DNA of 64,000 nucleotides. It comes from Rathayibacter sp. VKM Ac-2804 (GTDB taxonomy: Bacteria; Actinomycetota; Actinomycetes; Actinomycetales; Microbacteriaceae). The notes beneath the pieces were generated by a model that ran no database searches, was not told where the DNA came from, and saw only the letters and a list, made by a program, of their open reading frames with translations. Location of the stretch: assembly GCF_009866655.1 (NCBI RefSeq), contig NZ_CP047420.1, positions 310,001 to 374,000 of the forward strand, in the 5' to 3' direction. Of this stretch, positions 1 to 64,000 are shown piece after piece (the first letter of the stretch is position 1; every line of letters begins with the position of its first letter). The position numbers and the translations under genes were made by a program.

Positions 1-1
1 C

Positions 2-2815
2 GCCCAGCGCGCGAACGTCACGGCCGCCCGCGACGCCGGGGTGAACCTGCAGTTCCTCTCCGGCAACGAGGACTACTGGCGCACCCGCTACGAGCCGTCG
101 CAGACCCCCGGCGGCGCCGACTACCGCACCGTCGTCACCTACAAGGAGACCTGGGCGAACGCGAAGACCGACCCGGCGGCCGAGTCCACCGGCACCTGGC
201 GCGACCCGCGCTTCGCCTCCGTGGCGAACGGCGGCGGCCGGCCCGAGAACTCCCTGGCCGGCACGCTCTACATGGTCAACTACTCCGATCTGCCCGTGAC
301 GGTCAGCGCCGCGGAGGGGAAGCTGCGGCTCTGGCGCAACACCTCGCTCACCGGGCTCGCCACCGGCAGCCGCGCCGCGCTGGCCCCGCACACCATCGGC
401 TACGAGTCGAACGAGGACGTCGACAACGGCGCCCGCCCGCCCGGCCTGATCCGCCTCTCGACGACGACCGGCGCCGTCCCCGAGTACCTGCAGGACTTCG
501 GCACCACCGTCGCGGCGGGCACCACCCGGCACAACCTCACCCTCTACAAGGCGGCGAGCGGCGCGCTGGTGTTCTCCGCCGGCTCCGTGCAGTGGACCTG
601 GGGCCTCGACCAGGAGCACGACGGCGACGGGGCAGCCGCCGACGTCCGGATGCAGCAGGCGCAGGTGAACCTCTTCGCCGACATGGGCGTGCAGCCCACC
701 ACGCTGATGAGCGGCCTGGTCGCCGCGACGAAGAGCACCGATACCGCGGGCCCGACCGTCTCGGTGACGAACCCCTCGGGCGCCACCAGCAAGGCCAACG
801 GCAGCAGCGTCACGGTCTCGGGCACCGCCTCCGACGCCGCGGGCAAGGTCGCCGGCGTCGAGGTCTCGACGGACGGCAGCACCTGGCACCCCGCCTCCGG
901 CACCACCTCCTGGACCTACAGCTACGTCCAGCACGGGACCGGCACCGGCACGATCCGGGTGCGCGCCGTCGACGACAGCGCGAACATCGGCGCCGTCACC
1001 AGCCGCGCCGTCACCATCACCGGCACGGCCACCGTGTTCGGCGCCGAGGTGCCGAAGACCGCCGATTCCGGCGACGTCGATCCGGCCACCCTCGGCCTGC
1101 GCTTCACCCCGACCGCCGACGGCTTCGTCCAGGGCGTGCGCTTCTACAAGAGCGCGGGCAACACCGGCCCGCACACCGGCGCGCTCTGGAGTGTCGACGG
1201 CCGGCAGCTGGCCACCGTCGCCTTCGCGAACGAGACGGCGAGCGGCTGGCAGACCGCCACGTTCGGCGCGCCCGTCGCCGTCACCGCCGGCACCACCTAC
1301 GTCGTCTCGTACACGACCACGACCGGCCGCTACTCGGCCGCGGACTGGTTCTGGTCGAGCGCCGGCTACGACGCGGCCCCGCTGAAGGTGGCCGGCGGCT
1401 TCGGAGCGACGCCCGCCGGGGTCTACAGCACCACCGGCGGCTTCCCGACCGACAGCTACCGCGCGAACAACTACTACGTCGACGCCGTCTACAGCACGGT
1501 CGACGCGACACCGCTGAGCGTCGCCTCGCAGACGCCGCTCGCCGGCTCCTCGAGCGTCGCGCCGTCGACGAAGGTCTCGGCCGTCTTCTCGAAGGCGGTG
1601 ACGGCGACCTCCGTCGCGATGACCCTGAAGACCGCCGCCGGCGCGAGCGTCGCGGGCACGACCTCCTACAACGCCACCACCCGCACCGCCACCTTCACGC
1701 CCACCTCCCCGCTCGCCGCGTCGACCGGCTACACCGCGACCCTTGCCGGCACCGCGACCGGCGGCGGAGCGGTCACCTCGGGCGGCAGCTGGACCTTCAC
1801 CACGCAGGCGCCCGACACCGTCGCGGGAGCGTGCCCGTGCCGGCTCTTCGACGATTCGACGACCCCGGGCATCGCCCAGGTCGCGGAGGGCACCCCGGTC
1901 ACGCTCGGCGTCCGCTTCGCCCCGCTGGTCGACGGCACCGTCACGTCGCTCCGCTTCTACAAGGGCCCCGGCAACACCGGCACCCACGTCGGCACGCTCT
2001 CGAACGCCGACACCGGCGCCGAGATCGGCCGCGCGACCTTCACCGCCGAGAGCACGGCCGGCTGGCAGCAGGTGACGTTCGCCACCCCGGTGGCCGTGAC
2101 CGGCGGCACCGACTACGTCGCCGCCTACACGTCGACCACCGGCACCTACTCCGCCACGATCAACGGCTTCGGCTCCGGAGCCACGCGCGGCCCGCTCGTC
2201 ACCGCGAGCGACTCCGGCGCGTACACCTACTCCGGCGGCTTCGCCGGGCAGCGCTCGACCACGAACTACCTGGTCGACGTCTCGTTCACGCCGTCGGCGA
2301 CGCCCACGCCCACTCCGACCCCGACGCCGGTCACCCCGTCGGGCACGCGCCTGTTCGCCGACGCGACGCCCGCGACCGCCTCCGTGGAGGACTCGTCCTC
2401 GGTCGAGGTGGGGATGGCCTTCACCGCCTCCGCCGCGGGCAGCGCCACGGGCATCGCCTTCTACAAGGGCTCCCGCAACACCGGCACCCACGTCGGCTCG
2501 CTGTGGGACGCCTCCGGCACGCGGATGGCGCAGGTGACCTTCACCGGCGAGACCGCCACCGGCTGGCAGAGCGCCGCCTTCGCGACGCCGGTCGAGCTCG
2601 TGCCGGGCGCCCGCTACACGGTGTCGTACCTCGCGCCGGCGGGCTACTACGCCGCCACGGGAGCCGGGCTGGCGTCGCCGGTCACGAACGGCCCGCTGAC
2701 CTCGGCCTCCGGCGACAACGGCGTGTACCGCTACGGATCCGGCGGAGTGATGCCGTCGTCGTCGTACAACGCCACGAACTACTTCGTGGACGTGTACTTC
2801 CAGGCGAAGGGGTAG
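2..2815 (+). CDS. Secreted DUF4082 multidomain protein (5' partial)
   Basis: The frame is open from the first bases of the window, so the N-terminus lies outside; the GTG at 41 is an internal Val codon, not a start. The first part (to about 690) resembles the N,N-dimethylformamidase beta-subunit-like domain that often precedes DUF4082 in actinobacterial surface proteins. An Ig-like segment follows (about 745-1025), then DUF4082 (about 1037-1495), an SbsA/Big_5-type Ig domain (about 1510-1808), DUF4082 (about 1840-2290), a Thr-Pro linker (about 2296-2340) and a third DUF4082 ending at the stop. The three DUF4082 copies share FYK-x5-NTG-x-H motifs. DUF4082 is linked to carbohydrate-binding, extracellular proteins. 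No sortase signal or terminal membrane helix is visible, so the protein is probably released. The substrate is unknown. Confidence 0.85.
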   Translation, partial: AQRANVTAARDAGVNLQFLSGNEDYWRTRYEPSQTPGGADYRTVVTYKETWANAKTDPAAESTGTWRDPRFASVANGGGRPENSLAGTLYMVNYSDLPVTVSAAEGKLRLWRNTSLTGLATGSRAALAPHTIGYESNEDVDNGARPPGLIRLSTTTGAVPEYLQDFGTTVAAGTTRHNLTLYKAASGALVFSAGSVQWTWGLDQEHDGDGAAADVRMQQAQVNLFADMGVQPTTLMSGLVAATKSTDTAGPTVSVTNPSGATSKANGSSVTVSGTASDAAGKVAGVEVSTDGSTWHPASGTTSWTYSYVQHGTGTGTIRVRAVDDSANIGAVTSRAVTITGTATVFGAEVPKTADSGDVDPATLGLRFTPTADGFVQGVRFYKSAGNTGPHTGALWSVDGRQLATVAFANETASGWQTATFGAPVAVTAGTTYVVSYTTTTGRYSAADWFWSSAGYDAAPLKVAGGFGATPAGVYSTTGGFPTDSYRANNYYVDAVYSTVDATPLSVASQTPLAGSSSVAPSTKVSAVFSKAVTATSVAMTLKTAAGASVAGTTSYNATTRTATFTPTSPLAASTGYTATLAGTATGGGAVTSGGSWTFTTQAPDTVAGACPCRLFDDSTTPGIAQVAEGTPVTLGVRFAPLVDGTVTSLRFYKGPGNTGTHVGTLSNADTGAEIGRATFTAESTAGWQQVTFATPVAVTGGTDYVAAYTSTTGTYSATINGFGSGATRGPLVTASDSGAYTYSGGFAGQRSTTNYLVDVSFTPSATPTPTPTPTPVTPSGTRLFADATPATASVEDSSSVEVGMAFTASAAGSATGIAFYKGSRNTGTHVGSLWDASGTRMAQVTFTGETATGWQSAAFATPVELVPGARYTVSYLAPAGYYAATGAGLASPVTNGPLTSASGDNGVYRYGSGGVMPSSSYNATNYFVDVYFQAKG

Positions 2816-2854
2816 GGGAGCGGGAGCAGTGCGTCGAGACCCTCCTCCGGGCCG

Positions 2855-3445
2855 CTAGTCGACGTACGCCCCCTCGACGCCGAGCGCTTCGATGTCCAGG
2901 CCGGTCCCGGACTCGATCATGTCGCCCGAGGGGCCGTCGACGACGACCGTGTACACGTCCCAGGTCTTCGCCACCGTGCCCGAGATCGCGCCGTAGTTCT
3001 GGACGGTGTCGTGCGCCGTCAGGACCCAGACCGGGCGGTCCGCGGCGATCTGCACGTCGGAGCCCAGGCGCGGACTGATCCTCTGCAGATCCCCGTAGGC
3101 CAGGGCGGCGGCGAAGACGGGGATCTTCTCGGCGCCGTCGTCGCTGCCCGCTCGCAGGGAGCCGACGAGCTCGGAGACGGGCACCAGGGGCTCGGTCGTG
3201 TCGTACGGCTGCAGAGCGGGGAAGTTCGCCACCCGCTCCGCGAGGGCCTCCTCCGGGGAGATCGTGGGCTCGCCGCCCGCGGCATCGTGGTGGGCGATCT
3301 GCTCGATACCGAGTACGGCGTCTTCGCCGGCCTTCGCAGCGGAGACGCTCGTCGCTGTCGTCGTCGTGGCCGTCGTCGTTGCCGCGACCACGCCCGCCGC
3401 GAGCAGCACGCCGGCGACGCCCAGCGCTACGTGCGTGCTTCTCAT
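2855..3445 (-). CDS. Small secreted protein of unknown function
   Basis: A 196-residue protein. It starts MRSTH and has a hydrophobic N-terminal helix (residues about 6-24), followed by a run of Ala/Thr residues. This is a signal peptide or a single membrane anchor with an extracellular remainder. The rest is soluble and acidic with no motif I recognise. It ends only 39 bases from the stop of the convergent DUF4082 gene. No partner gene is evident. It is a real gene judged by codon bias, the N-terminal signal and the absence of a better competing frame. Confidence 0.7.
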   Translation of the reverse strand: MRSTHVALGVAGVLLAAGVVAATTTATTTTATSVSAAKAGEDAVLGIEQIAHHDAAGGEPTISPEEALAERVANFPALQPYDTTEPLVPVSELVGSLRAGSDDGAEKIPVFAAALAYGDLQRISPRLGSDVQIAADRPVWVLTAHDTVQNYGAISGTVAKTWDVYTVVVDGPSGDMIESGTGLDIEALGVEGAYVD

Positions 3446-3843
3446 CGGAAACCCCGTCTCGAGTCCGTCCCGGATGTCGTGAGCGTAGCGGCGGAGGGGC
3501 CCGTCTCCTAGGGGCGGGGCAGGAGGGGTGGGAGTGGCACCCCGGCCCAGCCGCCCGTCGAGCCCCTCCTCTGCGGTATCGCTTACCCCGGAGACTGCAG
3601 AAGCCCCACATGAAGTGGGGCTCTCACACTGGTGACGAGCAGATCCTGCCTGCCGTTGTTCTCGACGAGATCAGCATCCGACGCCGCCCCCGGCCGAGCC
3701 TCTCGTCGCCGGCCGAGGTCTCCGCGATCAGCGCATCGGCCACGGACGGCCTGCCGCTGCGGCGGCTGGAACGCGTCCGCGTCTCAGTTCTCTGAGCTCG
3801 CCGCTGTCAGCCCCCGCCCCGGAGCGCGTCGCATGATGGCGGG
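3446..3843. other. Intergenic region with one perfect hairpin
   Basis: About 400 bases between divergent genes without a convincing gene. It holds a hairpin at 3602-3622 (stem agccccac / gtggggct, 5-base loop). The bases just before the photolyase-domain gene (CATGAT at 3831-3836, then about 6 bases, then ATG) are loosely compatible with a leaderless start. Confidence 0.5.
3602..3622. terminator. Perfect 8-bp hairpin without U tract
   Basis: Arms 3602-3609 and 3615-3622 are exactly complementary around an ATGAA loop. No T run follows on either strand, so a terminator role is a guess. A protein-binding palindrome is equally possible. Confidence 0.35.
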
Positions 3844-5067
3844 ATGTTCATCCCGACCCGAGCCGCCGGTCTCGAGGCGCTCGACGACTTCGTCGCGCGC
3901 GCCGGCTCCGCCTACACGCGCGAGCGCAATCACGACCACGGACCGTCCCGGAGCAACGTCTCCGGGCTCTCCCCGTACCTCCGCCACCGGCTCGTCACCG
4001 AGCGGGAGGTCGTCGCCGCGGTCCTCTCGAGGCACTCGCTGACCGCCGCGGAGAAGTTCGTCCAGGAGGTGTTCTGGCGCACCTACTGGAAGGGCTGGCT
4101 CGAGCAGAACCCCGAGGTGTGGCGCCGCTACCGCCGCGAGGTGAGCGAGTTCGAGGGTCACCTCCCGACCGGCTACCACGACGCGCTCGAGGGCCGGAGC
4201 GGCATCGACGCGATGGACGCCTGGGTGCGCGAGCTCGTCGAGACCGGCTACCTGCACAATCACACGCGCATGTGGTTCGCGAGCATCTGGGTCTTCACCC
4301 TCGGCCTGCCCTGGCAGCTCGGCGCCGACTTCTTCTACCGGCACCTGCTCGACGGCGACGCCGCCTCCAACACCCTGTCCTGGCGCTGGGTCGCCGGTCT
4401 GCAGACCCCGGGCAAGACCTACCTCGCGACCGCGTCGAACATCGCGAAGTACACCGAGGGCCGCTTCTCGCCGCAGGGTCTCGCCACCTCGGCGCCCGCG
4501 CTCAGCGAGGAGCACTTCCCGCCGCGGACGCCGATCGAGCCGGACGACGTCGACGGCACGATCGGCACCCGGCCCGGACTCCTGCTGCACGAGGAGGACC
4601 TCGACGCGGGGAGCCTCCTCGCCGAGCAGCCCGGGCTGGCGGAGCGGCTGATCGCGACCGCGGTCGTCGCCGACCCGGGGGAGCGCTCGCCGTTCGCGGT
4701 CTCCGAGGCGGTGCAGGACTTCACCGCCGCGGCGATCGCCGACGCCGCGGAGCACACGTCGGACAAGGGCGGGCGGCCGGCGCGGGTGCTGGCCGATGCG
4801 CTCCCCGCGACGGTCGTCGACTGGGCGGCGTCCGAGCGGCTCGACACCGTGGTGGTCCCCTACGCGCCGGTCGGCCCCGTGCAGGAGCGGTTGGACGCGC
4901 TCCGCTCCGCCCTCGCTCAGGAGGGCATCGCGCTCGTCACGGTGCGCCGCCGCTGGGACGGCTCCGCGTGGCCGTCGGCCTCGCGCGGGTTCTTCGCCTT
5001 CAAGAAGCGGATCCCGACGCTGGTGCGCGGCCTGGACGAACCGGCCGACGCGGTCCGGCTGTTCTGA
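3844..5067 (+). CDS. Photolyase/cryptochrome FAD-binding domain protein
   Basis: A 407-residue protein that starts directly in the helical FAD-binding domain of the DNA photolyase/cryptochrome family and lacks the N-terminal antenna (Rossmann) domain. Family hallmarks are visible: the early SGLSPYLRHR motif, NHTRMWFAS, then GD-x3-SN-x3-WRW-x-G around residues 165-187, and the substrate and FAD region TPGKTYLATASNIAKYT. The C-terminal about 130 residues (from about 275) are less conserved. Such short FAD-binding-domain-containing proteins are known, but their repair activity is mostly untested. It is convergent with the dehydrogenase at 5148. It could be a photolyase needing only FADH-, a light sensor, or an RNA/DNA-binding relic. 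Confidence 0.85.
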   Translation: MFIPTRAAGLEALDDFVARAGSAYTRERNHDHGPSRSNVSGLSPYLRHRLVTEREVVAAVLSRHSLTAAEKFVQEVFWRTYWKGWLEQNPEVWRRYRREVSEFEGHLPTGYHDALEGRSGIDAMDAWVRELVETGYLHNHTRMWFASIWVFTLGLPWQLGADFFYRHLLDGDAASNTLSWRWVAGLQTPGKTYLATASNIAKYTEGRFSPQGLATSAPALSEEHFPPRTPIEPDDVDGTIGTRPGLLLHEEDLDAGSLLAEQPGLAERLIATAVVADPGERSPFAVSEAVQDFTAAAIADAAEHTSDKGGRPARVLADALPATVVDWAASERLDTVVVPYAPVGPVQERLDALRSALAQEGIALVTVRRRWDGSAWPSASRGFFAFKKRIPTLVRGLDEPADAVRLF

Positions 5068-5073
5068 GCCGCG

Positions 5074-5115
5074 GCGGGGGAGGAGCGCTCACGACCCGCT
5101 GAGCGACTCCCCCGC
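5074..5115. terminator. Imperfect bidirectional hairpin between convergent genes
   Basis: The outer stem gcggggga (5074-5081) pairs with tcccccgc (5108-5115), and the inner gctca (5087-5091) pairs with tgagc (5100-5104). It sits between the stops of the photolyase-domain gene and the convergent dehydrogenase, as expected for a shared terminator. There is no T tract. Confidence 0.45.
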
Positions 5116-5147
5116 CGAGTCCTCCTGCACCGCGGACGAACCCGCCC

Positions 5148-6074
5148 TCACCCCTCCCCGACGATGTTCGCGGGTCGCTCCGAGCGCAGCAGCGCCTCGA
5201 TCTGCCGGCGGAGCAGCGCGAGGATCCGCGGCGTCATCGCCGAGGAGGCCCCGCCGACGTGCGGCGTGAGGATCGTGTTCGGCGTGCTCCAGAGCGGGTG
5301 CGAGGGCGGGAGCGGCTCGGGATCGACGACGTCCAGCGCCGCCCGCACCCGCCCCCGCCGGAGGTGCTCGACGAGGGCGACCGTGTCGACGACCGCCCCG
5401 CGCGACACGTTCACGAGCAGCGCGCCCGGCGGAAGCGCGGAGAGGAAGGCGTCGTCGACGAGGTGGTGCGTCGACGCGTCGAGGGGGACGGCGAGGAAGA
5501 CGACCTCGACCTCGGCGGCGAAGGACGCGAACGCGGCGATCGGATGCACCGGCCGCTCGGGGTCCTCCCGCGCCGTCCGGGCGAAGCGCAGCACGTCGAC
5601 CTCGAAGCCCTGCAACCGCCGCTCGATCGCGCGCCCCACGCCGCCGGAGCCGATGATCGCGACCCTCCGGTCGGCGAGGCTCTCGCCCGGGACCTGCTGC
5701 CAGATCGCCGTCTCCGCCGCGCGCACGTAGGTGTCGATCCTCCTCAGCGACGCGATCGCCAGACCCACGGCGAGCTCGGCGGTGGACGACTCGTGCACCG
5801 AGCTCGCGTTGGCGAGCAGCGCCCCCGGCGGCAGGGCGGCCAGGACGCCCTCGACGCCGATCGTCTGAGCCTGCACGAGCCGGCAGTCGACCGTCCTCAG
5901 CGCGTCGAGCAGCGCCGGGTCGCCCTGATAGGGGAGGACGACCATGTCGTAGGCCGCACGGGGAGGCGGACCGGTGAGGTCCCAGAGGTCGAGCTCGTAG
6001 GAGCCGTCGCCCGGTCGGAGGGCGTCGAGCAGGGCGGGACTCGGGACCGAGATCGAGAGGGGAGTGCGCGTCAT
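5148..6074 (-). CDS. D-isomer-specific 2-hydroxyacid dehydrogenase
   Basis: A 308-residue NAD(P)-dependent dehydrogenase that interconverts a 2-oxoacid and a D-2-hydroxyacid. The Rossmann motif GSGGVGRAIERRL is mid-protein. The family segment NVSRGAVVD and the late LTPHVGG, with the catalytic His, are present. ATG 6074 was chosen (MTRTPL); a GTG three codons upstream is possible. A near-consensus -10 (TAGATT, minus strand) lies about 35 bases upstream. It is divergent from the permease/CoA-transferase/lyase operon and probably belongs to the same catabolic locus. The length is typical of the family. The substrate cannot be read from the sequence. Confidence 0.9.
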   Translation of the reverse strand: MTRTPLSISVPSPALLDALRPGDGSYELDLWDLTGPPPRAAYDMVVLPYQGDPALLDALRTVDCRLVQAQTIGVEGVLAALPPGALLANASSVHESSTAELAVGLAIASLRRIDTYVRAAETAIWQQVPGESLADRRVAIIGSGGVGRAIERRLQGFEVDVLRFARTAREDPERPVHPIAAFASFAAEVEVVFLAVPLDASTHHLVDDAFLSALPPGALLVNVSRGAVVDTVALVEHLRRGRVRAALDVVDPEPLPPSHPLWSTPNTILTPHVGGASSAMTPRILALLRRQIEALLRSERPANIVGEG

Positions 6075-6176
6075 GCCCCTCACCCTTGCCTACATCGTGG
6101 GTTCATGTCCATAATCTAGGAATCGCTTCCCGGCGCGACAGCGCAGGACCGGGAGCACTCACCTGATGGGACGACG

Positions 6177-7597
6177 ATGACGTCAGACACCTTCACCCTC
6201 GTGATCACGGCGGTCGCCATCCTCGGCGTCGTCGTGCTGATCACCCGCTTCCGCCTCAACCCCGTCGTGGCGCTGGTCCTCGGCTCGGTCTTCCTGGGCC
6301 TCGCGATCGGCCTGGGCCCCGCCGAGACGATCAGCACCGTCACCGGGGGCTTCGGCTCGATCATGACCGAGGTGGGCCTGCTCATCACCTTCGGCGTGCT
6401 GCTGGGCTCGATGCTCAGCGAGATGAACGCCATCCAGCGGCTGGTGTCCCACCTGCTCCGGATCTTCGGCGCCAAGGGACTGCCCTACGCCATGGGCCTG
6501 ACGATCGGGACGCTGCTGCAGTCGATCTTCCTCGACGTGCTCCTCGTGATCTCCGCGCCGCTGGCCCGGAGGATGGCGCCGCAGATCGGCAAGCACGGAG
6601 TCCCGCGGATCGCCACGGCGATGGCCATCAGCCTCGAGTGCGGCATCGTGCTGATGGTCCCCGGAGTCGCCGCGCTCGCCCTCGCCGGCGTCCTCGGCGT
6701 CCCGCTGGGGACGATGCTGCTCTTCGGACTGATCGTCGTCGTGCCCACCATCCTGATCTCGATCCTGATCATGAGCACCCTCTTCCGCCTCGGGTTCTGG
6801 AACCCGGAGAAGGACGAGGCGCCCTTCGAGGAGGAGACCGCCCCCGAGCCCGTGCCGCTCGACACGTCCTCGCTGCCCGCCGCGGAGCGTCTGAGCAAGG
6901 TCGGCGGAGTGCCCCGGGGGATCGCGGTGGCGCAGCGCGAGGCCGTGCGGACCGAGCCCCGGCTGATCCTGCTCTCGCCCCGCTCCTGCTCTGCCTGGCC
7001 CTCATCGCCACCGGCGCGATCCTGCAGATCGCCGAGGTGTCGATCGCTCCGCTGGATCTGGTGACCGACCCGGTGGTCGCGCTGCTCCTCGCCGTGCTGG
7101 GGACCAGCGCGGTCGGCCGCTTCACCGTCGGACGTCCGCGGGTGGAGAAGTCGGTGGTCGCCGGATTCCGCGAGAGCGGGCAGATCCTCATCCTGACCGG
7201 CGTCGGCGGCTCCCTCGCCGCGGTCGTCGCCGCGACCGGGCTCGGCGACATCCTCGGGCAGGCCTTCAGCGCCAACAGCTTCGCCCCGCTGCTGATCGTC
7301 TGGGCGATCGCGGCCGTGCTGCACGTGGCGGTCGGCTCGGTGACGATCTCGGCGATCACGGCGGCGGGCATCCTCGCCCCCATCGCGCCGGTGATCGGAC
7401 TCGACCCGATCCTGATCGCCCTCGCCGCCGGTGCGGGCTCGCTCTTCGCCGTCCACGTCACCAGCAACACGTTCTGGCTGCTCCAGTCGCTCCTCGGCCA
7501 GACCACGCGTGGCACGCTCAAGACCTGCACCATCGGCGTCTCGGTGGCCTCGGTCGTGGCGCTGGGCGTCACCCTCGTTCTCAGCATCTTCATCTGA
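6177..7597 (+). pseudogene. GntP-family carboxylate permease, frameshifted
   Basis: The GntP-type membrane protein is split into two frames. The first half reads from ATG 6177 (VVLITRFRLNPVVALVLGS, several helices) to about 6974. The second half resumes in the frame of LAPLLLCLALIATG to the stop at 7597. One base is missing near 6972-6976, in ctgctctcgcc; adding one base gives a continuous protein of about 473 residues, a normal GntP length with about 12 helices. GntP permeases import gluconate and related hydroxycarboxylates. It heads the operon with the CoA transferase and lyase. Both halves keep clean hydrophobic helices and codon bias, so the lesion is recent or a sequencing error. Confidence 0.85.
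6972..6976 (+). other. Probable 1-base deletion site in the permease gene
   Basis: Upstream codons read ctg-atc-ctg-ctc in one frame. Protein similarity continues as ctc-gcc-ccg-ctc-ctg in the next frame. Restoring one base here joins the two conserved halves. The run is C/T-rich and prone to slippage or base-calling error. Confidence 0.7.
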
Positions 7598-7616
7598 CCC
7601 GACCGGAAGGCAGATT

Positions 7617-8882
7617 GTGACCACCGCACCTCCCACCGCACCGCCCGCAGCACCCCGCATCGCCCCGCTCGACGGGCTCCGCGTGCTCGAGCTCGGCAAC
7701 TTCATCGCCGCGCCCACCGCCGGCCGGCTGCTGGCCGACTTCGGCGCCGAGGTGATCAAGGTCGAGCGCCCCGGCACCGGCGACGAGCTGCGGAAGTGGC
7801 GCCTGCACGCCGGCTCGACCACCTCGATGCTCTTCCACACGATCAACCGCAACAAGAAGTCGATCACCCTCGACCTCCGCACCGAGGAGGGGCGCGACGC
7901 CGTCCGCCGCCTCGCCGCGGAGTGCGACGTCGTGCTCGAGAACTTCCGCCCGGGCACCCTGGAGAAGTGGGGGATCGGACCCGACGTGCTGAACGAGGCG
8001 AACCCGGACATCGTCATCGGCCGCATCTCGGCGTTCGGGCAGACCGGGCCCCTCTCCGAGCGGCCGGGCTTCGCCGCCGTCGCCGAGGCGATGGGCGGGT
8101 TCCGCGAGCTCGTCGGCGACCCCGACCGGCCGCCCGTGCGCGTCGGCGTCTCGATCGGCGACTCGATCGCCGGCCTTTACGCCGGCTACGGAGTGATGAT
8201 GGCGCTGTTCCAGCGGCAGACGCGGCGCGCGGCGGGCCTGGGGCCGGCTCCGCTCGAGGAGCGCGTCGTCGACGTCGCCCTCAACGAGGCGATGTTCTCG
8301 ATGATGGAGTCGCTGATCCCCGACTACCAGGCGCACGGCATCGTGCGCGAGCGGGTCGGCGGGCGGATGGAGGGCATCGCCCCCACCAACGCCTACACCT
8401 GCTCCGACGGGTCGAGCATCGTCGTCGCGGGCAACGGCGACGCCATCTTCCAGCGCTTCATGGGGATCATCGGGCGCGAGGACCTCGCCGCCGACGAGGG
8501 GCTGGCCACGAACGACCTGCGCTGGAAGCGCCGCGACGAGCTCGACGCGGCGATCGGCGCCTGGACCGCGACGAGGACCTCCGCCGAGGCGCTGGCGATC
8601 CTGGACGAGAGCGGCGTCCCCTCCGGCCCGATCTACACCGCCGCCGACATCAGCTCCAGCGAGCAGTACGCCGCACGCGACATGATCCAGAAGTTCGACG
8701 TCGACACCGGCGCCGGCACGATCGAGGACGTCGGCTTCCCCGGCGTCGTCCCCGTGCTCGGCGGTCGATCCCTCCCCATCCAGACCCTCGCCCCGGCACT
8801 GGGGCACGACACCGAGGAGGTTCTGGCGATGCTCCAGAGCAGCACCCCGACCACCCGCGCCACCGAGGCGGACGCCCGATGA
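7617..8882 (+). CDS. CaiB/BaiF class III CoA transferase
   Basis: A 421-residue family III CoA transferase. These enzymes move CoA from an acyl-CoA donor such as succinyl-CoA to a free carboxylate. GTG 7617 follows a GGAAGG ribosome site at 7603-7608. The N-terminal signature LDGLRVLELG, then AAPTAGRLLADFGAEVIKVE, is classic. The segment VGVSIGDSIAGLYAG holds the probable catalytic Asp (residue 182). The stop overlaps the lyase start as ATGA (8879-8882), indicating translational coupling. I infer that it activates the carboxylate imported by the upstream permease so that the lyase can cleave it. Confidence 0.92.
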   Translation: MTTAPPTAPPAAPRIAPLDGLRVLELGNFIAAPTAGRLLADFGAEVIKVERPGTGDELRKWRLHAGSTTSMLFHTINRNKKSITLDLRTEEGRDAVRRLAAECDVVLENFRPGTLEKWGIGPDVLNEANPDIVIGRISAFGQTGPLSERPGFAAVAEAMGGFRELVGDPDRPPVRVGVSIGDSIAGLYAGYGVMMALFQRQTRRAAGLGPAPLEERVVDVALNEAMFSMMESLIPDYQAHGIVRERVGGRMEGIAPTNAYTCSDGSSIVVAGNGDAIFQRFMGIIGREDLAADEGLATNDLRWKRRDELDAAIGAWTATRTSAEALAILDESGVPSGPIYTAADISSSEQYAARDMIQKFDVDTGAGTIEDVGFPGVVPVLGGRSLPIQTLAPALGHDTEEVLAMLQSSTPTTRATEADAR

Positions 8883-9850
8883 CCGCCGCGGCCCCGACGG
8901 CCTCCGTCGCGACGATATCCGCAGCCCGGCTGCGCGACGTCACCCTGCGCGACGGCCTCCAGCTCACCGGCCGGATGCTCTCCACGGAGCGCAAGGTGCG
9001 CCTCGCCCGCGCGCTCTTCGCCGCGGGAGTGCCGGAGCTCGAGATCGGCTCGATGGCACGCGGCGACGTGGTGCCGCCGATGGCGAACACCCTCGAGGTG
9101 ATCGAGGCGCTGACCCCCGAGGAGCTCGAGAAGAGCTGGGTGTGGGTCGCCACTCCGCGGCACATCGAGAAGGCCGCGGCGGCCGGGGCGCGCAACTTCC
9201 AGTACTGCTTCTCGGCGTCCGACTCCCACAACAGGGCGAACATCGGCCGGCCCACCGAGGCGAGCCTGGACGCCATGCCCGACGCGGTCGCGCTGGCGCA
9301 CGGCGTCGGCGGCCGGATCCAGCTGTGCATCGCGACCTCCTTCACCTGCCCGTTCGAGGGGATGGTGCCGGAGGAGCGCGTGCTCGCGATCGCGAACGAC
9401 CCGCGGGCCGAGGGCGCGGAGGACATCGTCATCTGCGACACCCTCGGGCAGGCGCATCCCGGTCAGGTCGCGTCGCTCGTCTCGCGCGTCGCCGCGGAGA
9501 CGCCCCCGCGCGAGATCGTCTTTCACGGCCACGACACCTGGGGAGCCGGGGTCGTCAACGCGCTCACCGCCGTGCAGGCCGGCGCGACGGTCGTCGACGG
9601 CGCCCTCGGCGGGCTCGGCGGCTGCCCCTTCGCGCCGGGTGCGAGCGGCAACACCGCGTCCGAGGACCTCCTCTTCGCGATGCGGCCGGAGTGGCTCGAC
9701 ACCGAGGCGTTCGCGCAGCTCGTGCGGGAGTCGGAGAGCCTGCTCGAGGACCTCGGCGAGCCCAACCGGTCGAAGGCGCGGCAGGGTGCGCGGTCGACGG
9801 CGGCGGCGTTTCCGTGGGTCGTCCCGGCTGAAGGGGTCGTCTCGGTCTAG
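8879..9850 (+). CDS. Hydroxymethylglutaryl-CoA lyase family protein
   Basis: A 323-residue TIM-barrel DRE-type lyase. The metal-site motif LRDVTLRDGLQ is near the N-terminus. The flexible-loop signature GGLGGCPFAPGASGN, with the active-site Cys, is near residue 245. HMG-CoA lyases cleave a 3-hydroxy-3-methyl acyl-CoA to acetyl-CoA plus a ketoacid by retro-aldol chemistry. It overlaps the CoA transferase by 4 bases, so CoA activation and cleavage are likely sequential. Whether the natural substrate is 3-hydroxy-3-methylglutaryl-CoA or a related branched dicarboxyl-CoA is open. Confidence 0.92.
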   Translation: MTAAAPTASVATISAARLRDVTLRDGLQLTGRMLSTERKVRLARALFAAGVPELEIGSMARGDVVPPMANTLEVIEALTPEELEKSWVWVATPRHIEKAAAAGARNFQYCFSASDSHNRANIGRPTEASLDAMPDAVALAHGVGGRIQLCIATSFTCPFEGMVPEERVLAIANDPRAEGAEDIVICDTLGQAHPGQVASLVSRVAAETPPREIVFHGHDTWGAGVVNALTAVQAGATVVDGALGGLGGCPFAPGASGNTASEDLLFAMRPEWLDTEAFAQLVRESESLLEDLGEPNRSKARQGARSTAAAFPWVVPAEGVVSV

Positions 9851-9868
9851 GGGTCGTTCCGGCCGAGG

Positions 9869-10660
9869 TCAGCCGGCCGAGGCCGGCGCGCGCCCGCCGA
9901 GCCGCCGCGTCGCCTGGTCGGCGGCCTCGCGCACGAGGGGCGTCCAGCGGTCGAGGTCGTCCGGCGAGATGCGGGCGACCGGGCCGCTGACGCTGATCGC
10001 CATCCGGACGCGGCCGTCGGGGTCGAAGACCGGGGCGGCGACGCCGGTGAGCCCGTCCACGCGCTCGTTGCCGGTGATCGCGTAGCCCCGCCGCGCCGTC
10101 TCCGCGAGCGCCTCGGCGAGGGCCGCCGGGTCGGTGATGGTCCGGTGCGCCAGGTCCGGGATCGGCCGGCCCAGCACCTGCGCGCGCAGCTCGTCGTTCC
10201 ACGCCAGCAGCACGCGGCCCGCGGAGCCGACGGTCAGCGGGGCGACCTTGCCCACGTAGCTGTCCTGCCGCAGCTCGTGGTGCGTCTCCTCCAGCCCGAT
10301 GCAGACGCGGTAGTCCTCCTCCGAGCGGAAGAGGCTGGCCGTCTCGCCGGTCGCGTCGCGCAGCTCCTGCAGCAGGGGCGCGACGACGTCGACCGCGCGG
10401 ATCCCGCGGACGGCCGGCGCCGCCCAGTACGCCATCCGCAGCCCGATGCGGAACCGGTCGCCGTCGCGGTCGAGGAAGCCCTGCGCGACCAGGTTGACGA
10501 CCAGCCGCTGCGTGGTCGACACGGGCAGCCCCGTCGCCTCGCGGATCTGCGTGAGTGTGAGGGCGGGGGCCTCGAGCGTGAACGCGTCGAGGATGTCCGT
10601 GATCTTGGAGAGGACGAGCAGCTGGCTCGGCCCGGGTGCCGACCCTGCTGCGCTCACCAT
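9869..10660 (-). CDS. IclR-family transcriptional regulator
   Basis: A 263-residue protein with an N-terminal winged helix (residues about 18-80, including TLTQIREATGLPVSTTQRLV) and a C-terminal IclR effector domain (to about 255). IclR proteins often repress catabolic genes and respond to carboxylate ligands. It lies convergent to the lyase, 18 bases from its stop, and is the likely regulator of the 5148-9850 locus. The start ATG 10660 has TAGATT exactly 6 bases upstream, which implies a leaderless mRNA. Confidence 0.92.
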   Translation of the reverse strand: MVSAAGSAPGPSQLLVLSKITDILDAFTLEAPALTLTQIREATGLPVSTTQRLVVNLVAQGFLDRDGDRFRIGLRMAYWAAPAVRGIRAVDVVAPLLQELRDATGETASLFRSEEDYRVCIGLEETHHELRQDSYVGKVAPLTVGSAGRVLLAWNDELRAQVLGRPIPDLAHRTITDPAALAEALAETARRGYAITGNERVDGLTGVAAPVFDPDGRVRMAISVSGPVARISPDDLDRWTPLVREAADQATRRLGGRAPASAG

Positions 10661-10674
10661 GTGTCGAATCTAGG
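10660..10674 (-). promoter_or_regulatory. Leaderless-type -10 element of the IclR gene
   Basis: On the minus strand the order is CC-TAGATT-CGACAC-ATG, so a TANNNT -10 sits 6 bases before the start codon. CCTAGATT also occurs (minus strand) at 6113-6120, upstream of the divergent dehydrogenase. Confidence 0.5.
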
Positions 10675-10728
10675 CCATGGCTGCGTGGGCGGATCGGGCG
10701 CCGCAGCACCCTGCGAGGCCTGCCTCAC

Positions 10729-10911
10729 GTGCAGGGCGAGGCCCGTGCCTCCCAGCAGGGTCTGCCTTGCGCGCAGGGCGAGGCCCCTGCTGGGACCGGT
10801 TGCCGGAGCTCCCAACAAGGATCGCCTCGCCTGCAGGGCGATGCCCACGCCGGGACCGGTTGCCGGAGCTCCCGGCAAGGATCGCCTCGCCTGCAGGGCG
10901 ATGCCCATGCT
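10729..10911. repeat. Tandem 60-bp repeats with extra half units
   Basis: Two near-identical 60-bp units occupy 10792-10851 and 10852-10911 (core gggaccggttgccggagctc, then gcctgcagggcgatgccc). The core GCAGGGCGAKGCCC also occurs at about 10731 and 10772, giving four copies in all. The unit length is a multiple of three, so an artificial 20-residue repeat peptide appears on the minus strand. I do not treat it as coding, because it lacks a start with a ribosome site. Confidence 0.8.
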
Positions 10912-10949
10912 GATCGAGTAGCCCGCGGAGCGGGCGTATCGAGATCCAC
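10906..10949. repeat. REP-like palindromic element, copy 1
   Basis: It contains the dispersed element CATGCTGATCGAGTAGCCCG followed by GGGCGTATCGAGATCC, an imperfect palindrome also found at 10994, 31522, 63651, 63704 and 63822. It lies head to head with copy 2. Confidence 0.8.
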
Positions 10950-10993
10950 CACCCTCAGAACCTGAGTCTGCAGACCCGTCCTGCTGTTGACGG

Positions 10994-11034
10994 CGGGTCT
11001 CGATACGCCGCTGCGCGGCTACTCGACCAGCATG
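10994..11034. repeat. REP-like palindromic element, copy 2 (inverted)
   Basis: GGTCTCGATACGCCG, then CGGCTACTCGACCAGCATG, is the reverse complement of copy 1. The pair flanks 44 unique bases just past the stop of the ABC exporter gene, a BIME-like arrangement. Confidence 0.8.
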
Positions 11035-11036
11035 AA

Positions 11037-12938
11037 CTATGACCCGCTGAGCGCCTCCTCCTCCGCCGCCACGTCCTTCTGCACCGCGAACTGCGTGCGG
11101 TGCAGCTCCTCGTAGCGGCCGGCCGCGGCGAGGAGCTCCTCGTGCGTGCCGCGCTCGACGATCGTGCCGTCCTCGATCACGAGGATCAGGTCGGCGCTGC
11201 GGATGGTGGAGAGGCGGTGGGCGATCACCATCGCGGTCCGGCCCTCGAGGGCCTCGCTGAGCGCCGCCTGCACCGCGGCCTCCGAGGTGGAGTCGAGCGC
11301 GGCCGTCGCCTCGTCGAGGATGACGACGCGCGGCTGGGCGAGCAGGAGCCGCGCGATGGTCAGCCGCTGGCGCTCGCCGCCGGACAGCCGGTAGCCGCGT
11401 TCGCCGACGAGGGTGTCCAGCTGGTCGGGCAGGGAGCGGATGAGCGGCTCGAGTCGCGCGCGGCGGAGGGCGTCCCACACCTCGTCGTCGGTCGACTCCG
11501 GGCGGGCGAGGCGCAGGTTGGACAGGATCGTCTCGTGGAAGAGGTGGCCGTCCTGCGTCACCATGCCCAGGGTGTGCCGCATCGAGGCGAAGGTGACGTC
11601 GCGGACGTCGGTACCGGCCAGGCGTACCGCGCCGCTGTCGACGTCGTAGAGGCGCGAGAGCAGCTGCGCGATCGTGGACTTGCCGGCCCCGGACGTCCCG
11701 ACGAGGGCGACGGTCTGCCCCGGCTCGATCCGGAAGGAGAGGCCGTGCAGCACCTCCTCGCCGCCGCGGGTGTCGAGGACGGCGACCTCCTCCAGGGAGG
11801 CGAGGGACACCTTGTCCGCGGACGGGTAGGCGAAGCGGACGTCGTCGAACTCGACGGACACCGGGCCCTCCGGGACGGTGCCCGCGTCGGGCTTCTCCTG
11901 GATGAGCGGCTGGAGGTCGAGCACCTCGAAGACGCGCTCGAAGCTGACGACCGCGCTCATGATCTCGACGCGCGCGTTCGCGAGGCTGGTCAGCGGCGCG
12001 TAGAGGCGGGTGAGCAGGAGCGCGAGGGTGACGACCGCGCCGGTGTCGAGCTGCCCGCCGAGCGCGAGGACGCCGCCGAGCCCGTAGACGAGCGCGAGGG
12101 CGAGCGCGGAGACGAGGGTCAGCGCGGTGACGAAGACGAGCTGCAGCATCGCGGTCCGGACCCCGATGTCGCGGACGCGGGCGGCACGGACGCGGAACTC
12201 CTCGGCCTCCTCGTCGGGCCGGCCGAACAGCTTCACCAGGGTGGCGCCGGGCGCCGAGAAGCGCTCGGTCATCTGCGTGCTCATCGCGGAGTTGTGGTCG
12301 GCGGCCTCGCGGCGGAGCGCGGCGAGGCGGCTGCCCATCCGGCGCGCGGGGATGAGGAAGATCGGCAGCATGATCACCGCGAGGACGGTGACCAGCCACG
12401 ACGTGCTGAGCATGACGATCAGCGTGAGGACCAGCGCCACGACGTTCGTGACCACCCCGGAGAGCGTGCCGCTGAAGGCCTGCTGCGCGCCGATCACGTC
12501 GTTGTTGAGCCGGCTGACGAGGGCGCCCGTGCGGGTGCGGGTGAAGAACGCGATCGGCATCTTCTGCACGTGGTTGAAGACGGCGGTGCGGAGGTCGAGG
12601 ATGACGCCCTCGCCGATCCGCGCCGAGTACCAGCGCGTGACGAGCGAGACCCCGGCGTCGGCCACGGCCACGACGGCGATGACCACGGCGAGCTGCACGA
12701 TCGTGCCCACGGCGCCGCGCGCGACGATGGTGTCGACCACCCGCCCGGCGAGCACCGGCGTCGCGACGGCGAGGAACGCCCCGACGACGCTGAGGCCGAT
12801 GAAGAGGAGGAGGCGGGCGCGGTAGGGGACCGCGAAGGTCATGATGCGGCGCACGGACTCGCGGGAGATGCCGTGCTTGCCGCTCTGGGCGGAGGAGATC
12901 CGGTAGAGGGAGCTCCAGGCGACGCCTTCCATGCTCAT
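11037..12938 (-). CDS. ABC exporter, fused permease and ATPase
   Basis: A 633-residue half-transporter of the multidrug/lipid exporter type, acting as a dimer in the membrane. A six-helix transmembrane domain (residues about 45-330) comes first. The nucleotide-binding domain follows, with Walker A GTSGAGKST, signature LSGGERQR, Walker B VVILDEAT and H-loop AHRLST. The cargo is unknown. Two in-frame ATGs (12938 and 12932) are possible starts. The first about 430 bases plus leader are duplicated, with decay, at 17557-18000. No partner gene is adjacent, so a homodimer is likely. Confidence 0.93.
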   Translation of the reverse strand: MSMEGVAWSSLYRISSAQSGKHGISRESVRRIMTFAVPYRARLLLFIGLSVVGAFLAVATPVLAGRVVDTIVARGAVGTIVQLAVVIAVVAVADAGVSLVTRWYSARIGEGVILDLRTAVFNHVQKMPIAFFTRTRTGALVSRLNNDVIGAQQAFSGTLSGVVTNVVALVLTLIVMLSTSWLVTVLAVIMLPIFLIPARRMGSRLAALRREAADHNSAMSTQMTERFSAPGATLVKLFGRPDEEAEEFRVRAARVRDIGVRTAMLQLVFVTALTLVSALALALVYGLGGVLALGGQLDTGAVVTLALLLTRLYAPLTSLANARVEIMSAVVSFERVFEVLDLQPLIQEKPDAGTVPEGPVSVEFDDVRFAYPSADKVSLASLEEVAVLDTRGGEEVLHGLSFRIEPGQTVALVGTSGAGKSTIAQLLSRLYDVDSGAVRLAGTDVRDVTFASMRHTLGMVTQDGHLFHETILSNLRLARPESTDDEVWDALRRARLEPLIRSLPDQLDTLVGERGYRLSGGERQRLTIARLLLAQPRVVILDEATAALDSTSEAAVQAALSEALEGRTAMVIAHRLSTIRSADLILVIEDGTIVERGTHEELLAAAGRYEELHRTQFAVQKDVAAEEEALSGS

Positions 12939-13068
12939 GATGTGGGGGTCCTTCTAGTGGGGGTGGGGCGAGGGGCGGATTCCGTGGGGTTCGCGCGACT
13001 GATGCAGTGTGCGCCTCGATCGAGCGACGCCCCGTCTCGGGATCGCCGATTCGCGGCAAACTGGGCAG

Positions 13069-13968
13069 ATGAGTGCGGATCAGCTGGGCAGCGGAATGGT
13101 CGCGGAGCAGCTCGGTGGGCGGCCGTATCGAAAGCGGTCGCACCTGCGGTGGATCGTTCCGCTGGTGTCAGCACCCGTAGCGTTCGTCGGATTCGGCTGG
13201 TCTCAGTATCTCGTATGGCTCTCGGCCGCCGAGGGGGACCTGCAGTCCTTGCTTCTGCAGCTCGCCCTGCTGGCAGCCGCGTTCCTCGTGCCGGTCGCCG
13301 CCGTGATCGTGGCGATCGTGCAGGCCGTCATCGTCCACGGGCGCGCGCGGCGGGCGAAGGGGCGCTTTACTGCGACGGAGCGGGCGACGATCGAGGCGCG
13401 GGAAGCGTCGGACCGCGGGCGGGGCGCGGCCGTCGACCTGCGCGCGCTGCTGCTGGCGCGGCAGCTGCCCGCCGAGATCCGAGTGTGGGACGTCGTCCCC
13501 GGACCGGGCGAGTTCTTCTTCCTGGACACCCGGGCCGACTACTTCCGGTACTACGGCCGGGACGTCTCCTACACCCGCACGTCAGGCTTCTACGTGGGGC
13601 GACCGGCTTTCGTCGCGGCAGGCCTCTTCGCCAACGCCGTCAGCAATACGGTCAACGCCTCGGTCGCGCATGCTCAGGCGCAGGCCCAGTGGCGGGATCG
13701 TCAGCAGGTCCGCCTGCTCGTGTCGAATCAGCGGCTCGTCTGCCAGGTGAGCGGCGGCCGCTGGCTCAGCTTCCACTACAGCGCCATGACGGCCGTGCAT
13801 CCCGAGGTCGACTCCTGGACCCTCGTCACCCAGTTCGATTCGGCCGAGCCGCTGATGCTCCGCGGCGTCGATGTGCCGGCCGCGGCGGTGCTGACGGTCA
13901 GGATGACCCATGGCGAGGATGCTCTGGGTCGGCATCCGGGGTTGATGTCGCTCGAGGGCAAGGACTGA
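13069..13968 (+). CDS. Membrane protein with C-terminal PH-like soluble part
   Basis: A 299-residue protein from ATG 13069; an upstream in-frame start at 13009 is less likely because the extension has no good ribosome site. Two membrane helices lie at about residues 30-55 and 65-95, then a basic stretch and a soluble domain. The C-terminal third (VRLLVSNQRLVCQV, WLSFHYSAMTAV) resembles bacterial PH-like domains. I know no function for the family. It is the first gene of the lower-GC segment bounded by the exporter duplication. Confidence 0.65.
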   Translation: MSADQLGSGMVAEQLGGRPYRKRSHLRWIVPLVSAPVAFVGFGWSQYLVWLSAAEGDLQSLLLQLALLAAAFLVPVAAVIVAIVQAVIVHGRARRAKGRFTATERATIEAREASDRGRGAAVDLRALLLARQLPAEIRVWDVVPGPGEFFFLDTRADYFRYYGRDVSYTRTSGFYVGRPAFVAAGLFANAVSNTVNASVAHAQAQAQWRDRQQVRLLVSNQRLVCQVSGGRWLSFHYSAMTAVHPEVDSWTLVTQFDSAEPLMLRGVDVPAAAVLTVRMTHGEDALGRHPGLMSLEGKD

Positions 13969-14218
13969 GTTCTGCTCCGGGGAGGGGGAGCCGAGAGGCG
14001 TTCGGCGGCCGATCCGTCTTCACTGGCTCAGGACAGCAGGTGATCCGAAACGACGACTGATCGATATCCGACCCTGACGGCCGCGTGGACGGTGCGATAG
14101 GCGCAAGGGTCGGAGTCGATGTTTCTTGAATTCGGAAGATCGGGTGGGTTGTGCGACAAGGGATCAGGCCATTTCTGTCTACGGCAGGCGAAGCGACCAA
14201 TATTGCCAATGCGCTGCT

Positions 14219-14725
14219 ATGTTTCGTAGTGTGCGCGCCCAACTATTGATGCCCATAGTGGTTCTCCTCATCGTGCCCTTGGGATCGGCTGGTTGTACGT
14301 CGTCGGAAGGCCAGGCGGCCCAGACGGCGTCCCCAAGTCAAAGCGAAAGCGTCACGCCGACCCCGATGAGGGAGACGCCGACGCCCACCCCGACCTCTGC
14401 TCTAGCGCTGCCCACACCCGAACCGACCCCGTGGAGCGATGTGCTCATCGACGGCTACGCGAAGATCCTTGCGGGCAAGGATGGGGCGAGTTTCTGCGCG
14501 GTTTTCCGACAGACTCCCCCGCCGTACTACAGCGGTCTGTTGCAAAGTACGACCATCAGCAGCTACGCGATCGACTTCGTACCCCGCGCTCAGGCGTACG
14601 AGATCGCGGGGGCCGCCCTGTACTACTCGGTCCGAGACAACTGCCCCGATCTCCTCCCAGACGTTGAAGCGTCGCTCGTGTCGGACGCAGCGGGAGACCC
14701 CTACGTCTTCGCCGGAGTGTACTGA
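14219..14725 (+). CDS. Lipoprotein of unknown function
   Basis: A 168-residue protein. ATG 14219 gives a hydrophobic signal with the lipobox LGSAGC (Cys26 as lipidation site). A Ser/Thr/Pro-rich linker (residues about 35-75) follows, then a globular domain of about 90 residues with two Cys. An upstream in-frame ATG (14126) would place the signal too far in. GC is lower than in flanking core genes, in keeping with an accessory gene. The function is unknown. Confidence 0.65.
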   Translation: MFRSVRAQLLMPIVVLLIVPLGSAGCTSSEGQAAQTASPSQSESVTPTPMRETPTPTPTSALALPTPEPTPWSDVLIDGYAKILAGKDGASFCAVFRQTPPPYYSGLLQSTTISSYAIDFVPRAQAYEIAGAALYYSVRDNCPDLLPDVEASLVSDAAGDPYVFAGVY

Positions 14726-14815
14726 ACCCTTCACTCGACCTCTTGCCGTTCGCCAGGCGCGGCACGTCGTACTTCTTCTGCTGTCAGCGCTGAGCGCTCC
14801 ATCGGTCTCGAGTCA

Positions 14816-16273
14816 CTAGTCCAGAAAGTATTCGTGCACCTTTTCGTCGGTGTCCAATATGTCTTCGGAGGGCACGCCGACTTCGCGTGCGAGCTCGATC
14901 GAGCCGAGTAGCGCAACCTCGATGTCGGGGGAGAATGCCCGATCGAGCGCCGTCACATAACCGCTCATGCTCGCTTCCAGCTTCCCGATAAGAGCGTCGT
15001 GCTCGACAGCGAGTTTCTCGTCGAGCACGCGCTGGTCATCGAGGTAGCTGTTGACGAGTGCAGTCTCGCGTGCAGAGAGTGAGGATGAAGCGGCGTTGTA
15101 CATGATGGTGCCGACGGTGTTCCCGATGACGGCGCCGAGGATGGGAATGGGGATGATCGCTTGCCCCACAGCGGAAGACAGGGCGCATACGCCGACCTCA
15201 AGGCAGACGAGTTCGGCGTTCTCAATGAACGTCACTTCGGAGATCTCCCCCCGACGGAACTTGTTGGCCTGGTCCGCGACGCCGAACGCAGCGGCCGCCA
15301 TCATGTTTGCGACGGCGGCGGATGTCATGGTGAGGTTGATGAGCGAGTAGATGCTGAGGCCCCGAACCCCGCCCCTTGCTGCGCCGATAGCCGTGTCGCC
15401 CGCGATCTCCGTCCAGTCGTCGGTCGTGAGGTCCTTGAGCTTCTTTCCTTGGCGACGCTTGTCGACCAGGGAGAGTACGAAGGTTGTTCCGCCCTCGACT
15501 CCTGCGGCCACGAGGGTGGCTCTCGCGCCTTGACCGACCGTTGGCCGATTTTCCTGACGAGTCTTCTCGCGCAGGTTCGCGTCGGTGGCGCGCAGTGTTT
15601 CCTTCTCCGCCTCGAACGTGACCCCGTAGGCGTCGCGTTGTACATCCGCGTATCCCAGATGGGAGGCCTCGACAGATTCGAGTCCGATGGAGTCGGTTGA
15701 GAAGAAGGTCTGAACGCGCTTCCAGTCGGTGAGTGAGGGGCCGTCGCCGCTGCGAGACAGAAGCTTGCCGGCGTCCTCCGCAGTCATCGCGTAGAGCTTC
15801 TGAATCGTCTCGAAGTGATCGTTCGGGATCTGGTACTTTCCGCCGTTCGCGACGAAGTCGGGGTATCTGTCGAGGTGCTCGGCTATCGCGCCGAGCCCGA
15901 GTCGGCCGCCGGCCGCGACGAACTTCTGCTGGATCTGAACTCCGGCGCGCAAGAGATCCGTGGGGCCGTTGTTGTTCACCCATGCGTAGCTGGTGTCCTC
16001 GCCACGGATCGCGGTTCGGGCATTGCCGATCCCAACCTCTGCGACCTCCGCGATGAAACCGTGCATGCCCTTCACCCCTCCGCGATTCGAGGCCACGACG
16101 TCGCCGATCATCTGCAGCGCGGCATCGACATGATCGAGGGCATCGATCAGGTTCTCGTCCTGGCCGCGCAACGCGCTCAGCAGCCGCTCAGCTCTGAGGC
16201 GGTCTAGGTAGCCCAACCATGCCGCGACAGCCTGCTCCTGATTTCTCTTCGCGAGATCAGCGAGATTATTCAT
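14816..16273 (-). CDS. Large helical protein with Gly/Ala-rich hydrophobic core (module partner B)
   Basis: A 485-residue protein of unknown family. The first about 280 residues are polar and helical. Residues about 280-385 form a Gly/Ala-rich hydrophobic stretch (ARGGVRGLSIYSLINLTMTS, SSAVGQAIIPIPILGAVIG) that could insert in a membrane as a hairpin. A helical C-terminus follows. The ATG lies inside the end of the upstream gene (GATGAATAA, 8-base overlap), so the two are translationally coupled and probably form a complex. The architecture recalls two-component alpha-helical pore formers or membrane-acting defence effectors, but I see no diagnostic motif and do not assign a function. Confidence 0.7.
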   Translation of the reverse strand: MNNLADLAKRNQEQAVAAWLGYLDRLRAERLLSALRGQDENLIDALDHVDAALQMIGDVVASNRGGVKGMHGFIAEVAEVGIGNARTAIRGEDTSYAWVNNNGPTDLLRAGVQIQQKFVAAGGRLGLGAIAEHLDRYPDFVANGGKYQIPNDHFETIQKLYAMTAEDAGKLLSRSGDGPSLTDWKRVQTFFSTDSIGLESVEASHLGYADVQRDAYGVTFEAEKETLRATDANLREKTRQENRPTVGQGARATLVAAGVEGGTTFVLSLVDKRRQGKKLKDLTTDDWTEIAGDTAIGAARGGVRGLSIYSLINLTMTSAAVANMMAAAAFGVADQANKFRRGEISEVTFIENAELVCLEVGVCALSSAVGQAIIPIPILGAVIGNTVGTIMYNAASSSLSARETALVNSYLDDQRVLDEKLAVEHDALIGKLEASMSGYVTALDRAFSPDIEVALLGSIELAREVGVPSEDILDTDEKVHEYFLD

Positions 16274-17249
16274 CGACGGAGTCTTTCTCGATGCGGGTAC
16301 TCAGCAAGGCTGCGCAGGCCTTCGCCGTGTTGACGAGCGCGACGAGTTGAGCTTGCTGTTGGGCGGATGCGGCTCGAAAGTCACATCCGACGTACGGCAC
16401 AGCTTCGCTGTATACCTTCACGAGCAGTTCACGTATGGAGGCGGTGCGGTCGAGAAGGTCGCTTATCTGCACATCTATCGCCTTCACTTCGGCGACGTTC
16501 TGCATGATCGCCGCCAGCGTCTGTCGCTTCGTCTCCTGTGTCTCGAATCTCTTCCGGGCGAACAGGGCGATCGATGTGAGGAGTGCTGCTCCCGCGAGGG
16601 TCCAACCGACAGGGCCGGCGAGAGCGAGCAGGGCGCCGCCGACAGCGGTTCCTCCTCCGCCGGCTGCGATGGCGCCGCCTCCGAGCCATGCCAGAGCGGC
16701 CTGGCTCGCTGCCGCACCGGAAAGAGTCGAGATCGCGGTTCCTGTCGACGCCGTTCCGAACGTGGTGGCGACCCACATGGCCGCCGTCGGTGCGACGCTG
16801 GCGAGCGCAGCCCCAGCAGTCACTCCTGCCCCGGCGCCTGCCGCTGATCTCCGCGCAGCGGCGAGATCTCGCCGGGCGAACTCCTCGGCGTCGAGGAAGC
16901 GAGCCTTGTGCATGTCGATCTCTTCGAAGTCTGCGTTGAAGGACTTCGGGGTGTTGACGATGCTGTTCACGAGCAGCTCGACCAACCCGATGAGATCTGT
17001 CGAGCGCTCCCGCTGGCGGAGCAGGGAGAGCCCCTTGTCGCTCATCTCTGTGAACACAGCATTGTACTCGGCAGTGAGCTCCTCGTAAGAGGCGAGGTGC
17101 CGCGCTCGCAGCATGTCGACTGCCGCTTCCCTAAGGTCTCCGGTCTGCTCTTTGAGGTGCGACGAAGCGTGCCTCGCGAGTTTGCTGACGTCGTCAGCCG
17201 CTCTCACCGCGTTGTCCTTCGCCTTCCGGAAACCCGGCTGCTCAACCAT
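16266..17249 (-). CDS. Coiled-coil protein with Gly-rich membrane hairpin (module partner A)
   Basis: A 327-residue protein from ATG 17249. GTG 17261 is also possible, but AGGAAAG is better placed for the ATG. A long helical region (residues about 5-125) is followed by a strongly hydrophobic Gly/Ala block (about 130-235, including LLALAGPVGWTLAGAALLTS), then a helical C-terminus. Helix-hairpin-helix proteins of this shape include membrane-remodelling and pore-forming families. It is first in a two-gene operon with 14816-16273. The function is unknown. Confidence 0.7.
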   Translation of the reverse strand: MVEQPGFRKAKDNAVRAADDVSKLARHASSHLKEQTGDLREAAVDMLRARHLASYEELTAEYNAVFTEMSDKGLSLLRQRERSTDLIGLVELLVNSIVNTPKSFNADFEEIDMHKARFLDAEEFARRDLAAARRSAAGAGAGVTAGAALASVAPTAAMWVATTFGTASTGTAISTLSGAAASQAALAWLGGGAIAAGGGGTAVGGALLALAGPVGWTLAGAALLTSIALFARKRFETQETKRQTLAAIMQNVAEVKAIDVQISDLLDRTASIRELLVKVYSEAVPYVGCDFRAASAQQQAQLVALVNTAKACAALLSTRIEKDSVDE

Positions 17250-17556
17250 TACCAACCACACTTTCCTGACACAAATGCTGTGGTCTAGCGTAGTGAGTAC
17301 CTACGACATGCCCTCCCGGCTCGATGAGTGACCAACCGAATCTTGACCGGTCCTACCTCGCGATACCGATGGCCATCGCAACTAGGAACGGGGAGCGGCG
17401 GCAAGGATTCGGGCACGGACCGGGCCGCCGAGCAGCTAGGCCCCTGGACGGTCTCGCTCGAGTGACTTCTATGCCATAGTTCGCTGGCCGAAGCGGGAGC
17501 GCCACCTCTTGAGAGTTCCACGTCCGTCTCGCCGCGCCGATCTGCTCCTTCCCTTA
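17250..17556. other. Upstream region of the two-gene module
   Basis: No gene is supported here. A possible minus-strand -10 (TACGCT, complement of 17287-17292) lies about 40 bases before the module start. The right end meets the exporter duplication. Confidence 0.35.
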
Positions 17557-18000
17557 GCTGACGAGGGCGCCGGTGCGGGTGCGGGTGAAGAACGCGATCG
17601 GCATCTTCTGCACGTGGTTGAAGACGGCGGTGCGGAGGTCGAGGATGACCCCTTCGCCTATCCGCGCCGAGTACCAGCGCGTGACGAGCGAGACGCCGGC
17701 GTCGGCCACCGCGACGACCGCGATGACCACGGCGAGCTGCACGATCGTCCCGACCGCACCGCGGGCGACGATGGTGTCGACCACCCGCCCGGCGAGCACC
17801 GGCGTCGCGACAGCGAGGAACGCGCCGACGACGCTGAGGCCGATGAAGAGGAGGAGGCGGGCGCGGTAGGGGACCGCGAAGGTCATGATGCGGCGCACGG
17901 ACTCGCGGGACGTGCCGCGCGTGCCGGTTGTGGCGCTGGAGACCTTTTAGAGAGAGCTCCAGGCGACGCCTTCCGCGCTTGTCTGGGGGGAGATCCTTCG
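17557..18000 (-). pseudogene. Decayed 5' fragment of the ABC exporter gene
   Basis: This stretch aligns without indels to 12513-12956 at a constant offset of 5044 bases, with scattered substitutions. It covers the promoter-proximal leader and the first about 140 codons of the exporter at 11037-12938. Both candidate start codons are destroyed (CAT to CGC and to TTG on the plus strand), and a TAA has arisen in the early frame (from CTTTTA near 17944). It is a dead duplicate in the same orientation, a direct repeat bounding the 12956-17556 segment. Confidence 0.9.
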
Positions 18001-18303
18001 GTGGGGATGAGAGAGGTGCTCGAACTACGAATTACGATGCCGACAGTGGCTGGAGGTTTTGCCAATCTCGAGACGGCCAGCGACAAATGCGGCGGTGGTG
18101 TTTGGGGCGGAGCGGCGAGTGACCCATGGACACGACCACGTACTGCTCTAAGTGGGCCCGTTCAATGCTCGATCGCGCGCAACAGGAACTGGCCGTCTTC
18201 ACCACGCAGTTCAAGGAGTAACAAAGGCAGGAGGGGCACGGTAACCGAGAGGACTGTGGCTTCTGCCCCGCATACGCCGGTCAGATCAGGACCACGAGAC
18301 GTG
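18001..18303. other. Intergenic spacer, nothing recognised
   Basis: About 300 bases between the exporter fragment and the end of the DUF7002 gene. I see no supported gene, terminator or repeat. Confidence 0.4.
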
Positions 18304-18969
18304 TCAGCGCAAAGAGTACTCACCGAGTTCTTCGAGCCCCTGCATCCGGCGAACTGACACAACATGATCCGCTATGTCTGGGACTCCGCCGGTGACCGCG
18401 AGTTCGACAATGGCATTAACTGGTCCTCGCGCACGTCGCCGGGCCGCGTAGTCGTAGTCAGCGATCGGCAGGAACGTATTCGAACCGCGCGGTGTCGCGG
18501 TCGGATACAGGGCGGCACCGGAGTTGATGGGCGAGAGTCGAACACGCTGCACCGCCGACTCCAGCAAACTCCTTGTGTCCACCGTCAGAACGTCTTGGAC
18601 ACTGTCCCGGTACCTGCGCGCAGTCAACAGACCGGCGAGCTTGTCCGGGTGGAGCCAGAAGAAGACCCGCTCGTTGAGGATATCCAGCCAACCCTGCACC
18701 GACACATCGATGAGCTTCGGCTCCAGGTGCGTCAAGTTGAGCGGACCCTGGTCGCGGACGACAACGTCGCCGAGCTGCGGATGCAGGATGTGAACGGACG
18801 TCGCGCGCCGCTGGTCGAGCAGCTCCGACCTCTCCTCCTCGTTCAGGTCAGACGACTCCACGATGGTCCGCGTAGGAAGGAGCCCGTGCTGTGCTATCGC
18901 TGGCCAACTGCCCGCCTCAGCCATGTGGAACAGCTGTGGATGCAGCTCGATGAGATGCTCAAGATCCAT
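18304..18969 (-). CDS. DUF7002 family protein, possible ADP-ribosyltransferase-like fold
   Basis: A 221-residue protein. It carries the DUF7002-type motifs FHMAEAGSWPAIAQHGLLPT (residues about 14-33), RVFFWLHPDKLAGLL (about 100-114) and VLTVDTRSLLE, and a late GSNTFLPIADYDY. The H-x-S/T...I-x-x-HGL and F(Y/W)F spacing resembles DarT-like or RNA 2'-phosphotransferase-like NAD-using folds; that is inference, and the family is otherwise uncharacterised. The ATG comes 3 bases after the TAA of the kinase-PurZ gene, so the two are co-translated. In this operon it may act on a nucleotide or nucleic-acid product, or serve as an effector. Confidence 0.75.
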   Translation of the reverse strand: MDLEHLIELHPQLFHMAEAGSWPAIAQHGLLPTRTIVESSDLNEEERSELLDQRRATSVHILHPQLGDVVVRDQGPLNLTHLEPKLIDVSVQGWLDILNERVFFWLHPDKLAGLLTARRYRDSVQDVLTVDTRSLLESAVQRVRLSPINSGAALYPTATPRGSNTFLPIADYDYAARRRARGPVNAIVELAVTGGVPDIADHVVSVRRMQGLEELGEYSLR

Positions 18970-18972
18970 GAG

Positions 18973-20649
18973 TTACCACTCTCTTCGGTCGATCAGGGCG
19001 CGGTTATCGAATCCTGTTGCAATCAACGACACTGGGGCGCCGCCGACCCGAGACACTTCCTCGACGAATCGGATGGTGTCGTCCGTCAGCTGGTCGAACC
19101 GGCGAGCGTGCAGGTTCTCAGCGCTGAGGTAGTCGGCGAAGGTCAACGCGATGTCTGTAGTGCCATTTAGTTCGGATGCGCGACGCAGGAGGTTCCAGTC
19201 GAACTCCGCAACCCGTCGTTTGCTGCCGCTGACGGATCCTCGCTCGGTGGCGCGCAGTCCTTCTTCGTCGAGGCCGGAGCGCTCAGCAATATCGCTCCAG
19301 TTTATCTCCGCACCCATCACACCTGACGTCGACGCGGACGTCGGCGGGTCACCGACGCGGATGGGGTACGTGCGCACAACCATGACCACTTTGCGGAGCC
19401 GGTGCGGCCCGATACCCGCCTCGGACAGACATGCGGCAGTTGTCGTGTCCCGGCTAGTCACCCAGGGGTAGAAGCCATGGAACAGGCTCAGAAGTGTGCC
19501 CTGCGTCCCTTCAAGCATTACTTTCTTGCCGTCGCGGAACGCTGCCTCGATGATGTCTGCGGTCGAACGGACATAAGCGGTGAGTTCCGTGACGTCCCTG
19601 GCCAGCCGAACGTTCGGGCTAGCACCCCCATGCCGTCCCATGATGCGACGTGCCGCGGCTGCGCCTCCGCCTTTTCCGGTCGACGCGATGGTTCTGACCA
19701 GCTCGGCTTCCTTCTCGAGGTCCTCGGGTTCAATAATCATCGCCTGCGGGTCGATCGACAGCCGCTCGGAGTCGACGGAACAAGCCGCGATTTCGTCCAT
19801 CAGGACCGTGAGGTCCAGGGTCGCACCGGGCCCAATGACAAGCTTGGCGCTCGGGTTCGCGAGGGTGCCTGAGGGCAGCAGCCGGTGAGTGTACGGCGGC
19901 GTCGTGGGGACCTTGTGTCCAGCGTTCGGGCCGCCGACTCGCATCAGCAGGTCGTACTCGTTTGCGAGATGGTAGGCGATGTTGCCCTTCCCTTCGCTGC
20001 CGTACTGACCGCCGATGAAGACATCGACCAGTCGGTCTGCAAGCGAGGGAAAGAGACTCAACGCCGCAGTCGCTCGCGCGAGGACGTCTAGCTCGGAGCA
20101 CCGGTAGGTGTCAATGGTGATATCCGCGTCGCTTGTGAGGGTGACGACCTTCGCTTCGGTGGGGTCTTCGGCAACGTCCTGATAGCTCCTGAGTTCGGTG
20201 AAGCCGCTGTCGTGACGGTTGCGGTACCGCTTCGTGAGCACCGATTCCGGAGCGTGCACGTGAATGTGGGTTACGGCCGCGGGGAAGGCGTCTCGCAACG
20301 CGTCAACCTGCCCGAGGGTGCGAACAGCATCGACGATGAGAAGTTCGCCTCGCGCTCCTCCTTCACCTACGAACTTCGCGACCTGGTCCGCGACCCACTG
20401 CTCGTCGGTGTCGCGGTCAAGCTGCTCACCGAACTTCTGCATCGCGCGACGTTCGGGTTCCAGGGCAATTCCCAGGCCCGCTGCCGCATCTGCCATCAAG
20501 TCCTGCGTTCGGATATGAACGGCGTTGAACTTCGCCGCCAGGCTGCGAGCCAGGGTTGTCTTGCCAGATCCGACCGGCCCGCTCAGGGCAACGATGCGTG
20601 GTTTGGCCTGGACGTCGCCGTCGTCCGGGTCGGGAAGCATTGCACTCAT
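18973..20649 (-). CDS. P-loop kinase fused to PurZ-like adenylosuccinate synthetase
   Basis: A 558-residue fusion; ATG 20649 follows AGGGGAT. Residues about 18-200 are a P-loop nucleotide-kinase-like domain (Walker A GPVGSGKT at 24-31; IVDAVRTLGQVDALRD at 105-120, like DGIR motifs of dNMP and dephospho-CoA kinases). Residues about 206-558 are an adenylosuccinate synthetase of only about 350 residues, against about 430 for bacterial PurA. The loop reads GGQYGSEGKGN (213-223): Ser218 replaces the PurA catalytic Asp (Asp13 in E. coli), as in phage PurZ, which joins Asp to dGMP to make the 2-aminoadenine precursor. NAGHK (242-246), STGKGGG, LEGTQGTLLSLF and TSRDTT are kept. The GC content is lower than that of core genes. 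Confidence 0.88.
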   Translation of the reverse strand: MSAMLPDPDDGDVQAKPRIVALSGPVGSGKTTLARSLAAKFNAVHIRTQDLMADAAAGLGIALEPERRAMQKFGEQLDRDTDEQWVADQVAKFVGEGGARGELLIVDAVRTLGQVDALRDAFPAAVTHIHVHAPESVLTKRYRNRHDSGFTELRSYQDVAEDPTEAKVVTLTSDADITIDTYRCSELDVLARATAALSLFPSLADRLVDVFIGGQYGSEGKGNIAYHLANEYDLLMRVGGPNAGHKVPTTPPYTHRLLPSGTLANPSAKLVIGPGATLDLTVLMDEIAACSVDSERLSIDPQAMIIEPEDLEKEAELVRTIASTGKGGGAAAARRIMGRHGGASPNVRLARDVTELTAYVRSTADIIEAAFRDGKKVMLEGTQGTLLSLFHGFYPWVTSRDTTTAACLSEAGIGPHRLRKVVMVVRTYPIRVGDPPTSASTSGVMGAEINWSDIAERSGLDEEGLRATERGSVSGSKRRVAEFDWNLLRRASELNGTTDIALTFADYLSAENLHARRFDQLTDDTIRFVEEVSRVGGAPVSLIATGFDNRALIDRREW

Positions 20650-20827
20650 ACCAAATCCCCTAGCGTTCCGGCGGAAATGCTCAGTTTCAGCGAGGGGCTG
20701 GGCGTGGCATTGCTCGCGGCTTGCAGCGGATCTCTCCGTAATGCCATCGCACACACAAAGGTGTTAGTCCACTGACGTTCGTCCACGGACTCACATTAGA
20801 GGGAATTGAGGACGCGTCGGCAAGTGT

Positions 20828-21349
20828 TCAGTCGAGAAAAAGAGGCGGCTGGTCGAGGAGGACGCGGCGGACATCTGGCGCCACATACGACGGCGGCTTG
20901 AGCACCTTGCCGTCCTCCCGGAGTACCGGTCCGCCGTCGGGCCCAAGTTTGCTCATGTTCGCACGGTGCACCTCGCGGAGGACAGCGTCAAGATCGATGC
21001 CGTACGTCAGCGCTGCACCGTACGCGACGTACACGATGTCTCCGAGTGCGTCAGCTACAGCAACGACGTCCTGGCGGGCAACGGCGTCCTTGAACTCTTC
21101 GAATTCCTCTCGAAGCAGCTCCACGCGCAGCGCACCGAGCTGCGTGTCGACTTGCTGCTGAGGGGTGCGTTCCAGGGGCAGGTCGAAGGACATATGAAAC
21201 TCGGCGACAGACTGCATCGCGCGGCTCACGCCGTTGCTCCGCTTCGGGCGGCGGGTGAGAAGCTTCGGCGGGAGGCCGAGATCGAACTCGAGCTGCTTCG
21301 TCGACGCTGAAACGTCAACTTCCGCGACGAGTTCGATTGCCAATCCCAT
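20828..21349 (-). CDS. MazG-like nucleotide pyrophosphohydrolase
   Basis: A 173-residue all-alpha NTP pyrophosphatase. The metal motif EEFEE (81-85) is followed by DALGD (100-104), an ExxE...D/ExxD arrangement. The tail SKLGPDGGPVLREDGKVLK is typical of this MazG/HisE-like subfamily. Such enzymes cut (d)NTP to (d)NMP and PPi. In Z-genome phages a MazG homologue (MazZ) turns dGTP into dGMP for PurZ, so position and order match that pathway here. ATG 21349 was chosen (MGLAI); the upstream extension has no MazG similarity. 178 bases separate it from the kinase-PurZ start, so a shared promoter or a second promoter is possible. Confidence 0.88.
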   Translation of the reverse strand: MGLAIELVAEVDVSASTKQLEFDLGLPPKLLTRRPKRSNGVSRAMQSVAEFHMSFDLPLERTPQQQVDTQLGALRVELLREEFEEFKDAVARQDVVAVADALGDIVYVAYGAALTYGIDLDAVLREVHRANMSKLGPDGGPVLREDGKVLKPPSYVAPDVRRVLLDQPPLFLD

Positions 21350-21569
21350 GGTGGAATCATCCCACAGCGGTGTTGACCGTGATCTCCTCATCTGCTGGAA
21401 CCGGGGGTCGTGCCGGTCACCGATTCCGTGGTCGGGTAGCTGGTGATGCCGACCGCGCAGCCGCTCTGTAGGGGCGATCGGTAGCGACGGTGCACGCTCC
21501 ACCGTGCCGCTCCGACGCACGTCAAGCCGAGTTGAGCCGGCGATGGTGATTGGCAGCGAAGCGCACTAC

Positions 21570-21787
21570 GACTCCAGGTCGCCCGGGTCCGGGACGGCTG
21601 GGTCAAGCGAGCGGAGGACGTTCTGGGTGGAGACGATGGCGGGCGTCTAGGAGTGGCCGGTGATGAAGGCGGTGGTGATGAGTGCCCCGTCGCCGAGGCG
21701 GGCTCGGCTGGGGGTGTCGGGCAGCGGCCAGTGCTGCAAGTTTTCGCCGTCGGCACCGGTCGGCGCGGCCTCGAAGGTGGCCAGCGG
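21570..21787 (-). pseudogene. Remnant of the beta-propeller-like gene (middle part)
   Basis: It aligns with 28676-28892, the middle of the intact gene at 28200-29234. Shared stretches include actccag-gtcgcccgggtccgg and gtgatgagtgccccgtcgccg, with many substitutions and an in-frame stop (tctag region). It lies just upstream of the MazG gene and marks the right edge of the MazG-kinase/PurZ-DUF7002 cassette. Confidence 0.8.
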
Positions 21788-22004
21788 AGCCGCGCGAAAG
21801 TGGGCTGGCGACGACCGGACACTTCCTCTCCGCACGCGGCAGGCACTCGCTGATTCTGTTGCAATCTAGGTTTTGGGTGAGGAGGACTTCAGTCCTGCGT
21901 AGTTCGACTCATTTCCAGAAGCCAACCTCCGCGGTTGCTGCAAGTCCTGCCATGCTTCCCGCGCGGTGCGCTCTGCAGCGCCCCTGGAATGCACGGAGAC
22001 AGTC

Positions 22005-24801
22005 ATGCCTCGCTCTGCCCGCCTGTTCTCCCTCGCCCTCTCGGCGCTTCTGGTCGGCGGCATGGTCGCCGTCGCGCCGAGCGCCGTGGCTGAGACGGCC
22101 GCCCCGCTCAACTCTTCTATCGAGCCGGCGCCGCACGATCGCCCACCCGTCAAGACGCCAGCCGGCCCGAAGGTGCATGGTCGCCGTCGCGTCGAGCGCC
22201 GTGTCCGAGACCGCCGCCCCGCTCAACTCGTCCATTGAGCCGGCGCCGCACGATCGCCCGCCGGTCAAGACGTCTAACGGCCCGAAGGCGAACTCGGAGT
22301 CGCCTCAGGCTCGAGTCGCCGCCGGCCCTCCGGTGAACGACAGCATGGCCTCGGCGACCGTGATCCCGGCACTCCCGTTCGTCACCTCCAGCGCTCCTTA
22401 CTACGGCGCCACGCTCGAGGCGAACGAACTGACGTCCTGTCGGACGACCGACCCCGACCACAGCGACTACTACTCCGACGTCACCGAGTCCGTGTGGTTC
22501 CGCTACACCGCGACGGCCCGACAGACGCTGACCCTTCAGGGCCACGTCGGCGACAAATACTCGGCGGTCAACGCCTACCCGGCTGGCGAGCTCGCCGAGC
22601 TCAACCGCGTCGCCTGCGTGGAGACCGAGTTCCGCGAGACCAACTATCTGCAGGTCGAGACCGGGAAGACCTACTACTTCCAGGTCGGTGTCGCCTTCGG
22701 CTGGTACTCGGGAGACGACGACCCCGCCACCCCGAGCGACCTCGTCCACCTGAGCATCACCGCGAGCCCTCCTGTCGCCGGGACCACCGTCGGTTCCGCG
22801 ACGGCCATCGCTTCGTTGCCCGCGTCCATCTCAGCCTCGAACGCTCAAGTCGATTCGAACTGGTACACCCCCTACGACTCCTGCTCGAAGATCGAAGTGA
22901 TGAGCGGCAGCGTCTGGTACCGCTATCGGGCGCCGGTGACTCAGAACGTGCAGGTCGACCTGCGACAGAGCGAGCGCGGGCAGGCCTTCATCGTCTACAG
23001 CTCCGACGGCGCGAATCCCACGTATGTGGAGACCTGCCCCCGGCCCAACGGCGAGTCGGACTACAACGGCACTCCGGCTCTGGATCACTTCACCGCGGAG
23101 GCGAACCGGACGTACTTCATCCAGGTCGCGAGCAGCCATTCGAGCGGCAGCGCATACACGTTGAAGCTCGCGGCCGTTTTCGGAGTTTTCGCGACCGCCG
23201 TTCCCATCATCACCGGCACGGCAGCGGTCGGGGGAGAACTGACGGTCGAGGCGCCGGCGTGGACGCCCGAGCCCAGCTACTACCAGTACCAGTGGTTCCG
23301 CAACGGCACCCGCATCGATTCCGCGTACAACGCGACCTATCGGCCGACGGCCGAGGATGCGGGCACCACGCTCACCGCCTCGGTCACGGGCGGCCGCACC
23401 GGCTACGTCTCCGCGACGACCACGAGCGCCCCGGTCACCATCGCCGCGCCGCTTCTCACCCTCATGCCCACCCCGACGGTGTCGGGCACCACCACCGTGG
23501 GCTCGACGCTCACCGCGAACCCGGGTACCTGGGATGCCGGTGTCACCCTGAGCTACCAGTGGAAGAAGAACAACGGCACCTCCATCTCGGGCGCAACGGC
23601 GAAGACGTACGTCCTCCGACCTGCCGACGCCGGCGCGACGCTGACCGTCTCGGTGACGGGTACCAAGTCGGGCTACTCCCCGGCGACGAAGACCAGTGCC
23701 ACCACCGCGATCATCACGAACACGGCTGCGATCACCGGTCCGACCCCGACGATCACAGGGACCGCGACGGTCGGGCAGAAGCTGACCGCCGTCGCGGGGA
23801 CGTGGAGCCCCGCTCCCGTCACCCTCGCGTACCAGTGGAAGCGCGCGGGCGTCGCCATCACTGGGGCGACCGCCTCGACCTACACTCTGGTCGCCGCGGA
23901 CGCCGGCGCAGCGGTGACCGTCTCCGTGACCGGCACCAAGACCGGCTACGCGAGTACGACGAAGACGAGCGCGGCAATCACCGTCAAGGCTGCTCTCCAG
24001 ACGCTGATGCCGACGCCGACCATCACCGAGACCAAGACCGTCGGCGCGACGCTCACCGCCGCAACGGGCACCTGGGACGCGGGGACGACGCTCACCTATC
24101 AGTGGAAGAAGAACGGCGGCGCGTACATCACCGGCGCGACCGCGAAGACCTACGTCCTCAAGGGCAGTGACGCCGGCGCGACCCTCACCGTCTCCGTGAC
24201 GTCGACCAAGCCGGGCTATTCACCCGCGACCAAGACCAGCGCCACCACGGCCGCGATCGCCACGGGCACGCTGACGTCGGCGACTCCGACCATCACGGGC
24301 ACGGCGGCCGCCGGTCAGACGCTCACCGCAGCCCCGGGGGCGTGGGGCCCGAGCCCCGTGACCTACGCCTACCAGTGGAAGCGCGGCACGACCGTGATCT
24401 CCGGCGCGACCGGAGCGACGTACACGGCCACCGCCTCCGACGTCGGCGCGAGCCTGACCGTCACCGTCACCGGATCCAAGACCGGGTACACGAGCGTGAC
24501 GAAGTCCAGCGCGGCGAAGGTGATCGCCAAGGGCATTCTCACTGCGCCGACCCCGACCGTCACGGGTACGAAAAAGGTCTGCTCTACCCTGACGGCCGTC
24601 GGCGGCACCTGGGGCCCGGCTCCTGTCTCGCTGAGCTACCAGTGGTACCGCTCGGGCACGCTGATCAGTGGCGCGACTACAGGTGCGTACAAGCTGGTCA
24701 CTGCTGACAAGGGGAAGACCATCACCGTGAAGGTGACCGGGACGAAGACGGGCTACACCACCACCGCGAAGACGAGTGCGGCGACGGCGGCCATCGGCTG
24801 A
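22005..24801 (+). pseudogene. Secreted Ig-repeat protein, frame broken by a 115-bp duplication
   Basis: ATG 22005 opens a signal peptide (MPRSARLFSLALSALLVGG) that runs out of frame at 22238. The large downstream frame (22177-24801, 874 residues) carries the body: two PPC-like beta domains (about 22330-23180) and six Ig-like repeats of about 85 residues (motifs YQWKK/YQWKR, SVTGTKTGY, TKTSA) to the end. The break is a 115-bp direct duplication (22062 against 22177); removing one copy joins signal and body. GTG/ATG use at 22177 alone would give a protein without an export signal. No LPXTG or anchor is seen. Probably a surface or secreted adhesin-like protein. Confidence 0.85.
22062..22291 (+). 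repeat. 115-bp imperfect tandem duplication
   Basis: Copies 22062-22176 and 22177-22291 both begin atggtcgccgtcgcg and include gccccgctcaactc and gagccggcgccgcacgatcg. They differ at roughly one base in ten. The 115-bp period is not a multiple of three. Confidence 0.9.
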
Positions 24802-25043
24802 TCCATACGGCCGTGGCGTCCTCGCCCGTGCTCAGGAGTTCCTGACAGTTCTCCGTCTTCGACCGTGTGCTCGTGCGCAGCAGCTCGTCCTTCGCCGCTG
24901 AAGGAGTGGACTGCAGCAGACCGATGGCAACCCGCTCACCGAGGGGGGCGGTCGGCGACTGCCGCGGCCTCACCTGAGACAGCAGATGACCACTCGAGGC
25001 CCGCATCGGAGGGAAGGGGTGGGGCGGTGAAACGTCCTGTCCA
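24802..25043. other. Intergenic region after the Ig-repeat gene
   Basis: About 240 bases between convergent genes. No gene, clear hairpin or repeat is recognised. Confidence 0.4.
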
Positions 25044-25475
25044 TCAGTCACGGTCGAGCGCGGAGAGGCGCAATACCTCTGCTTCTCTCTCGACCCTCTC
25101 GCTGATGTCCAACGTCGGTTCACCAATGCACCGGATGATCCGCTTGGAAGCATGATCCACCTCTGGGTAGCCGGGTATGGCGACCGGGCTCGTGGTGTAG
25201 CCCGCCTCCCTCTCGCGCTTGGAGACCTCGCCCATGCGAGGGTGCAGATACCACGCGTGAACCGCGTAGAGGATGGCGGCGACCGCGCCGAAGGACAGGC
25301 AAACCCAGGGCGCTTCGTTCCAGAAGATCATTCCGGCGAATGCCGTCATGGCGCTCGCCGCAATCATGCCGTAGACGACATTCTTCGACATGCGGTGATA
25401 CCAGGAAAAAGGCTTTCCATCGATCACGCGATGCTCGGAATACAGGTCGTCTCCCGGAGGCGTCAGGTCGCTCAC
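25044..25475 (-). CDS. Small membrane protein of unknown function
   Basis: A 143-residue protein. The start is MSDLTPPGD. Two membrane helices (about residues 33-55 and 57-75) form a hairpin, followed by a polar C-terminal tail of about 65 residues, probably cytoplasmic. No family recognised. It sits alone on the minus strand within the mosaic island. Confidence 0.6.
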   Translation of the reverse strand: MSDLTPPGDDLYSEHRVIDGKPFSWYHRMSKNVVYGMIAASAMTAFAGMIFWNEAPWVCLSFGAVAAILYAVHAWYLHPRMGEVSKREREAGYTTSPVAIPGYPEVDHASKRIIRCIGEPTLDISERVEREAEVLRLSALDRD

Positions 25476-26076
25476 GAGACATGCCTCCTACCATCCTCAA
25501 CTTGCAGTGACATCACCGTTCCTACCGCAGCCGTCTCGGAATCCTCGTGCTGGTGGGACAGCTTGCGATGCCGATCATCGCGAAGATCGAGTGACGAAGA
25601 CGGCTTTGCGAGGACCATCCTCGAAGCAGGTCGACCTTCTCCGGACTTTCGCTCTCGGGCATCTGCACGTCCTGGTGAATCGAGTGCACGACTGCCGGTC
25701 GTGCCTATCGGGCCGAGAGGCTGGGCCTTCTGGCTCCGACTGTCATGACAACGTCCGTCATGACTGCGACCAGCCGGGCGGCACGCGGTGCCGGAGAAGG
25801 ACCGTCTCTGAAGGGGTGTGCACCGGCAGAGGCAGATGCCGATGATCCGGAGGAGCGGACTGCGCTTGCCCTCCGAGAGTGCTCGATCCGAGCGAGGACG
25901 GCGATGGCGGCGCGGCAAGTGGCGCGCGACACCCGCTCGATTGACAGCCGAGGGTGGTCCCCGAGCCTCCCCGGGAGCGCAGGCACTCAGGTCGAGTCGC
26001 TCCTCAGGAAGAGTCGCTCCTCAGGAGGAGTCGCTCCTCAGGAGGAGTCGCTCCTCAGGAGGAGTGGGGCTTCGCG
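25476..26076. other. Gene-poor spacer with a short VNTR
   Basis: About 600 bases with no supported gene; open frames here are shadows without ribosome sites or domain similarity. The only structure seen is the 17-bp tandem array at 25994-26061. Confidence 0.45.
25994..26061 (+). repeat. Four tandem copies of a 17-bp unit
   Basis: Units GAGTCGCTCCTCAGGAG (first copy ends in A) occur at 25994, 26011, 26028 and 26045 with no spacers. A further partial GAGT follows. It abuts the truncated beta-propeller gene. Confidence 0.95.
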
Positions 26077-26526
26077 TCAGCCACGCACGATCGACGGCGA
26101 CCACGCGTGCTCGAGATACAGCTCGGGCCCACCCGAGCCGTCGGCCGGGATCGACCAGACGTCTGTGTCGCCCGCTGCGCCCTCGCGGGGGAGGCCGTAG
26201 AGGAGGGTGCCGTCGTCGAGCCACGCGACTTGATTGTCCACGCTCCGCTCCTCCGGCAGCACCGTCTCCACATCCGAGGCCAGATCGAGCACCGCGATCC
26301 GCCAGTCCGGCACTCCGTCCCCGACGTCCTTCTTGTACGCGACCCGCGTCTCGTCCGGCGAGAGCGACGGGCACTCCGCCGTGTCGTGGATCGCGGTCAT
26401 CGTCCGCGCCGACATGCTCCCGCGCACCAGCCACGTCCGCGACCCCGACGCCGCGGTCGCATAGAAGGTGTCCCCGTCGTCGGCGAAGGTGACCCCCCAC
26501 AGGTTCCGGTCCGCAGCCGTTGACAT
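26077..26526 (-). pseudogene. Truncated 3' copy of the beta-propeller-like gene
   Basis: The frame encodes the C-terminal about 147 residues of the protein at 28200-29234, starting at TAADRNLWGVTFADDGDTFY, and is about 90 percent alike. The N-terminal signal and first half are missing; sequence beyond 26526 is unrelated. A chance ATG precedes the homology, but no signal sequence remains. It is one of three copies in the window. Confidence 0.85.
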
Positions 26527-26551
26527 GGCGGGCGGGAAGTAGCCCTGTATA

Positions 26552-26600
26552 AAAAACTGAAGAAGCCCGAGCCGCTTAGTAGCGACTCGGGCTTCTTACT
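26552..26600 (-). terminator. Rho-independent terminator
   Basis: On the minus strand the hairpin arms aagaagcccgag and ctcgggcttctt are followed by CAG and a run of six T. It ends the transcript of the secreted peptide gene at 26614-26970. Confidence 0.9.
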
Positions 26601-26613
26601 GCCTACCCTTTGC

Positions 26614-26970
26614 CTAGCCGAGCTGGCGAGTAATCTGACAGGCCCAGGAGCCGATCGCCCAGTTCGGATTCGTCACGACGGCCACTGACCCCGGGTGGGT
26701 CTTGTCGCAATAGGCCTGGATGTCGAGCGAGCCTGCGAGCGTCGGGGGGAAGCCCAGGTCGTAGCAGTAGCCCGAGTACGGGTCCCCGAAGTTGTAATAC
26801 GAGGCGCCCCAGTTACCTTGATCCTTGCAAACCTTGCTCTCGAGCACGGTGTAGGAGGTGGTCTCGGTGACCGCCTGGGCGGACGGGGCGAGGGCGGCGA
26901 TTCCGCCGATCCCGAGCGTGAAGGCCGCGACGGTTGTGGCCGCGGCCTTCTTGGACAGAGAATAGGACAT
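26614..26970 (-). CDS. Small secreted four-cysteine protein
   Basis: A 118-residue precursor. ATG 26970 follows AAGGAGA at the ideal distance. The signal peptide ends near APSAQA (residue about 33), leaving a mature protein of about 85 residues with four Cys (in KVCKD, GYCYD, AYCDK and WACQI), suggesting two disulfides. It is rich in Gly, Tyr and Asn. A strong terminator follows. It is divergent from a TetR regulator with an inverted repeat between them. It could be a bacteriocin-like or signalling protein, but no known family is matched. Confidence 0.8.
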   Translation of the reverse strand: MSYSLSKKAAATTVAAFTLGIGGIAALAPSAQAVTETTSYTVLESKVCKDQGNWGASYYNFGDPYSGYCYDLGFPPTLAGSLDIQAYCDKTHPGSVAVVTNPNWAIGSWACQITRQLG

Positions 26971-27119
26971 CTGTTTCTCCTTCGGTTGGAGCGCGTGAGC
27001 TCCCGATGAGGCAGATGCGGACGAGACGTGGTTCGAGCCAGTCTCGTCTGCAGGTGGCGTGTGGGCCCGCAGGGGCCCCGCGCCACCTCGCATGCGCGAG
27101 GTGTGTGAGGCGACGTTCG

Positions 27120-27138
27120 CGCTAGATGGCTTCTAGCG
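27120..27138. promoter_or_regulatory. Inverted repeat, probable TetR operator
   Basis: CGCTAGA-tggct-TCTAGCG is a perfect 7-bp inverted repeat in the 238-bp gap between the divergent secreted-protein and TetR genes. This is the usual size and place of a TetR-type operator. Confidence 0.6.
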
Positions 27139-27208
27139 ATACCTTCACACTAAGCGGTTGGGACCGCAAACACAAGACTTTGTACTGCAAGTACGCGAAG
27201 GAGAAAAA

Positions 27209-28000
27209 ATGAGTGAAACTCCGTCATACCCGTCCTGGGCTCGGCCGCATCCGACTCCACGCCTGAAGGGCTCGGAGGTTCGCGAGAGGGTCCTGTCGGC
27301 CGCTGAGAAGCTCCTTGAGCAGACGGGGCTCACGGTCGGACTAGATCATCTGAACATGGAGGAACTGATTCGACACGTCGGAGTACCTCGGACTTCGGTC
27401 TTCAAAGAGTTTGGCGGCAAGGAGAGCCTGGTCACCGCGCTTACTATTCGGATGATTCAACCTGAAGAAAGTATTGGAGCGGCGTTTTCTCCCGAGACGA
27501 TTAAGGCTGCAAACCTCGTACTCTACGCTAATGGTCATCGGATGGGTACTCAAGAAGGGCGAGACGCCGTGCTGAGGGAAGCTGTGCGAGTCGGCGCCTT
27601 GCGGAACTATCAAGATGTGCTCACCTCGCCTTCTTGGAAAACATATATGGCCCTATCTGTCTCACTCCCGGGCTTGGAGCCAAGTCGGAGAAATGCTATT
27701 CTTGAGGCCTTGCAGACGGTCGAAGTACGCTTTATCCAGAGAATGGCGGAATTCTATGCCTCTCTGCTCAAGCCATTCAATCGTAAGGTTCGGTCTGGCT
27801 GCTCATTGGAACAGATTGCGGCTGCGGGGTCTGCGGTCGTTGAGGGCCTGGCTCAGCGCCATATGCTCAATCCGGAGATAGTCGATACGCCGCTCATGCT
27901 CTCAGGTCTAAATGGAGACCTCGTGGAGTGGCATCTTGCGGCTCTCGGCTTTTGGGCGGTAGTCGACGGTATGACCGAGGTAGATTCTCCGGATAATTAG
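27209..28000 (+). CDS. TetR/AcrR-family regulator
   Basis: A 263-residue protein. ATG 27209 has AAGGAG just upstream; the TTG at 27158 is rejected. The N-terminal helix-turn-helix (residues about 25-75, ending PRTSVFKEFGGKESLVTALT) is TetR-like with an unusual recognition helix. The rest is a helical ligand domain. Codon use is much more AT-rich than in neighbours, a sign of foreign origin. It probably controls itself and the divergent secreted peptide. Confidence 0.8.
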   Translation: MSETPSYPSWARPHPTPRLKGSEVRERVLSAAEKLLEQTGLTVGLDHLNMEELIRHVGVPRTSVFKEFGGKESLVTALTIRMIQPEESIGAAFSPETIKAANLVLYANGHRMGTQEGRDAVLREAVRVGALRNYQDVLTSPSWKTYMALSVSLPGLEPSRRNAILEALQTVEVRFIQRMAEFYASLLKPFNRKVRSGCSLEQIAAAGSAVVEGLAQRHMLNPEIVDTPLMLSGLNGDLVEWHLAALGFWAVVDGMTEVDSPDN

Positions 28001-28199
28001 CGACTAGCGGTGGATGACTAATCGTGTGACCTATACACTCGGATTTCATCCTCACGACTCGGTCCGCGAGAGCACGCCAGTTGTTAACGTTGGACGACCG
28101 TGATTTTGTCAGGGTTCACGCTGACTTGATCTTCGACTTTTGCAAATCACTCAAGAGTTTAGGCTTGGTAGTTCAGCCGATGGCGGAGAAGGCTTTTGG

Positions 28200-29234
28200 T
28201 TAGCCTCGAACGACTGACGGCGACCAGGCGTGCTCGAGGTACAGCTCGGGGTCGCCCGCACCGTCGGCAGGGACCGACCAGACATCTGTATCGCCGGCCA
28301 CCCCCTCCCGCGTCAGCCCGTAGAGAAGCGTCCCGTCATCCACCCACACAACCTGATCGTCCACGCTCCGCTCCTCCGGCAGCACCGTCTCCACCCCCGA
28401 CACCAGATCCAGCACCGCGATCCGCCAGTCCGGCACCCCGTCCCCGACGTCCTTCTTGTACGCGACCCGCGTCTCGTCCGGCGACAGCGATGGGCACTCC
28501 GCCGTGTCGTGGATCGCCGTCATCGTCCGCGCCGACATGCTCCCGCGCACCAGCCACGTCCGCGACCCCGACGCCGCGGTCGCATAGAAGGTGTCCCCGT
28601 CGTCGGCGAAGGTGACCCCCCACAGGTTCCGGTCGGCGGCCGTCAGCGGCGCCCCGGCGACGCTCAGCGCGAAGGACTCCAGATCGCCCGGGTCCGGCAC
28701 GGCCGGGTCGAGGGAGCGGATCACGGTCTGCGTGGAGAAGGTGGTCGGCGCATACGAGTGCCCGGTGACGAACGCGGTGGTGCTCATCATCCCGTCGCCG
28801 ATGCGGGCGCGGCTGGGGATGCCCGGCAGCGGCCACGACTGCAGGGTCTCGCCGTCGGCGCCTGTCAGCACGGCCTCGAAGGTGGTCAGCACGCCGCGGT
28901 CGGTCCGCAGGCAGAGCTCCATCGACTCGGTCGCGGCGACGCGGTCGCAGGCGCGGTCGGTGAGGGTGCGCGCCGCGCCCGGGTCGGCCAGGGGCACGGA
29001 GGCGACGAGACCGTAGCCCTGGCCGCTCGCGGTGTTGCGGAAGACGATCCGGTCGCCGTCGGCGGGGGCGTCGATCGAGACGGCGACGGCCGAGTCGGCG
29101 GAGGCGCGCGCCTGGTACCGCGCCCAGGCGCCCGCGCCGTAGATCGCCGCGCCGCCGAGCAGGGCGACGGCGGACACCACGGCGATGATCCAGCGCGCGC
29201 GGTCCGAGAGGCGGCCCGCCTGCCCGGCCGTCAT
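28200..29234 (-). CDS. Membrane-anchored beta-propeller-like (TolB/WD40-type) protein
   Basis: A 344-residue protein. ATG 29234 overlaps the upstream MFS stop (ATGA). One N-terminal helix (residues about 14-35) anchors it, with the rest extracytoplasmic. The motifs SLSPDETRVAYKKD, DWRIAVLDL and QVVWVDDGTLLYG are typical of TolB-like propeller blades. It is last in a three-gene operon (secreted protein, MFS, this gene). Partial copies exist at 21570-21787 and 26077-26526. The role is unknown; a sensor or binding partner is likely. Confidence 0.8.
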   Translation of the reverse strand: MTAGQAGRLSDRARWIIAVVSAVALLGGAAIYGAGAWARYQARASADSAVAVSIDAPADGDRIVFRNTASGQGYGLVASVPLADPGAARTLTDRACDRVAATESMELCLRTDRGVLTTFEAVLTGADGETLQSWPLPGIPSRARIGDGMMSTTAFVTGHSYAPTTFSTQTVIRSLDPAVPDPGDLESFALSVAGAPLTAADRNLWGVTFADDGDTFYATAASGSRTWLVRGSMSARTMTAIHDTAECPSLSPDETRVAYKKDVGDGVPDWRIAVLDLVSGVETVLPEERSVDDQVVWVDDGTLLYGLTREGVAGDTDVWSVPADGAGDPELYLEHAWSPSVVRG

Positions 29235-30478
29235 CCCTTCTTCTCCGCGAAGCGCTCGCGCAGGAGCAGCACCGCCAGGGGGAGTGCCACCGCGAGGCCG
29301 ACGGCGACGGCGATCATCGCGCCCTCCCGGCCGAGCCACAGCCACAGCGCGCCGAAGCCGACCGACGCGAACAGCCGCGCGACCGCGACGACCGTCTGGG
29401 CCGCGGCGATCCCGCTCGCCCGGATCTCGGCGGGCACGCTCGCCCCGGCGACGGCCGCGAGCACGCCGTCGGTCGCGGCGTAGAAGGCGCCGAGCAGCAG
29501 CAGGCAGGCGATGGTCACCGCGAGCCCGGAGGCGGGTGACGCCGCGAGCACGTAGACGGCGAGCAGCAGCACGTGGCCGGCGGCGAACATCCGCGCGCGG
29601 CCCCAGCGGTCGGCGAGGCGGCCGAACGGGATTGCGAGGGCGAGGTAGGCGGCGTTCGTCCCGACGTACAGCAGCGGGAACCACTGCGCCGCGAAGCCGC
29701 TGCGGCTCTGCAGCACCAGGTACACGAAGCCGTCGCCGACGGTGAGCAGCCCGAGCAGGCCGGCGGCGAGCAGGAGGCGGCGCGGGCGCCGGTCCCAGAG
29801 GCGGCGCCAGGGCAGCCTCGTTCGCGCCGCGCCGCCCGCGATGCGCGTCCGCACGTCCGGCACGAACAGCAGCAGCACGACCACGCCGAGCGTCGCGAAC
29901 GCGGCCGACAGCACGAAGACCGTCGAGTAGCCGTCCGGCACGAGCAGCAGGACGACGAAGGCGAGGAGCGGGCCGATCGTCGCGCCGATGGTGTCGAGCA
30001 TCCGGTGCACGCCGAAGGAGCGGGCGAGCGACGCGGGCTCGGACGAGGCGGAGATCATCGCGTCGCGGGGCGCGGTGCGGATGCCCTTGCCGAGGCGGTC
30101 GACGGTGACGACGGCCGTCAGCGCGGCCGGCCCGCTGCCGACCAGCAGGCCCAGGCGCGCGATCGCAGACAACCCGTAGCCGGCGAGGGCGACGAGCTTG
30201 GGGCGGTCGGTGCGGTCGGCGGTCCAGCCGGCGCCGATCCGGACGAAGGCGCTGACGCCCTGGTACAGCCCGTCGAGGAAGCCGTACGCGAGCGTCGACA
30301 TGCCGAGCGCGGCGGTGATGTAGAAGGGGAGGATCGCGGCGGTCGACTCCGAGGAGATGTCGGTGAAGAGGCTGACGATGCCGAGGGCGATGACGGCGGG
30401 GGCGATGCGCGACGGACCGGTGCCGCGCGCGGGCTGCTCCGCGGCGCCCTCGGGCCGGTCGGACAGGGAGATGTACAC
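29231..30478 (-). CDS. MFS transporter
   Basis: A 415-residue major facilitator protein of about 12 helices. GTG 30478 follows the upstream stop by 2 bases. The segment RLGKGIRTAPRDAMISAS, after helix 4, is typical of an MFS subfamily annotated as drug or sugar exporters. The C-terminal charge cluster ERFAEKKG overlaps the next gene. The substrate is unknown. Confidence 0.9.
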   Translation of the reverse strand: MYISLSDRPEGAAEQPARGTGPSRIAPAVIALGIVSLFTDISSESTAAILPFYITAALGMSTLAYGFLDGLYQGVSAFVRIGAGWTADRTDRPKLVALAGYGLSAIARLGLLVGSGPAALTAVVTVDRLGKGIRTAPRDAMISASSEPASLARSFGVHRMLDTIGATIGPLLAFVVLLLVPDGYSTVFVLSAAFATLGVVVLLLFVPDVRTRIAGGAARTRLPWRRLWDRRPRRLLLAAGLLGLLTVGDGFVYLVLQSRSGFAAQWFPLLYVGTNAAYLALAIPFGRLADRWGRARMFAAGHVLLLAVYVLAASPASGLAVTIACLLLLGAFYAATDGVLAAVAGASVPAEIRASGIAAAQTVVAVARLFASVGFGALWLWLGREGAMIAVAVGLAVALPLAVLLLRERFAEKKG

Positions 30479-30480
30479 GT

Positions 30481-31203
30481 CTAGCCGCCGCTCGGGTGCA
30501 GGACGGTGATCAGCGAGTAGCTCATCCGCGGGGTGCCGGTGGGGGTGACGGAGAGGCTCACGCTGTCCTCGCCCGCGGTGAAGACCATCGCGGCGCCGTC
30601 GGCGGGGGCGTCGACGGCGGCGGAGGTGAAGCCCTGCGCGGCGAGCGAGCGGCGGTAGCTCTCGACGATCTGCTCGGCGTCGAGGGCGACGGTCGCGGTG
30701 AGGCCCGAGCGCAGGGCGTCGCCGGCGGGCTCGACGGAGCTCGAGGCGACGATCGAGTCTCGCAGCGGGGCGACCACGGCGGTGGGGTAGCCGGCGACCA
30801 GCGCGCGGGTGGCGCTCGCGGCGGCGGGCAGGGGGAGGGAGACGAGGGCGGCGCGCGGGGTGGAGTCGGGCAGGCCGGTGTCGACGGGGGCGGGGCCGGA
30901 GACCTCGAGAGGGGCGGACGGGTCGGAGACGGCGGCGGGGGTCGACGGGTCGGGCGGGGTGACAGTGGCGGCGGAGGTCGCGCCGGGGGTCGCGGGGGCG
31001 CCGGGGGAGGAGGAGCCGGGGGAGGAGGCGCCTGGGGAGGCTGCGGCGCCGGGGGAGGAGGTGCCCGCGGATCCGGTCGCCCCCGCGCCGGTCGGGCTGC
31101 CGTCGCCGGGGCCGCCGGCGGTCGCGTCGAGCACGAGAGCCCCCGCGACCAGCAGCAGGGCGACCGCCCCGGCCGCCACGAGGAGGCGTCGTCGAGCGTC
31201 CAT
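30481..31203 (-). CDS. Secreted or membrane-anchored Pro/Ser/Gly-rich protein
   Basis: A 240-residue protein from ATG 31203. An N-terminal helix (MDARRRLLVAAGAVALLLVA) is followed by a low-complexity linker rich in Gly, Ser, Pro and Ala (residues about 30-100), then a globular domain of about 130 residues with no recognised fold. It is first in the operon with the MFS and propeller genes. The function is unknown. Confidence 0.7.
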   Translation of the reverse strand: MDARRRLLVAAGAVALLLVAGALVLDATAGGPGDGSPTGAGATGSAGTSSPGAAASPGASSPGSSSPGAPATPGATSAATVTPPDPSTPAAVSDPSAPLEVSGPAPVDTGLPDSTPRAALVSLPLPAAASATRALVAGYPTAVVAPLRDSIVASSSVEPAGDALRSGLTATVALDAEQIVESYRRSLAAQGFTSAAVDAPADGAAMVFTAGEDSVSLSVTPTGTPRMSYSLITVLHPSGG

Positions 31204-31316
31204 GGGGTCTCCGAATGCGGGCGCACCGACGATCGTGGTCGGCCAGGATCCGTCCATCCGCGTCGGGTCGCGTCTCGCGAACCTTAGCCCCCGCGGGCGT
31301 GGAGTGCACCTGTCGA

Positions 31317-31460
31317 TACGGTGGACCGATGAAGCGGAGGCGGGCGCGGGCGGTCGCGGGCGTCCTGCTCCTCGGGCTGCTGACCGGGTGCGCGACGGGG
31401 CGCCGACGCCGTGGAGGCGCGGCATCAGGAGTGGCTCAGCCCGGACGGGGTGCTGCCGTG
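31317..31460 (+). pseudogene. Lipoprotein remnant
   Basis: ATG 31329 starts a signal with lipobox LLTGC and has TACGGT 6 bases upstream (leaderless -10). After about 20 codons the frame changes: a gene-like tail (DAVEARHQEWLSPDGVLP, then stop) continues in another frame. Only about 45 residues remain, so it is a decayed lipoprotein gene. Confidence 0.55.
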
Positions 31461-31521
31461 AGCATGTGGTGATCGCGTAATCCGCAGAGCGGATGGAGAT
31501 CTGCCGTTCTGGAGTGGGTGT

Positions 31522-31558
31522 GGTCTCGATACGCCCTGCGGGCTACTCGACCGGCATG
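31522..31558. repeat. REP-like element, copy 3
   Basis: GGTCTCGATACGCCCTGCGG, then GCTACTCGACCGGCATG, matches the dispersed palindrome described at 10906-11034. Confidence 0.8.
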
Positions 31559-31607
31559 GATATCGATAGGCCCCTCCGGGGCCGGCCGACCATCGGGGAG
31601 CGGGGCG

Positions 31608-31841
31608 TCAGCTCGCTCGGCGCACGGCTCTCGAGCGGAGCGACTCACCCGGCTCACCGGGCTTGTCGCCCCTCATCACGGCCGCGCCACCGCTGCCGCG
31701 CGGGCCGACGGTGTACCGCCCCGTAGCCGCGTCCTGCACGACGGAGCGCCCCGACCGCCGCAGGTTCCTCGCCGCCTTCTCGGCGAGCTCGCGCGCGAGC
31801 CGTTGCGATTGCTCGCTGTAGCCACTCACTTCCGCCACCAC
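31608..31841 (-). CDS. Small hypothetical protein
   Basis: A 77-residue polar protein (from GTG 31841, or GTG 31838). It has a helical first half (YSEQSQRLARELAEKAARNL), then VVQDAATGRYTVGP. Its start overlaps the end of the upstream membrane protein gene by about 14 bases, so the two are coupled. No family recognised. Confidence 0.5.
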   Translation of the reverse strand: MVAEVSGYSEQSQRLARELAEKAARNLRRSGRSVVQDAATGRYTVGPRGSGGAAVMRGDKPGEPGESLRSRAVRRAS

Positions 31842-32311
31842 CTCTGCTCGGGCGCCATCGCTCCGTTGATCACGTTGAAGACGTCGATCGCCATCTCATT
31901 GTCCTCATCACGGGCCCAGGGCGCATCGATGAGAGTCGTGAGAACGGACAGACCCATCTCCGACTCGCCACGCTTCGTGCTCACCGCTTTCTCGCACGCC
32001 CAGGCGAACCGGCCCCACCACCGTGCGAGGGCGTCGGCCTCGTGTCTCTGCTCTCGATCGCTGCGCGAATTGTGGAACGCGATGGAGGAGGCGATGCCGG
32101 CGCCCACGACGGCGAGGCTGCCTCCGAAACCTGCTGAGGTGAAGAAGATCCCCCACCAACTCGCGTCGGGAGTCGAGGGCGGGAGGAGCCGTGCGGTCAC
32201 GAACGCTCCGACAGCTGCTGCTGCAGAGATCCACCACCACCCTCGAGGACGCCGGCGCGGGCGACGCGAACGGCGGGCGGCGGTCTGATGTCTCCGCCGG
32301 GCACTGGTCAT
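31826..32311 (-). CDS. Hypothetical membrane protein
   Basis: A 161-residue protein. A very basic N-terminus is followed by two membrane helices (residues about 25-50 and 52-75), then a cytoplasmic part with SEMGLSVLTTLIDAPWARDE and a C-terminal VFNVINGAMAPEQRWW motif. The basic start suggests an inside orientation. It is coupled to the 77-residue gene downstream. The function is unknown. Confidence 0.6.
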   Translation of the reverse strand: MTSARRRHQTAARRSRRPRRRPRGWWWISAAAAVGAFVTARLLPPSTPDASWWGIFFTSAGFGGSLAVVGAGIASSIAFHNSRSDREQRHEADALARWWGRFAWACEKAVSTKRGESEMGLSVLTTLIDAPWARDEDNEMAIDVFNVINGAMAPEQRWWRK

Positions 32312-32412
32312 TCCGGCAGCCTCCCACGATGGACCGGCTCGTCAGCGGGACCGAATCGTTCGCTGTCGTGTGGTGGCGTGCCGCGGTAGTCAGGTGCTCG
32401 GCGGCCCGGCCG

Positions 32413-32697
32413 TCAGGTCAGGCGCTCCGTCAGGTGGACGGCGACCTCGTCGCCGAGGTCCTTGCCGAGCTTCGTGCGGAGCTTGGCGCTGATCGAGAGC
32501 ATGTGGCCGCCGGCGCCGGTGGGCATCAGGCCCGCGGTCACCGGCTCGCCGTCGACGGTCGCGACGACCTTCACCGCCTTGCCGGTGCCGAACAGCGCGA
32601 CGGAGTCCGGCACCTCCACGCACGACCAGAGGTCGCCCTTCACGGTGACGCCGATCGGCGCGGTGAAGGCGACGTCGAGCGGGCCGACGCCGGTCAT
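32413..32697 (-). CDS. DUF1905 domain protein
   Basis: A 94-residue single-domain DUF1905 protein; the conserved core is WSCVEVPDSVALFGTGKAVKV, followed by LPTGAGGHMLSISAKLRTKLG and a C-terminal GDEVAVHL. DUF1905 forms a small beta-barrel, often fused to YdeI-like domains, and is of unknown function. The start overlaps the stop of a 22-codon reading frame (ATGA), so translation is probably coupled. Confidence 0.85.
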   Translation of the reverse strand: MTGVGPLDVAFTAPIGVTVKGDLWSCVEVPDSVALFGTGKAVKVVATVDGEPVTAGLMPTGAGGHMLSISAKLRTKLGKDLGDEVAVHLTERLT

Positions 32698-32762
32698 GCG
32701 GGGACCGCCGCGAATCGGCTCCAGAACTCGGCCGTGCGGATCTCGTCGTCGTGGTCGGGCAT
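32694..32762 (-). CDS. 22-residue micro-ORF coupled to DUF1905
   Basis: ATG 32762 is preceded by GGAGG at good spacing (ctGGAGGacgacgATG). The frame encodes MPDHDDEIRTAEFWSRFAAV plus two residues and ends in ATGA, overlapping the DUF1905 start. It could be a leader peptide, a tiny protein, or the N-terminal stub of a lost gene. Confidence 0.5.
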   Translation of the reverse strand: MPDHDDEIRTAEFWSRFAAVPA

Positions 32763-33099
32763 CGTCGTCCTCCAGGTGTCGTCGGTGCGGCAACCCAACC
32801 ACAGGAGGCGTCAGCGCGTCAGTCGGCCGATCCGCTCCGCCGGGAGCGGGCGGTCGGCGTCGGTCGTCACGACGAGGCTCGGCTCCGCGCCGTCGCGCTG
32901 GTCCGCTGCGTCCATCGGGCGAGCCTCTCACGGGCGAGGTGGAGCGGCGTCGGAACATGCTGGTCGAGCAGCCCCACAGGGGCGTCTCGAGACCCGCCCG
33001 CGAGCACACGGCTCCTCCACACGCCGACTTCAGGCCCCGATCGTCCCGCCGGAGTCGCTCGCCGCCCCCGGTGTCAGTGGTCGCTGGTTCAATACTCGT
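32763..33099. other. Spacer with a possible 34-residue ORF and a degenerate REP
   Basis: A minus-strand frame at 32811-32915 encodes 34 residues (MDAADQRDGAEPSLVVTTDA...), with GAGAGG upstream. It reads gene-like but is too short to be sure. 32957-32995 resembles the dispersed REP element in degenerate form. Nothing else is seen. Confidence 0.4.
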
Positions 33100-34404
33100 A
33101 TGACGGACAGCGGATCGGACGACGCGGCACCCGCCGGCGTGCGCGGGCGAGGCGACCGCGCCGCCGCCTTCGCCCGTGCCGTCGCGCCGCTGCGCCTCGC
33201 CGAGGCGGAGGAGCTCTACGCCGGCCACCTCGAGGCCCTCGCCGACTCGGACGCGTACGCGCGCGGCGCGACCCGCAGCGAGACCCGCGATCTCGTCGAG
33301 CGCTCGATCCGCGCCGAGCTCGCGGTCGCGGAGGGCCTGCCCGAGCAGGTGATCGCCCGGCGCCTCGAGAACGCGCAGCTGCTGATCGAGCACCTGCCGC
33401 TCACGCGCGCGCTGCTCGCCCAGGCACGGCTGCACTGGGAGGAGGGCGAGGCGATCTGCGCCACCGCCAGCAGCCTCCCCGAAGCCTCCCGCGCCGCGCT
33501 CGACGAGTACGCCGCCGAAGCGGCGCCGTCGATGACGCTCACGCAGCTGCGCCGAGCCCTGCGCCGCTGGAGGGAGGAGCTGCACGAGCAGCCGCTCGCC
33601 GAGCGGTACGCACGAGCCCGGGAGGATCGCGCGGTCTGGGTCACCCCGGACGTCGACGGGATGGCGACGCTCAGCCTCCACGCTCCCGCACAGGCAGTGA
33701 CGGGTGCGTACGACCGGCTGCGGCGCATCGCCCGCACGCTCCGAGACGACGGCGACTCGCGCACGCTGCAGCAGCTGAGCGCCGACGCGGCGGTCGACCT
33801 CCTCTGCGACGGCGACATCCTCGGCACCACTCCCGACGCCGAGCACCGCCCCGACCCGACGTCCGTCCCCGGTGTGCGCGCCGAGGTGCGGCTGACACTC
33901 GCCGCGTCCACCGCCGTCGGCCTCGACGACGCTCCCGCGGAGCTCGACGGGTACGGGCCCGTCCCCGCGGTCATCGCCCGCGAGCTGATCCGGACCGCCG
34001 CCTCCTTCACCCGGGTGCTCACCGATCCGGACACCGGCGCCGTCGTCTCCGTCGGGCGGACGTGGCGCGTCCCGCCGCCGCAGATGCGCCTGCACCTGCA
34101 GCTGCGGGATCAGACCTGCCGGTTCGCGGGCTGCACCCGTCCCGCCAGCACCAGTGAGGCCGATCACACGGTCGAGTGGCGCCACGGCGGGGAGACGTCG
34201 CTCGAGAACCTCGTGTCGCTCTGCACCAGCCACCACCACCTCCGGCACGGCGACCGGTGGACGTACGCGAAGGGCGACGGCGGGGAGATCGTCTGGACGA
34301 CGCCGACCGGACGGCGCATCAGCAACCGGCCGCCGCCACTGCCCGGGCGGCCGCCCGACCCGCCGCCGCGGCCGCGCTTCGACGACGCGCCCGCGCCGTT
34401 CTGA
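33100..34404 (+). CDS. DUF222 domain HNH endonuclease-signature protein
   Basis: A 434-residue protein. The long N-terminal DUF222 region (residues about 25-310) precedes an HNH motif: CRFAGCTRPAS, then EADHTVEWRHGG and ENLVSLCTSHHHLRH. This architecture is abundant and multi-copy in actinobacteria. Nuclease activity is predicted but mostly untested, and a mobile or selfish nature has been suggested. ATG 33100 was chosen; the much longer upstream frame has no domain similarity. A Pro-rich tail ends the protein. Confidence 0.9.
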   Translation: MTDSGSDDAAPAGVRGRGDRAAAFARAVAPLRLAEAEELYAGHLEALADSDAYARGATRSETRDLVERSIRAELAVAEGLPEQVIARRLENAQLLIEHLPLTRALLAQARLHWEEGEAICATASSLPEASRAALDEYAAEAAPSMTLTQLRRALRRWREELHEQPLAERYARAREDRAVWVTPDVDGMATLSLHAPAQAVTGAYDRLRRIARTLRDDGDSRTLQQLSADAAVDLLCDGDILGTTPDAEHRPDPTSVPGVRAEVRLTLAASTAVGLDDAPAELDGYGPVPAVIARELIRTAASFTRVLTDPDTGAVVSVGRTWRVPPPQMRLHLQLRDQTCRFAGCTRPASTSEADHTVEWRHGGETSLENLVSLCTSHHHLRHGDRWTYAKGDGGEIVWTTPTGRRISNRPPPLPGRPPDPPPRPRFDDAPAPF

Positions 34405-34461
34405 CGGAGGGTCGATCTCGAGACGGCCACTCCGCGCGGGGCGCCGTCGCGGGCGACGCGA

Positions 34462-34899
34462 TCAGCGCCGGCTGCTGCATGCTCTCTCTGCGCCTCTGCG
34501 CCGGGCTGCTCGCCCCGCGCGCCGGCTGCGGGCAGGGGCGGCCTCCGCTCGCTCGCGCGCCTCGTCCTCGCGGCGGCTCAGCCAGCCCGGTCCGTCCCGG
34601 CGCAGCCGCTCGGCGTCGGGGCTCGGCGCGCGGTGTGCGGCGCGCCGCCTCCGCACGAGACCGATCTGCTTCACGACGCCGACGACGACTCCGGCGCCGA
34701 AGAACGGCAGCCCGATGCCCGCCACCAGCCAGAGCGGCGCGTGCCGCCGGCCGCCGCCGACGACCGCGGTCGGATCCCAGCCGACGTCCGAGCCGAGGAC
34801 GACGATCATCGCCACGAACACCCCGCTGAGCACGGCCAGCGTCCACGGCCGCGCGAGGAGGAGCGCCTGCGCGCGCTCCGACACCCTCCGCCTCGCCAT
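34462..34899 (-). CDS. Hypothetical membrane protein, leaderless start
   Basis: A 145-residue protein with two helices (residues about 15-40 and 55-78) and a long basic Arg/Ala-rich cytoplasmic tail. The start ATG 34899 has TAGGCT exactly 6 bases upstream (minus strand), typical of a leaderless transcript. The tail is low complexity and could include wrong-frame sequence, but the start and helices are convincing. The function is unknown. Confidence 0.6.
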   Translation of the reverse strand: MARRRVSERAQALLLARPWTLAVLSGVFVAMIVVLGSDVGWDPTAVVGGGRRHAPLWLVAGIGLPFFGAGVVVGVVKQIGLVRRRRAAHRAPSPDAERLRRDGPGWLSRREDEARERAEAAPARSRRAGRAARRRGAERACSSRR

Positions 34900-35174
34900 T
34901 CCGCGAGCCTAGGCGCCGGGCGGTTCGGCCTGCGAGATCGGGCCCGGGCCCGGCGTCGCCCCCACCCCCGGTGAGCCGTTCGTCGGCGGGACGGGATAAA
35001 ATCGTCGCTCACTCTCCTGCTCGGGCCGGCTGTCCGTCGGCCGCACCCCGCCGGCCGCCCGCATTCGGGAGGTCGGCTCTCCCGGTGGGACAGCGCAGGG
35101 GGAGATCGGATGTCGCAGCGACTCGGGTGCGAGCCGACGGCTCGGCGGCGTCGACCGGCGCTCGAGGCGGCGTC

Positions 35175-36149
35175 GTGACGCCCGAGCCGACACCCGCGAC
35201 CCCGCTCGAGGACCAGGGCGGCATCCGCATCGAGGCCGTCGGCAGCGACGTCGAGCGCGCGCCGAGCGTGCTCCGCGGCTTCTACGCCGGCACCGACTGG
35301 ACGGTGACCCCCTCCGCGGCCCCGTTCTCGTACCGCTACGCCGCTCTCGGCGACGCGGCGATGACCCTGCGGACCTCGCAGATGCAGGGCACCAACGTCG
35401 GCGACATCCCCGTCGGCGACGACTACATCGTGCAGTGGCTCGTCGCCGGCAGCTCGGTCGTCGACGTCGAGCGCGACGCGATCCCGCAGCGGCGCGGTGT
35501 CCCCCTGCTGTTCCCCGCCTACCGGTCGTTCGAGTTCTCGTTCACCGACTACGACCAGAAGCTCGTGCACCTGGGCCGCGACCACGTCGACCGCATCGCC
35601 CGCGAGCGGGGCCTGCGCGGGCCGCTCCGCTTCGACCACCTCCGGCCGGTCGACCCGGCGGCCGCCGACCGCTGGCACGCCGCGATCACCGAGATCTCCA
35701 CCGCCGTCCGCTCCTGGCGCGTGACGCCGCTGCTCTGGGACCGCCTCTCCCGCCGCGGGGCGGCCGCCTTCCTCGAGCTGTACCCGCCGGAGGCCGCGGT
35801 GCTGCCCGAGGTGCTGCTCGCCCCGCGGAACGCGAGCGTGCGCACCGCCGCGGAGTTCGTCCAGGAGAACGCGCACCTCGCGCTCGGTCCGCTCGAGATC
35901 GCCGCCGCCGCGCACCTCAGCGTGCGCGGACTGCAGGTCGCCTTCCAGCGGGTCCTCGGCACGACGCCGCTGCAGTACCTCCGCGACGTGCGCCTCGACC
36001 GGGCGCGCACCGATCTGCTGCTCGCCGACCCGGCGGACGCCACCGTCGCCGACATCGCCCGCGACTGGGGCTTCACCCACCTCGGCCGCTTCTCCGGCGC
36101 CTACGCCGCGCGCTTCGGCGAGTATCCGAGCGGTACCCTGCAGCGCTGA
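35175..36149 (+). CDS. AraC-family regulator (paralogue 1)
   Basis: A 324-residue protein from GTG 35175. The N-terminal sensing domain contains FYAGTDWTV and SYRYAALGD. The C-terminal AraC helix-turn-helix pair (residues about 225-320) has AAAAHLSVRGLQVAFQRVLG and WGFTHLGRFSGAYAARFGEYP. It resembles the AraC-binding-like domain family of AdpA/AraC regulators. The second copy starts 67 bases downstream. Target genes are not evident. Confidence 0.9.
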   Translation: MTPEPTPATPLEDQGGIRIEAVGSDVERAPSVLRGFYAGTDWTVTPSAAPFSYRYAALGDAAMTLRTSQMQGTNVGDIPVGDDYIVQWLVAGSSVVDVERDAIPQRRGVPLLFPAYRSFEFSFTDYDQKLVHLGRDHVDRIARERGLRGPLRFDHLRPVDPAAADRWHAAITEISTAVRSWRVTPLLWDRLSRRGAAAFLELYPPEAAVLPEVLLAPRNASVRTAAEFVQENAHLALGPLEIAAAAHLSVRGLQVAFQRVLGTTPLQYLRDVRLDRARTDLLLADPADATVADIARDWGFTHLGRFSGAYAARFGEYPSGTLQR

Positions 36150-36215
36150 CCGACCGACTATCCGAGAAACGCACGGGCGGCGGGCGGCGTCGGCCGACGT
36201 GGAAAACTGACCCCG

Positions 36216-37169
36216 ATGAACGAGGACCACGCGCGCGTGCGGCGCTCCGAGGTGACCGGCACCGACGTCGATCAGGCGCGCGCACTGCTGCAGGGCGAGT
36301 ACAACGGCGCCGGATTCAGCGTCGAGCCGACGGTGCCGAGCTTCTCCTACCGCTACTCCTCCATCGGCGACGACGAGCTGACCCTGCGCGGGAGCCTCTT
36401 CGCCGGCTCGGTCCACGGCTCGATCCTCACCGAGGGCGAGTACATCGTCTCCTGGCTCACCGCCGGCTCCGGCGCGACCGACCTCGGCCGCGACGCGGTG
36501 CTCCTCGCGCACGGGCAGCCGGCCGTGCTGGTGAACAACCGGCCCGCGGAGTTCGACTTCACCGACTACCGCCAGAACCTGATGCACTTCGACGGCGCCT
36601 TCCTCGAGCGCGTCGCCGCCGAGCACGAGGGCGCCACCGGTCCGCTGCTGTTCGACACCCGCGCCCGCCCCACCGGCGACGCCCTGCAGAGGTGGGGAGC
36701 GACCGTCGCGACCGTCGCCCGCATCGTCTACAGCGCCGACAGCCCGGAGCTGCTGCGCCGCGAGGCGAACCGCACCGCCGCGATCGCGCTGCTCGAGACC
36801 TTCCCCCACGTCGCCCTCGCCGTCCCCGCGGAGATCGCGCTGCCCTCGACCGCCAAGCTGCGCGCCGCCATCGAGTACCTGCACGCCCACGCCCACGTGC
36901 CCCTTCGCGTCGAGGACGTCGCCGCGGCCGCCGGGCTGAGCCTGCGCGGCCTGCAGGCCCTCTTCCGCCGCGAGCTGGAGCTCAGCCCGCTCGACTACCT
37001 GCGCCGCATCCGCCTCGACCGCGTCCGGGAGGAGCTCCGCGCCGGCCAGGCGGGAGTCCTCTCCGTCGCGGAGGTCGCGCACCGGTGGGGCTTCGCGCAC
37101 TTGGGCCGCTTCTCCGCCTCCTACGCGCGCCGCTTCGGCGAGTACCCCCGGGCGACGCTGCACGACTGA
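36216..37169 (+). CDS. AraC-family regulator (paralogue 2)
   Basis: A 317-residue paralogue of the preceding gene with the same layout: FSYRYSSIGDDELTLRG in the sensor part, AAAAGLSLRGLQALFRRELE and WGFAHLGRFSASYARRFGEYP in the DNA-binding part. The tandem arrangement and moderate divergence suggest an old duplication with separate ligands or sites. Confidence 0.9.
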   Translation: MNEDHARVRRSEVTGTDVDQARALLQGEYNGAGFSVEPTVPSFSYRYSSIGDDELTLRGSLFAGSVHGSILTEGEYIVSWLTAGSGATDLGRDAVLLAHGQPAVLVNNRPAEFDFTDYRQNLMHFDGAFLERVAAEHEGATGPLLFDTRARPTGDALQRWGATVATVARIVYSADSPELLRREANRTAAIALLETFPHVALAVPAEIALPSTAKLRAAIEYLHAHAHVPLRVEDVAAAAGLSLRGLQALFRRELELSPLDYLRRIRLDRVREELRAGQAGVLSVAEVAHRWGFAHLGRFSASYARRFGEYPRATLHD

Positions 37170-37209
37170 GGCCGCGCGATCCGCCGCGGGCGTCCGTCCG
37201 CGCGGCGGC

Positions 37210-37398
37210 TCACGGCGTCGTGTTCTCGCCGATCGGCCGCAGCGCCCAGCCGGTCACGGCGACCTCCGCGCCCGCCGGGATCTCGACCCGCACCGGACCG
37301 GCGTCCTCGGTCATGAAGGAGCCGCCGCGGACGAAGTCGACGTCGACGGTGTTGCCGTTCTGGTCGGCGAAGGCCAGGTCGGGGTAGCCCTCGATCAC
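37210..37398 (-). pseudogene. Truncated C-terminal fragment of a DUF4232-like protein
   Basis: The 62-residue frame (YPDLAFADQNGNTVDVDF, PVRVEIPAGAEVAVTGWAL) looks like the C-terminal part of DUF4232-type lipoproteins; the signal and first half are missing. The GTG at 37398 has no good ribosome site. Probably a remnant. Confidence 0.5.
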
Positions 37399-37477
37399 GC
37401 AGCCCCGTCCGCCTCGGGCGCGGCCGGTGGTCGTCCTCGCCCGACGCCGCGCCCGGTGCCGGTGCAGACGGCCGCTG

Positions 37478-37975
37478 TCAGCCCCGCGACCGGTTCGCGT
37501 GCGCGCGGGCCTTCATCCGGTTGCCGCAGGTGGCCATCGAGCACCACTTCGCGGTGCCGGGCCGGCTGCGGTCGAGGAGGAAGAGGTTGCACTCGTCGTT
37601 CGCGCACGCGCGGAGCCGCCCCGGGAACCGGGCGCTGACGGTCGACCAGGCGAGGACCGCCTCCACCGCGAGGCGATCGGCCTCGGGAGCGCTCAGCTCC
37701 CACTCGACACCCTCAGCGGTGACGCGCGGGGTGCGCACGGCGTCGGCGATCACGCCCGAGAGCTCCGCCACGGCCGTGGGTGCGCCCGAGCGCACGACGG
37801 CCTGGAGCGCGTCGCGGGCACTGCGCAGCCGGTCGAGCTCGTGCTCGGTGCCGACGCCGCCCCACCGTCGCGCGAGCTCCCGCCCGGACGCGTCACCGAG
37901 GTCGTCCGTCGGCCGGCCGTCGACCACGGGCGCGCTGTTCAGCACCGCCAGGAGCAGCTCCTCGTCCCAGTCCAT
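37478..37975 (-). CDS. CGNR zinc-finger regulator
   Basis: A 165-residue protein of the CGNR family. An N-terminal ABATE-like stress domain (residues about 1-115) is followed by CANDECNLFLLDRSRPGTAK and the signature WCSMATCGNRMKARAH, whose Cys residues bind zinc. These act as transcription regulators. It is divergent from an alpha/beta hydrolase, 84 bases apart, with an inverted repeat between, so it likely controls that gene. Confidence 0.92.
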   Translation of the reverse strand: MDWDEELLLAVLNSAPVVDGRPTDDLGDASGRELARRWGGVGTEHELDRLRSARDALQAVVRSGAPTAVAELSGVIADAVRTPRVTAEGVEWELSAPEADRLAVEAVLAWSTVSARFPGRLRACANDECNLFLLDRSRPGTAKWCSMATCGNRMKARAHANRSRG

Positions 37976-38026
37976 CGCTTCCCGCTCTCCCGCGCCGAGT
38001 GGCCCGTTCGTCCATGCTAGCGTCCT

Positions 38027-38058
38027 GCTAACCAGTAAATCTACTTGAAAGGGTTAGC
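38027..38058. promoter_or_regulatory. Inverted repeat between CGNR and hydrolase genes
   Basis: GCTAACC (38027-38033) and GGTTAGC (38052-38058) are perfectly inverted, 18 bases apart, next to the hydrolase start. A further GCTA half-copy is at 38016-38019. A candidate CGNR operator. Confidence 0.45.
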
Positions 38059-38059
38059 C

Positions 38060-38920
38060 ATGGTCGCCGTCCATCACCGCACCGTCTCCGTGGGAGGGCT
38101 CGACGTCTTCTGGCGGGAGGCCGGGCCCGTCGACGCCCCCGTCCTCCTGCTGCTGCACGGATACCCGAGCAGCTCGCACATGTTCCGCCACCTGATTCCC
38201 GCCCTCGCGGGGCGCTTCCGCGTCATCGCGCCGGACCACCTCGGCTTCGGACGCTCGTCCGCGCCCTCCGTCGACGACTTCGACTACACCTTCGCGGCCC
38301 TGGCCGAGACGACCGGCCGCTTCCTCGAGACCATCGGGGTCTCCCGGTACACGATCTACGTCCAGGACTACGGGGCCCCCGTCGGCTGGCGCCTCGCCCT
38401 CGCCGACCCCGCGGCGGTCGTCGGCGTGATCTCGCAGAACGGCAACGCCTACGAGGAGGGCTTCGTCCCCGGCTTCTGGGACCCGATCTGGGCGGACGCC
38501 GCTGAGCGGACCGACGCGACGCGCGAGGCCCTCAGGCCGGCCCTCGGCCGCGAGGCCGTCGAGTGGCAGTACACCCACGGGGTCACCGACCCCACCGCCG
38601 TCGATCCGGACGCCTGGGAGCACGACCTCGCGCTCCTCGCCCGCCCCGGGCAGGACGATGTGCAGCTGGCCCTCTTCCGCGACTACGCCGCCAACCGCGA
38701 GCTGTACCCCGCCGTGCAGGCCTGGCTCCGCACATCCCGGGTCCCCGTCCTCGCCGTCTGGGGGCGCAACGACGAGATCTTCGCCGCGGCCGGCGCTCAG
38801 GCCTTCACGCGCGACGCGCCCCACGCACGGGTCGAGCTCGTCGACGGCGGGCACTTCCTGCTCGAGTCCGATCTCGACCGGGTGGTCGGCGCGATCACCG
38901 ACTGGCTCGACCGCGAGTGA
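38060..38920 (+). CDS. Alpha/beta hydrolase with Asp nucleophile
   Basis: A 286-residue enzyme of the haloalkane dehalogenase/epoxide hydrolase branch. ATG 38060 is preceded by AAAGGG. The oxyanion motif HGYPSSS, nucleophile elbow VQDYGAPVG (Asp103), NDEIF (acid region) and GGHFLLE (His265) are visible. Asp rather than Ser as nucleophile separates it from esterases. The substrate (halide, epoxide or fluoroacetate-like) is open. Regulated by the divergent CGNR gene, by inference. Confidence 0.9.
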   Translation: MVAVHHRTVSVGGLDVFWREAGPVDAPVLLLLHGYPSSSHMFRHLIPALAGRFRVIAPDHLGFGRSSAPSVDDFDYTFAALAETTGRFLETIGVSRYTIYVQDYGAPVGWRLALADPAAVVGVISQNGNAYEEGFVPGFWDPIWADAAERTDATREALRPALGREAVEWQYTHGVTDPTAVDPDAWEHDLALLARPGQDDVQLALFRDYAANRELYPAVQAWLRTSRVPVLAVWGRNDEIFAAAGAQAFTRDAPHARVELVDGGHFLLESDLDRVVGAITDWLDRE

Positions 38921-39161
38921 TCCGGGCGCCGGAACCGGTCGTCTCGGGGTCGTCGCCGTACCGCGGTCGTGACGCGCCTGAGACCGGCGCCCGCCGGACG
39001 GGGGATGCGCCCCCGGGCGCCGCGCTGATAGACATCGGACAGTTGTGCTGCGAGCCCGCGGACCGCGCTCCTCCGTCCGGCCCCGCCGGACCGGGGCAGG
39101 TGGGGATCGACGCTCGATCGCCCGTCTCCCACCACCCACCACCGACCGAAAGAGCATCGCG

Positions 39162-40316
39162 ATGACGCCTTCCCTCTCCCGTCCCCTCGTCTCCGGACTC
39201 GCCGCGCTGGCGCTGACCGGCAGCCTGTTCGCCGGCGCGGCCCCGGCCTTCGCGGCGACCGCGCCGCTGTCGACGGAGGCCGCCGCCTCGGCGGCCGTCT
39301 ACGAGCCCGCCAGCCTCAGCCCCGGGTCGGAGCTCGTCAAGGGACAGGGACTCCTCTCCGCGAACGGCGCCGTCCGCTTCGTCCTCCAGGACGACGGCAA
39401 CGCGGTCGTCTACAGCGCCGGCCGCGCGACCTGGAGCTCCGGCACCCAGGGCCGCGGTGAGCGCCTGGTCATGCAGACCGACGGCAACCTCGTCATCTAC
39501 GACGCCGCCGGCCGCCCCGTCTGGTTCACCGGCACGAACGACTTCAGTTCTACGCTGTGGATCCAGGACGACGGCAACCTCGTCGTCTACCGCTACAGCG
39601 GCTCCCCCGCTTGGGCGAGCAGCGTGAACGGCCGCATCGCCGCTCCCGACGCGCCGACCCTCGGATCCGGTCAGACCCTGTTCGCCGACGAGCAGCTCAC
39701 CGCCGGACCGAGCCGCGCGATCCTGCAGGCCGACGGCAACTTCGTCGTCTACAGCGGCGGCTCCGTGCTGTGGTCGACCGGAACGAGCGGGGTCGGCAAC
39801 ACCCTCGTCATGCAGACCGACGGCAACGCCGTGATCTACGGCGGCGACAGCTCGGTGAAGTGGTCCTCCGGAACCGCCGGCAACCCCGGCGCCACGCTCA
39901 ACCTGAACCCGGGCGGGAACCTCGTCATCGCGTCGCCCCGCCAGATGATCTGGAGCAGTGACGGTCAGCTCCGGCGCGACACCCTGCCGGAGGGCTTCCT
40001 TCTCATCGATGAGCAGCTGACCTCGACGAGCGGCGCCTGGCGGGCCGTCATGCAGCGCGACGGCAACTTCGTCGTCTACGGACCCCGCGGCGCCGACTGG
40101 TCCTCCGGCACCTCGATTCCCGACAGCGTCCTCGGCCTCGACCTCGACGGCTACCTGACCATCTACGCGCCCGAGTCCGGCGAGGGGAAGGGCCACTGGG
40201 GCACCGAGCCCGCGTTCTTCGGCGGGGGCCCCTTCCGCCTCGTCATGCAGAACGACGGCAACCTCGTCGAGTACGACGCACTCGGCCGTGCCGTCTGGGC
40301 CAGCCGCGGCGTGTAG
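39162..40316 (+). CDS. Secreted B-lectin (mannose-binding) protein
   Basis: A 384-residue protein with a clear signal peptide (cleavage near APAFA, residue about 31). At least seven repeats of the bulb-lectin motif Q-x-D-G-N-x-V-x-Y appear (for example MQTDGNLVIY, LQADGNFVVY, MQNDGNLVEY), enough for two to three B-lectin domains. No catalytic domain is attached. Such proteins bind mannose-type glycans outside the cell and some are bacteriocins (LlpA-like), but this one may simply be a surface glycan binder. A strong hairpin follows. Confidence 0.9.
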   Translation: MTPSLSRPLVSGLAALALTGSLFAGAAPAFAATAPLSTEAAASAAVYEPASLSPGSELVKGQGLLSANGAVRFVLQDDGNAVVYSAGRATWSSGTQGRGERLVMQTDGNLVIYDAAGRPVWFTGTNDFSSTLWIQDDGNLVVYRYSGSPAWASSVNGRIAAPDAPTLGSGQTLFADEQLTAGPSRAILQADGNFVVYSGGSVLWSTGTSGVGNTLVMQTDGNAVIYGGDSSVKWSSGTAGNPGATLNLNPGGNLVIASPRQMIWSSDGQLRRDTLPEGFLLIDEQLTSTSGAWRAVMQRDGNFVVYGPRGADWSSGTSIPDSVLGLDLDGYLTIYAPESGEGKGHWGTEPAFFGGGPFRLVMQNDGNLVEYDALGRAVWASRGV

Positions 40317-40340
40317 CCACCGCCCCGGGACGCTCCCGAC

Positions 40341-40380
40341 CACGAAGGCCCGCCCCCGGACTCGGGAGCGGGCCTTCGTG
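40341..40380. terminator. Perfect 13-bp hairpin, shared by convergent genes
   Basis: CACGAAGGCCCGC (40341-40353) pairs exactly with GCGGGCCTTCGTG (40368-40380) between the stops of the B-lectin and DUF4394 genes. No T run. Confidence 0.75.
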
Positions 40381-40500
40381 CTGCTCGGACCGGGCGGGAG
40401 CAGGATCGCGGCGATCGGCTCGTGGACCCCGTCAGCTCGTGGACCCCGTGAGCGCGAGGGTGCCGCCGAGGCCGATCATCAGGACGCCGCCGGGTCCGGG

Positions 40501-41403
40501 TCAGCGCTGGACGAGCGGGATCGCGATGTCGGTGACGTCCGCGCCGATGGTGCCGAGTCGGGTGGCCGTGCCGTTGAGCACGCCGACCTCGTAGAGCGAC
40601 CCGTTGACGGCGGCGAGGCCGATCGAGGCGATGGAGCCGCCGTTGCGGAGGACGGAGTAGATGTCGAAGCCGGTGACGCCCGCGGCATCGACGCCGAGCT
40701 TCCCGGTCGGCGCCAGCGTGCCGGCGTTGGCGGGGGACTGGATGGCGATCTGGTCGAGCGCCGTGTCGAGGACGAAGAGGGTCGTCGCGGTGTTCGGGTC
40801 GAGATCGTTGTTCGTGTACGCGGCCCCGTTGACGCCGGTGGCGACGGCGGGCGCGGCGTAGCTCAGCGCGCCGTCGGCGACCGTCGCGGCGCCGGGGGTG
40901 GCGAACGGCTGGCGGAGGTTCTGGCCGGTGTCGCTGATCACGCGGAGCGCGTTGGCGGCGGGGTTGAAGTCGACGCCGAAGGTCGAGCCGCTCAGCGCCA
41001 CGGTGAGCCGGGTGACCGGGGTGGCCACGCCGGTGGTCGTGTCGATGGAGTAGACGCCGGCGCTCGCCGCGGTGTTCCCGACGCCGTAGAGCTTGCCGTC
41101 CTGGACGCGGTAGTCGATGCCGACGAGCGAGGTGTCGCCGCCGGTGAGACCGGTGACGGCGACCCTGCCGGTGACCGTTCCGGGCTTGGTGGGGTTGAAC
41201 TGCACGAGCGTCGTGCCGCCGTCGGCGAGACCGACGACGCGCAGCTTGGCGGCCACCGAGCGGGCGGCGCTGACCAGCGCGCTGCTGGAATCGCTGGTCG
41301 CGACGGCGGGAGCGACACTGCTCGCACCGGCCAGCACGGGGGCCACGGCCATCACACTCGCGACGGCGACAGCGGTGATGCCGACCTTGAACGTCCTGTT
41401 CAT
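40501..41403 (-). CDS. Secreted DUF4394 protein
   Basis: A 300-residue protein with a signal peptide (residues about 1-30) and one DUF4394 domain, a beta-propeller-like extracellular domain: IDYRVQDGKLYGVG, FGVDFNPAANALRVISDTGQ and YTNNDLDPNTATTLFVLDT. AAGGAG sits right before ATG 41403. The function of the family is unknown. Confidence 0.9.
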   Translation of the reverse strand: MNRTFKVGITAVAVASVMAVAPVLAGASSVAPAVATSDSSSALVSAARSVAAKLRVVGLADGGTTLVQFNPTKPGTVTGRVAVTGLTGGDTSLVGIDYRVQDGKLYGVGNTAASAGVYSIDTTTGVATPVTRLTVALSGSTFGVDFNPAANALRVISDTGQNLRQPFATPGAATVADGALSYAAPAVATGVNGAAYTNNDLDPNTATTLFVLDTALDQIAIQSPANAGTLAPTGKLGVDAAGVTGFDIYSVLRNGGSIASIGLAAVNGSLYEVGVLNGTATRLGTIGADVTDIAIPLVQR

Positions 41404-41832
41404 CGGGTACTCCTTGAGACTCTCGGTCGCCGGCGATCGGCGACTCGCAGAGGTGTACCGGCGCATCGGGGTCGGCGTTCATCGGGGCGGCGAGTTTCTT
41501 CTCGGGTTGCGGTGGTCCGGGGCGTGACGTCGATGTTTCTGCTGTGCCGTTTCGTCGCTTCTGTGTCTGCGATCTCCGATCTGCTCGAGCTCACGGTGAC
41601 GATCTTCCGAGCTCCGCGCGGTCTCGGCGGGGAGGTCGTCCGTCGCCGACGCTGCCTGGAGCAACTCGTCGTCGCCATCGGAGCGGCCGGAGGCAGGCTA
41701 AGTCTGGAGCGCGATGACACGCTGGTCGCCCGCGGCTCCGCTGGCTGCTTCGGGCGATCATCCCCGTCGCGGGTCGCCGGTCCTCCTGCGCGGAGGATCG
41801 ATCAGGCGCCGCGGGTTGACGCAGCGTCGGAG

Positions 41833-42207
41833 TCAAGACCGGGCGGGCCTGCTGAACAGGTTCACGACCGTGCCGTCCGGATCGCGGACGAGGGCTGAGC
41901 GGTTGCCCCACGGCATGGTGGTCGGCTCGAGCACCACGTCCTCGCCGGAGAGTCCGAGCGCGGCGAAGGCGCCGTCGACGTCGGCCACCTCGAACTCGAG
42001 GAGGACGGAGCGGTTCGTCGCGGGGGTGAGGGCTCCGTCGAGCATCGCGACGGTCCCCGCGGCGGCGATCGCGAGGGTTCCACCCGGTCCGCTGAACTGC
42101 GCGAAGACGGGTGCCGGGCGCTCGGCGGGCCGGCCGGTGACCCGCTCGTAGAAGGCGACGAGGCCGTCGAGGTCGTCGGTGATGATGCGGACGGAGGCGA
42201 ACGACAT
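41833..42207 (-). CDS. VOC/glyoxalase-family protein
   Basis: A 124-residue single-module vicinal-oxygen-chelate protein. It starts MSFASVRIITDDLDGLVAFY, with later DVDGAFAALG and VRDPDGTVVNLF, the usual C-terminal beta motif. It may be an antibiotic-resistance-like binding protein or a small-molecule enzyme; metal ligands are not certain. It precedes the WYL regulator, which may control it. Confidence 0.88.
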   Translation of the reverse strand: MSFASVRIITDDLDGLVAFYERVTGRPAERPAPVFAQFSGPGGTLAIAAAGTVAMLDGALTPATNRSVLLEFEVADVDGAFAALGLSGEDVVLEPTTMPWGNRSALVRDPDGTVVNLFSRPARS

Positions 42208-42318
42208 GGGATTCCTTCGGTGAGCCCGGTGACGGGAGCGGATGATGGGAGGGCCCCAGCCTCGCCGGTCGTCGCGACACCGTCCTGTCGGTGTTTCCGG
42301 GAGATCGCCGGCGCAGCG

Positions 42319-43014
42319 TCAGTCGCCGAGGACGGACCGCAGCCGCCCGTCCTGGATCGCGAGGTCCTCGACGCGGAGGGCGCGCTGCGGAGGCCGCTCC
42401 CCGGTCACCTCGACCGACAGCATCCGGTCACCCCGGAACGCCCGCACCCCGTCCCGCAATCGGCACCACGCGATCAGGTACCACTGGCCGTCCTTCCCGA
42501 TCGAGCCGAGCGGTTCGACGTCGCGGACGGACTCCGCGCCGCTGCCGTCCCGGTAGCGCAGCCGCACGACCCGGTCCGCTCGGAGAGCCGCCGCGAACTC
42601 CGCGGGAACGGCCGCGTCCTCGCCGCCCTCGAGGAAGTACACCCGCGACGCGACCGCACCCGCGCGTGCGGCGTCCCCCTCCGGCATGACCGCGAGCACC
42701 TTGCGGGCGGCGCTCCGGGCGGCGTGACGGAAGGGACTGCGCTGCAGCGCACCGAGGCCGATCAGCACTGCGAGGGCCTCGTCCAGCGTGAATCCCGCCG
42801 GGCCGAGTGTCGCGGACGCGTCGATGACGTACCCGCCCGTCCGGCCGGGCTCCGCCCAGATCGGCAGACCCGACTGCTGCAGCGCGGAGAGGTCCCGCTC
42901 GATGGTCCGCACCGACACCTCGAATCGCTCGGCGAGGCGACGGGCGCTCCGCGGCCGGGGCGAGACCGCCCGCAGCTCCTCGACGAGGCCGTAGAGACGA
43001 TCGGTGCGGTTCAC
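42319..43014 (-). CDS. WYL-domain (YafY-type) transcriptional regulator
   Basis: A 231-residue protein. An N-terminal DeoR-like helix-turn-helix (RLAERFEVSVRTIERDLSAL) is followed by a WYL domain (GKDGQWYLIAWCRLRDGVR with the key W-Y-L), which senses nucleic acid or small ligands. It lies between a VOC and an NTF2-like gene, all on the minus strand, which are likely targets. Confidence 0.92.
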   Translation of the reverse strand: MNRTDRLYGLVEELRAVSPRPRSARRLAERFEVSVRTIERDLSALQQSGLPIWAEPGRTGGYVIDASATLGPAGFTLDEALAVLIGLGALQRSPFRHAARSAARKVLAVMPEGDAARAGAVASRVYFLEGGEDAAVPAEFAAALRADRVVRLRYRDGSGAESVRDVEPLGSIGKDGQWYLIAWCRLRDGVRAFRGDRMLSVEVTGERPPQRALRVEDLAIQDGRLRSVLGD

Positions 43015-43062
43015 CCGGCCATCCTCCGCCCTGCGCGCGTCAGCCGGACGGCGCGTCGTGCG

Positions 43063-43482
43063 TCAGTCGGAGGGCGCGTCGGCCTGGTAGACCTTCCGGA
43101 ACGCGTCCTTCCGGGCGATCTTCCCGCCGCGGAACTCGTAGATGTCGCAGCCACGCGTGACCTGGGGTGCGCCGTCCGGTCCGGTCCCGGTGAAGGACCA
43201 GGTGGCGGCCCCGCGGGTTCCGGAGATGAGGGGCTCGCCCTCCTCGTGCCGCTCCTGGCCGGTGTCGAAGGCGAGCATGAGCGCGAAGCCCTCGCGGACC
43301 TGCTCCTTGCCGGACCAGGTCCGGCCGGGCTCGGGACCGACGGACGCGCCGTAGACGCAGTCGTCGGTGACGTGGCTCATCAGCGCCTCGAGGTCGTGGC
43401 GGCTCCAGGCGTCGCTGAACGCGGCCAGCACCTCGGGCGTCATCTCGCTCGTGCTGTCGTCGGTCAGGAGGGGATCGCTCAT
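43063..43482 (-). CDS. NTF2-like (SnoaL-type) protein
   Basis: A 139-residue cone-fold protein: VLAAFSDAWSRHDLEALMSH near the N-terminus, and CDIYEFRGGKIARKDAFRKV near the C-terminus, both typical of the NTF2-like superfamily. It may be an isomerase or cyclase-like enzyme or a ligand binder. It is upstream of the WYL gene in the same direction. Confidence 0.85.
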   Translation of the reverse strand: MSDPLLTDDSTSEMTPEVLAAFSDAWSRHDLEALMSHVTDDCVYGASVGPEPGRTWSGKEQVREGFALMLAFDTGQERHEEGEPLISGTRGAATWSFTGTGPDGAPQVTRGCDIYEFRGGKIARKDAFRKVYQADAPSD

Positions 43483-43736
43483 CAGAACTCCGGTCGTTCG
43501 CGTCGGTGGACCGTCGTCGGTCGCTCTGCGACCGTGACAGGTGCCGGTCGCGGGGGCAATGCCCTCTAGCGGTCATGTCCGGAATCGGACGGCCGGGACC
43601 ACTGCCGCTGCGATCACTGCGGCAGGAGCCCGACCAGGGGAGGCGGGACGAGCGTCACCAGCCCGACGAGGTCGCCTCGGATCGAGGTGCGCGGGGGCGG
43701 CGTTCTCACGCCGCTCCGGGTCGCATCGCCGCGACG

Positions 43737-44087
43737 TCAGGCGGCGGCGATGAGCGCCGCGAGGGAGTCGAGGGCGCCGGGGACGAGGCGGTAGTAGGCC
43801 CAGGTCCCCCGCTTGTCGCGGGTCAGGATCCCGGCGTCGACGAGGACCTTCAGGTGGTGCGAGACGGTGGACTGGCCGAGTCCGAGCGGCTCGGTGAGGT
43901 CGCACACGCACGCTTCCTGGCCGTCGTGGGCGGCGATCATCGAGATCAGTCGCAGCCGCGCGGGGTTCGCGATCGCGCGCAGCGAGCGGGCGAGCTTCTC
44001 GGCGTTCTCCGTGCTCATCGCCTCGCGGGTCAGCGGTGCGCAGCAGGCGGCGACGTCCGTCAGGGGGAGCATCTCGAGAACGGCCAT
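43737..44087 (-). CDS. arsR: ArsR-family arsenic-responsive repressor
   Basis: A 116-residue winged-helix repressor from ATG 44087. It has the As(III)-binding motif CVCDL in the DNA-binding helix, and LGQSTVSHHLKVLVDAG. A vicinal Cys pair (ACCAPL) is near the N-terminus. It is divergent from arsenate reductase, with a perfect inverted repeat between them, so it should derepress the ars genes when metalloid binds. Confidence 0.92.
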   Translation of the reverse strand: MAVLEMLPLTDVAACCAPLTREAMSTENAEKLARSLRAIANPARLRLISMIAAHDGQEACVCDLTEPLGLGQSTVSHHLKVLVDAGILTRDKRGTWAYYRLVPGALDSLAALIAAA

Positions 44088-44104
44088 GCCCCATCTTCCC
44101 ATGG

Positions 44105-44120
44105 ATCGACGCGTGTCGAT
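44105..44120. promoter_or_regulatory. Probable ArsR operator
   Basis: ATCGAC-gcgt-GTCGAT is a perfect 6-bp inverted repeat between divergent arsR and arsC, followed by an AT-rich GATATAG that could be a -10. Confidence 0.65.
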
Positions 44121-44190
44121 ATAGTCGGCCGTGCCTGCATCGACGGAGATCGATGCGGCCGCCCCGTTCCGTCGACGCCCAGGAGTTCCG

Positions 44191-44598
44191 ATGACCGCCC
44201 CCACCGTCCTCTTCGTCTGCATCCACAACGCGGGACGCTCGCAGATGGCCGCCGGCTACATGCGCGCCCTCTCGAACGGCGCTGTCGAGGTCCTCTCCGG
44301 CGGGTCCGAGCCCGGCGACCAGATCAACCCGATGGCGATCGCGGCGATGGCGGAGGAGGGCATCGACATCTCGCAGGCCGTGCCCACGCTGATGACCACC
44401 GAGCAGGTGCGCGAGTCGGACGCCGTGATCACCATGGGCTGCGGCGACGTCTGCCCGATCTTCCCCGGCAAGCGCTACGAGGACTGGTCGCTCACGGACC
44501 CCAAGGGCAAGTCGCTCGACGAGGTCCGTCCGATCCGCGACGACATCAAGGCCCGCGTCGAGGCGCTGCTGGCCGAGCTGCTGCCCGCCGGCCGCTGA
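44191..44598 (+). CDS. arsC: Arsenate reductase, LMW-phosphatase type
   Basis: A 135-residue arsenate reductase that converts arsenate to arsenite. ATG 44191 follows AGGAG. The P-loop CIHNAGRSQMA (CX5R) is at the N-terminus and MGCGDVCP, with the shuttle cysteines, is mid-protein, as in thioredoxin- or mycoredoxin-coupled LMW-PTP arsenate reductases. No ArsB or Acr3 efflux pump is in the window; it may lie elsewhere. Confidence 0.94.
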   Translation: MTAPTVLFVCIHNAGRSQMAAGYMRALSNGAVEVLSGGSEPGDQINPMAIAAMAEEGIDISQAVPTLMTTEQVRESDAVITMGCGDVCPIFPGKRYEDWSLTDPKGKSLDEVRPIRDDIKARVEALLAELLPAGR

Positions 44599-44621
44599 CC
44601 CGACGAGCCGAGGATCCCGCC

Positions 44622-45246
44622 ATGACGATGCTCCTGACCGTCCCACCCCGCGCCGACGAGCGCCGCAGCTCGCTCCGGTCATCCGCTACCGCTCCCGGGT
44701 GACCGCCGTGAGCCGCGAGGGCATGGACCGCACCCGCTCCACCGGCTCGTCCGCGACGGCGCGATCACCCTCCTGGACCGCTTCGAGATCGACCGCCTCG
44801 AGAAGGCGCCCTCCGGCGGTGTCACCGTGATGGGGCGGCGCCGGAAGGAGCGCGAGAGCATCGAGGCCGACGTCGTCGTGCAGGCCACCGGGTTCCGTCC
44901 CGACCTCGGCATGCTGCGCGAGATCCGCATCTCCCTGGACGAGATGGTGGAGGCGCCGCGCGCGCTCGCGACGCTGATCGACCCGAACCTGCACTCCTGC
45001 GGCACGGTCGACCCGCACGGCGTCGCCGAGCTCGCGCACCCCGAGCCGGACTTCTCCATCGCCGGGATGAAGTCGTACGGCAGAGCGCCGACGTTCCTGC
45101 TCGTCACCGGCTACGAGCAGGTCCGCTCGATCGCGGACGAGCTCGCGGGCGACCACGCCGCGGCTCGGCGGGTGCAGCTCGTGCTCCCCGAGACCGGCGT
45201 GTGCTCCACCGACATCGGATCCGCCGGAGGAAGCTGCTGCTCGTGA
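44622..45246 (+). pseudogene. Remnant of an ars-linked FAD/NAD(P)-binding flavoprotein
   Basis: Only pieces remain. The 3' part (from about 44827) reads VVVQATGFRPDLGMLREI, then SIAGMKSYGRAPTFLL, YEQVRSIADELAG and a terminal GSCCS Cys pair. This is the C-terminus of flavoprotein monooxygenases or disulfide reductases seen in actinobacterial arsenic clusters. Fragments of the middle (VIRYRSRVTAVSREGMDRTR) appear in another frame near 44675. The N-terminal FAD motif is absent. The stop overlaps the ATP-grasp start (GTGA). Confidence 0.75.
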
Positions 45247-46076
45247 CCGACGCGACCCGTCCCCGCCTCCTCTACGTCAGCGACCTGGGCTACCAGGCCG
45301 AGGGGCGCCGGTACTGCGACGAGGACATCGACCTGTCCGCGCGCCTCGGCGGGGACTTCGACGTCGCGATCTGCCACCCCTCGGCCGCCCGCCGCCTCCT
45401 GGACCGCTTCGACCTCGTCGTGGTCCGCAACAGCGGTCCGGTGATCCACGACCTGGCCGGGTACGAGGCGCTCCGGGCCGCGATCCGAGCGAGCGGAGTC
45501 CCGGTGTTCACCGACCTCCGCGGCAAGGCCGACCAGATCGGCAAGCAGTACCTGCTCGACCTGTTCACCGCCGGCCACCCGGTCATCCCCACGGTCGACG
45601 ACCTGAGCGAGCTGGACCGGCTGCCGGCGGTGCAGGAGTTCGTGGTCAAGCCGCGGTTCGGCGCCGACTCCCTGGGCCTCGAGTTCGTGACGCGCGACGA
45701 CCTTCCGGGGCTCGACCTCGAGGGCCGCCTCCTGCAGCCCCGCATCGACTTCGCGCACGAGATCTCGTTCTGCTTCGTGGACCGGACACCGCAGTACGCG
45801 CTCTTCGCTCCGGATCCGGCCGCGCGCTGGCGACTCGAGCCGTACGACGCGACCCGAGCCGACTGGGACTTCGCGCAGCGCTTCGTCGACTGGAACGACG
45901 TCGAGCACGGCGTCCAGCGGGTGGACGCCTGCCGCACCCGGGAGGGCGAGCTGCTGCTCGTCGAACTGGAGGACCTCAACCCGTACCTCTCGCTCGCCCT
46001 CGTGGACGACGCCACCCGGGACGCCTTCGTCGAGAGCATGACGCGGTCGCTGCACGCACTGGTGCGCGGAGACTGA
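45243..46076 (+). CDS. ATP-grasp family protein in the arsenic locus
   Basis: A 277-residue protein from GTG 45243, overlapping the previous stop. The layout is that of an ATP-grasp ligase: VVKPRFGADSLGLEFV (nucleotide-binding Lys strand), ISFCFVDRTPQYALF, and the metal-site end GELLLVELEDLNPYLSL. These enzymes form amide, peptide or ester bonds using ATP. Its place directly behind arsC and the flavoprotein remnant suggests a role linked to arsenic, for instance a thiol or arsenical conjugate, but this is inference. Confidence 0.75.
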   Translation: MTDATRPRLLYVSDLGYQAEGRRYCDEDIDLSARLGGDFDVAICHPSAARRLLDRFDLVVVRNSGPVIHDLAGYEALRAAIRASGVPVFTDLRGKADQIGKQYLLDLFTAGHPVIPTVDDLSELDRLPAVQEFVVKPRFGADSLGLEFVTRDDLPGLDLEGRLLQPRIDFAHEISFCFVDRTPQYALFAPDPAARWRLEPYDATRADWDFAQRFVDWNDVEHGVQRVDACRTREGELLLVELEDLNPYLSLALVDDATRDAFVESMTRSLHALVRGD

Positions 46077-46103
46077 CGCCGCGAGTCGACGAGCGGCGGG
46101 GCT

Positions 46104-46499
46104 TCAGACGAGTCGAGCGATCCCGGCGCGCCGGTCGGCGTCGGCGCTCGCACCGGGGCCGGCGCGGTGGTGGCGGGGGAGGGTCTCGACGGAGTGCTCC
46201 GCCTGGTGGATCGCGTCGGTGACGAGGCGGCGGGCGTGCTCGTCGACGAGGCGGTAGAAGACGCGGGTCCCGTCGTGGCGGGTGGTGACCATGCGGGCGA
46301 GGCGGAGCTTCGCGAGGTGCTGCGAGACGGCGGTGGGGCTCTTGTCGACGAGGGTCGCGAGCTCGGTGACGGAGCGCTCGCCGTCGCTCAGCGCGAGGAC
46401 GATGCGGACGCGGGTGGCGTCCGCGAGCATCGCGAAGACCTCGACGGCGAGCTCGACGTACTGGCTGTCCTGCTCGTCCGGGGCGCGGTCGTCCTTCAT
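46104..46499 (-). CDS. ArsR/SmtB-family regulator
   Basis: A 131-residue winged-helix protein: FAMLADATRVRIVLALSDGE and SPTAVSQHLAKLRLARMV. The C-terminal helix carries several His (DAIHQAEHSVETLPRHHRAG), resembling NmtR/KmtR-type metal sensors. It is divergent from an MFS transporter, 133 bases apart, and probably represses it. Confidence 0.9.
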   Translation of the reverse strand: MKDDRAPDEQDSQYVELAVEVFAMLADATRVRIVLALSDGERSVTELATLVDKSPTAVSQHLAKLRLARMVTTRHDGTRVFYRLVDEHARRLVTDAIHQAEHSVETLPRHHRAGPGASADADRRAGIARLV

Positions 46500-46569
46500 G
46501 TGCCGATCCTGTCACGGGTGCCGGTGGGGATCCTGCCCTCTCCCGAGGTGCCTGCGGATGATGCTGCAA

Positions 46570-46597
46570 ACCTGCGTACCTTCACGATCGTGCAGGT
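46570..46597. promoter_or_regulatory. Inverted repeat in the ArsR/MFS divergent promoter
   Basis: ACCTGC (46570-46575) and GCAGGT (46592-46597) are inverted, 16 bases apart, and run into a -10-like TATAGGCT. A candidate metal-repressor operator over the MFS promoter. Confidence 0.4.
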
Positions 46598-46632
46598 ATA
46601 GGCTGGGGCGCCCCGACGTCAGGAGTCCTCGC

Positions 46633-47955
46633 GTGCTGTCCGTTCTGCGCTCCCGCGCCTACCGCTCGCTGTTCGCCGCTCAGGTGATCGCGCTGATCGG
46701 CACGGGCCTGCTCACCGTCGCGCTCGGCCTGCTCGCCTACGACCTCGCCGGCGCGCAGGCGGGCGCCGTCCTCGGGACGGCGCTGACGATCAAGATGGTC
46801 GCCTACGTCGGGGTCGCTCCTGTGATCGCGGCGCTCGTGCACCGGCTGCCGAAGAAGGTCGTCCTCGTCGGCGCCGACCTGATCCGCGCCGCCGTCGCGC
46901 TGTCGCTGCCGTTCCTGACGGATGTCTGGCAGATCTACATCCTCGTGTTCGTCCTCCAGGCCGCGTCCGCGACGTTCACGCCCGCGTTCCAGTCCCTCAT
47001 CCCCGTGGTGCTCTCGGACGAGCGCGAGTACACGAAGGCGCTCTCCCTCTCCCGACTCGCCTACGACCTCGAGGCACTCGTCAGCCCGATCCTCGCGGCG
47101 GTCCTGCTGACGGTGATCAGCTCCAGCGACCTCTTCCTCGGCACCGTCATCGGCTTCCTCTGCTCCGCGATCCTCGTCGTGACGACACGGCTGCCGGGCC
47201 GGCCCGAGGTCGCCGCCCCCGGGAACCTCTGGCAGCGGACCACCGCCGGCGTCCGCGTGTTCGCCCGCACCCCGTCGCTGCGGTTCCTGATGGGCCTGAA
47301 CCTCACCGTCGGCGCCGCGACCGCCCTCGTGCTCGTCAACACCGTCGTCTACGCCCGCGACGTGTTCGCGCTCGGCGACTCCAGCCTCGCCCTCGCGCTC
47401 GCCTGCTACGGCGGCGGCTCCCTCCTCGTCGCCCTGAACGTCCCGCGGCTGATCGACCGGTACGGCGACCGGCGGGTCATGCTCGCCGGCAGCGTCCTCG
47501 CGATCACCGGCCTCGCCCTCGCGATCGCGATGACCCTCCTCTCCGCGACCTGGCCGGGCGCCTGGTGGCTGCTCCTGGGCACCTGGGCGGTCCTCGGCGC
47601 CGGGAACTCCCTCATCGGCACGCCCTCCTCGCGACTGCTGATGCGGGCGGCGACGGAGGAGAACCGCAGCGCGATCTACACCGCGCAGTTCTCCCTCTCC
47701 CACGCCTGCTTCCTCATCACCTACCCCCTCGCCGGCTGGATCGGCGCCGTCAGCCTCCCCGGCGCCGCCGCCGCGCTCCTGGTCCTCGCCCTGCTCGGGG
47801 CCGTCCTCGCCCGCCGCTCCTGGCCCGCCGGGGAGCCGGCCGGGCAGGACGCCGCGCCGGCGGGGGATCAGCCGGACAGGCGGAGGGCGCCGAGGAGGTG
47901 GCCGCGCAGCTCCTCGGGGTCGACGGAGGGCCGCAGGGCGAGCAGCGTCGCGTAG
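46633..47955 (+). CDS. MFS transporter
   Basis: A 440-residue, about 12-helix facilitator from GTG 46633 with AGGAG at 46621. It has an enterobactin-exporter-like N-terminus (LRSRAYRSLFAAQVIALIGTG). The last about 40 residues are basic and overlap the convergent TetR gene by 88 bases, so the true functional end may be near GEPAGQD. Its divergence from an ArsR/SmtB gene suggests metal or stress-controlled export. Confidence 0.88.
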   Translation: MLSVLRSRAYRSLFAAQVIALIGTGLLTVALGLLAYDLAGAQAGAVLGTALTIKMVAYVGVAPVIAALVHRLPKKVVLVGADLIRAAVALSLPFLTDVWQIYILVFVLQAASATFTPAFQSLIPVVLSDEREYTKALSLSRLAYDLEALVSPILAAVLLTVISSSDLFLGTVIGFLCSAILVVTTRLPGRPEVAAPGNLWQRTTAGVRVFARTPSLRFLMGLNLTVGAATALVLVNTVVYARDVFALGDSSLALALACYGGGSLLVALNVPRLIDRYGDRRVMLAGSVLAITGLALAIAMTLLSATWPGAWWLLLGTWAVLGAGNSLIGTPSSRLLMRAATEENRSAIYTAQFSLSHACFLITYPLAGWIGAVSLPGAAAALLVLALLGAVLARRSWPAGEPAGQDAAPAGDQPDRRRAPRRWPRSSSGSTEGRRASSVA

Positions 47956-48461
47956 CCGAACGAGACGGCGATCACCAGGTCGGCGGTCCGCGTCGCCGTC
48001 GCGAGCCCGAGCTCCGCGCCGTCGCGCTGCTCCGCCCAGGGCCGGAGGCCGCCGACGAGGAGCGTCCGCAGGTGCGCCAGGTTCTCCTCGGCCACGGCGG
48101 CGAGGTCGCCGTCCCGCGCGATCTCGCCCCAGACCTGCACGAGCACGGACGTCCGCGAGCGGTCGGCGGCCGCTCCGTCGAGCAGGCGCGCGACGAGCGC
48201 CTCCGGGGTGGGCGCGGGCGCGGCCTCCGGGGCGTCGCCGATCGCGGTGAAGCGCTCCTCGAGCATCGTCGACATCACGTACCGCAGCAGATCGGCCTTG
48301 CTGTCGAAGTGGGAGTAGATCGCTCCGGAGGACAGGCCGGACGCCCGGATGATGTCCGCCATCGTCGTGCCGGCGATGCCGTTCTCCGCGAAGCAGTCCA
48401 GGGCGGCCGCCGCGATCCGGCGGCGCCGCTCCAGGCGGGTGCTGTCCTTGAGCCGAGGCAT
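47868..48461 (-). CDS. TetR-family regulator
   Basis: A 197-residue protein: the N-terminal TetR helix-turn-helix (FAENGIAGTTMADIIRASGL, SSGAIYSHFDSKADLL) is canonical. It is divergent from the FAD monooxygenase, with CAAACAG/CTGTTAG repeats between, so it likely controls that gene and itself. Confidence 0.92.
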   Translation of the reverse strand: MPRLKDSTRLERRRRIAAAALDCFAENGIAGTTMADIIRASGLSSGAIYSHFDSKADLLRYVMSTMLEERFTAIGDAPEAAPAPTPEALVARLLDGAAADRSRTSVLVQVWGEIARDGDLAAVAEENLAHLRTLLVGGLRPWAEQRDGAELGLATATRTADLVIAVSFGYATLLALRPSVDPEELRGHLLGALRLSG

Positions 48462-48505
48462 GCAAACAGCGTATCCGGTCTGTTAGTGTCGCAAACAGCA
48501 CCGGC
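48462..48505. promoter_or_regulatory. Operator-like repeats between TetR and monooxygenase
   Basis: AACAG (48465-48469) and CTGTT (48480-48484) form an inverted pair, and GCAAACAGC is repeated at 48462-48470 and 48491-48499. Confidence 0.4.
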
Positions 48506-48544
48506 GTTCGCTTTGAGTAGCCGGTCTCGAGCGAGAGGATCCCC

Positions 48545-49747
48545 ATGACGGACCAGCAGACCCGCCCCCGCGCGGTCGTGTCCGGAGCGAGCATCGCCGG
48601 ACTGTCCACGGCGTTCTGGCTCCGGCGGGCGGGCTGGGACGTCATCGTCCTCGAGCGCGCGCCGCGGTTCCGCGACGGCGGGCAGAACGTCGACGTCCGC
48701 GGACTCGCGAAGGACGTCCTGGAGCGGATGGGGCTCCTCGACGCCGTGCGAGCGGCCACCACGACCGAGACGGGCACGGTCGTCGTCGACGCCGACGGAG
48801 CGGTGCGCGCGACCCTCCCCTCCGACGGTCCGGAGGGCGCGACGGCGGAGCTCGAGGTGCTGCGCGGCGATCTCGCGAGGATCGTCCTCGACGCCGTCGC
48901 GGACGTCGAGGTGGTCTACGCGGACACGGTCGCGGACGTCCAGGAGCACGCCACCGGGGTGAGCATCGCCACGACGGCGGGGCGGCGCCTGGAGGCGGAC
49001 GTCCTCGTCGTGGCGGAGGGCGCGCGGTCGACGACGCGCGACCGGCTCTTCCCCGCCGCCTCGATCCACCGCCGCGACCTCGGCATCACGATGGCGGTGG
49101 GGACCATCCCCCGGACCGCGTCGGACGATCGGACGTGGCGCTGGTTCAACGCGATCGGCGGCCGATCGGTGCACCTGCGTCCCGACAACCACGGCACCAC
49201 CCGCGCGATCCTCGCCTACGCGCCGGGGGAGGACCTCCTCGGCGTCGACCGCGCGGAGGCCCTCGCCCGCGTGCGGGCGCGCTACGCGGGGGTCGGCTGG
49301 CAGGCGCCCCGGGTCCTCGACGCCTTCGAGAACGCCGACGACCTCTACTTCGACCAGCTCACTCAGATCCGCGTCGACCGGTGGCACCGCGGCCGGGTCG
49401 CCCTCGTCGGCGACGCGGCCTGGTGCGTGACCCTGATGGGCGGCGGCGGCGCCTCCCTCGCGCTGGTCGGCGGCTACGCCCTCGCCGCCGCGCTCGCGGC
49501 GCCCACCGCGGCAGCCGACCCGGCGGCCGCGTTCGCCGCCTACGAGCAGTGGATGCGGCCCCTCGCCGACCGGGTCGGACGCACGCCCCGGGCTCTCGTC
49601 CGCTTCGCCTACCCCCGCACGCGCCTCGGACTGGCCGCTCGCGGCGTCGCCGACCGGCTGGTGACGGCCACGATCCTCCGCACCCTCGTGCAGCGCCTGC
49701 ACGCCGGGAGGAGGGACGACGCCCGGATCGCCCTGCCCGCCCTGTGA
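48545..49747 (+). CDS. FAD-dependent aromatic-type monooxygenase
   Basis: A 400-residue class A flavoprotein hydroxylase. It has the FAD motif GASIAGLSTAFWLRRAGWDV, the second motif VVAEGARSTTRDRLF (DG-like), and GDAAWCVTLMGGGGASLAL (GD motif). It probably hydroxylates an aromatic or drug-like substrate, as in TetX-type or PHBH-type enzymes. It is divergent from the TetR gene, which may respond to the substrate. Confidence 0.92.
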   Translation: MTDQQTRPRAVVSGASIAGLSTAFWLRRAGWDVIVLERAPRFRDGGQNVDVRGLAKDVLERMGLLDAVRAATTTETGTVVVDADGAVRATLPSDGPEGATAELEVLRGDLARIVLDAVADVEVVYADTVADVQEHATGVSIATTAGRRLEADVLVVAEGARSTTRDRLFPAASIHRRDLGITMAVGTIPRTASDDRTWRWFNAIGGRSVHLRPDNHGTTRAILAYAPGEDLLGVDRAEALARVRARYAGVGWQAPRVLDAFENADDLYFDQLTQIRVDRWHRGRVALVGDAAWCVTLMGGGGASLALVGGYALAAALAAPTAAADPAAAFAAYEQWMRPLADRVGRTPRALVRFAYPRTRLGLAARGVADRLVTATILRTLVQRLHAGRRDDARIALPAL

Positions 49748-49891
49748 CGGCGGCGCCGCGCCGCAGACGGCGGCGGAGCAATGCTCCCGGTCGCCGGTCC
49801 CCGCACGCGGGGTGCTCGCCGCCGAGGGGGCGAGCGCTGCGTCCCTAGGGTTCGAAGGACCACCATCGGCTGCCCGAAGGAGCCAGACGTC

Positions 49892-51154
49892 ATGGCCGTT
49901 CCGCGCGCTCTTCCCGCTCTCCTCCTCGGCCTGCTCGTGCTGCTCGGCGCGCTGACGGTCCCCGCCCCTCCCGCCTCGGCGGCGACCGCGACGCTCTCGC
50001 TGTCGCCCTCGAGCGGACCGGTCGGCACCTCGGTGACGGTCTCCGGCACCGGGTTCGCGAAGAAGACGCAGGGAGCGGTGTCCGCGGGATCCGCGAGGAC
50101 GGTCTTCAGCACGACCGCCGCCGGTTCGTTCTCCGCGATCGTCGTCGTCCCGGCGACGACCGCGGGAGTGCTGACCGTGTCCGCGTCGGTCGCGGGGCGC
50201 GTCGCCTCGGCACCCTTCACGGTGACCGAGAGCGGGGCCTCGACGACGGCCGGTCCGGGAGCGACGACGAGCACGCCGACGGCGGTCCCTCCGCAGCGGA
50301 CCTCGCGCCTGCGCTTCGGCGTCTCGACCCCCGGAGGTGCCGCGGCGAACAGCGAGCTCGACGCCGTCGCCCGGCTCGTGGGCGAGAGCCCGTCGATCGT
50401 CCTCTCCTATCAGGACTTCGGCCAGGCGCCTCCGATCGCCGGGCTCGACAGCGTCGCCAGCCGGGGCGCCACGAGCCTGGTCACCTGGGAGCCCTGGCGC
50501 TGGGGCGGCGGGGTCGCGCAGCCCGCGTACTCGAACGCCCGCATCCTGGCGGGCGACTTCGACCCCTTCCTCCGGGAGTGGGGTGCGGCGCTCGCCTCGT
50601 GGGGGAAGCCGGTGCTCCTGCGGTACGCGCACGAGATGAACGGCGACTGGTACCCGTGGTCGGAGGGGGTGAACGGCAATGCGCCCGGCTCCTTCGCGGC
50701 CGCCTGGAGGCACGTGCACGACGTGGTCTCCGCGCAGGGCGCCTCGAACGTGTCGTGGGTGTGGAGCCCGAACATCCCGTACGCCGGCTCGACCGCGCTC
50801 CCGGGTCTCTACCCCGGGGCGTCGTACGTGGACGTGGTGGCGCTCGACGGGTACAACTGGGGCACCGCGGCCTCCTGGAGCAGCTGGACCGAGCCGTCCG
50901 CGCTCTTCGGCGACGGTCTCGCTCAGCTCCGAGCACTGGCGCCCGGGGTGCCGATCCTGATCGCGGAGACGGCGTCCGCGGAGTCGGGCGGCTCGAAGGC
51001 CGCCTGGAACTCGGCGCTCGTGTCCTACCTCGGCGCTCAGCCCGACGTCACCGGCGTGGTCTGGTTCGATCACGACAAGGAGGTCGACTGGCGCATCGGC
51101 AGCTCGGCGGCCTCGAGCTCCGCCCTGGCCGCGGCGCTGGCGCAGCGCGGCTGA
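49892..51154 (+). CDS. Secreted GH26-family glycoside hydrolase
   Basis: A 420-residue protein with a signal peptide (cleavage near PASA, residue about 30). An Ig/IPT-like domain (residues about 30-110), a Ser/Thr linker, then a GH26 catalytic barrel follow: RYAHEMNGDWYPW holds the acid/base Glu and LIAETASAES the nucleophile Glu. GH26 enzymes are endo-acting on beta-mannan or beta-1,3/1,4-glycans. AAGGAG lies before ATG 49892. Likely plant or algal polysaccharide use. Confidence 0.92.
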   Translation: MAVPRALPALLLGLLVLLGALTVPAPPASAATATLSLSPSSGPVGTSVTVSGTGFAKKTQGAVSAGSARTVFSTTAAGSFSAIVVVPATTAGVLTVSASVAGRVASAPFTVTESGASTTAGPGATTSTPTAVPPQRTSRLRFGVSTPGGAAANSELDAVARLVGESPSIVLSYQDFGQAPPIAGLDSVASRGATSLVTWEPWRWGGGVAQPAYSNARILAGDFDPFLREWGAALASWGKPVLLRYAHEMNGDWYPWSEGVNGNAPGSFAAAWRHVHDVVSAQGASNVSWVWSPNIPYAGSTALPGLYPGASYVDVVALDGYNWGTAASWSSWTEPSALFGDGLAQLRALAPGVPILIAETASAESGGSKAAWNSALVSYLGAQPDVTGVVWFDHDKEVDWRIGSSAASSSALAAALAQRG

Positions 51155-51189
51155 CGGTCCGAGCGGTCGGGAGCCGCCGCGGTCCGGGA

Positions 51190-52674
51190 TCAGTCCGCGG
51201 TGCGGGCGGTCTCGGACGGCGCCGGCTCCTCCGTGGCCCGCGAGTCGGTCAGGGAGAGCGAGCCGATCGTCGCGATCACGCCGACGAGGACGGCCACGGC
51301 CGCGTAGATGATCCGCTCGCCGGCGAAGAAGGACTGGACGAGGTCGGAGCTCCAGGCGCCGGACGGGAGGGCCTCGGTGACCAGAGCGGCGACCAGGGTG
51401 CCGACGACGGCGGTGCCGAGGCTGGTGCCGAGCTCCTGGGAGGTGTCGTTGAGGGCGGCGCCGAGGGAGGTGCGGTTCTCGTCCATCGCCTCGATCAGGG
51501 CGACCGCGCAGATGGTCATGATCGTCCGCAGGCCGATCGTCAGCAGGACCATCATCGCGGCGATCGCGAGGTAGCCGTGGTCCACCGCCCAGGCCAGGCC
51601 GAGCAGCGAGCCCACCAGCAGTGCCGTGCCGACGAGGCAGGCGAGGCGGTGGCCGAGGCGGGCGGCGAGCCGTTCCGCGATCGGCGTCGCGGCGATCATC
51701 GTGACGATGATCGGCAGGTTCGCCAGGCCGGCCTGCATCGGGCTCCAGCCGTACGCGTACTGGAAGTGCAGGATCAGACCGAACAGGACGCTGGCGAACG
51801 CGATCGAGGCGGCGAGCTGCGTGAGCGCCGCGCCTCGGACGGGTCCGGTGCGCAGGAGCGCGAGGTCGAGCATCGGCGAGGCCGCGCGCCGCTCGCGGAG
51901 GACGAAGCCGACGATCGCGGCGACCGTGCCGAGGGCGCAGGCGATCGTGACGAGCGAGAGCCAGCCGTCCTGCACGCCGCTGGTGAGGGTGTAGCAGCCC
52001 AGCCCGATCGCCGTGACGGCGAGGGCGGCGCCGGGGAGGTCGAGCCGCTCGGAGGTGAGATCGGCGCGCCGGTCGGCCTGCACGCCGGCGCGGACGCCGA
52101 TCCAGGCGATCAGCGCGATCGGCGCGTTGACGACCAGGAGCCACTGCCAGCTGAAGTGGCTGAGGACCGTGCCGCCCAGGATCGGGCCGAGGACGAATCC
52201 GGACATGCCGACGATCATCACGATCGTGATCGAGCGCATGCGCAGCTTCTCGTCGTCGAAGAGGCGGAAGATCAGTGACATCGTGACGGGCGCCATGGCC
52301 GCAGCGGCGGCTCCGAGCAGCGCCCGCAGCGCGATGAGGTGGCCGATGTCGGTGACGAACACGACGGCCAGGCTGATCAGGCCGAAGGCCGCGAGGCCGG
52401 TCAGCAGCACGCGCCGCCGGCCGAACCGGTCGGCGGCCGAGCCGGCGACCAGCAGCAGGCCGCCGAAGGTGAGGGAGTAGGCGCCCGTCACCCACTGCAG
52501 TCCGGCCGTCCCGCTGTCGAGCGATCGCCCGATCGTGGGCAGCGCGATCGAGAGCAGCGTGTTGTCGACCATCTCGACGAAGAAGGCCAGGCAGAGCGCG
52601 GCCAGGGGGAGCGCCGCGGCGCGCAGCGAGGTGTAGGCGGTGGGCTTGGTGGAGACGGCGACGAGGGAGCTCAT
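51190..52674 (-). CDS. DHA2-family (14-helix) MFS drug exporter
   Basis: A 494-residue proton antiporter of the EmrB/QacA type: LPTIGRSLDSGTAGLQWVTGAYSLTFGG early, and motif A GSAADRFGRRRVLL. ATG 52674 follows AAAGG. It is divergent from a TetR gene with three CGTTCGAT half-sites between, the usual repressor-pump arrangement. Confidence 0.93.
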   Translation of the reverse strand: MSSLVAVSTKPTAYTSLRAAALPLAALCLAFFVEMVDNTLLSIALPTIGRSLDSGTAGLQWVTGAYSLTFGGLLLVAGSAADRFGRRRVLLTGLAAFGLISLAVVFVTDIGHLIALRALLGAAAAAMAPVTMSLIFRLFDDEKLRMRSITIVMIVGMSGFVLGPILGGTVLSHFSWQWLLVVNAPIALIAWIGVRAGVQADRRADLTSERLDLPGAALAVTAIGLGCYTLTSGVQDGWLSLVTIACALGTVAAIVGFVLRERRAASPMLDLALLRTGPVRGAALTQLAASIAFASVLFGLILHFQYAYGWSPMQAGLANLPIIVTMIAATPIAERLAARLGHRLACLVGTALLVGSLLGLAWAVDHGYLAIAAMMVLLTIGLRTIMTICAVALIEAMDENRTSLGAALNDTSQELGTSLGTAVVGTLVAALVTEALPSGAWSSDLVQSFFAGERIIYAAVAVLVGVIATIGSLSLTDSRATEEPAPSETARTAD

Positions 52675-52687
52675 GGCGGACCTTTCA

Positions 52688-52742
52688 ATCGAACGCCGTA
52701 CGAGAATCGGACGACGTTCGATAACATAGAACCACGTTCGAT
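52688..52742. promoter_or_regulatory. Three operator half-sites between exporter and TetR
   Basis: ATCGAACG (52688-52695) is inverted relative to CGTTCGAT (52715-52722) and CGTTCGAT (52735-52742). The two direct copies are 20 bp apart, about two helical turns. Confidence 0.6.
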
Positions 52743-52745
52743 AAG

Positions 52746-53498
52746 ATGCAAGACATGCCTGCGGATCGATCGAAGGAGACCGAGCGCGGCAGTGCGCCGC
52801 CCGACCGTGCGCGGGGTCGACGGCGGGCGTCGCACTCGCTCGACACGGTGCTCGCCGAGGCGATCGCGATCCTCGACGAAGCGGGGGAGCCGGCGCTGAC
52901 CTTCCGGGCTCTGGCGGCACGGCTCGGCGGCGGGGTGGCGAGCATCTACTGGTACGTCTCGAGCCGCGACGAGCTGCTCGACCGGGCGACCGAGGAGGTG
53001 ATGGGCCGGGTCCTCGAGGACAGCGAGCCGCTCACGCACGGTGCCGACCCGGTGGCGAACCTGCGCGCCCTGGCCCTCGCGCTGTTCGACGAGTTCGTCC
53101 GCCGGCCGTGGTTCGGCCAGTTCATGCTCCGCAACAACGGCCTGCAGCCCAACTCGATGGCGATGCACGAGCGGATCGGCCAGCAGCTGATGAGGCTGGA
53201 CCTCACGCCTCGGCAGCGCTTCCACGCGGCGTCGTCGATCGTGAGCTACGTCGTCGGCGTCGCGATCGACCTCGCACAGCCGCCGCCCAAGGAGTTCCTC
53301 GAGAGCGGGCTGGACCGGCTGGAGTTCCTGGCCCTGTTCGCCGACCGCTGGCGGGCCCTCGACCCCGAGGAGTTCCCCTTCACCCACCAGGTCGCGGACG
53401 AGATGGCGACGCACGACGACCTCGACGTGTTCCGCTCCGGACTCGACCTGCTGCTCGACGGGCTGCGCCTCCAGGCCGGGCTCGGACCCTCACCGTGA
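52746..53498 (+). CDS. TetR-family regulator of the exporter
   Basis: A 250-residue protein. The start is ATG 52746, or 52755. The helix-turn-helix (LTFRALAARLGGGVASIYWY) is of the TetR subfamily with a TetR_C domain, known for drug-responsive repressors of efflux pumps. It overlaps the operator region closely, suggesting autorepression. Confidence 0.92.
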   Translation: MQDMPADRSKETERGSAPPDRARGRRRASHSLDTVLAEAIAILDEAGEPALTFRALAARLGGGVASIYWYVSSRDELLDRATEEVMGRVLEDSEPLTHGADPVANLRALALALFDEFVRRPWFGQFMLRNNGLQPNSMAMHERIGQQLMRLDLTPRQRFHAASSIVSYVVGVAIDLAQPPPKEFLESGLDRLEFLALFADRWRALDPEEFPFTHQVADEMATHDDLDVFRSGLDLLLDGLRLQAGLGPSP

Positions 53499-53614
53499 CC
53501 GTCCGGCCGCCGGCCCGCCCCGGAGGGGAGCGGCTCGCTCATCGGTGACGGTCCAGCCGAGCGCGCGTCCGCCGGCCGCCGGCCGGGACCCGGCTCAGCG
53601 GCGGACGGGGCGGG

Positions 53615-54988
53615 TCACCGCGCCTCGCCCGCGCGGAACGCGGAGCCGGGGTGCCCGGCCGGCAGCGTGGGCACGCCGCGGCCGAGGATCCGCTCGCGCA
53701 TCGATCCGGAGCGGGGCGTCCCGGGCAGCATTCCGCGCTCGCGCAGCAGCGGCATCACCTGCTCGGCGAAGTCCCGGTAGGTCTCCCACGAGCCGTAGGT
53801 GTACTCGATCAGGAAGCCGTCGACGTCGGTCCGGTCGACGATCTCCTGCAGCTGATCGGCGACCGACTCCGCGGTGCCGGTGACCCGCATGCCGCCGATC
53901 GAGGACGTGATCACGTCGAGGATCTCGGCGACGGTCGGGCTGTACTCGGGCTGCTGGAACATCGCCAGCATGGTCTGCCCGACCTCGGTCGTCACCTCGG
54001 CGAGGGTCGCGTCGAGCGGGAACGACATCAGGTCGACGCCGCTCCACCCCATGAACAGCGCGGCGGCGGCCTCGCGCGAGGGCGTCGCGTCGAGCTCGGC
54101 GCGCAGGCGGGCCGCCTCCTCCTCCGTGTCGCCGACGATGATCGAGACGGAGGGGAGGACCGTGATGTGCCGCGGGTCGCGGCCGTTCGCCTCGGCCCTC
54201 GCCCGCAGGTCGGCCACGGTGGCGGCGGCCTTGCCGAGGTCGCGGTCCTGGATGAAGACGCACTCGCCGTACCGGCCGGCGAAGGCGCGGCCGGCGGAGG
54301 AGGTGCCCGCCTGCAGCAGCAGCGGGGTGCGCTGCACCGACGGGATCGCCGGGAAGTAGCCGTCGTAGCGGAAGTACTCGCCCTCGTGGGTGATGCGGTG
54401 CACCTTGGCGGGGTCGGCGTAGGTGCGGGTGGCCTTGTCGTAGACCACCGCGTCGTCCTCCCAGGCGCCCTCCCAGAGCTTCAGGCACAGCTCGACGAAC
54501 TCGGTCGCGCGGCGGTAGCGCTTGTCGTGGGGCGTGACTCCGTCGTGCCCGAGGAGCTTGGTGAGCGCGACCTGGTTGTCGGAGGTGACGATGTTCCAGG
54601 CGATGCGGCCCTTCGTCAGGTGGTCGAGCGTGGTGAAGGTGCGGGCGTTGAGGTAGGGCTGCTGTGCGGTGGTGGAGGCGGTGACGACGAAGCCGAGGCG
54701 GTCGACGGTCGCCGCGAGAGCGCCGACGAGGGCGAGCGGATCGTGGACGGGGACCTGCACGGCCTCGCGGATCACCACCTCCGGGACGTCGTCTCCGCTC
54801 ATCGGGTAGCCCAGCGCCTCGGCGAGGAAGAGGAAGTCGAAGCCGGCGTCCTCGAGCTTCCGGGAGAGGTCCTGCCAGTACTCGAGGGTGGCGAAGTCGC
54901 GGGTGTCGCCGCGCGGGTGGTGCCAGGCGTTGCTGATGAAGTTCGGCGTGAACTCCTCGAACGCGCCGAGGAAGATCTGCTTGGTCAC
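53615..54988 (-). CDS. LLM-class FMN-dependent monooxygenase (NtaA/SnaA/DszA type)
   Basis: A 457-residue two-component-type monooxygenase using reduced FMN. It has a TIM-barrel of the bacterial luciferase family: LDHLTKGRIAWNIVTSDNQ, LLLQAGTSSAGRAFAGRYGE, and YSPTVAEILDVIT. Homologues oxidise sulfur, nitrogen-acid or aminopolycarboxylate compounds. No flavin reductase is adjacent. It is divergent from an XRE-cupin regulator with two palindromes between. Confidence 0.92.
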   Translation of the reverse strand: MTKQIFLGAFEEFTPNFISNAWHHPRGDTRDFATLEYWQDLSRKLEDAGFDFLFLAEALGYPMSGDDVPEVVIREAVQVPVHDPLALVGALAATVDRLGFVVTASTTAQQPYLNARTFTTLDHLTKGRIAWNIVTSDNQVALTKLLGHDGVTPHDKRYRRATEFVELCLKLWEGAWEDDAVVYDKATRTYADPAKVHRITHEGEYFRYDGYFPAIPSVQRTPLLLQAGTSSAGRAFAGRYGECVFIQDRDLGKAAATVADLRARAEANGRDPRHITVLPSVSIIVGDTEEEAARLRAELDATPSREAAAALFMGWSGVDLMSFPLDATLAEVTTEVGQTMLAMFQQPEYSPTVAEILDVITSSIGGMRVTGTAESVADQLQEIVDRTDVDGFLIEYTYGSWETYRDFAEQVMPLLRERGMLPGTPRSGSMRERILGRGVPTLPAGHPGSAFRAGEAR

Positions 54989-55032
54989 GGTGCTGCCCTT
55001 CGACGGCGATCGGATGCTCCCGATCGGAGGGC

Positions 55033-55080
55033 TGATAACCTGGCGTTATCACCGTGGCCGATGATAACCAGGAGTAATCA
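55033..55080. promoter_or_regulatory. Two palindromes of the XRE-cupin/monooxygenase promoter
   Basis: TGATAAC-ctggc-GTTATCA (55033-55051) is perfect; TGATAAC-cagga-GTAATCA (55062-55080) has one mismatch. Same 19-bp format, 29 bp apart. Confidence 0.75.
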
Positions 55081-55110
55081 CCTGCCGCAAGAGCACCGCC
55101 GGGAGGACCG

Positions 55111-55698
55111 ATGAGCGACGACGCCGCGGAGGCCCCCGCCCTCGCCTCCGAGATCGGCCTGCTCGTGCGCGCCCTGCGCACCGCGCGCGGACTCTCGATG
55201 CGCGCGCTCGCGGCCGAGGCCGGGGTCTCGCAGCCGTTCCTCTCCAAGCTCGAGAACGGCCGCCTGCTGCCGAGTCTCTCCACCCTCTACGCGCTGGCCG
55301 CCGCGTTCGACGTGCCGCCGGCCGAGCTGGTGCCGGCGATCGCCTCCTCCGACGACACGACGCCGGAGGCGCACCTGCGCGCGAGCGACGCGCCGCACGC
55401 CCCGCGCGCGCGGCTGGTCGCGGGGGGACCTGGCCGGCGGACGGAGGCGTACCTCTTCACCGCGCAGCCGGGGCAGTCCGACGACGTCGACTTCGAGCAC
55501 CAGGGCGAGGAGTTCGTCTTCGTCACCGAGGGCACCGCCGTGCTGACCTACGCCGACGGCGCCTCGCACGCGGTGTCGGCCGGCGGATCGATCACCATCG
55601 AGACGACGCGCCCGCACCGCTGGTCGGTGCCGGCGGACGCCGACGGTCCGGCCCGCTACCTGCTCGTCACCACTCCTCCGGGCGCCACCGCGGGCTGA
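55111..55698 (+). CDS. XRE-family regulator with cupin domain
   Basis: A 195-residue protein. The N-terminal HTH_XRE (LRTARGLSMRALAAEAGVSQ, PFLSKLENGRLLPSLSTLY) is followed by a cupin (HQGEEFVFVTEGTAVLTY, HRWSVPADADG). Such proteins sense a small ligand in the cupin. It should bind the twin palindromes just upstream and control the divergent LLM monooxygenase. Confidence 0.92.
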   Translation: MSDDAAEAPALASEIGLLVRALRTARGLSMRALAAEAGVSQPFLSKLENGRLLPSLSTLYALAAAFDVPPAELVPAIASSDDTTPEAHLRASDAPHAPRARLVAGGPGRRTEAYLFTAQPGQSDDVDFEHQGEEFVFVTEGTAVLTYADGASHAVSAGGSITIETTRPHRWSVPADADGPARYLLVTTPPGATAG

Positions 55699-55815
55699 GG
55701 GTCGCCGCCCGATGCGATGCACCGCCCAGCATGCTTCCCGCAGTACGGGGATCCGGTACTCGCTTCCGACGAGGTTCGCGGACGCGGCCCCGAGACGGAC
55801 GATGTGCCGCGCTCC

Positions 55816-56445
55816 TCACCCTCCCTGGGTGAGGCTGGTGATCAGGTTGATGGCGACGGCGACGACGAAGGTGCCGAAGAAGTAGGACAGCAGAGCGTGG
55901 GCCAGGGCGATGCGGCGTGAGGGGGTGGAGGACTGCGTGATGTTGCTCGCGCTGTACGCCATCCCGATCGAGAACGCGGTATAGGCGAAGTCGCTGTAGG
56001 ACGGCTCCTCGTCCTGGTCGAAGTCGAAGCGGTGGTGGTCGTCGAGGTAGTACATGCGCGCGTACTTGAAGGCGTAGACGGTGTTGATGAGCGCCCAGGC
56101 CGCGACGACCCCGACGACCGCGAGGATCGCGGCCGCGGATCCGACGGGGTCCTTCTGCTGGCTGCGGAGGAGCGCGATGACCACGAGCACGAGGCTGAGG
56201 AAGGTGGCGGCGATGATGAGCGAGTCGACCAGCTTCCGGGACCGGTCCTCGTGGCGGGCGAGGTCGCGGGTGCGTTCCGGGTCGGCCGGCCACGCCGTCG
56301 ACCAGGCCCAGACGAGGAAGACCGCCGCGGCGATCGCCCAGCCGAGCAGAGGCGACAGATCGGGGACACCGAGGAGCGCGGCGATCGCCGCGACGGCTGC
56401 GCCGACGAGTGCGGCGACACCGGCCTTGACGGACAGGTGGGACAT
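55816..56445 (-). CDS. DUF1345 membrane protein (internal start)
   Basis: A 209-residue, about five-helix membrane protein: SPLLGWAIAAAVFLVWAWST, YLDDHHRFDFDQDEEPSYSD (loop with acidic residues) and LSYFFGTFVVAVAINLITSL. ATG 56445 has GGAAAGGA upstream, so it can be made on its own, although the frame is continuous with the LuxR gene. The function of the family is unknown. Confidence 0.85.
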   Translation of the reverse strand: MSHLSVKAGVAALVGAAVAAIAALLGVPDLSPLLGWAIAAAVFLVWAWSTAWPADPERTRDLARHEDRSRKLVDSLIIAATFLSLVLVVIALLRSQQKDPVGSAAAILAVVGVVAAWALINTVYAFKYARMYYLDDHHRFDFDQDEEPSYSDFAYTAFSIGMAYSASNITQSSTPSRRIALAHALLSYFFGTFVVAVAINLITSLTQGG

Positions 56446-57537
56446 GACGGTTCCTTTCCGATCGGTGGTTCGTCGTCCGGTCGCGGAGTGCCGTGATGCT
56501 CCGCGCCGAGCTGATCCGGGGCGGACTCCTCCGGCCCGGGCTCGCGAGAGGGGGACGTAGAGGCCGGCGCGCTCGGCGCGGACGGCGGCGAGCGTGCGCG
56601 ACGTGGCGTCCAGCTTGACCAGGATGTGCTCGAGGTGAGCGGCGACCGTGCGGGGAGCGACTCTCAGCGCCCGGGCGATCTCGAGATTGGAGCACCCCTC
56701 GATCACGTGGCCCAGCACCTCGAGCTCCCGCGGTGTCAGGCCCCGCAGGCGTGTCGCGGGGGAGAGCACGACGACTCCGCGGCTCACTGCGGCGAGGTCT
56801 CTCTCGCAGGCCAGCACCGTCACCCGCACGTAGCCGTCCGGCGACTGCCGGCGTCCGCGGGGCCACAGGAACGAGGCGTAGTTCCGCCCCTCGGCGAGGG
56901 CGTCCCTCGCAGCGTCGATCAGAGCCGAATCGGCGGCGAGCAGCTCGTCCGCGGAGAGGCCCGGAAGGGAGGCGACGCCGTGGTCGGGCAGGAGGACCAC
57001 GCCTGCTCCGGCTCCGTTGACGACCGAGGCCGACGCGGCGAGCGAGCGGACGGGGTCGATGCCCGACGTGAGCGTCGGCACGAGTCGAGCGAGGCGTCGG
57101 CGGACCGCCGGCGACGGTGGTTCCGCGCTCCGGAACAGCACCGTCATGAAGCCCACGTGCCGGCCCCCGTCCTCGAACAGAGCGACGGACAGGGTCTCGT
57201 GGAATCCCGCGGGGAGCAGGCACTCCGCCCAGGTCTGCAGGTCCCTCGGGGAGTAGGGGACGTCCGACAGGCTGGTGGGGGGCCGATCGCGATCCGCACC
57301 GGTCCTCTCGATGTCGAGCGCCATCTGCGGACCGCTCAGGTAGCGGACGCAGGACTCGTCGAGGTCGGTGCTCGCGACCGAGCGGTACCCCGTGCCGTTC
57401 GGCTCGGCCAGTGCCAGCCACGCGCCGTCGAAGGGGATGTGCTGGTGCAGCTCGTCCAGCATCGCCTGAGCCCGCTCGCGGACCGGGCCGGGGCGCGCGG
57501 CCGTCTCGGCGAGTTGGAGCGCAGCAGTTCGTGACAC
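55816..57537 (-). CDS. GAF/LuxR-type regulator whose frame runs into DUF1345
   Basis: A 573-codon frame. The first about 330 residues are a GAF-like N-terminal domain and a C-terminal LuxR helix-turn-helix (LTPRELEVLGHVIEGCSNLE, IARALRVAPRTVAAHLEHIL). About 37 low-complexity residues follow, then an in-frame Met that begins a DUF1345 membrane protein. LuxR proteins normally stop soon after the HTH, so either the stop was lost and a fusion is made, or two proteins are produced from separate starts. Confidence 0.8.
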   Translation of the reverse strand: MSRTAALQLAETAARPGPVRERAQAMLDELHQHIPFDGAWLALAEPNGTGYRSVASTDLDESCVRYLSGPQMALDIERTGADRDRPPTSLSDVPYSPRDLQTWAECLLPAGFHETLSVALFEDGGRHVGFMTVLFRSAEPPSPAVRRRLARLVPTLTSGIDPVRSLAASASVVNGAGAGVVLLPDHGVASLPGLSADELLAADSALIDAARDALAEGRNYASFLWPRGRRQSPDGYVRVTVLACERDLAAVSRGVVVLSPATRLRGLTPRELEVLGHVIEGCSNLEIARALRVAPRTVAAHLEHILVKLDATSRTLAAVRAERAGLYVPLSRARAGGVRPGSARRGASRHSATGRRTTDRKGTVMSHLSVKAGVAALVGAAVAAIAALLGVPDLSPLLGWAIAAAVFLVWAWSTAWPADPERTRDLARHEDRSRKLVDSLIIAATFLSLVLVVIALLRSQQKDPVGSAAAILAVVGVVAAWALINTVYAFKYARMYYLDDHHRFDFDQDEEPSYSDFAYTAFSIGMAYSASNITQSSTPSRRIALAHALLSYFFGTFVVAVAINLITSLTQGG

Positions 57538-57769
57538 GGGACTCGACCACCTCAGGACCAGGGGCAGGGGAAACGGAGGGATTGTCCGAAGACCGGTGCT
57601 ACTGGGGTACCACCAGGAGCCCCTTCACGGGGACCCCCTCGACGGCAGACCGCATCGGCAGGTCTGCCGATGGCGCTCCCCTCTCCGCAGGGCGTGACAT
57701 GGGCGTGTCGCGCGGTCGACCGGGCCGCGGAACGTTCGAGAGCACGTCGCGCACGGGAGGGGAACGAGC

Positions 57770-58921
57770 ATGAGAGCAGTGGTGTACGAGGGGCCGCGCA
57801 CAGTCGCGGTGAGAGACGTCCCGGATGCGCGGATCGAGCGCTCCACCGACGTGCTGGTGCGCATCACGACCACGAACATCTGCGGGTCGGACCTGCACAT
57901 GTACGAGGGGCGCACCAGCTTCGAGACCGGGCGGTGGTTCGGTCACGAGAACATGGGCGAGGTGATCGAGGTCGGCGACGGCGTCGACAAGGTCGCGGTG
58001 GGGGATCACGTCGTCCTGCCGTTCAACGTGGCGTGCGGGCACTGCAAGAACTGCGAGCGCGGGCTGACCAACTACTGCCTCACCGCTCAGCCCGTCCCCG
58101 AGTGGGCCGGTGCGGCCTACGGCTTCGCCGACATGGGACCGTGGGCCGGAGGCCAGGCCGAGCTGCTGCGGGTGCCCTGGGGGGACTTCAACTGCCTCCG
58201 CCTGGGAGAGGACGCGGAGGAGAAGGCCGCCGACTACGTGATGCTCGCCGACATCTTCCCGACCGGCTATCACGCGACGGAGATGGCGGGGGTGAAGCCC
58301 GGGGACCAGACCGTGATCTACGGTGCCGGCCCCGTCGGACTGATGGCCGCGCTGTCCGCCACCATCAAGGGTGCGAGCAAGGTCATGGTCGTGGATCGGC
58401 ACCCGGACCGTCTTCGACTGGCGGAGTCCCTCGGCGCGATCGCCATCGACGACTCGAAGGTCGATCCTGTGGAGGCCGTCCTGGAGTACACCATGGGGCT
58501 CGGCGCCGACAACGGCTGCGAGTGCGTCGGCTATCAGGCGCACGACTCCGGCGGCGACGAGCAGCCGAACCTCACGCTGAACCGCCTGGTCCAGTCGGTG
58601 CGCTTCACCGGGCGGATCGGCACCGTCGGCGTCTTCGTCCCGCAGGACCCCGGTGGTCCCGACGGGCTCGCGAAGGAGGGGCGGATCGCCTTCGACATCG
58701 GCTTGCACTGGTTCAAGGGCCAGACCATGGGCACCGGACAGGCGCCCGTCAAGAAGTACAACCGCCGGCTCCGCGATCTGATCGCCGCGGGAAAGGCGAC
58801 GCCGTCGTTCCTCGTCAGTCACGAGCTGCCGCTCGAGCAGGCACCGGACGCCTACGAGCACTTCGACAATCGGGACGACGGCTGGACCAAGGTCGTCCTC
58901 AAGCCGGGAAAGGCGGCGTGA
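57770..58921 (+). CDS. Zinc alcohol dehydrogenase, glutathione-independent formaldehyde dehydrogenase type
   Basis: A 383-residue medium-chain dehydrogenase: ICGSDLHMYEG (catalytic Zn), GHENMGEVIEVG, structural-Zn Cys cluster CGHCKNCERGLTNYC, and GAGPVGLMAA for NAD. It matches the FdhA-like group that oxidises formaldehyde or aldehydes. The stop overlaps the start of the next gene. First of a three-gene operon. Confidence 0.92.
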   Translation: MRAVVYEGPRTVAVRDVPDARIERSTDVLVRITTTNICGSDLHMYEGRTSFETGRWFGHENMGEVIEVGDGVDKVAVGDHVVLPFNVACGHCKNCERGLTNYCLTAQPVPEWAGAAYGFADMGPWAGGQAELLRVPWGDFNCLRLGEDAEEKAADYVMLADIFPTGYHATEMAGVKPGDQTVIYGAGPVGLMAALSATIKGASKVMVVDRHPDRLRLAESLGAIAIDDSKVDPVEAVLEYTMGLGADNGCECVGYQAHDSGGDEQPNLTLNRLVQSVRFTGRIGTVGVFVPQDPGGPDGLAKEGRIAFDIGLHWFKGQTMGTGQAPVKKYNRRLRDLIAAGKATPSFLVSHELPLEQAPDAYEHFDNRDDGWTKVVLKPGKAA

Positions 58922-59388
58922 TCATGGCGGGCAGAGCGGCTGCGGCTGTCGGAGTCGGCATCGCAGGGGTCGCGGTGGGCCTCGTCGCCCGTTCCCTCGT
59001 GAAGAAGGAACGGGAGTCCGACGGGGACGGGCCGCACCCGGAAGGGTGGAAGGCGGTCACCGTCCTGGGCGAGGCCCGGGACTTCGAGAGCGGCGGGTAT
59101 CCCGAGCCGCTGGCGCGTCTGGCGGAGTCGCTCGAGATCCGGATCGATCCGGCCCCCGGGGACAAGGGCTTCGAGGTGCACGCCCGGGTCCGCGAGGGTG
59201 CCGATCCCGGGGTGGACGACGATCCGGGCAAGGCGCTGCGCGCGGCTCTGCGCGACGCCAAGCAGATCTTCGAGACGGGCGAGGTCCTGCGGGCGACCCC
59301 GAGACCGCACGGAGAACGACCGCGCACCCTGCTCGGTGGCGCGGTCGACGAAGCAGAGGACGAGGCGAAAGGCGGAGGTGTGCTGTGA
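58918..59388 (+). CDS. Small anchored protein of the dehydrogenase operon
   Basis: A 156-residue protein from GTG 58918 (or ATG 58924). It has one N-terminal helix (AAAAVGVGIAGVAVGLVARS) and a polar, acidic C-terminal part. Its stop overlaps the second dehydrogenase start (GTGCTGTGA). No family recognised; it may be a membrane tether for the dehydrogenases. Confidence 0.75.
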   Translation: MIMAGRAAAAVGVGIAGVAVGLVARSLVKKERESDGDGPHPEGWKAVTVLGEARDFESGGYPEPLARLAESLEIRIDPAPGDKGFEVHARVREGADPGVDDDPGKALRAALRDAKQIFETGEVLRATPRPHGERPRTLLGGAVDEAEDEAKGGGVL

Positions 59389-60554
59389 AGGCTCTGTGCT
59401 GGACCGGAGTGAACGAGCTCTCGGTCGAGACCGTCGAGGATCCCGGGATCCTCAATGCTCAGGACGCGATCGTCAAGGTGACCCTGAGCACGAGCTGCGG
59501 CTCGGATCTCCACCTCCTCGGCGGGTACGTCCCGACCATGCGAGCGGGCGACGTGCTCGGGCACGAGTTCATCGGCGAGATCGTCGAGGTCGGATCGGCC
59601 GTCACGAAGCACCGGGTCGGCGACCGTGTCGTGGTCTGCTCGTTCATCAGCTGCGGGAGGTGCTGGTACTGCCGCAACGAGCTCTACTCCCTGTGCGACA
59701 ACGGCAACCCGAACGCGGGGATCCCCGAGATGCTCTGGGGCCAGGCGCCGGGCGGCTGCTACGGCTACTCCCACGCGCTGGGCGGATGGGCCGGCAGCCA
59801 CGCCGAGTACATCCGCGTGCCGTACGCCGACCAGGGCGCCTTCCCCGTTCCCGACGGGATCAGCGACCAGCGGGCGCTCTTCGCCTCCGACGCCGCTCCG
59901 ACCGGATGGATGGGAGCGGACCTCGGCGGCGTCCGGCCCGGAGACACCGTCGCGGTCTGGGGCGCCGGCGGTGTCGGGCAGATGGCGGCGCGCGCGTCGC
60001 TGCTGCTCGGCGCCGAGCGCGTCATCGTGATCGACCGCTTCCAGGAGCGGCTGACCCAGGTCGAGCAGGTCATCGGCGCGGAGACCATGAACTACGAGAC
60101 CAGCGAGGTGACGGCAGAGCTCCGCGAGCTGACGGGCGGACGCGGCCCCGACGTGTGCATCGAGGCGGTCGGCATGGAGGCGCACCGCGACGGACCCGAC
60201 TTCGCCTACGACCAGCTGAAGCAGCAGCTGCGGCTGCAGACGGACAGACCCACCGCCGTCCGTGAGGCGATCTTCGCCGCGCGCAAGGGCGGCAGCGTCT
60301 TCGTGCTGGGCGTCTTCGGCGGCTTCGTCGACAAGTTCCCCCTGGGGGCGGTGATGAACAAGGGCCTCACGCTCCGGTCGGCTCAGCAGCACGGGCACCG
60401 GTACATCCCGATGCTCCTCGAGAGGATGGCGCGGGACGAGATCGTCACCGAGCACCTCGCCACGCACGTCCTGCCGCTCGAGGACGGCCCCGCCGGCTAC
60501 GCCATGTTCAAGGAGAAGACCGACGGGTGCGTGCGCGCGGTCTTCCGGCCCTGA
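59385..60554 (+). CDS. Zinc-dependent alcohol/formaldehyde dehydrogenase, second copy
   Basis: A 389-residue enzyme from GTG 59385: TSCGSDLHLLGG, GHEFIGEIVEVG, CGRCWYCRNELYSLC (structural zinc) and WGAGGVGQMAAR. A paralogue of the enzyme at 57770 with the same fold. Two such genes with a membrane protein between suggest aldehyde stress or C1 detoxification. Confidence 0.92.
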   Translation: MKALCWTGVNELSVETVEDPGILNAQDAIVKVTLSTSCGSDLHLLGGYVPTMRAGDVLGHEFIGEIVEVGSAVTKHRVGDRVVVCSFISCGRCWYCRNELYSLCDNGNPNAGIPEMLWGQAPGGCYGYSHALGGWAGSHAEYIRVPYADQGAFPVPDGISDQRALFASDAAPTGWMGADLGGVRPGDTVAVWGAGGVGQMAARASLLLGAERVIVIDRFQERLTQVEQVIGAETMNYETSEVTAELRELTGGRGPDVCIEAVGMEAHRDGPDFAYDQLKQQLRLQTDRPTAVREAIFAARKGGSVFVLGVFGGFVDKFPLGAVMNKGLTLRSAQQHGHRYIPMLLERMARDEIVTEHLATHVLPLEDGPAGYAMFKEKTDGCVRAVFRP

Positions 60555-60563
60555 GCGTCGAGG

Positions 60564-60893
60564 GTGCCGCTCCTCCTCCGCCCTCACGGTCGGCACGACC
60601 CCTGGCCGTGGCTGCGCTACTTCGTCGCCGTCCTGAAGGACTCCTACGAGCGGTTCGCCGCGGTCACTGCCGCGAACCGCTCCTCCGGAAGCAAGCAGGA
60701 CCGAGTCCGCGACTACGTCACGAATCACGCCGCCCCGACGTTCCGCATCGCCGACGTCCGCGCCGCCCTGCCCGGCGTCAGCGATCAGACCATCCGCCTC
60801 GCCCTCGACCAGCTCCGCGTCGCCGGCGTCGTGCGGTCCGACGGGGCCGGCCGCACCGCGACGTGGACCCGGATCGGCGGCACCTCGACCTGA
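60564..60893 (+). pseudogene. C-terminal fragment of a Fic-family protein
   Basis: The frame starts PWPWLRYFVAVLKDSYERF and ends with a winged-helix (FRIADVRAALPGVSDQTIRL), the usual tail of Fic-HTH proteins. The catalytic HxFx(D/E)GNGRxxR motif and the first about 200 residues are missing. A remnant. Confidence 0.6.
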
Positions 60894-61001
60894 TCCGGAG
60901 AGGACGACCGCGCGCCCTGCGCGGCCGCATCTGGTTCGATGGACGTGCGCGTGCCTCCGATCTGCGGCGCGCTGCCGCTCGAGGAAAGGTCGTCGGAACC
61001 C

Positions 61002-61349
61002 GTGGTCTCCCAGCTCGTACTCGTGGACGATCTCACCGGGGCGCCCATCGCCGCCGGACGCGGCGGGACGGTGTCCTTCTCGGTCGGGGACGACGCGTAC
61101 GAGATCGACCTGTCCGCGGCGAACATCGGGCACCTGCACCGGGCGCTCGCGCCGTTCGTGGACGCGGCCCGGCCGCTGTCCGAGGCGCCGGCCCGGTCCC
61201 GGGTGACGCCGATCGCCGCGAGCGCCGGGCGCAAGAGCCCCGAGATGCTCGCCGCGATCCGGCACTGGGCGCGGCGGCATGGCTACGAGGTCCCGCGCTC
61301 CGGCCGAGTGCCCTCGGACGTGCAGGCCGCGTACGACGCGGCGCACTGA
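61002..61349 (+). CDS. lsr2: Lsr2-family nucleoid protein
   Basis: A 115-residue protein from GTG 61002; ATG 60939 would add 21 residues. The N-terminal dimerisation part (SFSVGDDAYEIDLSAANIGH) and the C-terminal AT-rich-DNA-binding domain (IRHWARRHGYEVPRSGRVPS, DVQAAYDAAH) match Lsr2. The usual binding motif RGR is S-GRV here (RSGRVPSDV), a variation. Lsr2 silences AT-rich, often foreign, genes. A long hairpin follows. Confidence 0.9.
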   Translation: MVSQLVLVDDLTGAPIAAGRGGTVSFSVGDDAYEIDLSAANIGHLHRALAPFVDAARPLSEAPARSRVTPIAASAGRKSPEMLAAIRHWARRHGYEVPRSGRVPSDVQAAYDAAH

Positions 61350-61357
61350 TCGGGGCC

Positions 61358-61398
61358 GGTGCTCTCGGCCGCAGTCCCCCGATGCGGCCGAGAGCACC
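61358..61398. terminator. Perfect 16-bp hairpin after lsr2
   Basis: GGTGCTCTCGGCCGCA (61358-61373) pairs exactly with TGCGGCCGAGAGCACC (61383-61398) with a 9-base loop, 8 bases past the stop. No T tract follows, so it is an L-shaped or GC-type terminator, or an RNA structure. Confidence 0.7.
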
Positions 61399-61544
61399 TC
61401 GGCACCGACGTCCTCGTCGGTCCGCCTCGCGGCGTCGGCGGAGCCCCCACTCCTCGGCCGCCCCTCCACAGTAGGTTTCCGCGGCGATATCCGCCATCTG
61501 TCGTTTTGCGCCATCGGGTCGATTCGCGGTGGCGGACGGGCCTT

Positions 61545-61561
61545 CCTAGGCTCGGAGGATG
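61545..61561 (+). promoter_or_regulatory. Leaderless promoter of the SdpI gene
   Basis: TAGGCT followed by CGGAGG and ATG (61559): the -10 is 6 bases before the start codon, as for the IclR gene and 34462-34899. Confidence 0.5.
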
Positions 61562-61948
61562 AACGAGGACGTGATCGGTCGGATCGTGCTGGGCCTGGTC
61601 ATGCTGGGCTCGGGGGTGCTGGTGCTGTGGGCGGCGCGGGCAGCGGCGAGCGGGCGGCTGGGGCGCAACCAGGTCGCGGGCATCCGCACGGCGTCGACGC
61701 TCGCGAGCGACGCCGCCTGGCTCGCCGCGCATCGGCGCGCGGAGCGGTCGACCCTCGCGGCCGGCGTGTGCGCGATCGTCTCCGCGGTGCCCGCGGTGCT
61801 GCCCGTGCCGATCGGAGCGGTGCTGGTCTCGGTGCTCGTCGGGTGTCTCGCGATCCTCGGGTTCGTGGTGCACGGGGCCGTGGTCGGCGGGCGGGCGGCG
61901 CGCGAGGCCGAGGCGGGCGAGCAGGGGCGGTCTCGGCAGGGGAGCTAG
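61559..61948 (+). CDS. SdpI-family membrane protein
   Basis: A 129-residue protein with about three helices; the motif SGRLGRNQVAGIRTASTLAS, then AWLAAHRRA, fits the SdpI/YhfL-like family, of which the Bacillus member gives immunity to the SdpC toxin. No toxin gene is nearby. The last four bases overlap the convergent exporter stop. Confidence 0.8.
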   Translation: MNEDVIGRIVLGLVMLGSGVLVLWAARAAASGRLGRNQVAGIRTASTLASDAAWLAAHRRAERSTLAAGVCAIVSAVPAVLPVPIGAVLVSVLVGCLAILGFVVHGAVVGGRAAREAEAGEQGRSRQGS

Positions 61949-63318
61949 GCGCTCCCCTCGCGGGTGCTGAGGAAGGCCGCCGCCGTCGCTGCTGCGAGCA
62001 GGACGGCGGCGGCGATCAGCATGCCGGTCTGCATCCCGGTGACGAAGTCGCCGCTGCCGGCGAGGAGCGCGCCGAAGACGGCGATGGCGACGGCGCCGCC
62101 GACCTGGCGGAAGGTGTTGAAGACGGCGCTGGCGGTGCTCGCCCGGTGCGGAGGGACGCTCGCGAGGACCACGGCGGTCGCCGGGGGCATGGCGACCGAG
62201 CCGCCGACGCCGGTGAGCACCAGCAGGCCGCTGACGAGGAGCGGGGAGCCGAGCGGTGCGGCGGCGAGCAGGCCCGCGAGACCGGCGGCCATCGTGGCGA
62301 GTCCGCCGACGATCGGCAGGCGCGGTCCGAAGCGGTTGGCGAGGCGGCCGCTGACGAGGTTCCCGACGACCGCGAAGACGGCGGAGGGCAGGAAGGCGAG
62401 CCCCGCGAGCAGCGGGGTGAGGCCGAGGTGCTGCTGGAGGTGGAGGCTGACGACGAAGACCGAGCCGAAGTTGCCGACCATGAACGCGAAGCCGACGAGG
62501 AGGGCGAGGCGCATGTTCCGGCCGCGGAAGAGGTCGGGCGGCATCATCGGGTGGCGGGCGCGCTGCTGCACGACCAGGAAGCCGGACAGCGCGGCGACGG
62601 CGAGGGCGAGGCAGCCGAGGACGAGCGGGTCGTCGAAGCCGATCGCGCCGCCCTCGATCAGCCCGTACATCATCGCGCCGAGTCCGGTGAGGGAGAGGGC
62701 CTGGCCGGCCCAGTCGAACGGCGGCGAGGTGGTGGGCGAGGGGGCGACCCGGCGCAGCAGGGCGAGCATGACCGCGCAGACCGGGATGTTGATGAGGAAG
62801 ACGAGCCGCCAGTCGATCGTGGTCAGCAGGCCGCCGAGGAGCGGGCCGACGGCGCCGGCGACCGCGCCGCCGACGGCCCAGATCCCGAGGGCGCGGGCGC
62901 GCTCGCGGGCGTCGGGGAACGCCTCGCGGATCAGCGCCATCGAGGAGGGCAGCATCGCGGCGGCCGCGGCGCCCTGCACGAACCGGGCGGCGATGAGGGC
63001 CCCGACCGTGGGCGCGAGGGCGCAGGCGATGGACGACAGCAGGAACAGGGCGATCCCGGTGCCGAGGGCGCGCTTGGCGCCGATCCGGTCGGCGAGGTTC
63101 CCGGCGAAGAGCAGCAGCGACGCGAACAGGAGGGTGTAGCCGTCGATGATCCACTGCTGGCCGGTGGTGCCGCCGCCGAGGTCGTCGCTGATGCGGGTGA
63201 GGGCGACGTTGACGATGAGGATGTCGAGCGTGATCAGGAAGAACCCCAGCGACGCGAGGAACAGGGTGCGCCGGGGGGAGGCGTGCTGTTCCGGGTGGCC
63301 CGGTCGGGGATGGTCCAT
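61945..63318 (-). CDS. DHA2-family MFS drug exporter
   Basis: A 457-residue, about 14-helix antiporter: ILIVNVALTRISDDLGGGTT, motif A LADRIGAKRALG, and motif C GAVAGAVGPLLGG. It is similar in class to 51190-52674 but not closely alike. ATG 63318 follows GAGGGGA. No adjacent TetR gene is visible within the window. Confidence 0.92.
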   Translation of the reverse strand: MDHPRPGHPEQHASPRRTLFLASLGFFLITLDILIVNVALTRISDDLGGGTTGQQWIIDGYTLLFASLLLFAGNLADRIGAKRALGTGIALFLLSSIACALAPTVGALIAARFVQGAAAAAMLPSSMALIREAFPDARERARALGIWAVGGAVAGAVGPLLGGLLTTIDWRLVFLINIPVCAVMLALLRRVAPSPTTSPPFDWAGQALSLTGLGAMMYGLIEGGAIGFDDPLVLGCLALAVAALSGFLVVQQRARHPMMPPDLFRGRNMRLALLVGFAFMVGNFGSVFVVSLHLQQHLGLTPLLAGLAFLPSAVFAVVGNLVSGRLANRFGPRLPIVGGLATMAAGLAGLLAAAPLGSPLLVSGLLVLTGVGGSVAMPPATAVVLASVPPHRASTASAVFNTFRQVGGAVAIAVFGALLAGSGDFVTGMQTGMLIAAAVLLAAATAAAFLSTREGSA

Positions 63319-63650
63319 TCCCCTCACGCTAGGACCGGCCCGCACCGGCTGGGGTGCCCCAGCAGGGCACCCGGTCGGTGCGGTGGGCGGATCTCGAGAC
63401 GCGCGCTGCGCGCGCTGCTCCATCAGCATGCTTCCGCGAACGGACCCGCAACGGGCCTCGCGCCCCGCGCAGAGCCCTTCCCGCGTCCAGTCGACGGTGC
63501 GGATCCGCACGAGCGGACCCGGGCGGGGCTCTGCGGTTCCGCCGGAGCCCGTCCTGCGTCCACTCGCCCGCGGCGGCATGCCTCCGGTGCAAGCGCCGCT
63601 GCACGCTGGGCTCCGCCCGCTGGTCGGGCAGCCCGCAAGGCGCCCCCCTC

Positions 63651-63687
63651 ATGCTGGTCGAGTAGCCCGCAGGGCGTATCGAGACCG
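63651..63687. repeat. REP-like element, copy 4
   Basis: ATGCTGGTCGAGTAGCCCGC, then AGGGCGTATCGAGACC, in the orientation of copy 1. Confidence 0.8.
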
Positions 63688-63703
63688 ACGAGTTCGTGCG
63701 CGG

Positions 63704-63744
63704 GATCTCGATACGCCCGCCCCGCGGGTTACTCGATCAGCATG
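63704..63744. repeat. REP-like element, copy 5 (inverted)
   Basis: GATCTCGATACGCCCGCCCC, then GGGTTACTCGATCAGCATG, opposite to copy 4, so the pair forms a BIME-like head-to-head unit. Confidence 0.8.
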
Positions 63745-63821
63745 CATGCCGTGCTGGCTGAGGGCCTGCGGGCGGGCACGACCGCGTTTCGTCGACCCGC
63801 CGCCGCCGTTCTGACGGTGGT

Positions 63822-63863
63822 GGATCTCGATACGCCCGCGTTGCGGGCTACTCGATCAGCATG
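63822..63863. repeat. REP-like element, copy 6
   Basis: GGATCTCGATACGCCCGCGT, then TGCGGGCTACTCGATCAGCATG, same orientation as copy 5, next to the end of the RidA gene. Confidence 0.8.
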
Positions 63864-63879
63864 CAGAGACGCCGCCGCG

Positions 63880-64000
63880 TCAGCGGGGGCGGCACTCCAG
63901 GCTGAGCCAGAGCTCGAAGCAGGCGCTGCGGGAGAGGGCGGTGGCGCCGATCGAGGCGCGGCCCATGCGGCCGGCGTCGGGGCCGAAGACGTCGAGGAGG
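63880..64000 (-). CDS. RidA-family protein (3' part only)
   Basis: Only the last about 39 codons are inside the window: LLDVFGPDAGRMGRASIGAT, then a short tail with ELWLSLECR. This matches the C-terminal strand region of RidA/YjgF enamine deaminases, which normally carry a conserved Arg here. The gene continues beyond 64000. Confidence 0.7.
   Translation of the reverse strand, partial: LLDVFGPDAGRMGRASIGATALSRSACFELWLSLECRPR

Follow-up and report, generated by a model that had tools for sequence, protein, structure and literature searches.

One study (PMC12884076) presents PurZ as an enzyme of phages that has four relatives in archaea, and we became interested in the purpose that an enzyme of this type would serve in a bacterial chromosome, where it was proposed to reside in a locus of Rathayibacter sp. 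VKM Ac-2804. The locus was analysed computationally within a window of 64,000 nucleotides (contig NZ_CP047420.1, positions 310,001 to 374,000). As expected from the original prediction, it contains three open reading frames on the minus strand, which encode a MazG-like protein, a fusion of a kinase with a PurZ-type domain and a DUF7002 protein (Table 1). Besides the fusion, the host genome encodes its own PurA. A mechanical definition extends the reading frame of the fusion to a GTG at 20754 (593 residues), whereas aligned homologues start near the ATG at 20649, which is preceded by AGGGGA as plausible ribosome-binding site and is for both reasons the preferred start. The proposed organization as operon is reflected in the 3 bases that separate the stop of the fusion from the start of DUF7002, but a gap of 178 bp between the stop of MazG and the ATG of the fusion seems to contain a gene remnant, and a single transcript of all three genes is thus only putative. 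When compared to their nearest relative, the three genes show omega values of 0.08-0.15 and look to be under purifying selection. In combination with the 332 genome stretches encoding relatives of the fusion, these signs place the locus far from a chance arrangement. Locus counts rest on 79 loci, where L104 and L007 denote one locus and L152 and L074 one stretch of DNA, with neither pair being counted twice as independent support.

Table 1. Features of the locus in window coordinates
Feature	Positions	Strand	Remarks
MazG-like (PRA-PH) gene	20828..21349	-	ATG 21349, stop 20828, 173 aa; accessory, actinobacterial form
Kinase-PurZ fusion gene	18973..20649	-	558 aa from ATG 20649; longer ORF from GTG 20754
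P-loop NMP-kinase-like domain, fusion N-terminus	20065..20598	-	about residues 18-195; P-loop SGPVGSGKT
PurZ-type domain, fusion C-terminus	18976..20034	-	about residues 206-558
Ser218 codon (GGQYGSEGKG), site of PurA catalytic Asp13	19996..19998	-	
DUF7002 gene, 221 aa, predicted DarT-like ADP-ribosyltransferase	18304..18969	-	ATG 18969
Probable F2 (M78-macrodomain gene) N-terminal remnant	20703..20786	-	weak profile match

The N-terminal part of the fusion matches the families AAA_33, AAA_17 and AAA_18 above cut-off and the deoxynucleoside monophosphate kinase phrog_139 (E 3.1e-10). A broad P-loop pattern is found in 75 of the 78 long reading frames of the gene family, and PADLOC matches are confined to this kinase part. 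The C-terminal part matches phrog_1211 (E 6e-64) and remains below the cut-off of both the PurZ model NF038379 (197 against 300 bits) and the archaeal-type PurA model NF003295 (274 against 368 bits), with all listed PurA cut-offs being missed. Its proposed assignment to PurZ instead of PurA is borne out by phylogeny. In two trees of 65 and 90 rows, the larger of which carries a long-branch warning for phiVC8 and BpsS140, the PurZ domains of phages and fusions cluster apart from PurA with a split support of 100/99; the archaeal PurA locus L226, which was not caught by the motif filter, is not part of the smaller tree. Within this group, the window protein falls among actinobacterial cassettes, where it pairs with L004, a chromosomal locus (100/99). 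The distinction is also manifested at the site of the catalytic Asp13 of PurA, which is retained in all 12 canonical PurA rows and replaced by a serine in 118 of 120 listed fusion proteins and in 78 of 79 loci, the remaining one being unscored (S218 in the window). In PMC12884076, this serine is found in all of 147 phage PurZ proteins (100%), compared to an aspartate in 99% of PurA. By its grouping and the serine hallmark the domain is of the PurZ type, and its reading as plain PurA paralogue is ruled out by the tree and the same residue. With the PurZ and PurZ0 proteins of the Z-genome phages S-2L, phiVC8 and Wayne, the fusion shares the fold by homology, most residues of the base pocket, the serine at the Asp13 site and the separation from PurA, but it differs in its joined kinase, its cellular setting and its pairing with a predicted ADP-ribosyltransferase. 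Pocket residue S131 is present in 25 of 25 fusions, compared to a threonine in 11 of 12 canonical PurA proteins. The donor site contains an aspartate in all 25 of these fusions, a residue shared with canonical PurA and Wayne, whereas S-2L and phiVC8 PurZ carry Gln/Asn. The position of S-2L R146 is not occupied by an arginine in the fusion rows shown, which could reflect a misalignment.

The MazG-like protein does not bear out the role of a MazZ that was initially ascribed to it, and this label is ruled out by its family. It matches PRA-PH with 69 bits and MazG with 21.9 bits, just below the cut-off of 22, and is assigned to PRA-PH/phrog_671 and the DR2231-like proteins, whereas S-2L MazZ belongs to PF04447 and has a different best PHROG, although all share the superfamily of MazG-like NTP pyrophosphohydrolases. 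Genes of the window type are found in 14 of 79 loci, all within the 17 loci counted as actinobacterial from their record titles. Of the proposed conserved neighbourhood, the pairing of fusion and DUF7002 persists in 78 of 79 loci, but MazG accompanies them in only 14, and the combination of all three genes is an actinobacterial form. An HD dNMP phosphatase family was seen with the rhizobial form of the fusion and also with a bacterial PurZ that is separate. The assignment of family F7 as DatZ proper was rejected, with the one member scanned being a phrog_318 dNMP phosphatase (213.7 bits compared to 31 bits for the DatZ family).

The DUF7002 protein of the window matches its Pfam family with an E-value of 1.4e-62; like the MazG-like protein, it matched no PADLOC family. 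Its predicted fold is that of an ADP-ribosyltransferase, which among the families compared is closest to DarT, with DarT1 as best match (identity 11%, hhalign probability 66%, 16% in global mode). The Pfam DarT family PF14487 was not matched, with DUF7002 itself being the only hit at E-values up to 1. In a single profile alignment, the invariant residues E189 and R55 align with the Glu and the Arg-rich stretch of DarT. The predicted fold lends support to the suggestion that DUF7002 would act as effector or modifier. The family is not a strict marker of the cassette, since among six of the seven other genomes of the class that carry it (all except G603), four contain clear orphans without fusion, two from one genus, while in two the gene is located at a contig end.

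The original description as a three-gene unit missed a further gene, F2, which is located immediately before the fusion in 56 of 79 loci, and which encodes a macrodomain and an IrrE-type M78 protease domain with conserved HExxH in one protein. In the other 23 loci the fusion lacks F2 as neighbour, and 20 show no F2 at all, two of which contain less than 1.5 kb before the fusion. A partner macrodomain of the DarG class is thus found next door in 56 of 79 relatives but not in the window, where it is lost. There, a search with the F2 profile identified at most a scrap (E 7.6e-4, 12.7 bits, profile residues 5-32), which is probably a remnant of the former N-terminus. In the relative L103, a C-terminal scrap (profile 396-445, E 5.5e-7) is located between the same two genes. 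No match to F2 was found in the whole window genome in a search that lacked a positive control. The F2 macrodomain is closest to Bacteroides thetaiotaomicron BT1257 (2fg1, E 4.1e-47; 2afc, 1.8e-47) and similarly matches the Streptomyces coelicolor macrodomain 5e3b (E 2.7e-45), which we take to be SCO6735. SCO6735 removes thymidine-linked ADP-ribose made by DarT, as described in PMC9411070. An invariant glutamine of F2, Q376 within a MVAQxGYG stretch, appears from sequence to be equivalent to Gln85 of SCO6735. Although these hydrolases are its closest solved relatives, F2 differs by its added M78 domain, its location in a cassette and its loss in the window; conversely, it shares this domain and its HExxH motif with the metalloproteases IrrE/PprI and CapP but has it fused to a macrodomain. 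Because F2 is lost in the window and 20 of 79 loci show none, a freely active DNA toxin is an unlikely role for DUF7002, unless the control of this protein lies elsewhere.

The cassette is mobile with conserved linkage. It is sporadic, being present in 3 of 299 genomes of the family, yet spread over many bacteria and some archaea on chromosomes and plasmids. Type I restriction-modification genes are found in 10 of 79 loci, and three of the six plasmids read contain AAA+UvrD, AbiJ, AbiE or SIR2 neighbours, with no clear ones in the other three, both counted without a control set. On viral contigs, the fusion is found without DUF7002. Its neighbours there are a PolA-type polymerase or a helicase with a primase (L149, L150, L151 with its near-copy L153), or NDT together with MazG-like fusions (L147, L154). 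Polymerases or nucleotide enzymes are likewise neighbours in Z-phages.

We consider it an even matter whether these features describe a mobile cellular cassette in which a putative PurZ-made Z nucleotide is acted on by a DarT-like ADP-ribosyltransferase, likely in phage defence. The PurZ domain would join aspartate to a guanine mononucleotide, for which dGMP is the most likely candidate, and the resulting succino-2-aminoadenine nucleotide would be converted to a 2-aminoadenine (Z) nucleotide with the help of the fused NMP-kinase-like domain, the host lyase and NDP kinase. The dGTP/dATP pools might be tuned by MazG in the window and, in other variants, by the HD dNMP phosphatase or by a protein resembling Dcd. 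DUF7002 would act as a DarT-like, NAD-dependent ADP-ribosyltransferase, and its target would be a base that presents a guanine-like 2-amino/N3 edge, either in Z-containing DNA or in Z nucleotides. In cassettes with F2, the macrodomain would remove ADP-ribose and the protease half sense or regulate. We infer these activities and the link between PurZ and the transferase through Z, and also anti-phage defence as the most likely role. Among the options of defence, signalling or a natural product that were initially considered, defence fits the context best, and the initial interpretation is overall partly supported. More tentatively, Z nucleotides may themselves constitute a cellular weapon, which enters fast-replicating phage DNA to be ADP-ribosylated by DUF7002 at the 2-amino group, with the macrodomain protease shielding the host. 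Such a weapon could exploit that this group forms the minor-groove edge which DarT1 reads in guanine.

It is less probable, but deserves consideration, that the cassette is a toxin-antitoxin system of the DarTG type, where the transferase hits ordinary nucleic acid and F2 serves as antitoxin that reverses the modification, with kinase-PurZ being only a sensor or regulator that reads nucleotide pools altered by a phage. A transferase with a DarG-class macrodomain is the DarTG pairing, and DarTG protects against phages according to published reports. With DarT and DarG (DarTG1/NADAR, DarTG2), the cassette shares the predicted transferase fold, again with DarT1 as best match, and in its full form a macrodomain of the TARG1/ALC1/DarG class. 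However, DUF7002 falls outside Pfam DarT and is accompanied by the kinase-PurZ gene, and the macrodomain, which many loci lack, is of the SCO6735 type and joined to an IrrE-type protease. A simple DarTG label is ruled out by this frequent absence; F2 does not adjoin the fusion in 23 of 79 loci and was not found in the window genome, where the remaining genes look conserved by selection, and the near-constant partner of kinase-PurZ is DUF7002 and not F2. Lower still, we rank a signalling system in which fusion and transferase make an ADP-ribosylated purine signal that is bound by the F2 macrodomain, with the protease as effector. A synthase combined with a receptor-effector is a known layout in defence, and the macrodomain and a protease with conserved HExxH do reside in one protein, but the closest relatives of this macrodomain are catalytic hydrolases, an invariant Gln (Q376) that by sequence appears to match Gln85 of SCO6735 is retained, and variants without F2 would require a different effector. 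Equally improbable is a metabolic or house-cleaning module, which would take no part in conflict and serve as alternative adenylosuccinate synthetase or as route for salvage. Both MazG and the fusion have homologues in nucleotide metabolism and a host with its own PurA might harbour a specialised paralogue, whereas Ser in place of Asp, the PurZ grouping, the sporadic presence, the carriage on plasmids and viral contigs and the transferase and macrodomain partners argue against this role. Finally, a leftover of a Z-genome phage is hardly credible despite the viral contigs with fusion genes beside replication genes, as neither DpoZ nor phage gene families were found among the nine proteins scanned in part of the flanks, the window fusion groups with a chromosomal relative and purifying selection is apparent.

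A prior description of the combination was not found among the open-access matches listed, with subscription papers and preprints being outside the scope of the search; these matches include the known papers on Z-phages and a report on an adenylosuccinate lyase beside PabI. A PurZ-type enzyme is the core of a cellular cassette that is found in bacteria and archaea and linked to a predicted ADP-ribosylation. Should the proposed activities hold, cells would own a Z-nucleotide pathway with immunity as its probable purpose, and a function could be assigned to DUF7002.

The layout of the original prediction, in which a MazG-like gene is followed by a kinase-PurZ fusion and a DUF7002 gene, is borne out, with all three ORFs present where proposed on the minus strand (Table). 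The stop of the fusion lies 3 bases from the start of DUF7002, and 178 bp separate MazG from the fusion. The GC content of this cassette amounts to 62.5% versus 70.8% in the window, and omega relative to L103, the locus of a relative, is 0.079 for MazG, 0.154 for the fusion and 0.116 for DUF7002. An ordinary PurA is encoded elsewhere in the host genome. Two overlapping ORFs nearby, which show no Pfam match at E 0.01, perhaps form one island with the cassette, and the repeat of an ABC-transporter gene beside it is perhaps an insertion or recombination scar.

Table. Coordinates of cassette genes and other features in the window, its genome and related loci.
Feature	Location	Strand	Remarks
MazG-like gene	20828-21349	minus	ORF and family match
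Kinase-PurZ fusion	ATG 20649 to 18973	minus	longer ORF from GTG 20754
DUF7002 gene	18304-18969	minus	ORF and family match
Two overlapping ORFs (485 and 331 aa)	14816-17261	minus	GC 62.6%, as low as cassette
Direct repeat	12513-12812 and 17557-17856		300 nt, 95%
ABC-transporter gene	11037-12938		truncated copy just downstream of cassette
Repeat-rich stretch	22060-24801		adjoins cassette; six repeats at ~270-base spacing
Long open frame with Pfam DarT domain	G000:C1:2559924-2560481		own genome, far from window
Two fusion genes	L039 5986-11351	opposite	archaeal contig; M78 protease-macrodomain gene (F2) with second
Cassette neighbourhood	L104 6457-14644 (= L007 locus)		adjoining Dcd-like gene (phrog_1663); SIR2-like and Mrr-like genes identified by eye
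Separate bacterial PurZ-like module	L114 4299-7057		conjugative Sinorhizobium plasmid

A genome scan with the patterns QYGSEGKG and VGGPNAGH identified 332 relatives of the fusion, the best 80 of which provided 79 loci from Actinomycetota, Acidobacteriota, Planctomycetota, Verrucomicrobiota, Chloroflexota, Pseudomonadota, Bacteroidota, Thermoplasmatota and others. DUF7002 is present in 78 of these loci; in L076, the sole exception, the sequence stops 47 bases past the fusion match. It is located immediately 3' of the fusion in 69 loci by script and, by coordinates, also in L054, L060 and L061, which contain a second kinase-like ORF. MazG is placed between both genes in L024, L026 and L051 and two genes are in L059, whereas DUF7002 is convergent with the fusion in L019 and distant from it in L008. 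MazG itself is found in 14/79 loci, all within the 17 counted as actinobacterial by title. The full fusion is encoded in three of 299 genomes of the window's family (1/6 in the genus) and DUF7002 in eight of 394 class genomes, with no fusion seen at the six other DUF7002 loci read, two of which are contig ends. Additional genes border certain cassettes, including a stand-alone ORF that matches a portion of the fusion, taken to be its kinase part (L054, L060, L061, L148), a deoxynucleoside kinase family directly 3' of DUF7002 (L016, L022, L028; PF01712 in the member scanned) and, in nine of the 79 loci, whose titles point to archaea and Chloroflexota, a family of median 258 aa without Pfam match for the one member scanned (L027, L029, L031, L033, L040, L041, L042, L056, L058).

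A gene of about 460 aa termed F2, combining an IrrE-like protease with a macrodomain, is found immediately 5' of the fusion in 56/79 loci, or anywhere in the locus in 59/79 if fragments are counted. Its HExxH motif is invariant in 51 aligned sequences. The nearest relatives of its macrodomain are BT1257 and the S. coelicolor macrodomain 5e3b, which we take to be SCO6735, followed by ALC1, TARG1 and DarG. The order MazG-F2-fusion-DUF7002 is observed in L004, L006 and L007. Between MazG and the fusion, the window contains a putative, weak N-terminal scrap of F2 (E 7.6e-4) and L103 a C-terminal scrap (E 5.5e-7), and a search across the own genome, run without positive control, retrieved no F2 match. 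We thus read the window cassette as a putative deletion derivative of this four-gene arrangement. According to PMC9411070, SCO6735 removes the thymidine-linked ADP-ribose added by DarT, for which Gln85 is required.

The PurZ-type domain of the window matches profiles of short archaeal-type PurA and of PurZ below the curated cut-off of each and strongly matches PHROG 1211. A 65-row tree is divided by a 100/99 branch. On one side are 25 fusions, from the window and from 24 loci out of 79, together with 14 PurZ of phages or viral contigs and 12 of 121 separate bacterial PurZ-like proteins; on the other are 12 canonical PurA plus one archaeal and one jumbo-phage PurA. The fusions form a single group at 100/99. 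The separate proteins were drawn from the best 120 of 7065 relatives of the L114 PurZ, obtained by score from 8000 candidates. The same split is found in a 90-row tree, which carries long-branch warnings on phiVC8 and BpsS140 and scatters viral-contig fusion genes among the cassettes. At the position of the catalytic Asp of PurA, Ser is found in 78/79 loci (70 and 8 more; the remaining locus, L021, is split and has no score). Among the fusion proteins listed, 118 of 120 have Ser there and the other two lack the motif, and Ser is also found in 116 of 121 separate PurZ-like proteins (Gly in five). Eight of the 78 loci were picked independently of the Ser pattern, since its Q is replaced by E or A. 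According to PMC12884076, each of 147 phage PurZ has Ser at this site, and in PurA Asp is present at 99%. Compared to the S-2L pocket as described in PMC8342488, most base-pocket residues are retained in the fusions, with Ser at the S131 position in 25/25 fusions and Thr in 11/12 canonical PurA. At the donor site the fusions share the Asp of canonical PurA, and the S-2L R146 site is non-Arg in the fusion rows shown.

Phage records contained no fusion covering 80% of the query. Among viral contigs (best 80 of 164 relatives), nine loci (L146-L154) harbour a near-full-length fusion, and in L155 it is truncated by the end of the contig. DUF7002 is found in L146, L148 and L152, and F2 as well in L146 and L152. 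L152 and the chromosomal locus L074 represent a single piece of DNA. In L149, L150 and L151 (near-copy L153), a fusion without DUF7002 adjoins DNA polymerase, helicase or primase genes, and in L147 and L154 it adjoins a nucleoside deoxyribosyltransferase plus MazG-like fusions. These neighbourhoods resemble the gene sets of Z-phages and lend support to PurZ activity, without proving Z DNA. A PurZ-type activity of the fusion appears likely.

The varied pool-tuning enzymes of Z-phages are paralleled by rhizobial and Sinorhizobium phosphatase and Dcd-like variants. Seven rhizobial-type loci contain an HD dNMP phosphatase family and a gene of no assigned family, without F2. On the Sinorhizobium plasmid, this phosphatase family adjoins a separate PurZ-like gene and a Dcd-like protein scoring under Pfam's cut-off. 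The PurZ of this module carries Ser, and its Dcd-like protein shows a hydrophobic C-terminal stretch, as judged by eye.

The fusion is found over 80% of its length in eight plasmid records, and DUF7002 follows it on all six plasmids read. Clear defence-type neighbours are encoded on three of these six, a raw count without baseline: AAA plus UvrD on two, one of which also carries AbiJ and RelA/SpoT, and SIR2, DUF87, SbcCD and AbiE on the third. On the other three, nothing beyond a UvrD/nuclease pair, an HNH endonuclease and a transposase is seen. Type I restriction genes occur in 10/79 loci, equally a raw count without baseline.

By our own estimates, which also underlie the grading of PurZ activity, DUF7002 probably acts as ADP-ribosyltransferase, a role of the cassette in defence is somewhat favoured, and Z (2-aminoadenine) is rather unlikely to be the target of this transferase. 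We regard the cassette as combining two known chemistries and were unable to assign it to either.
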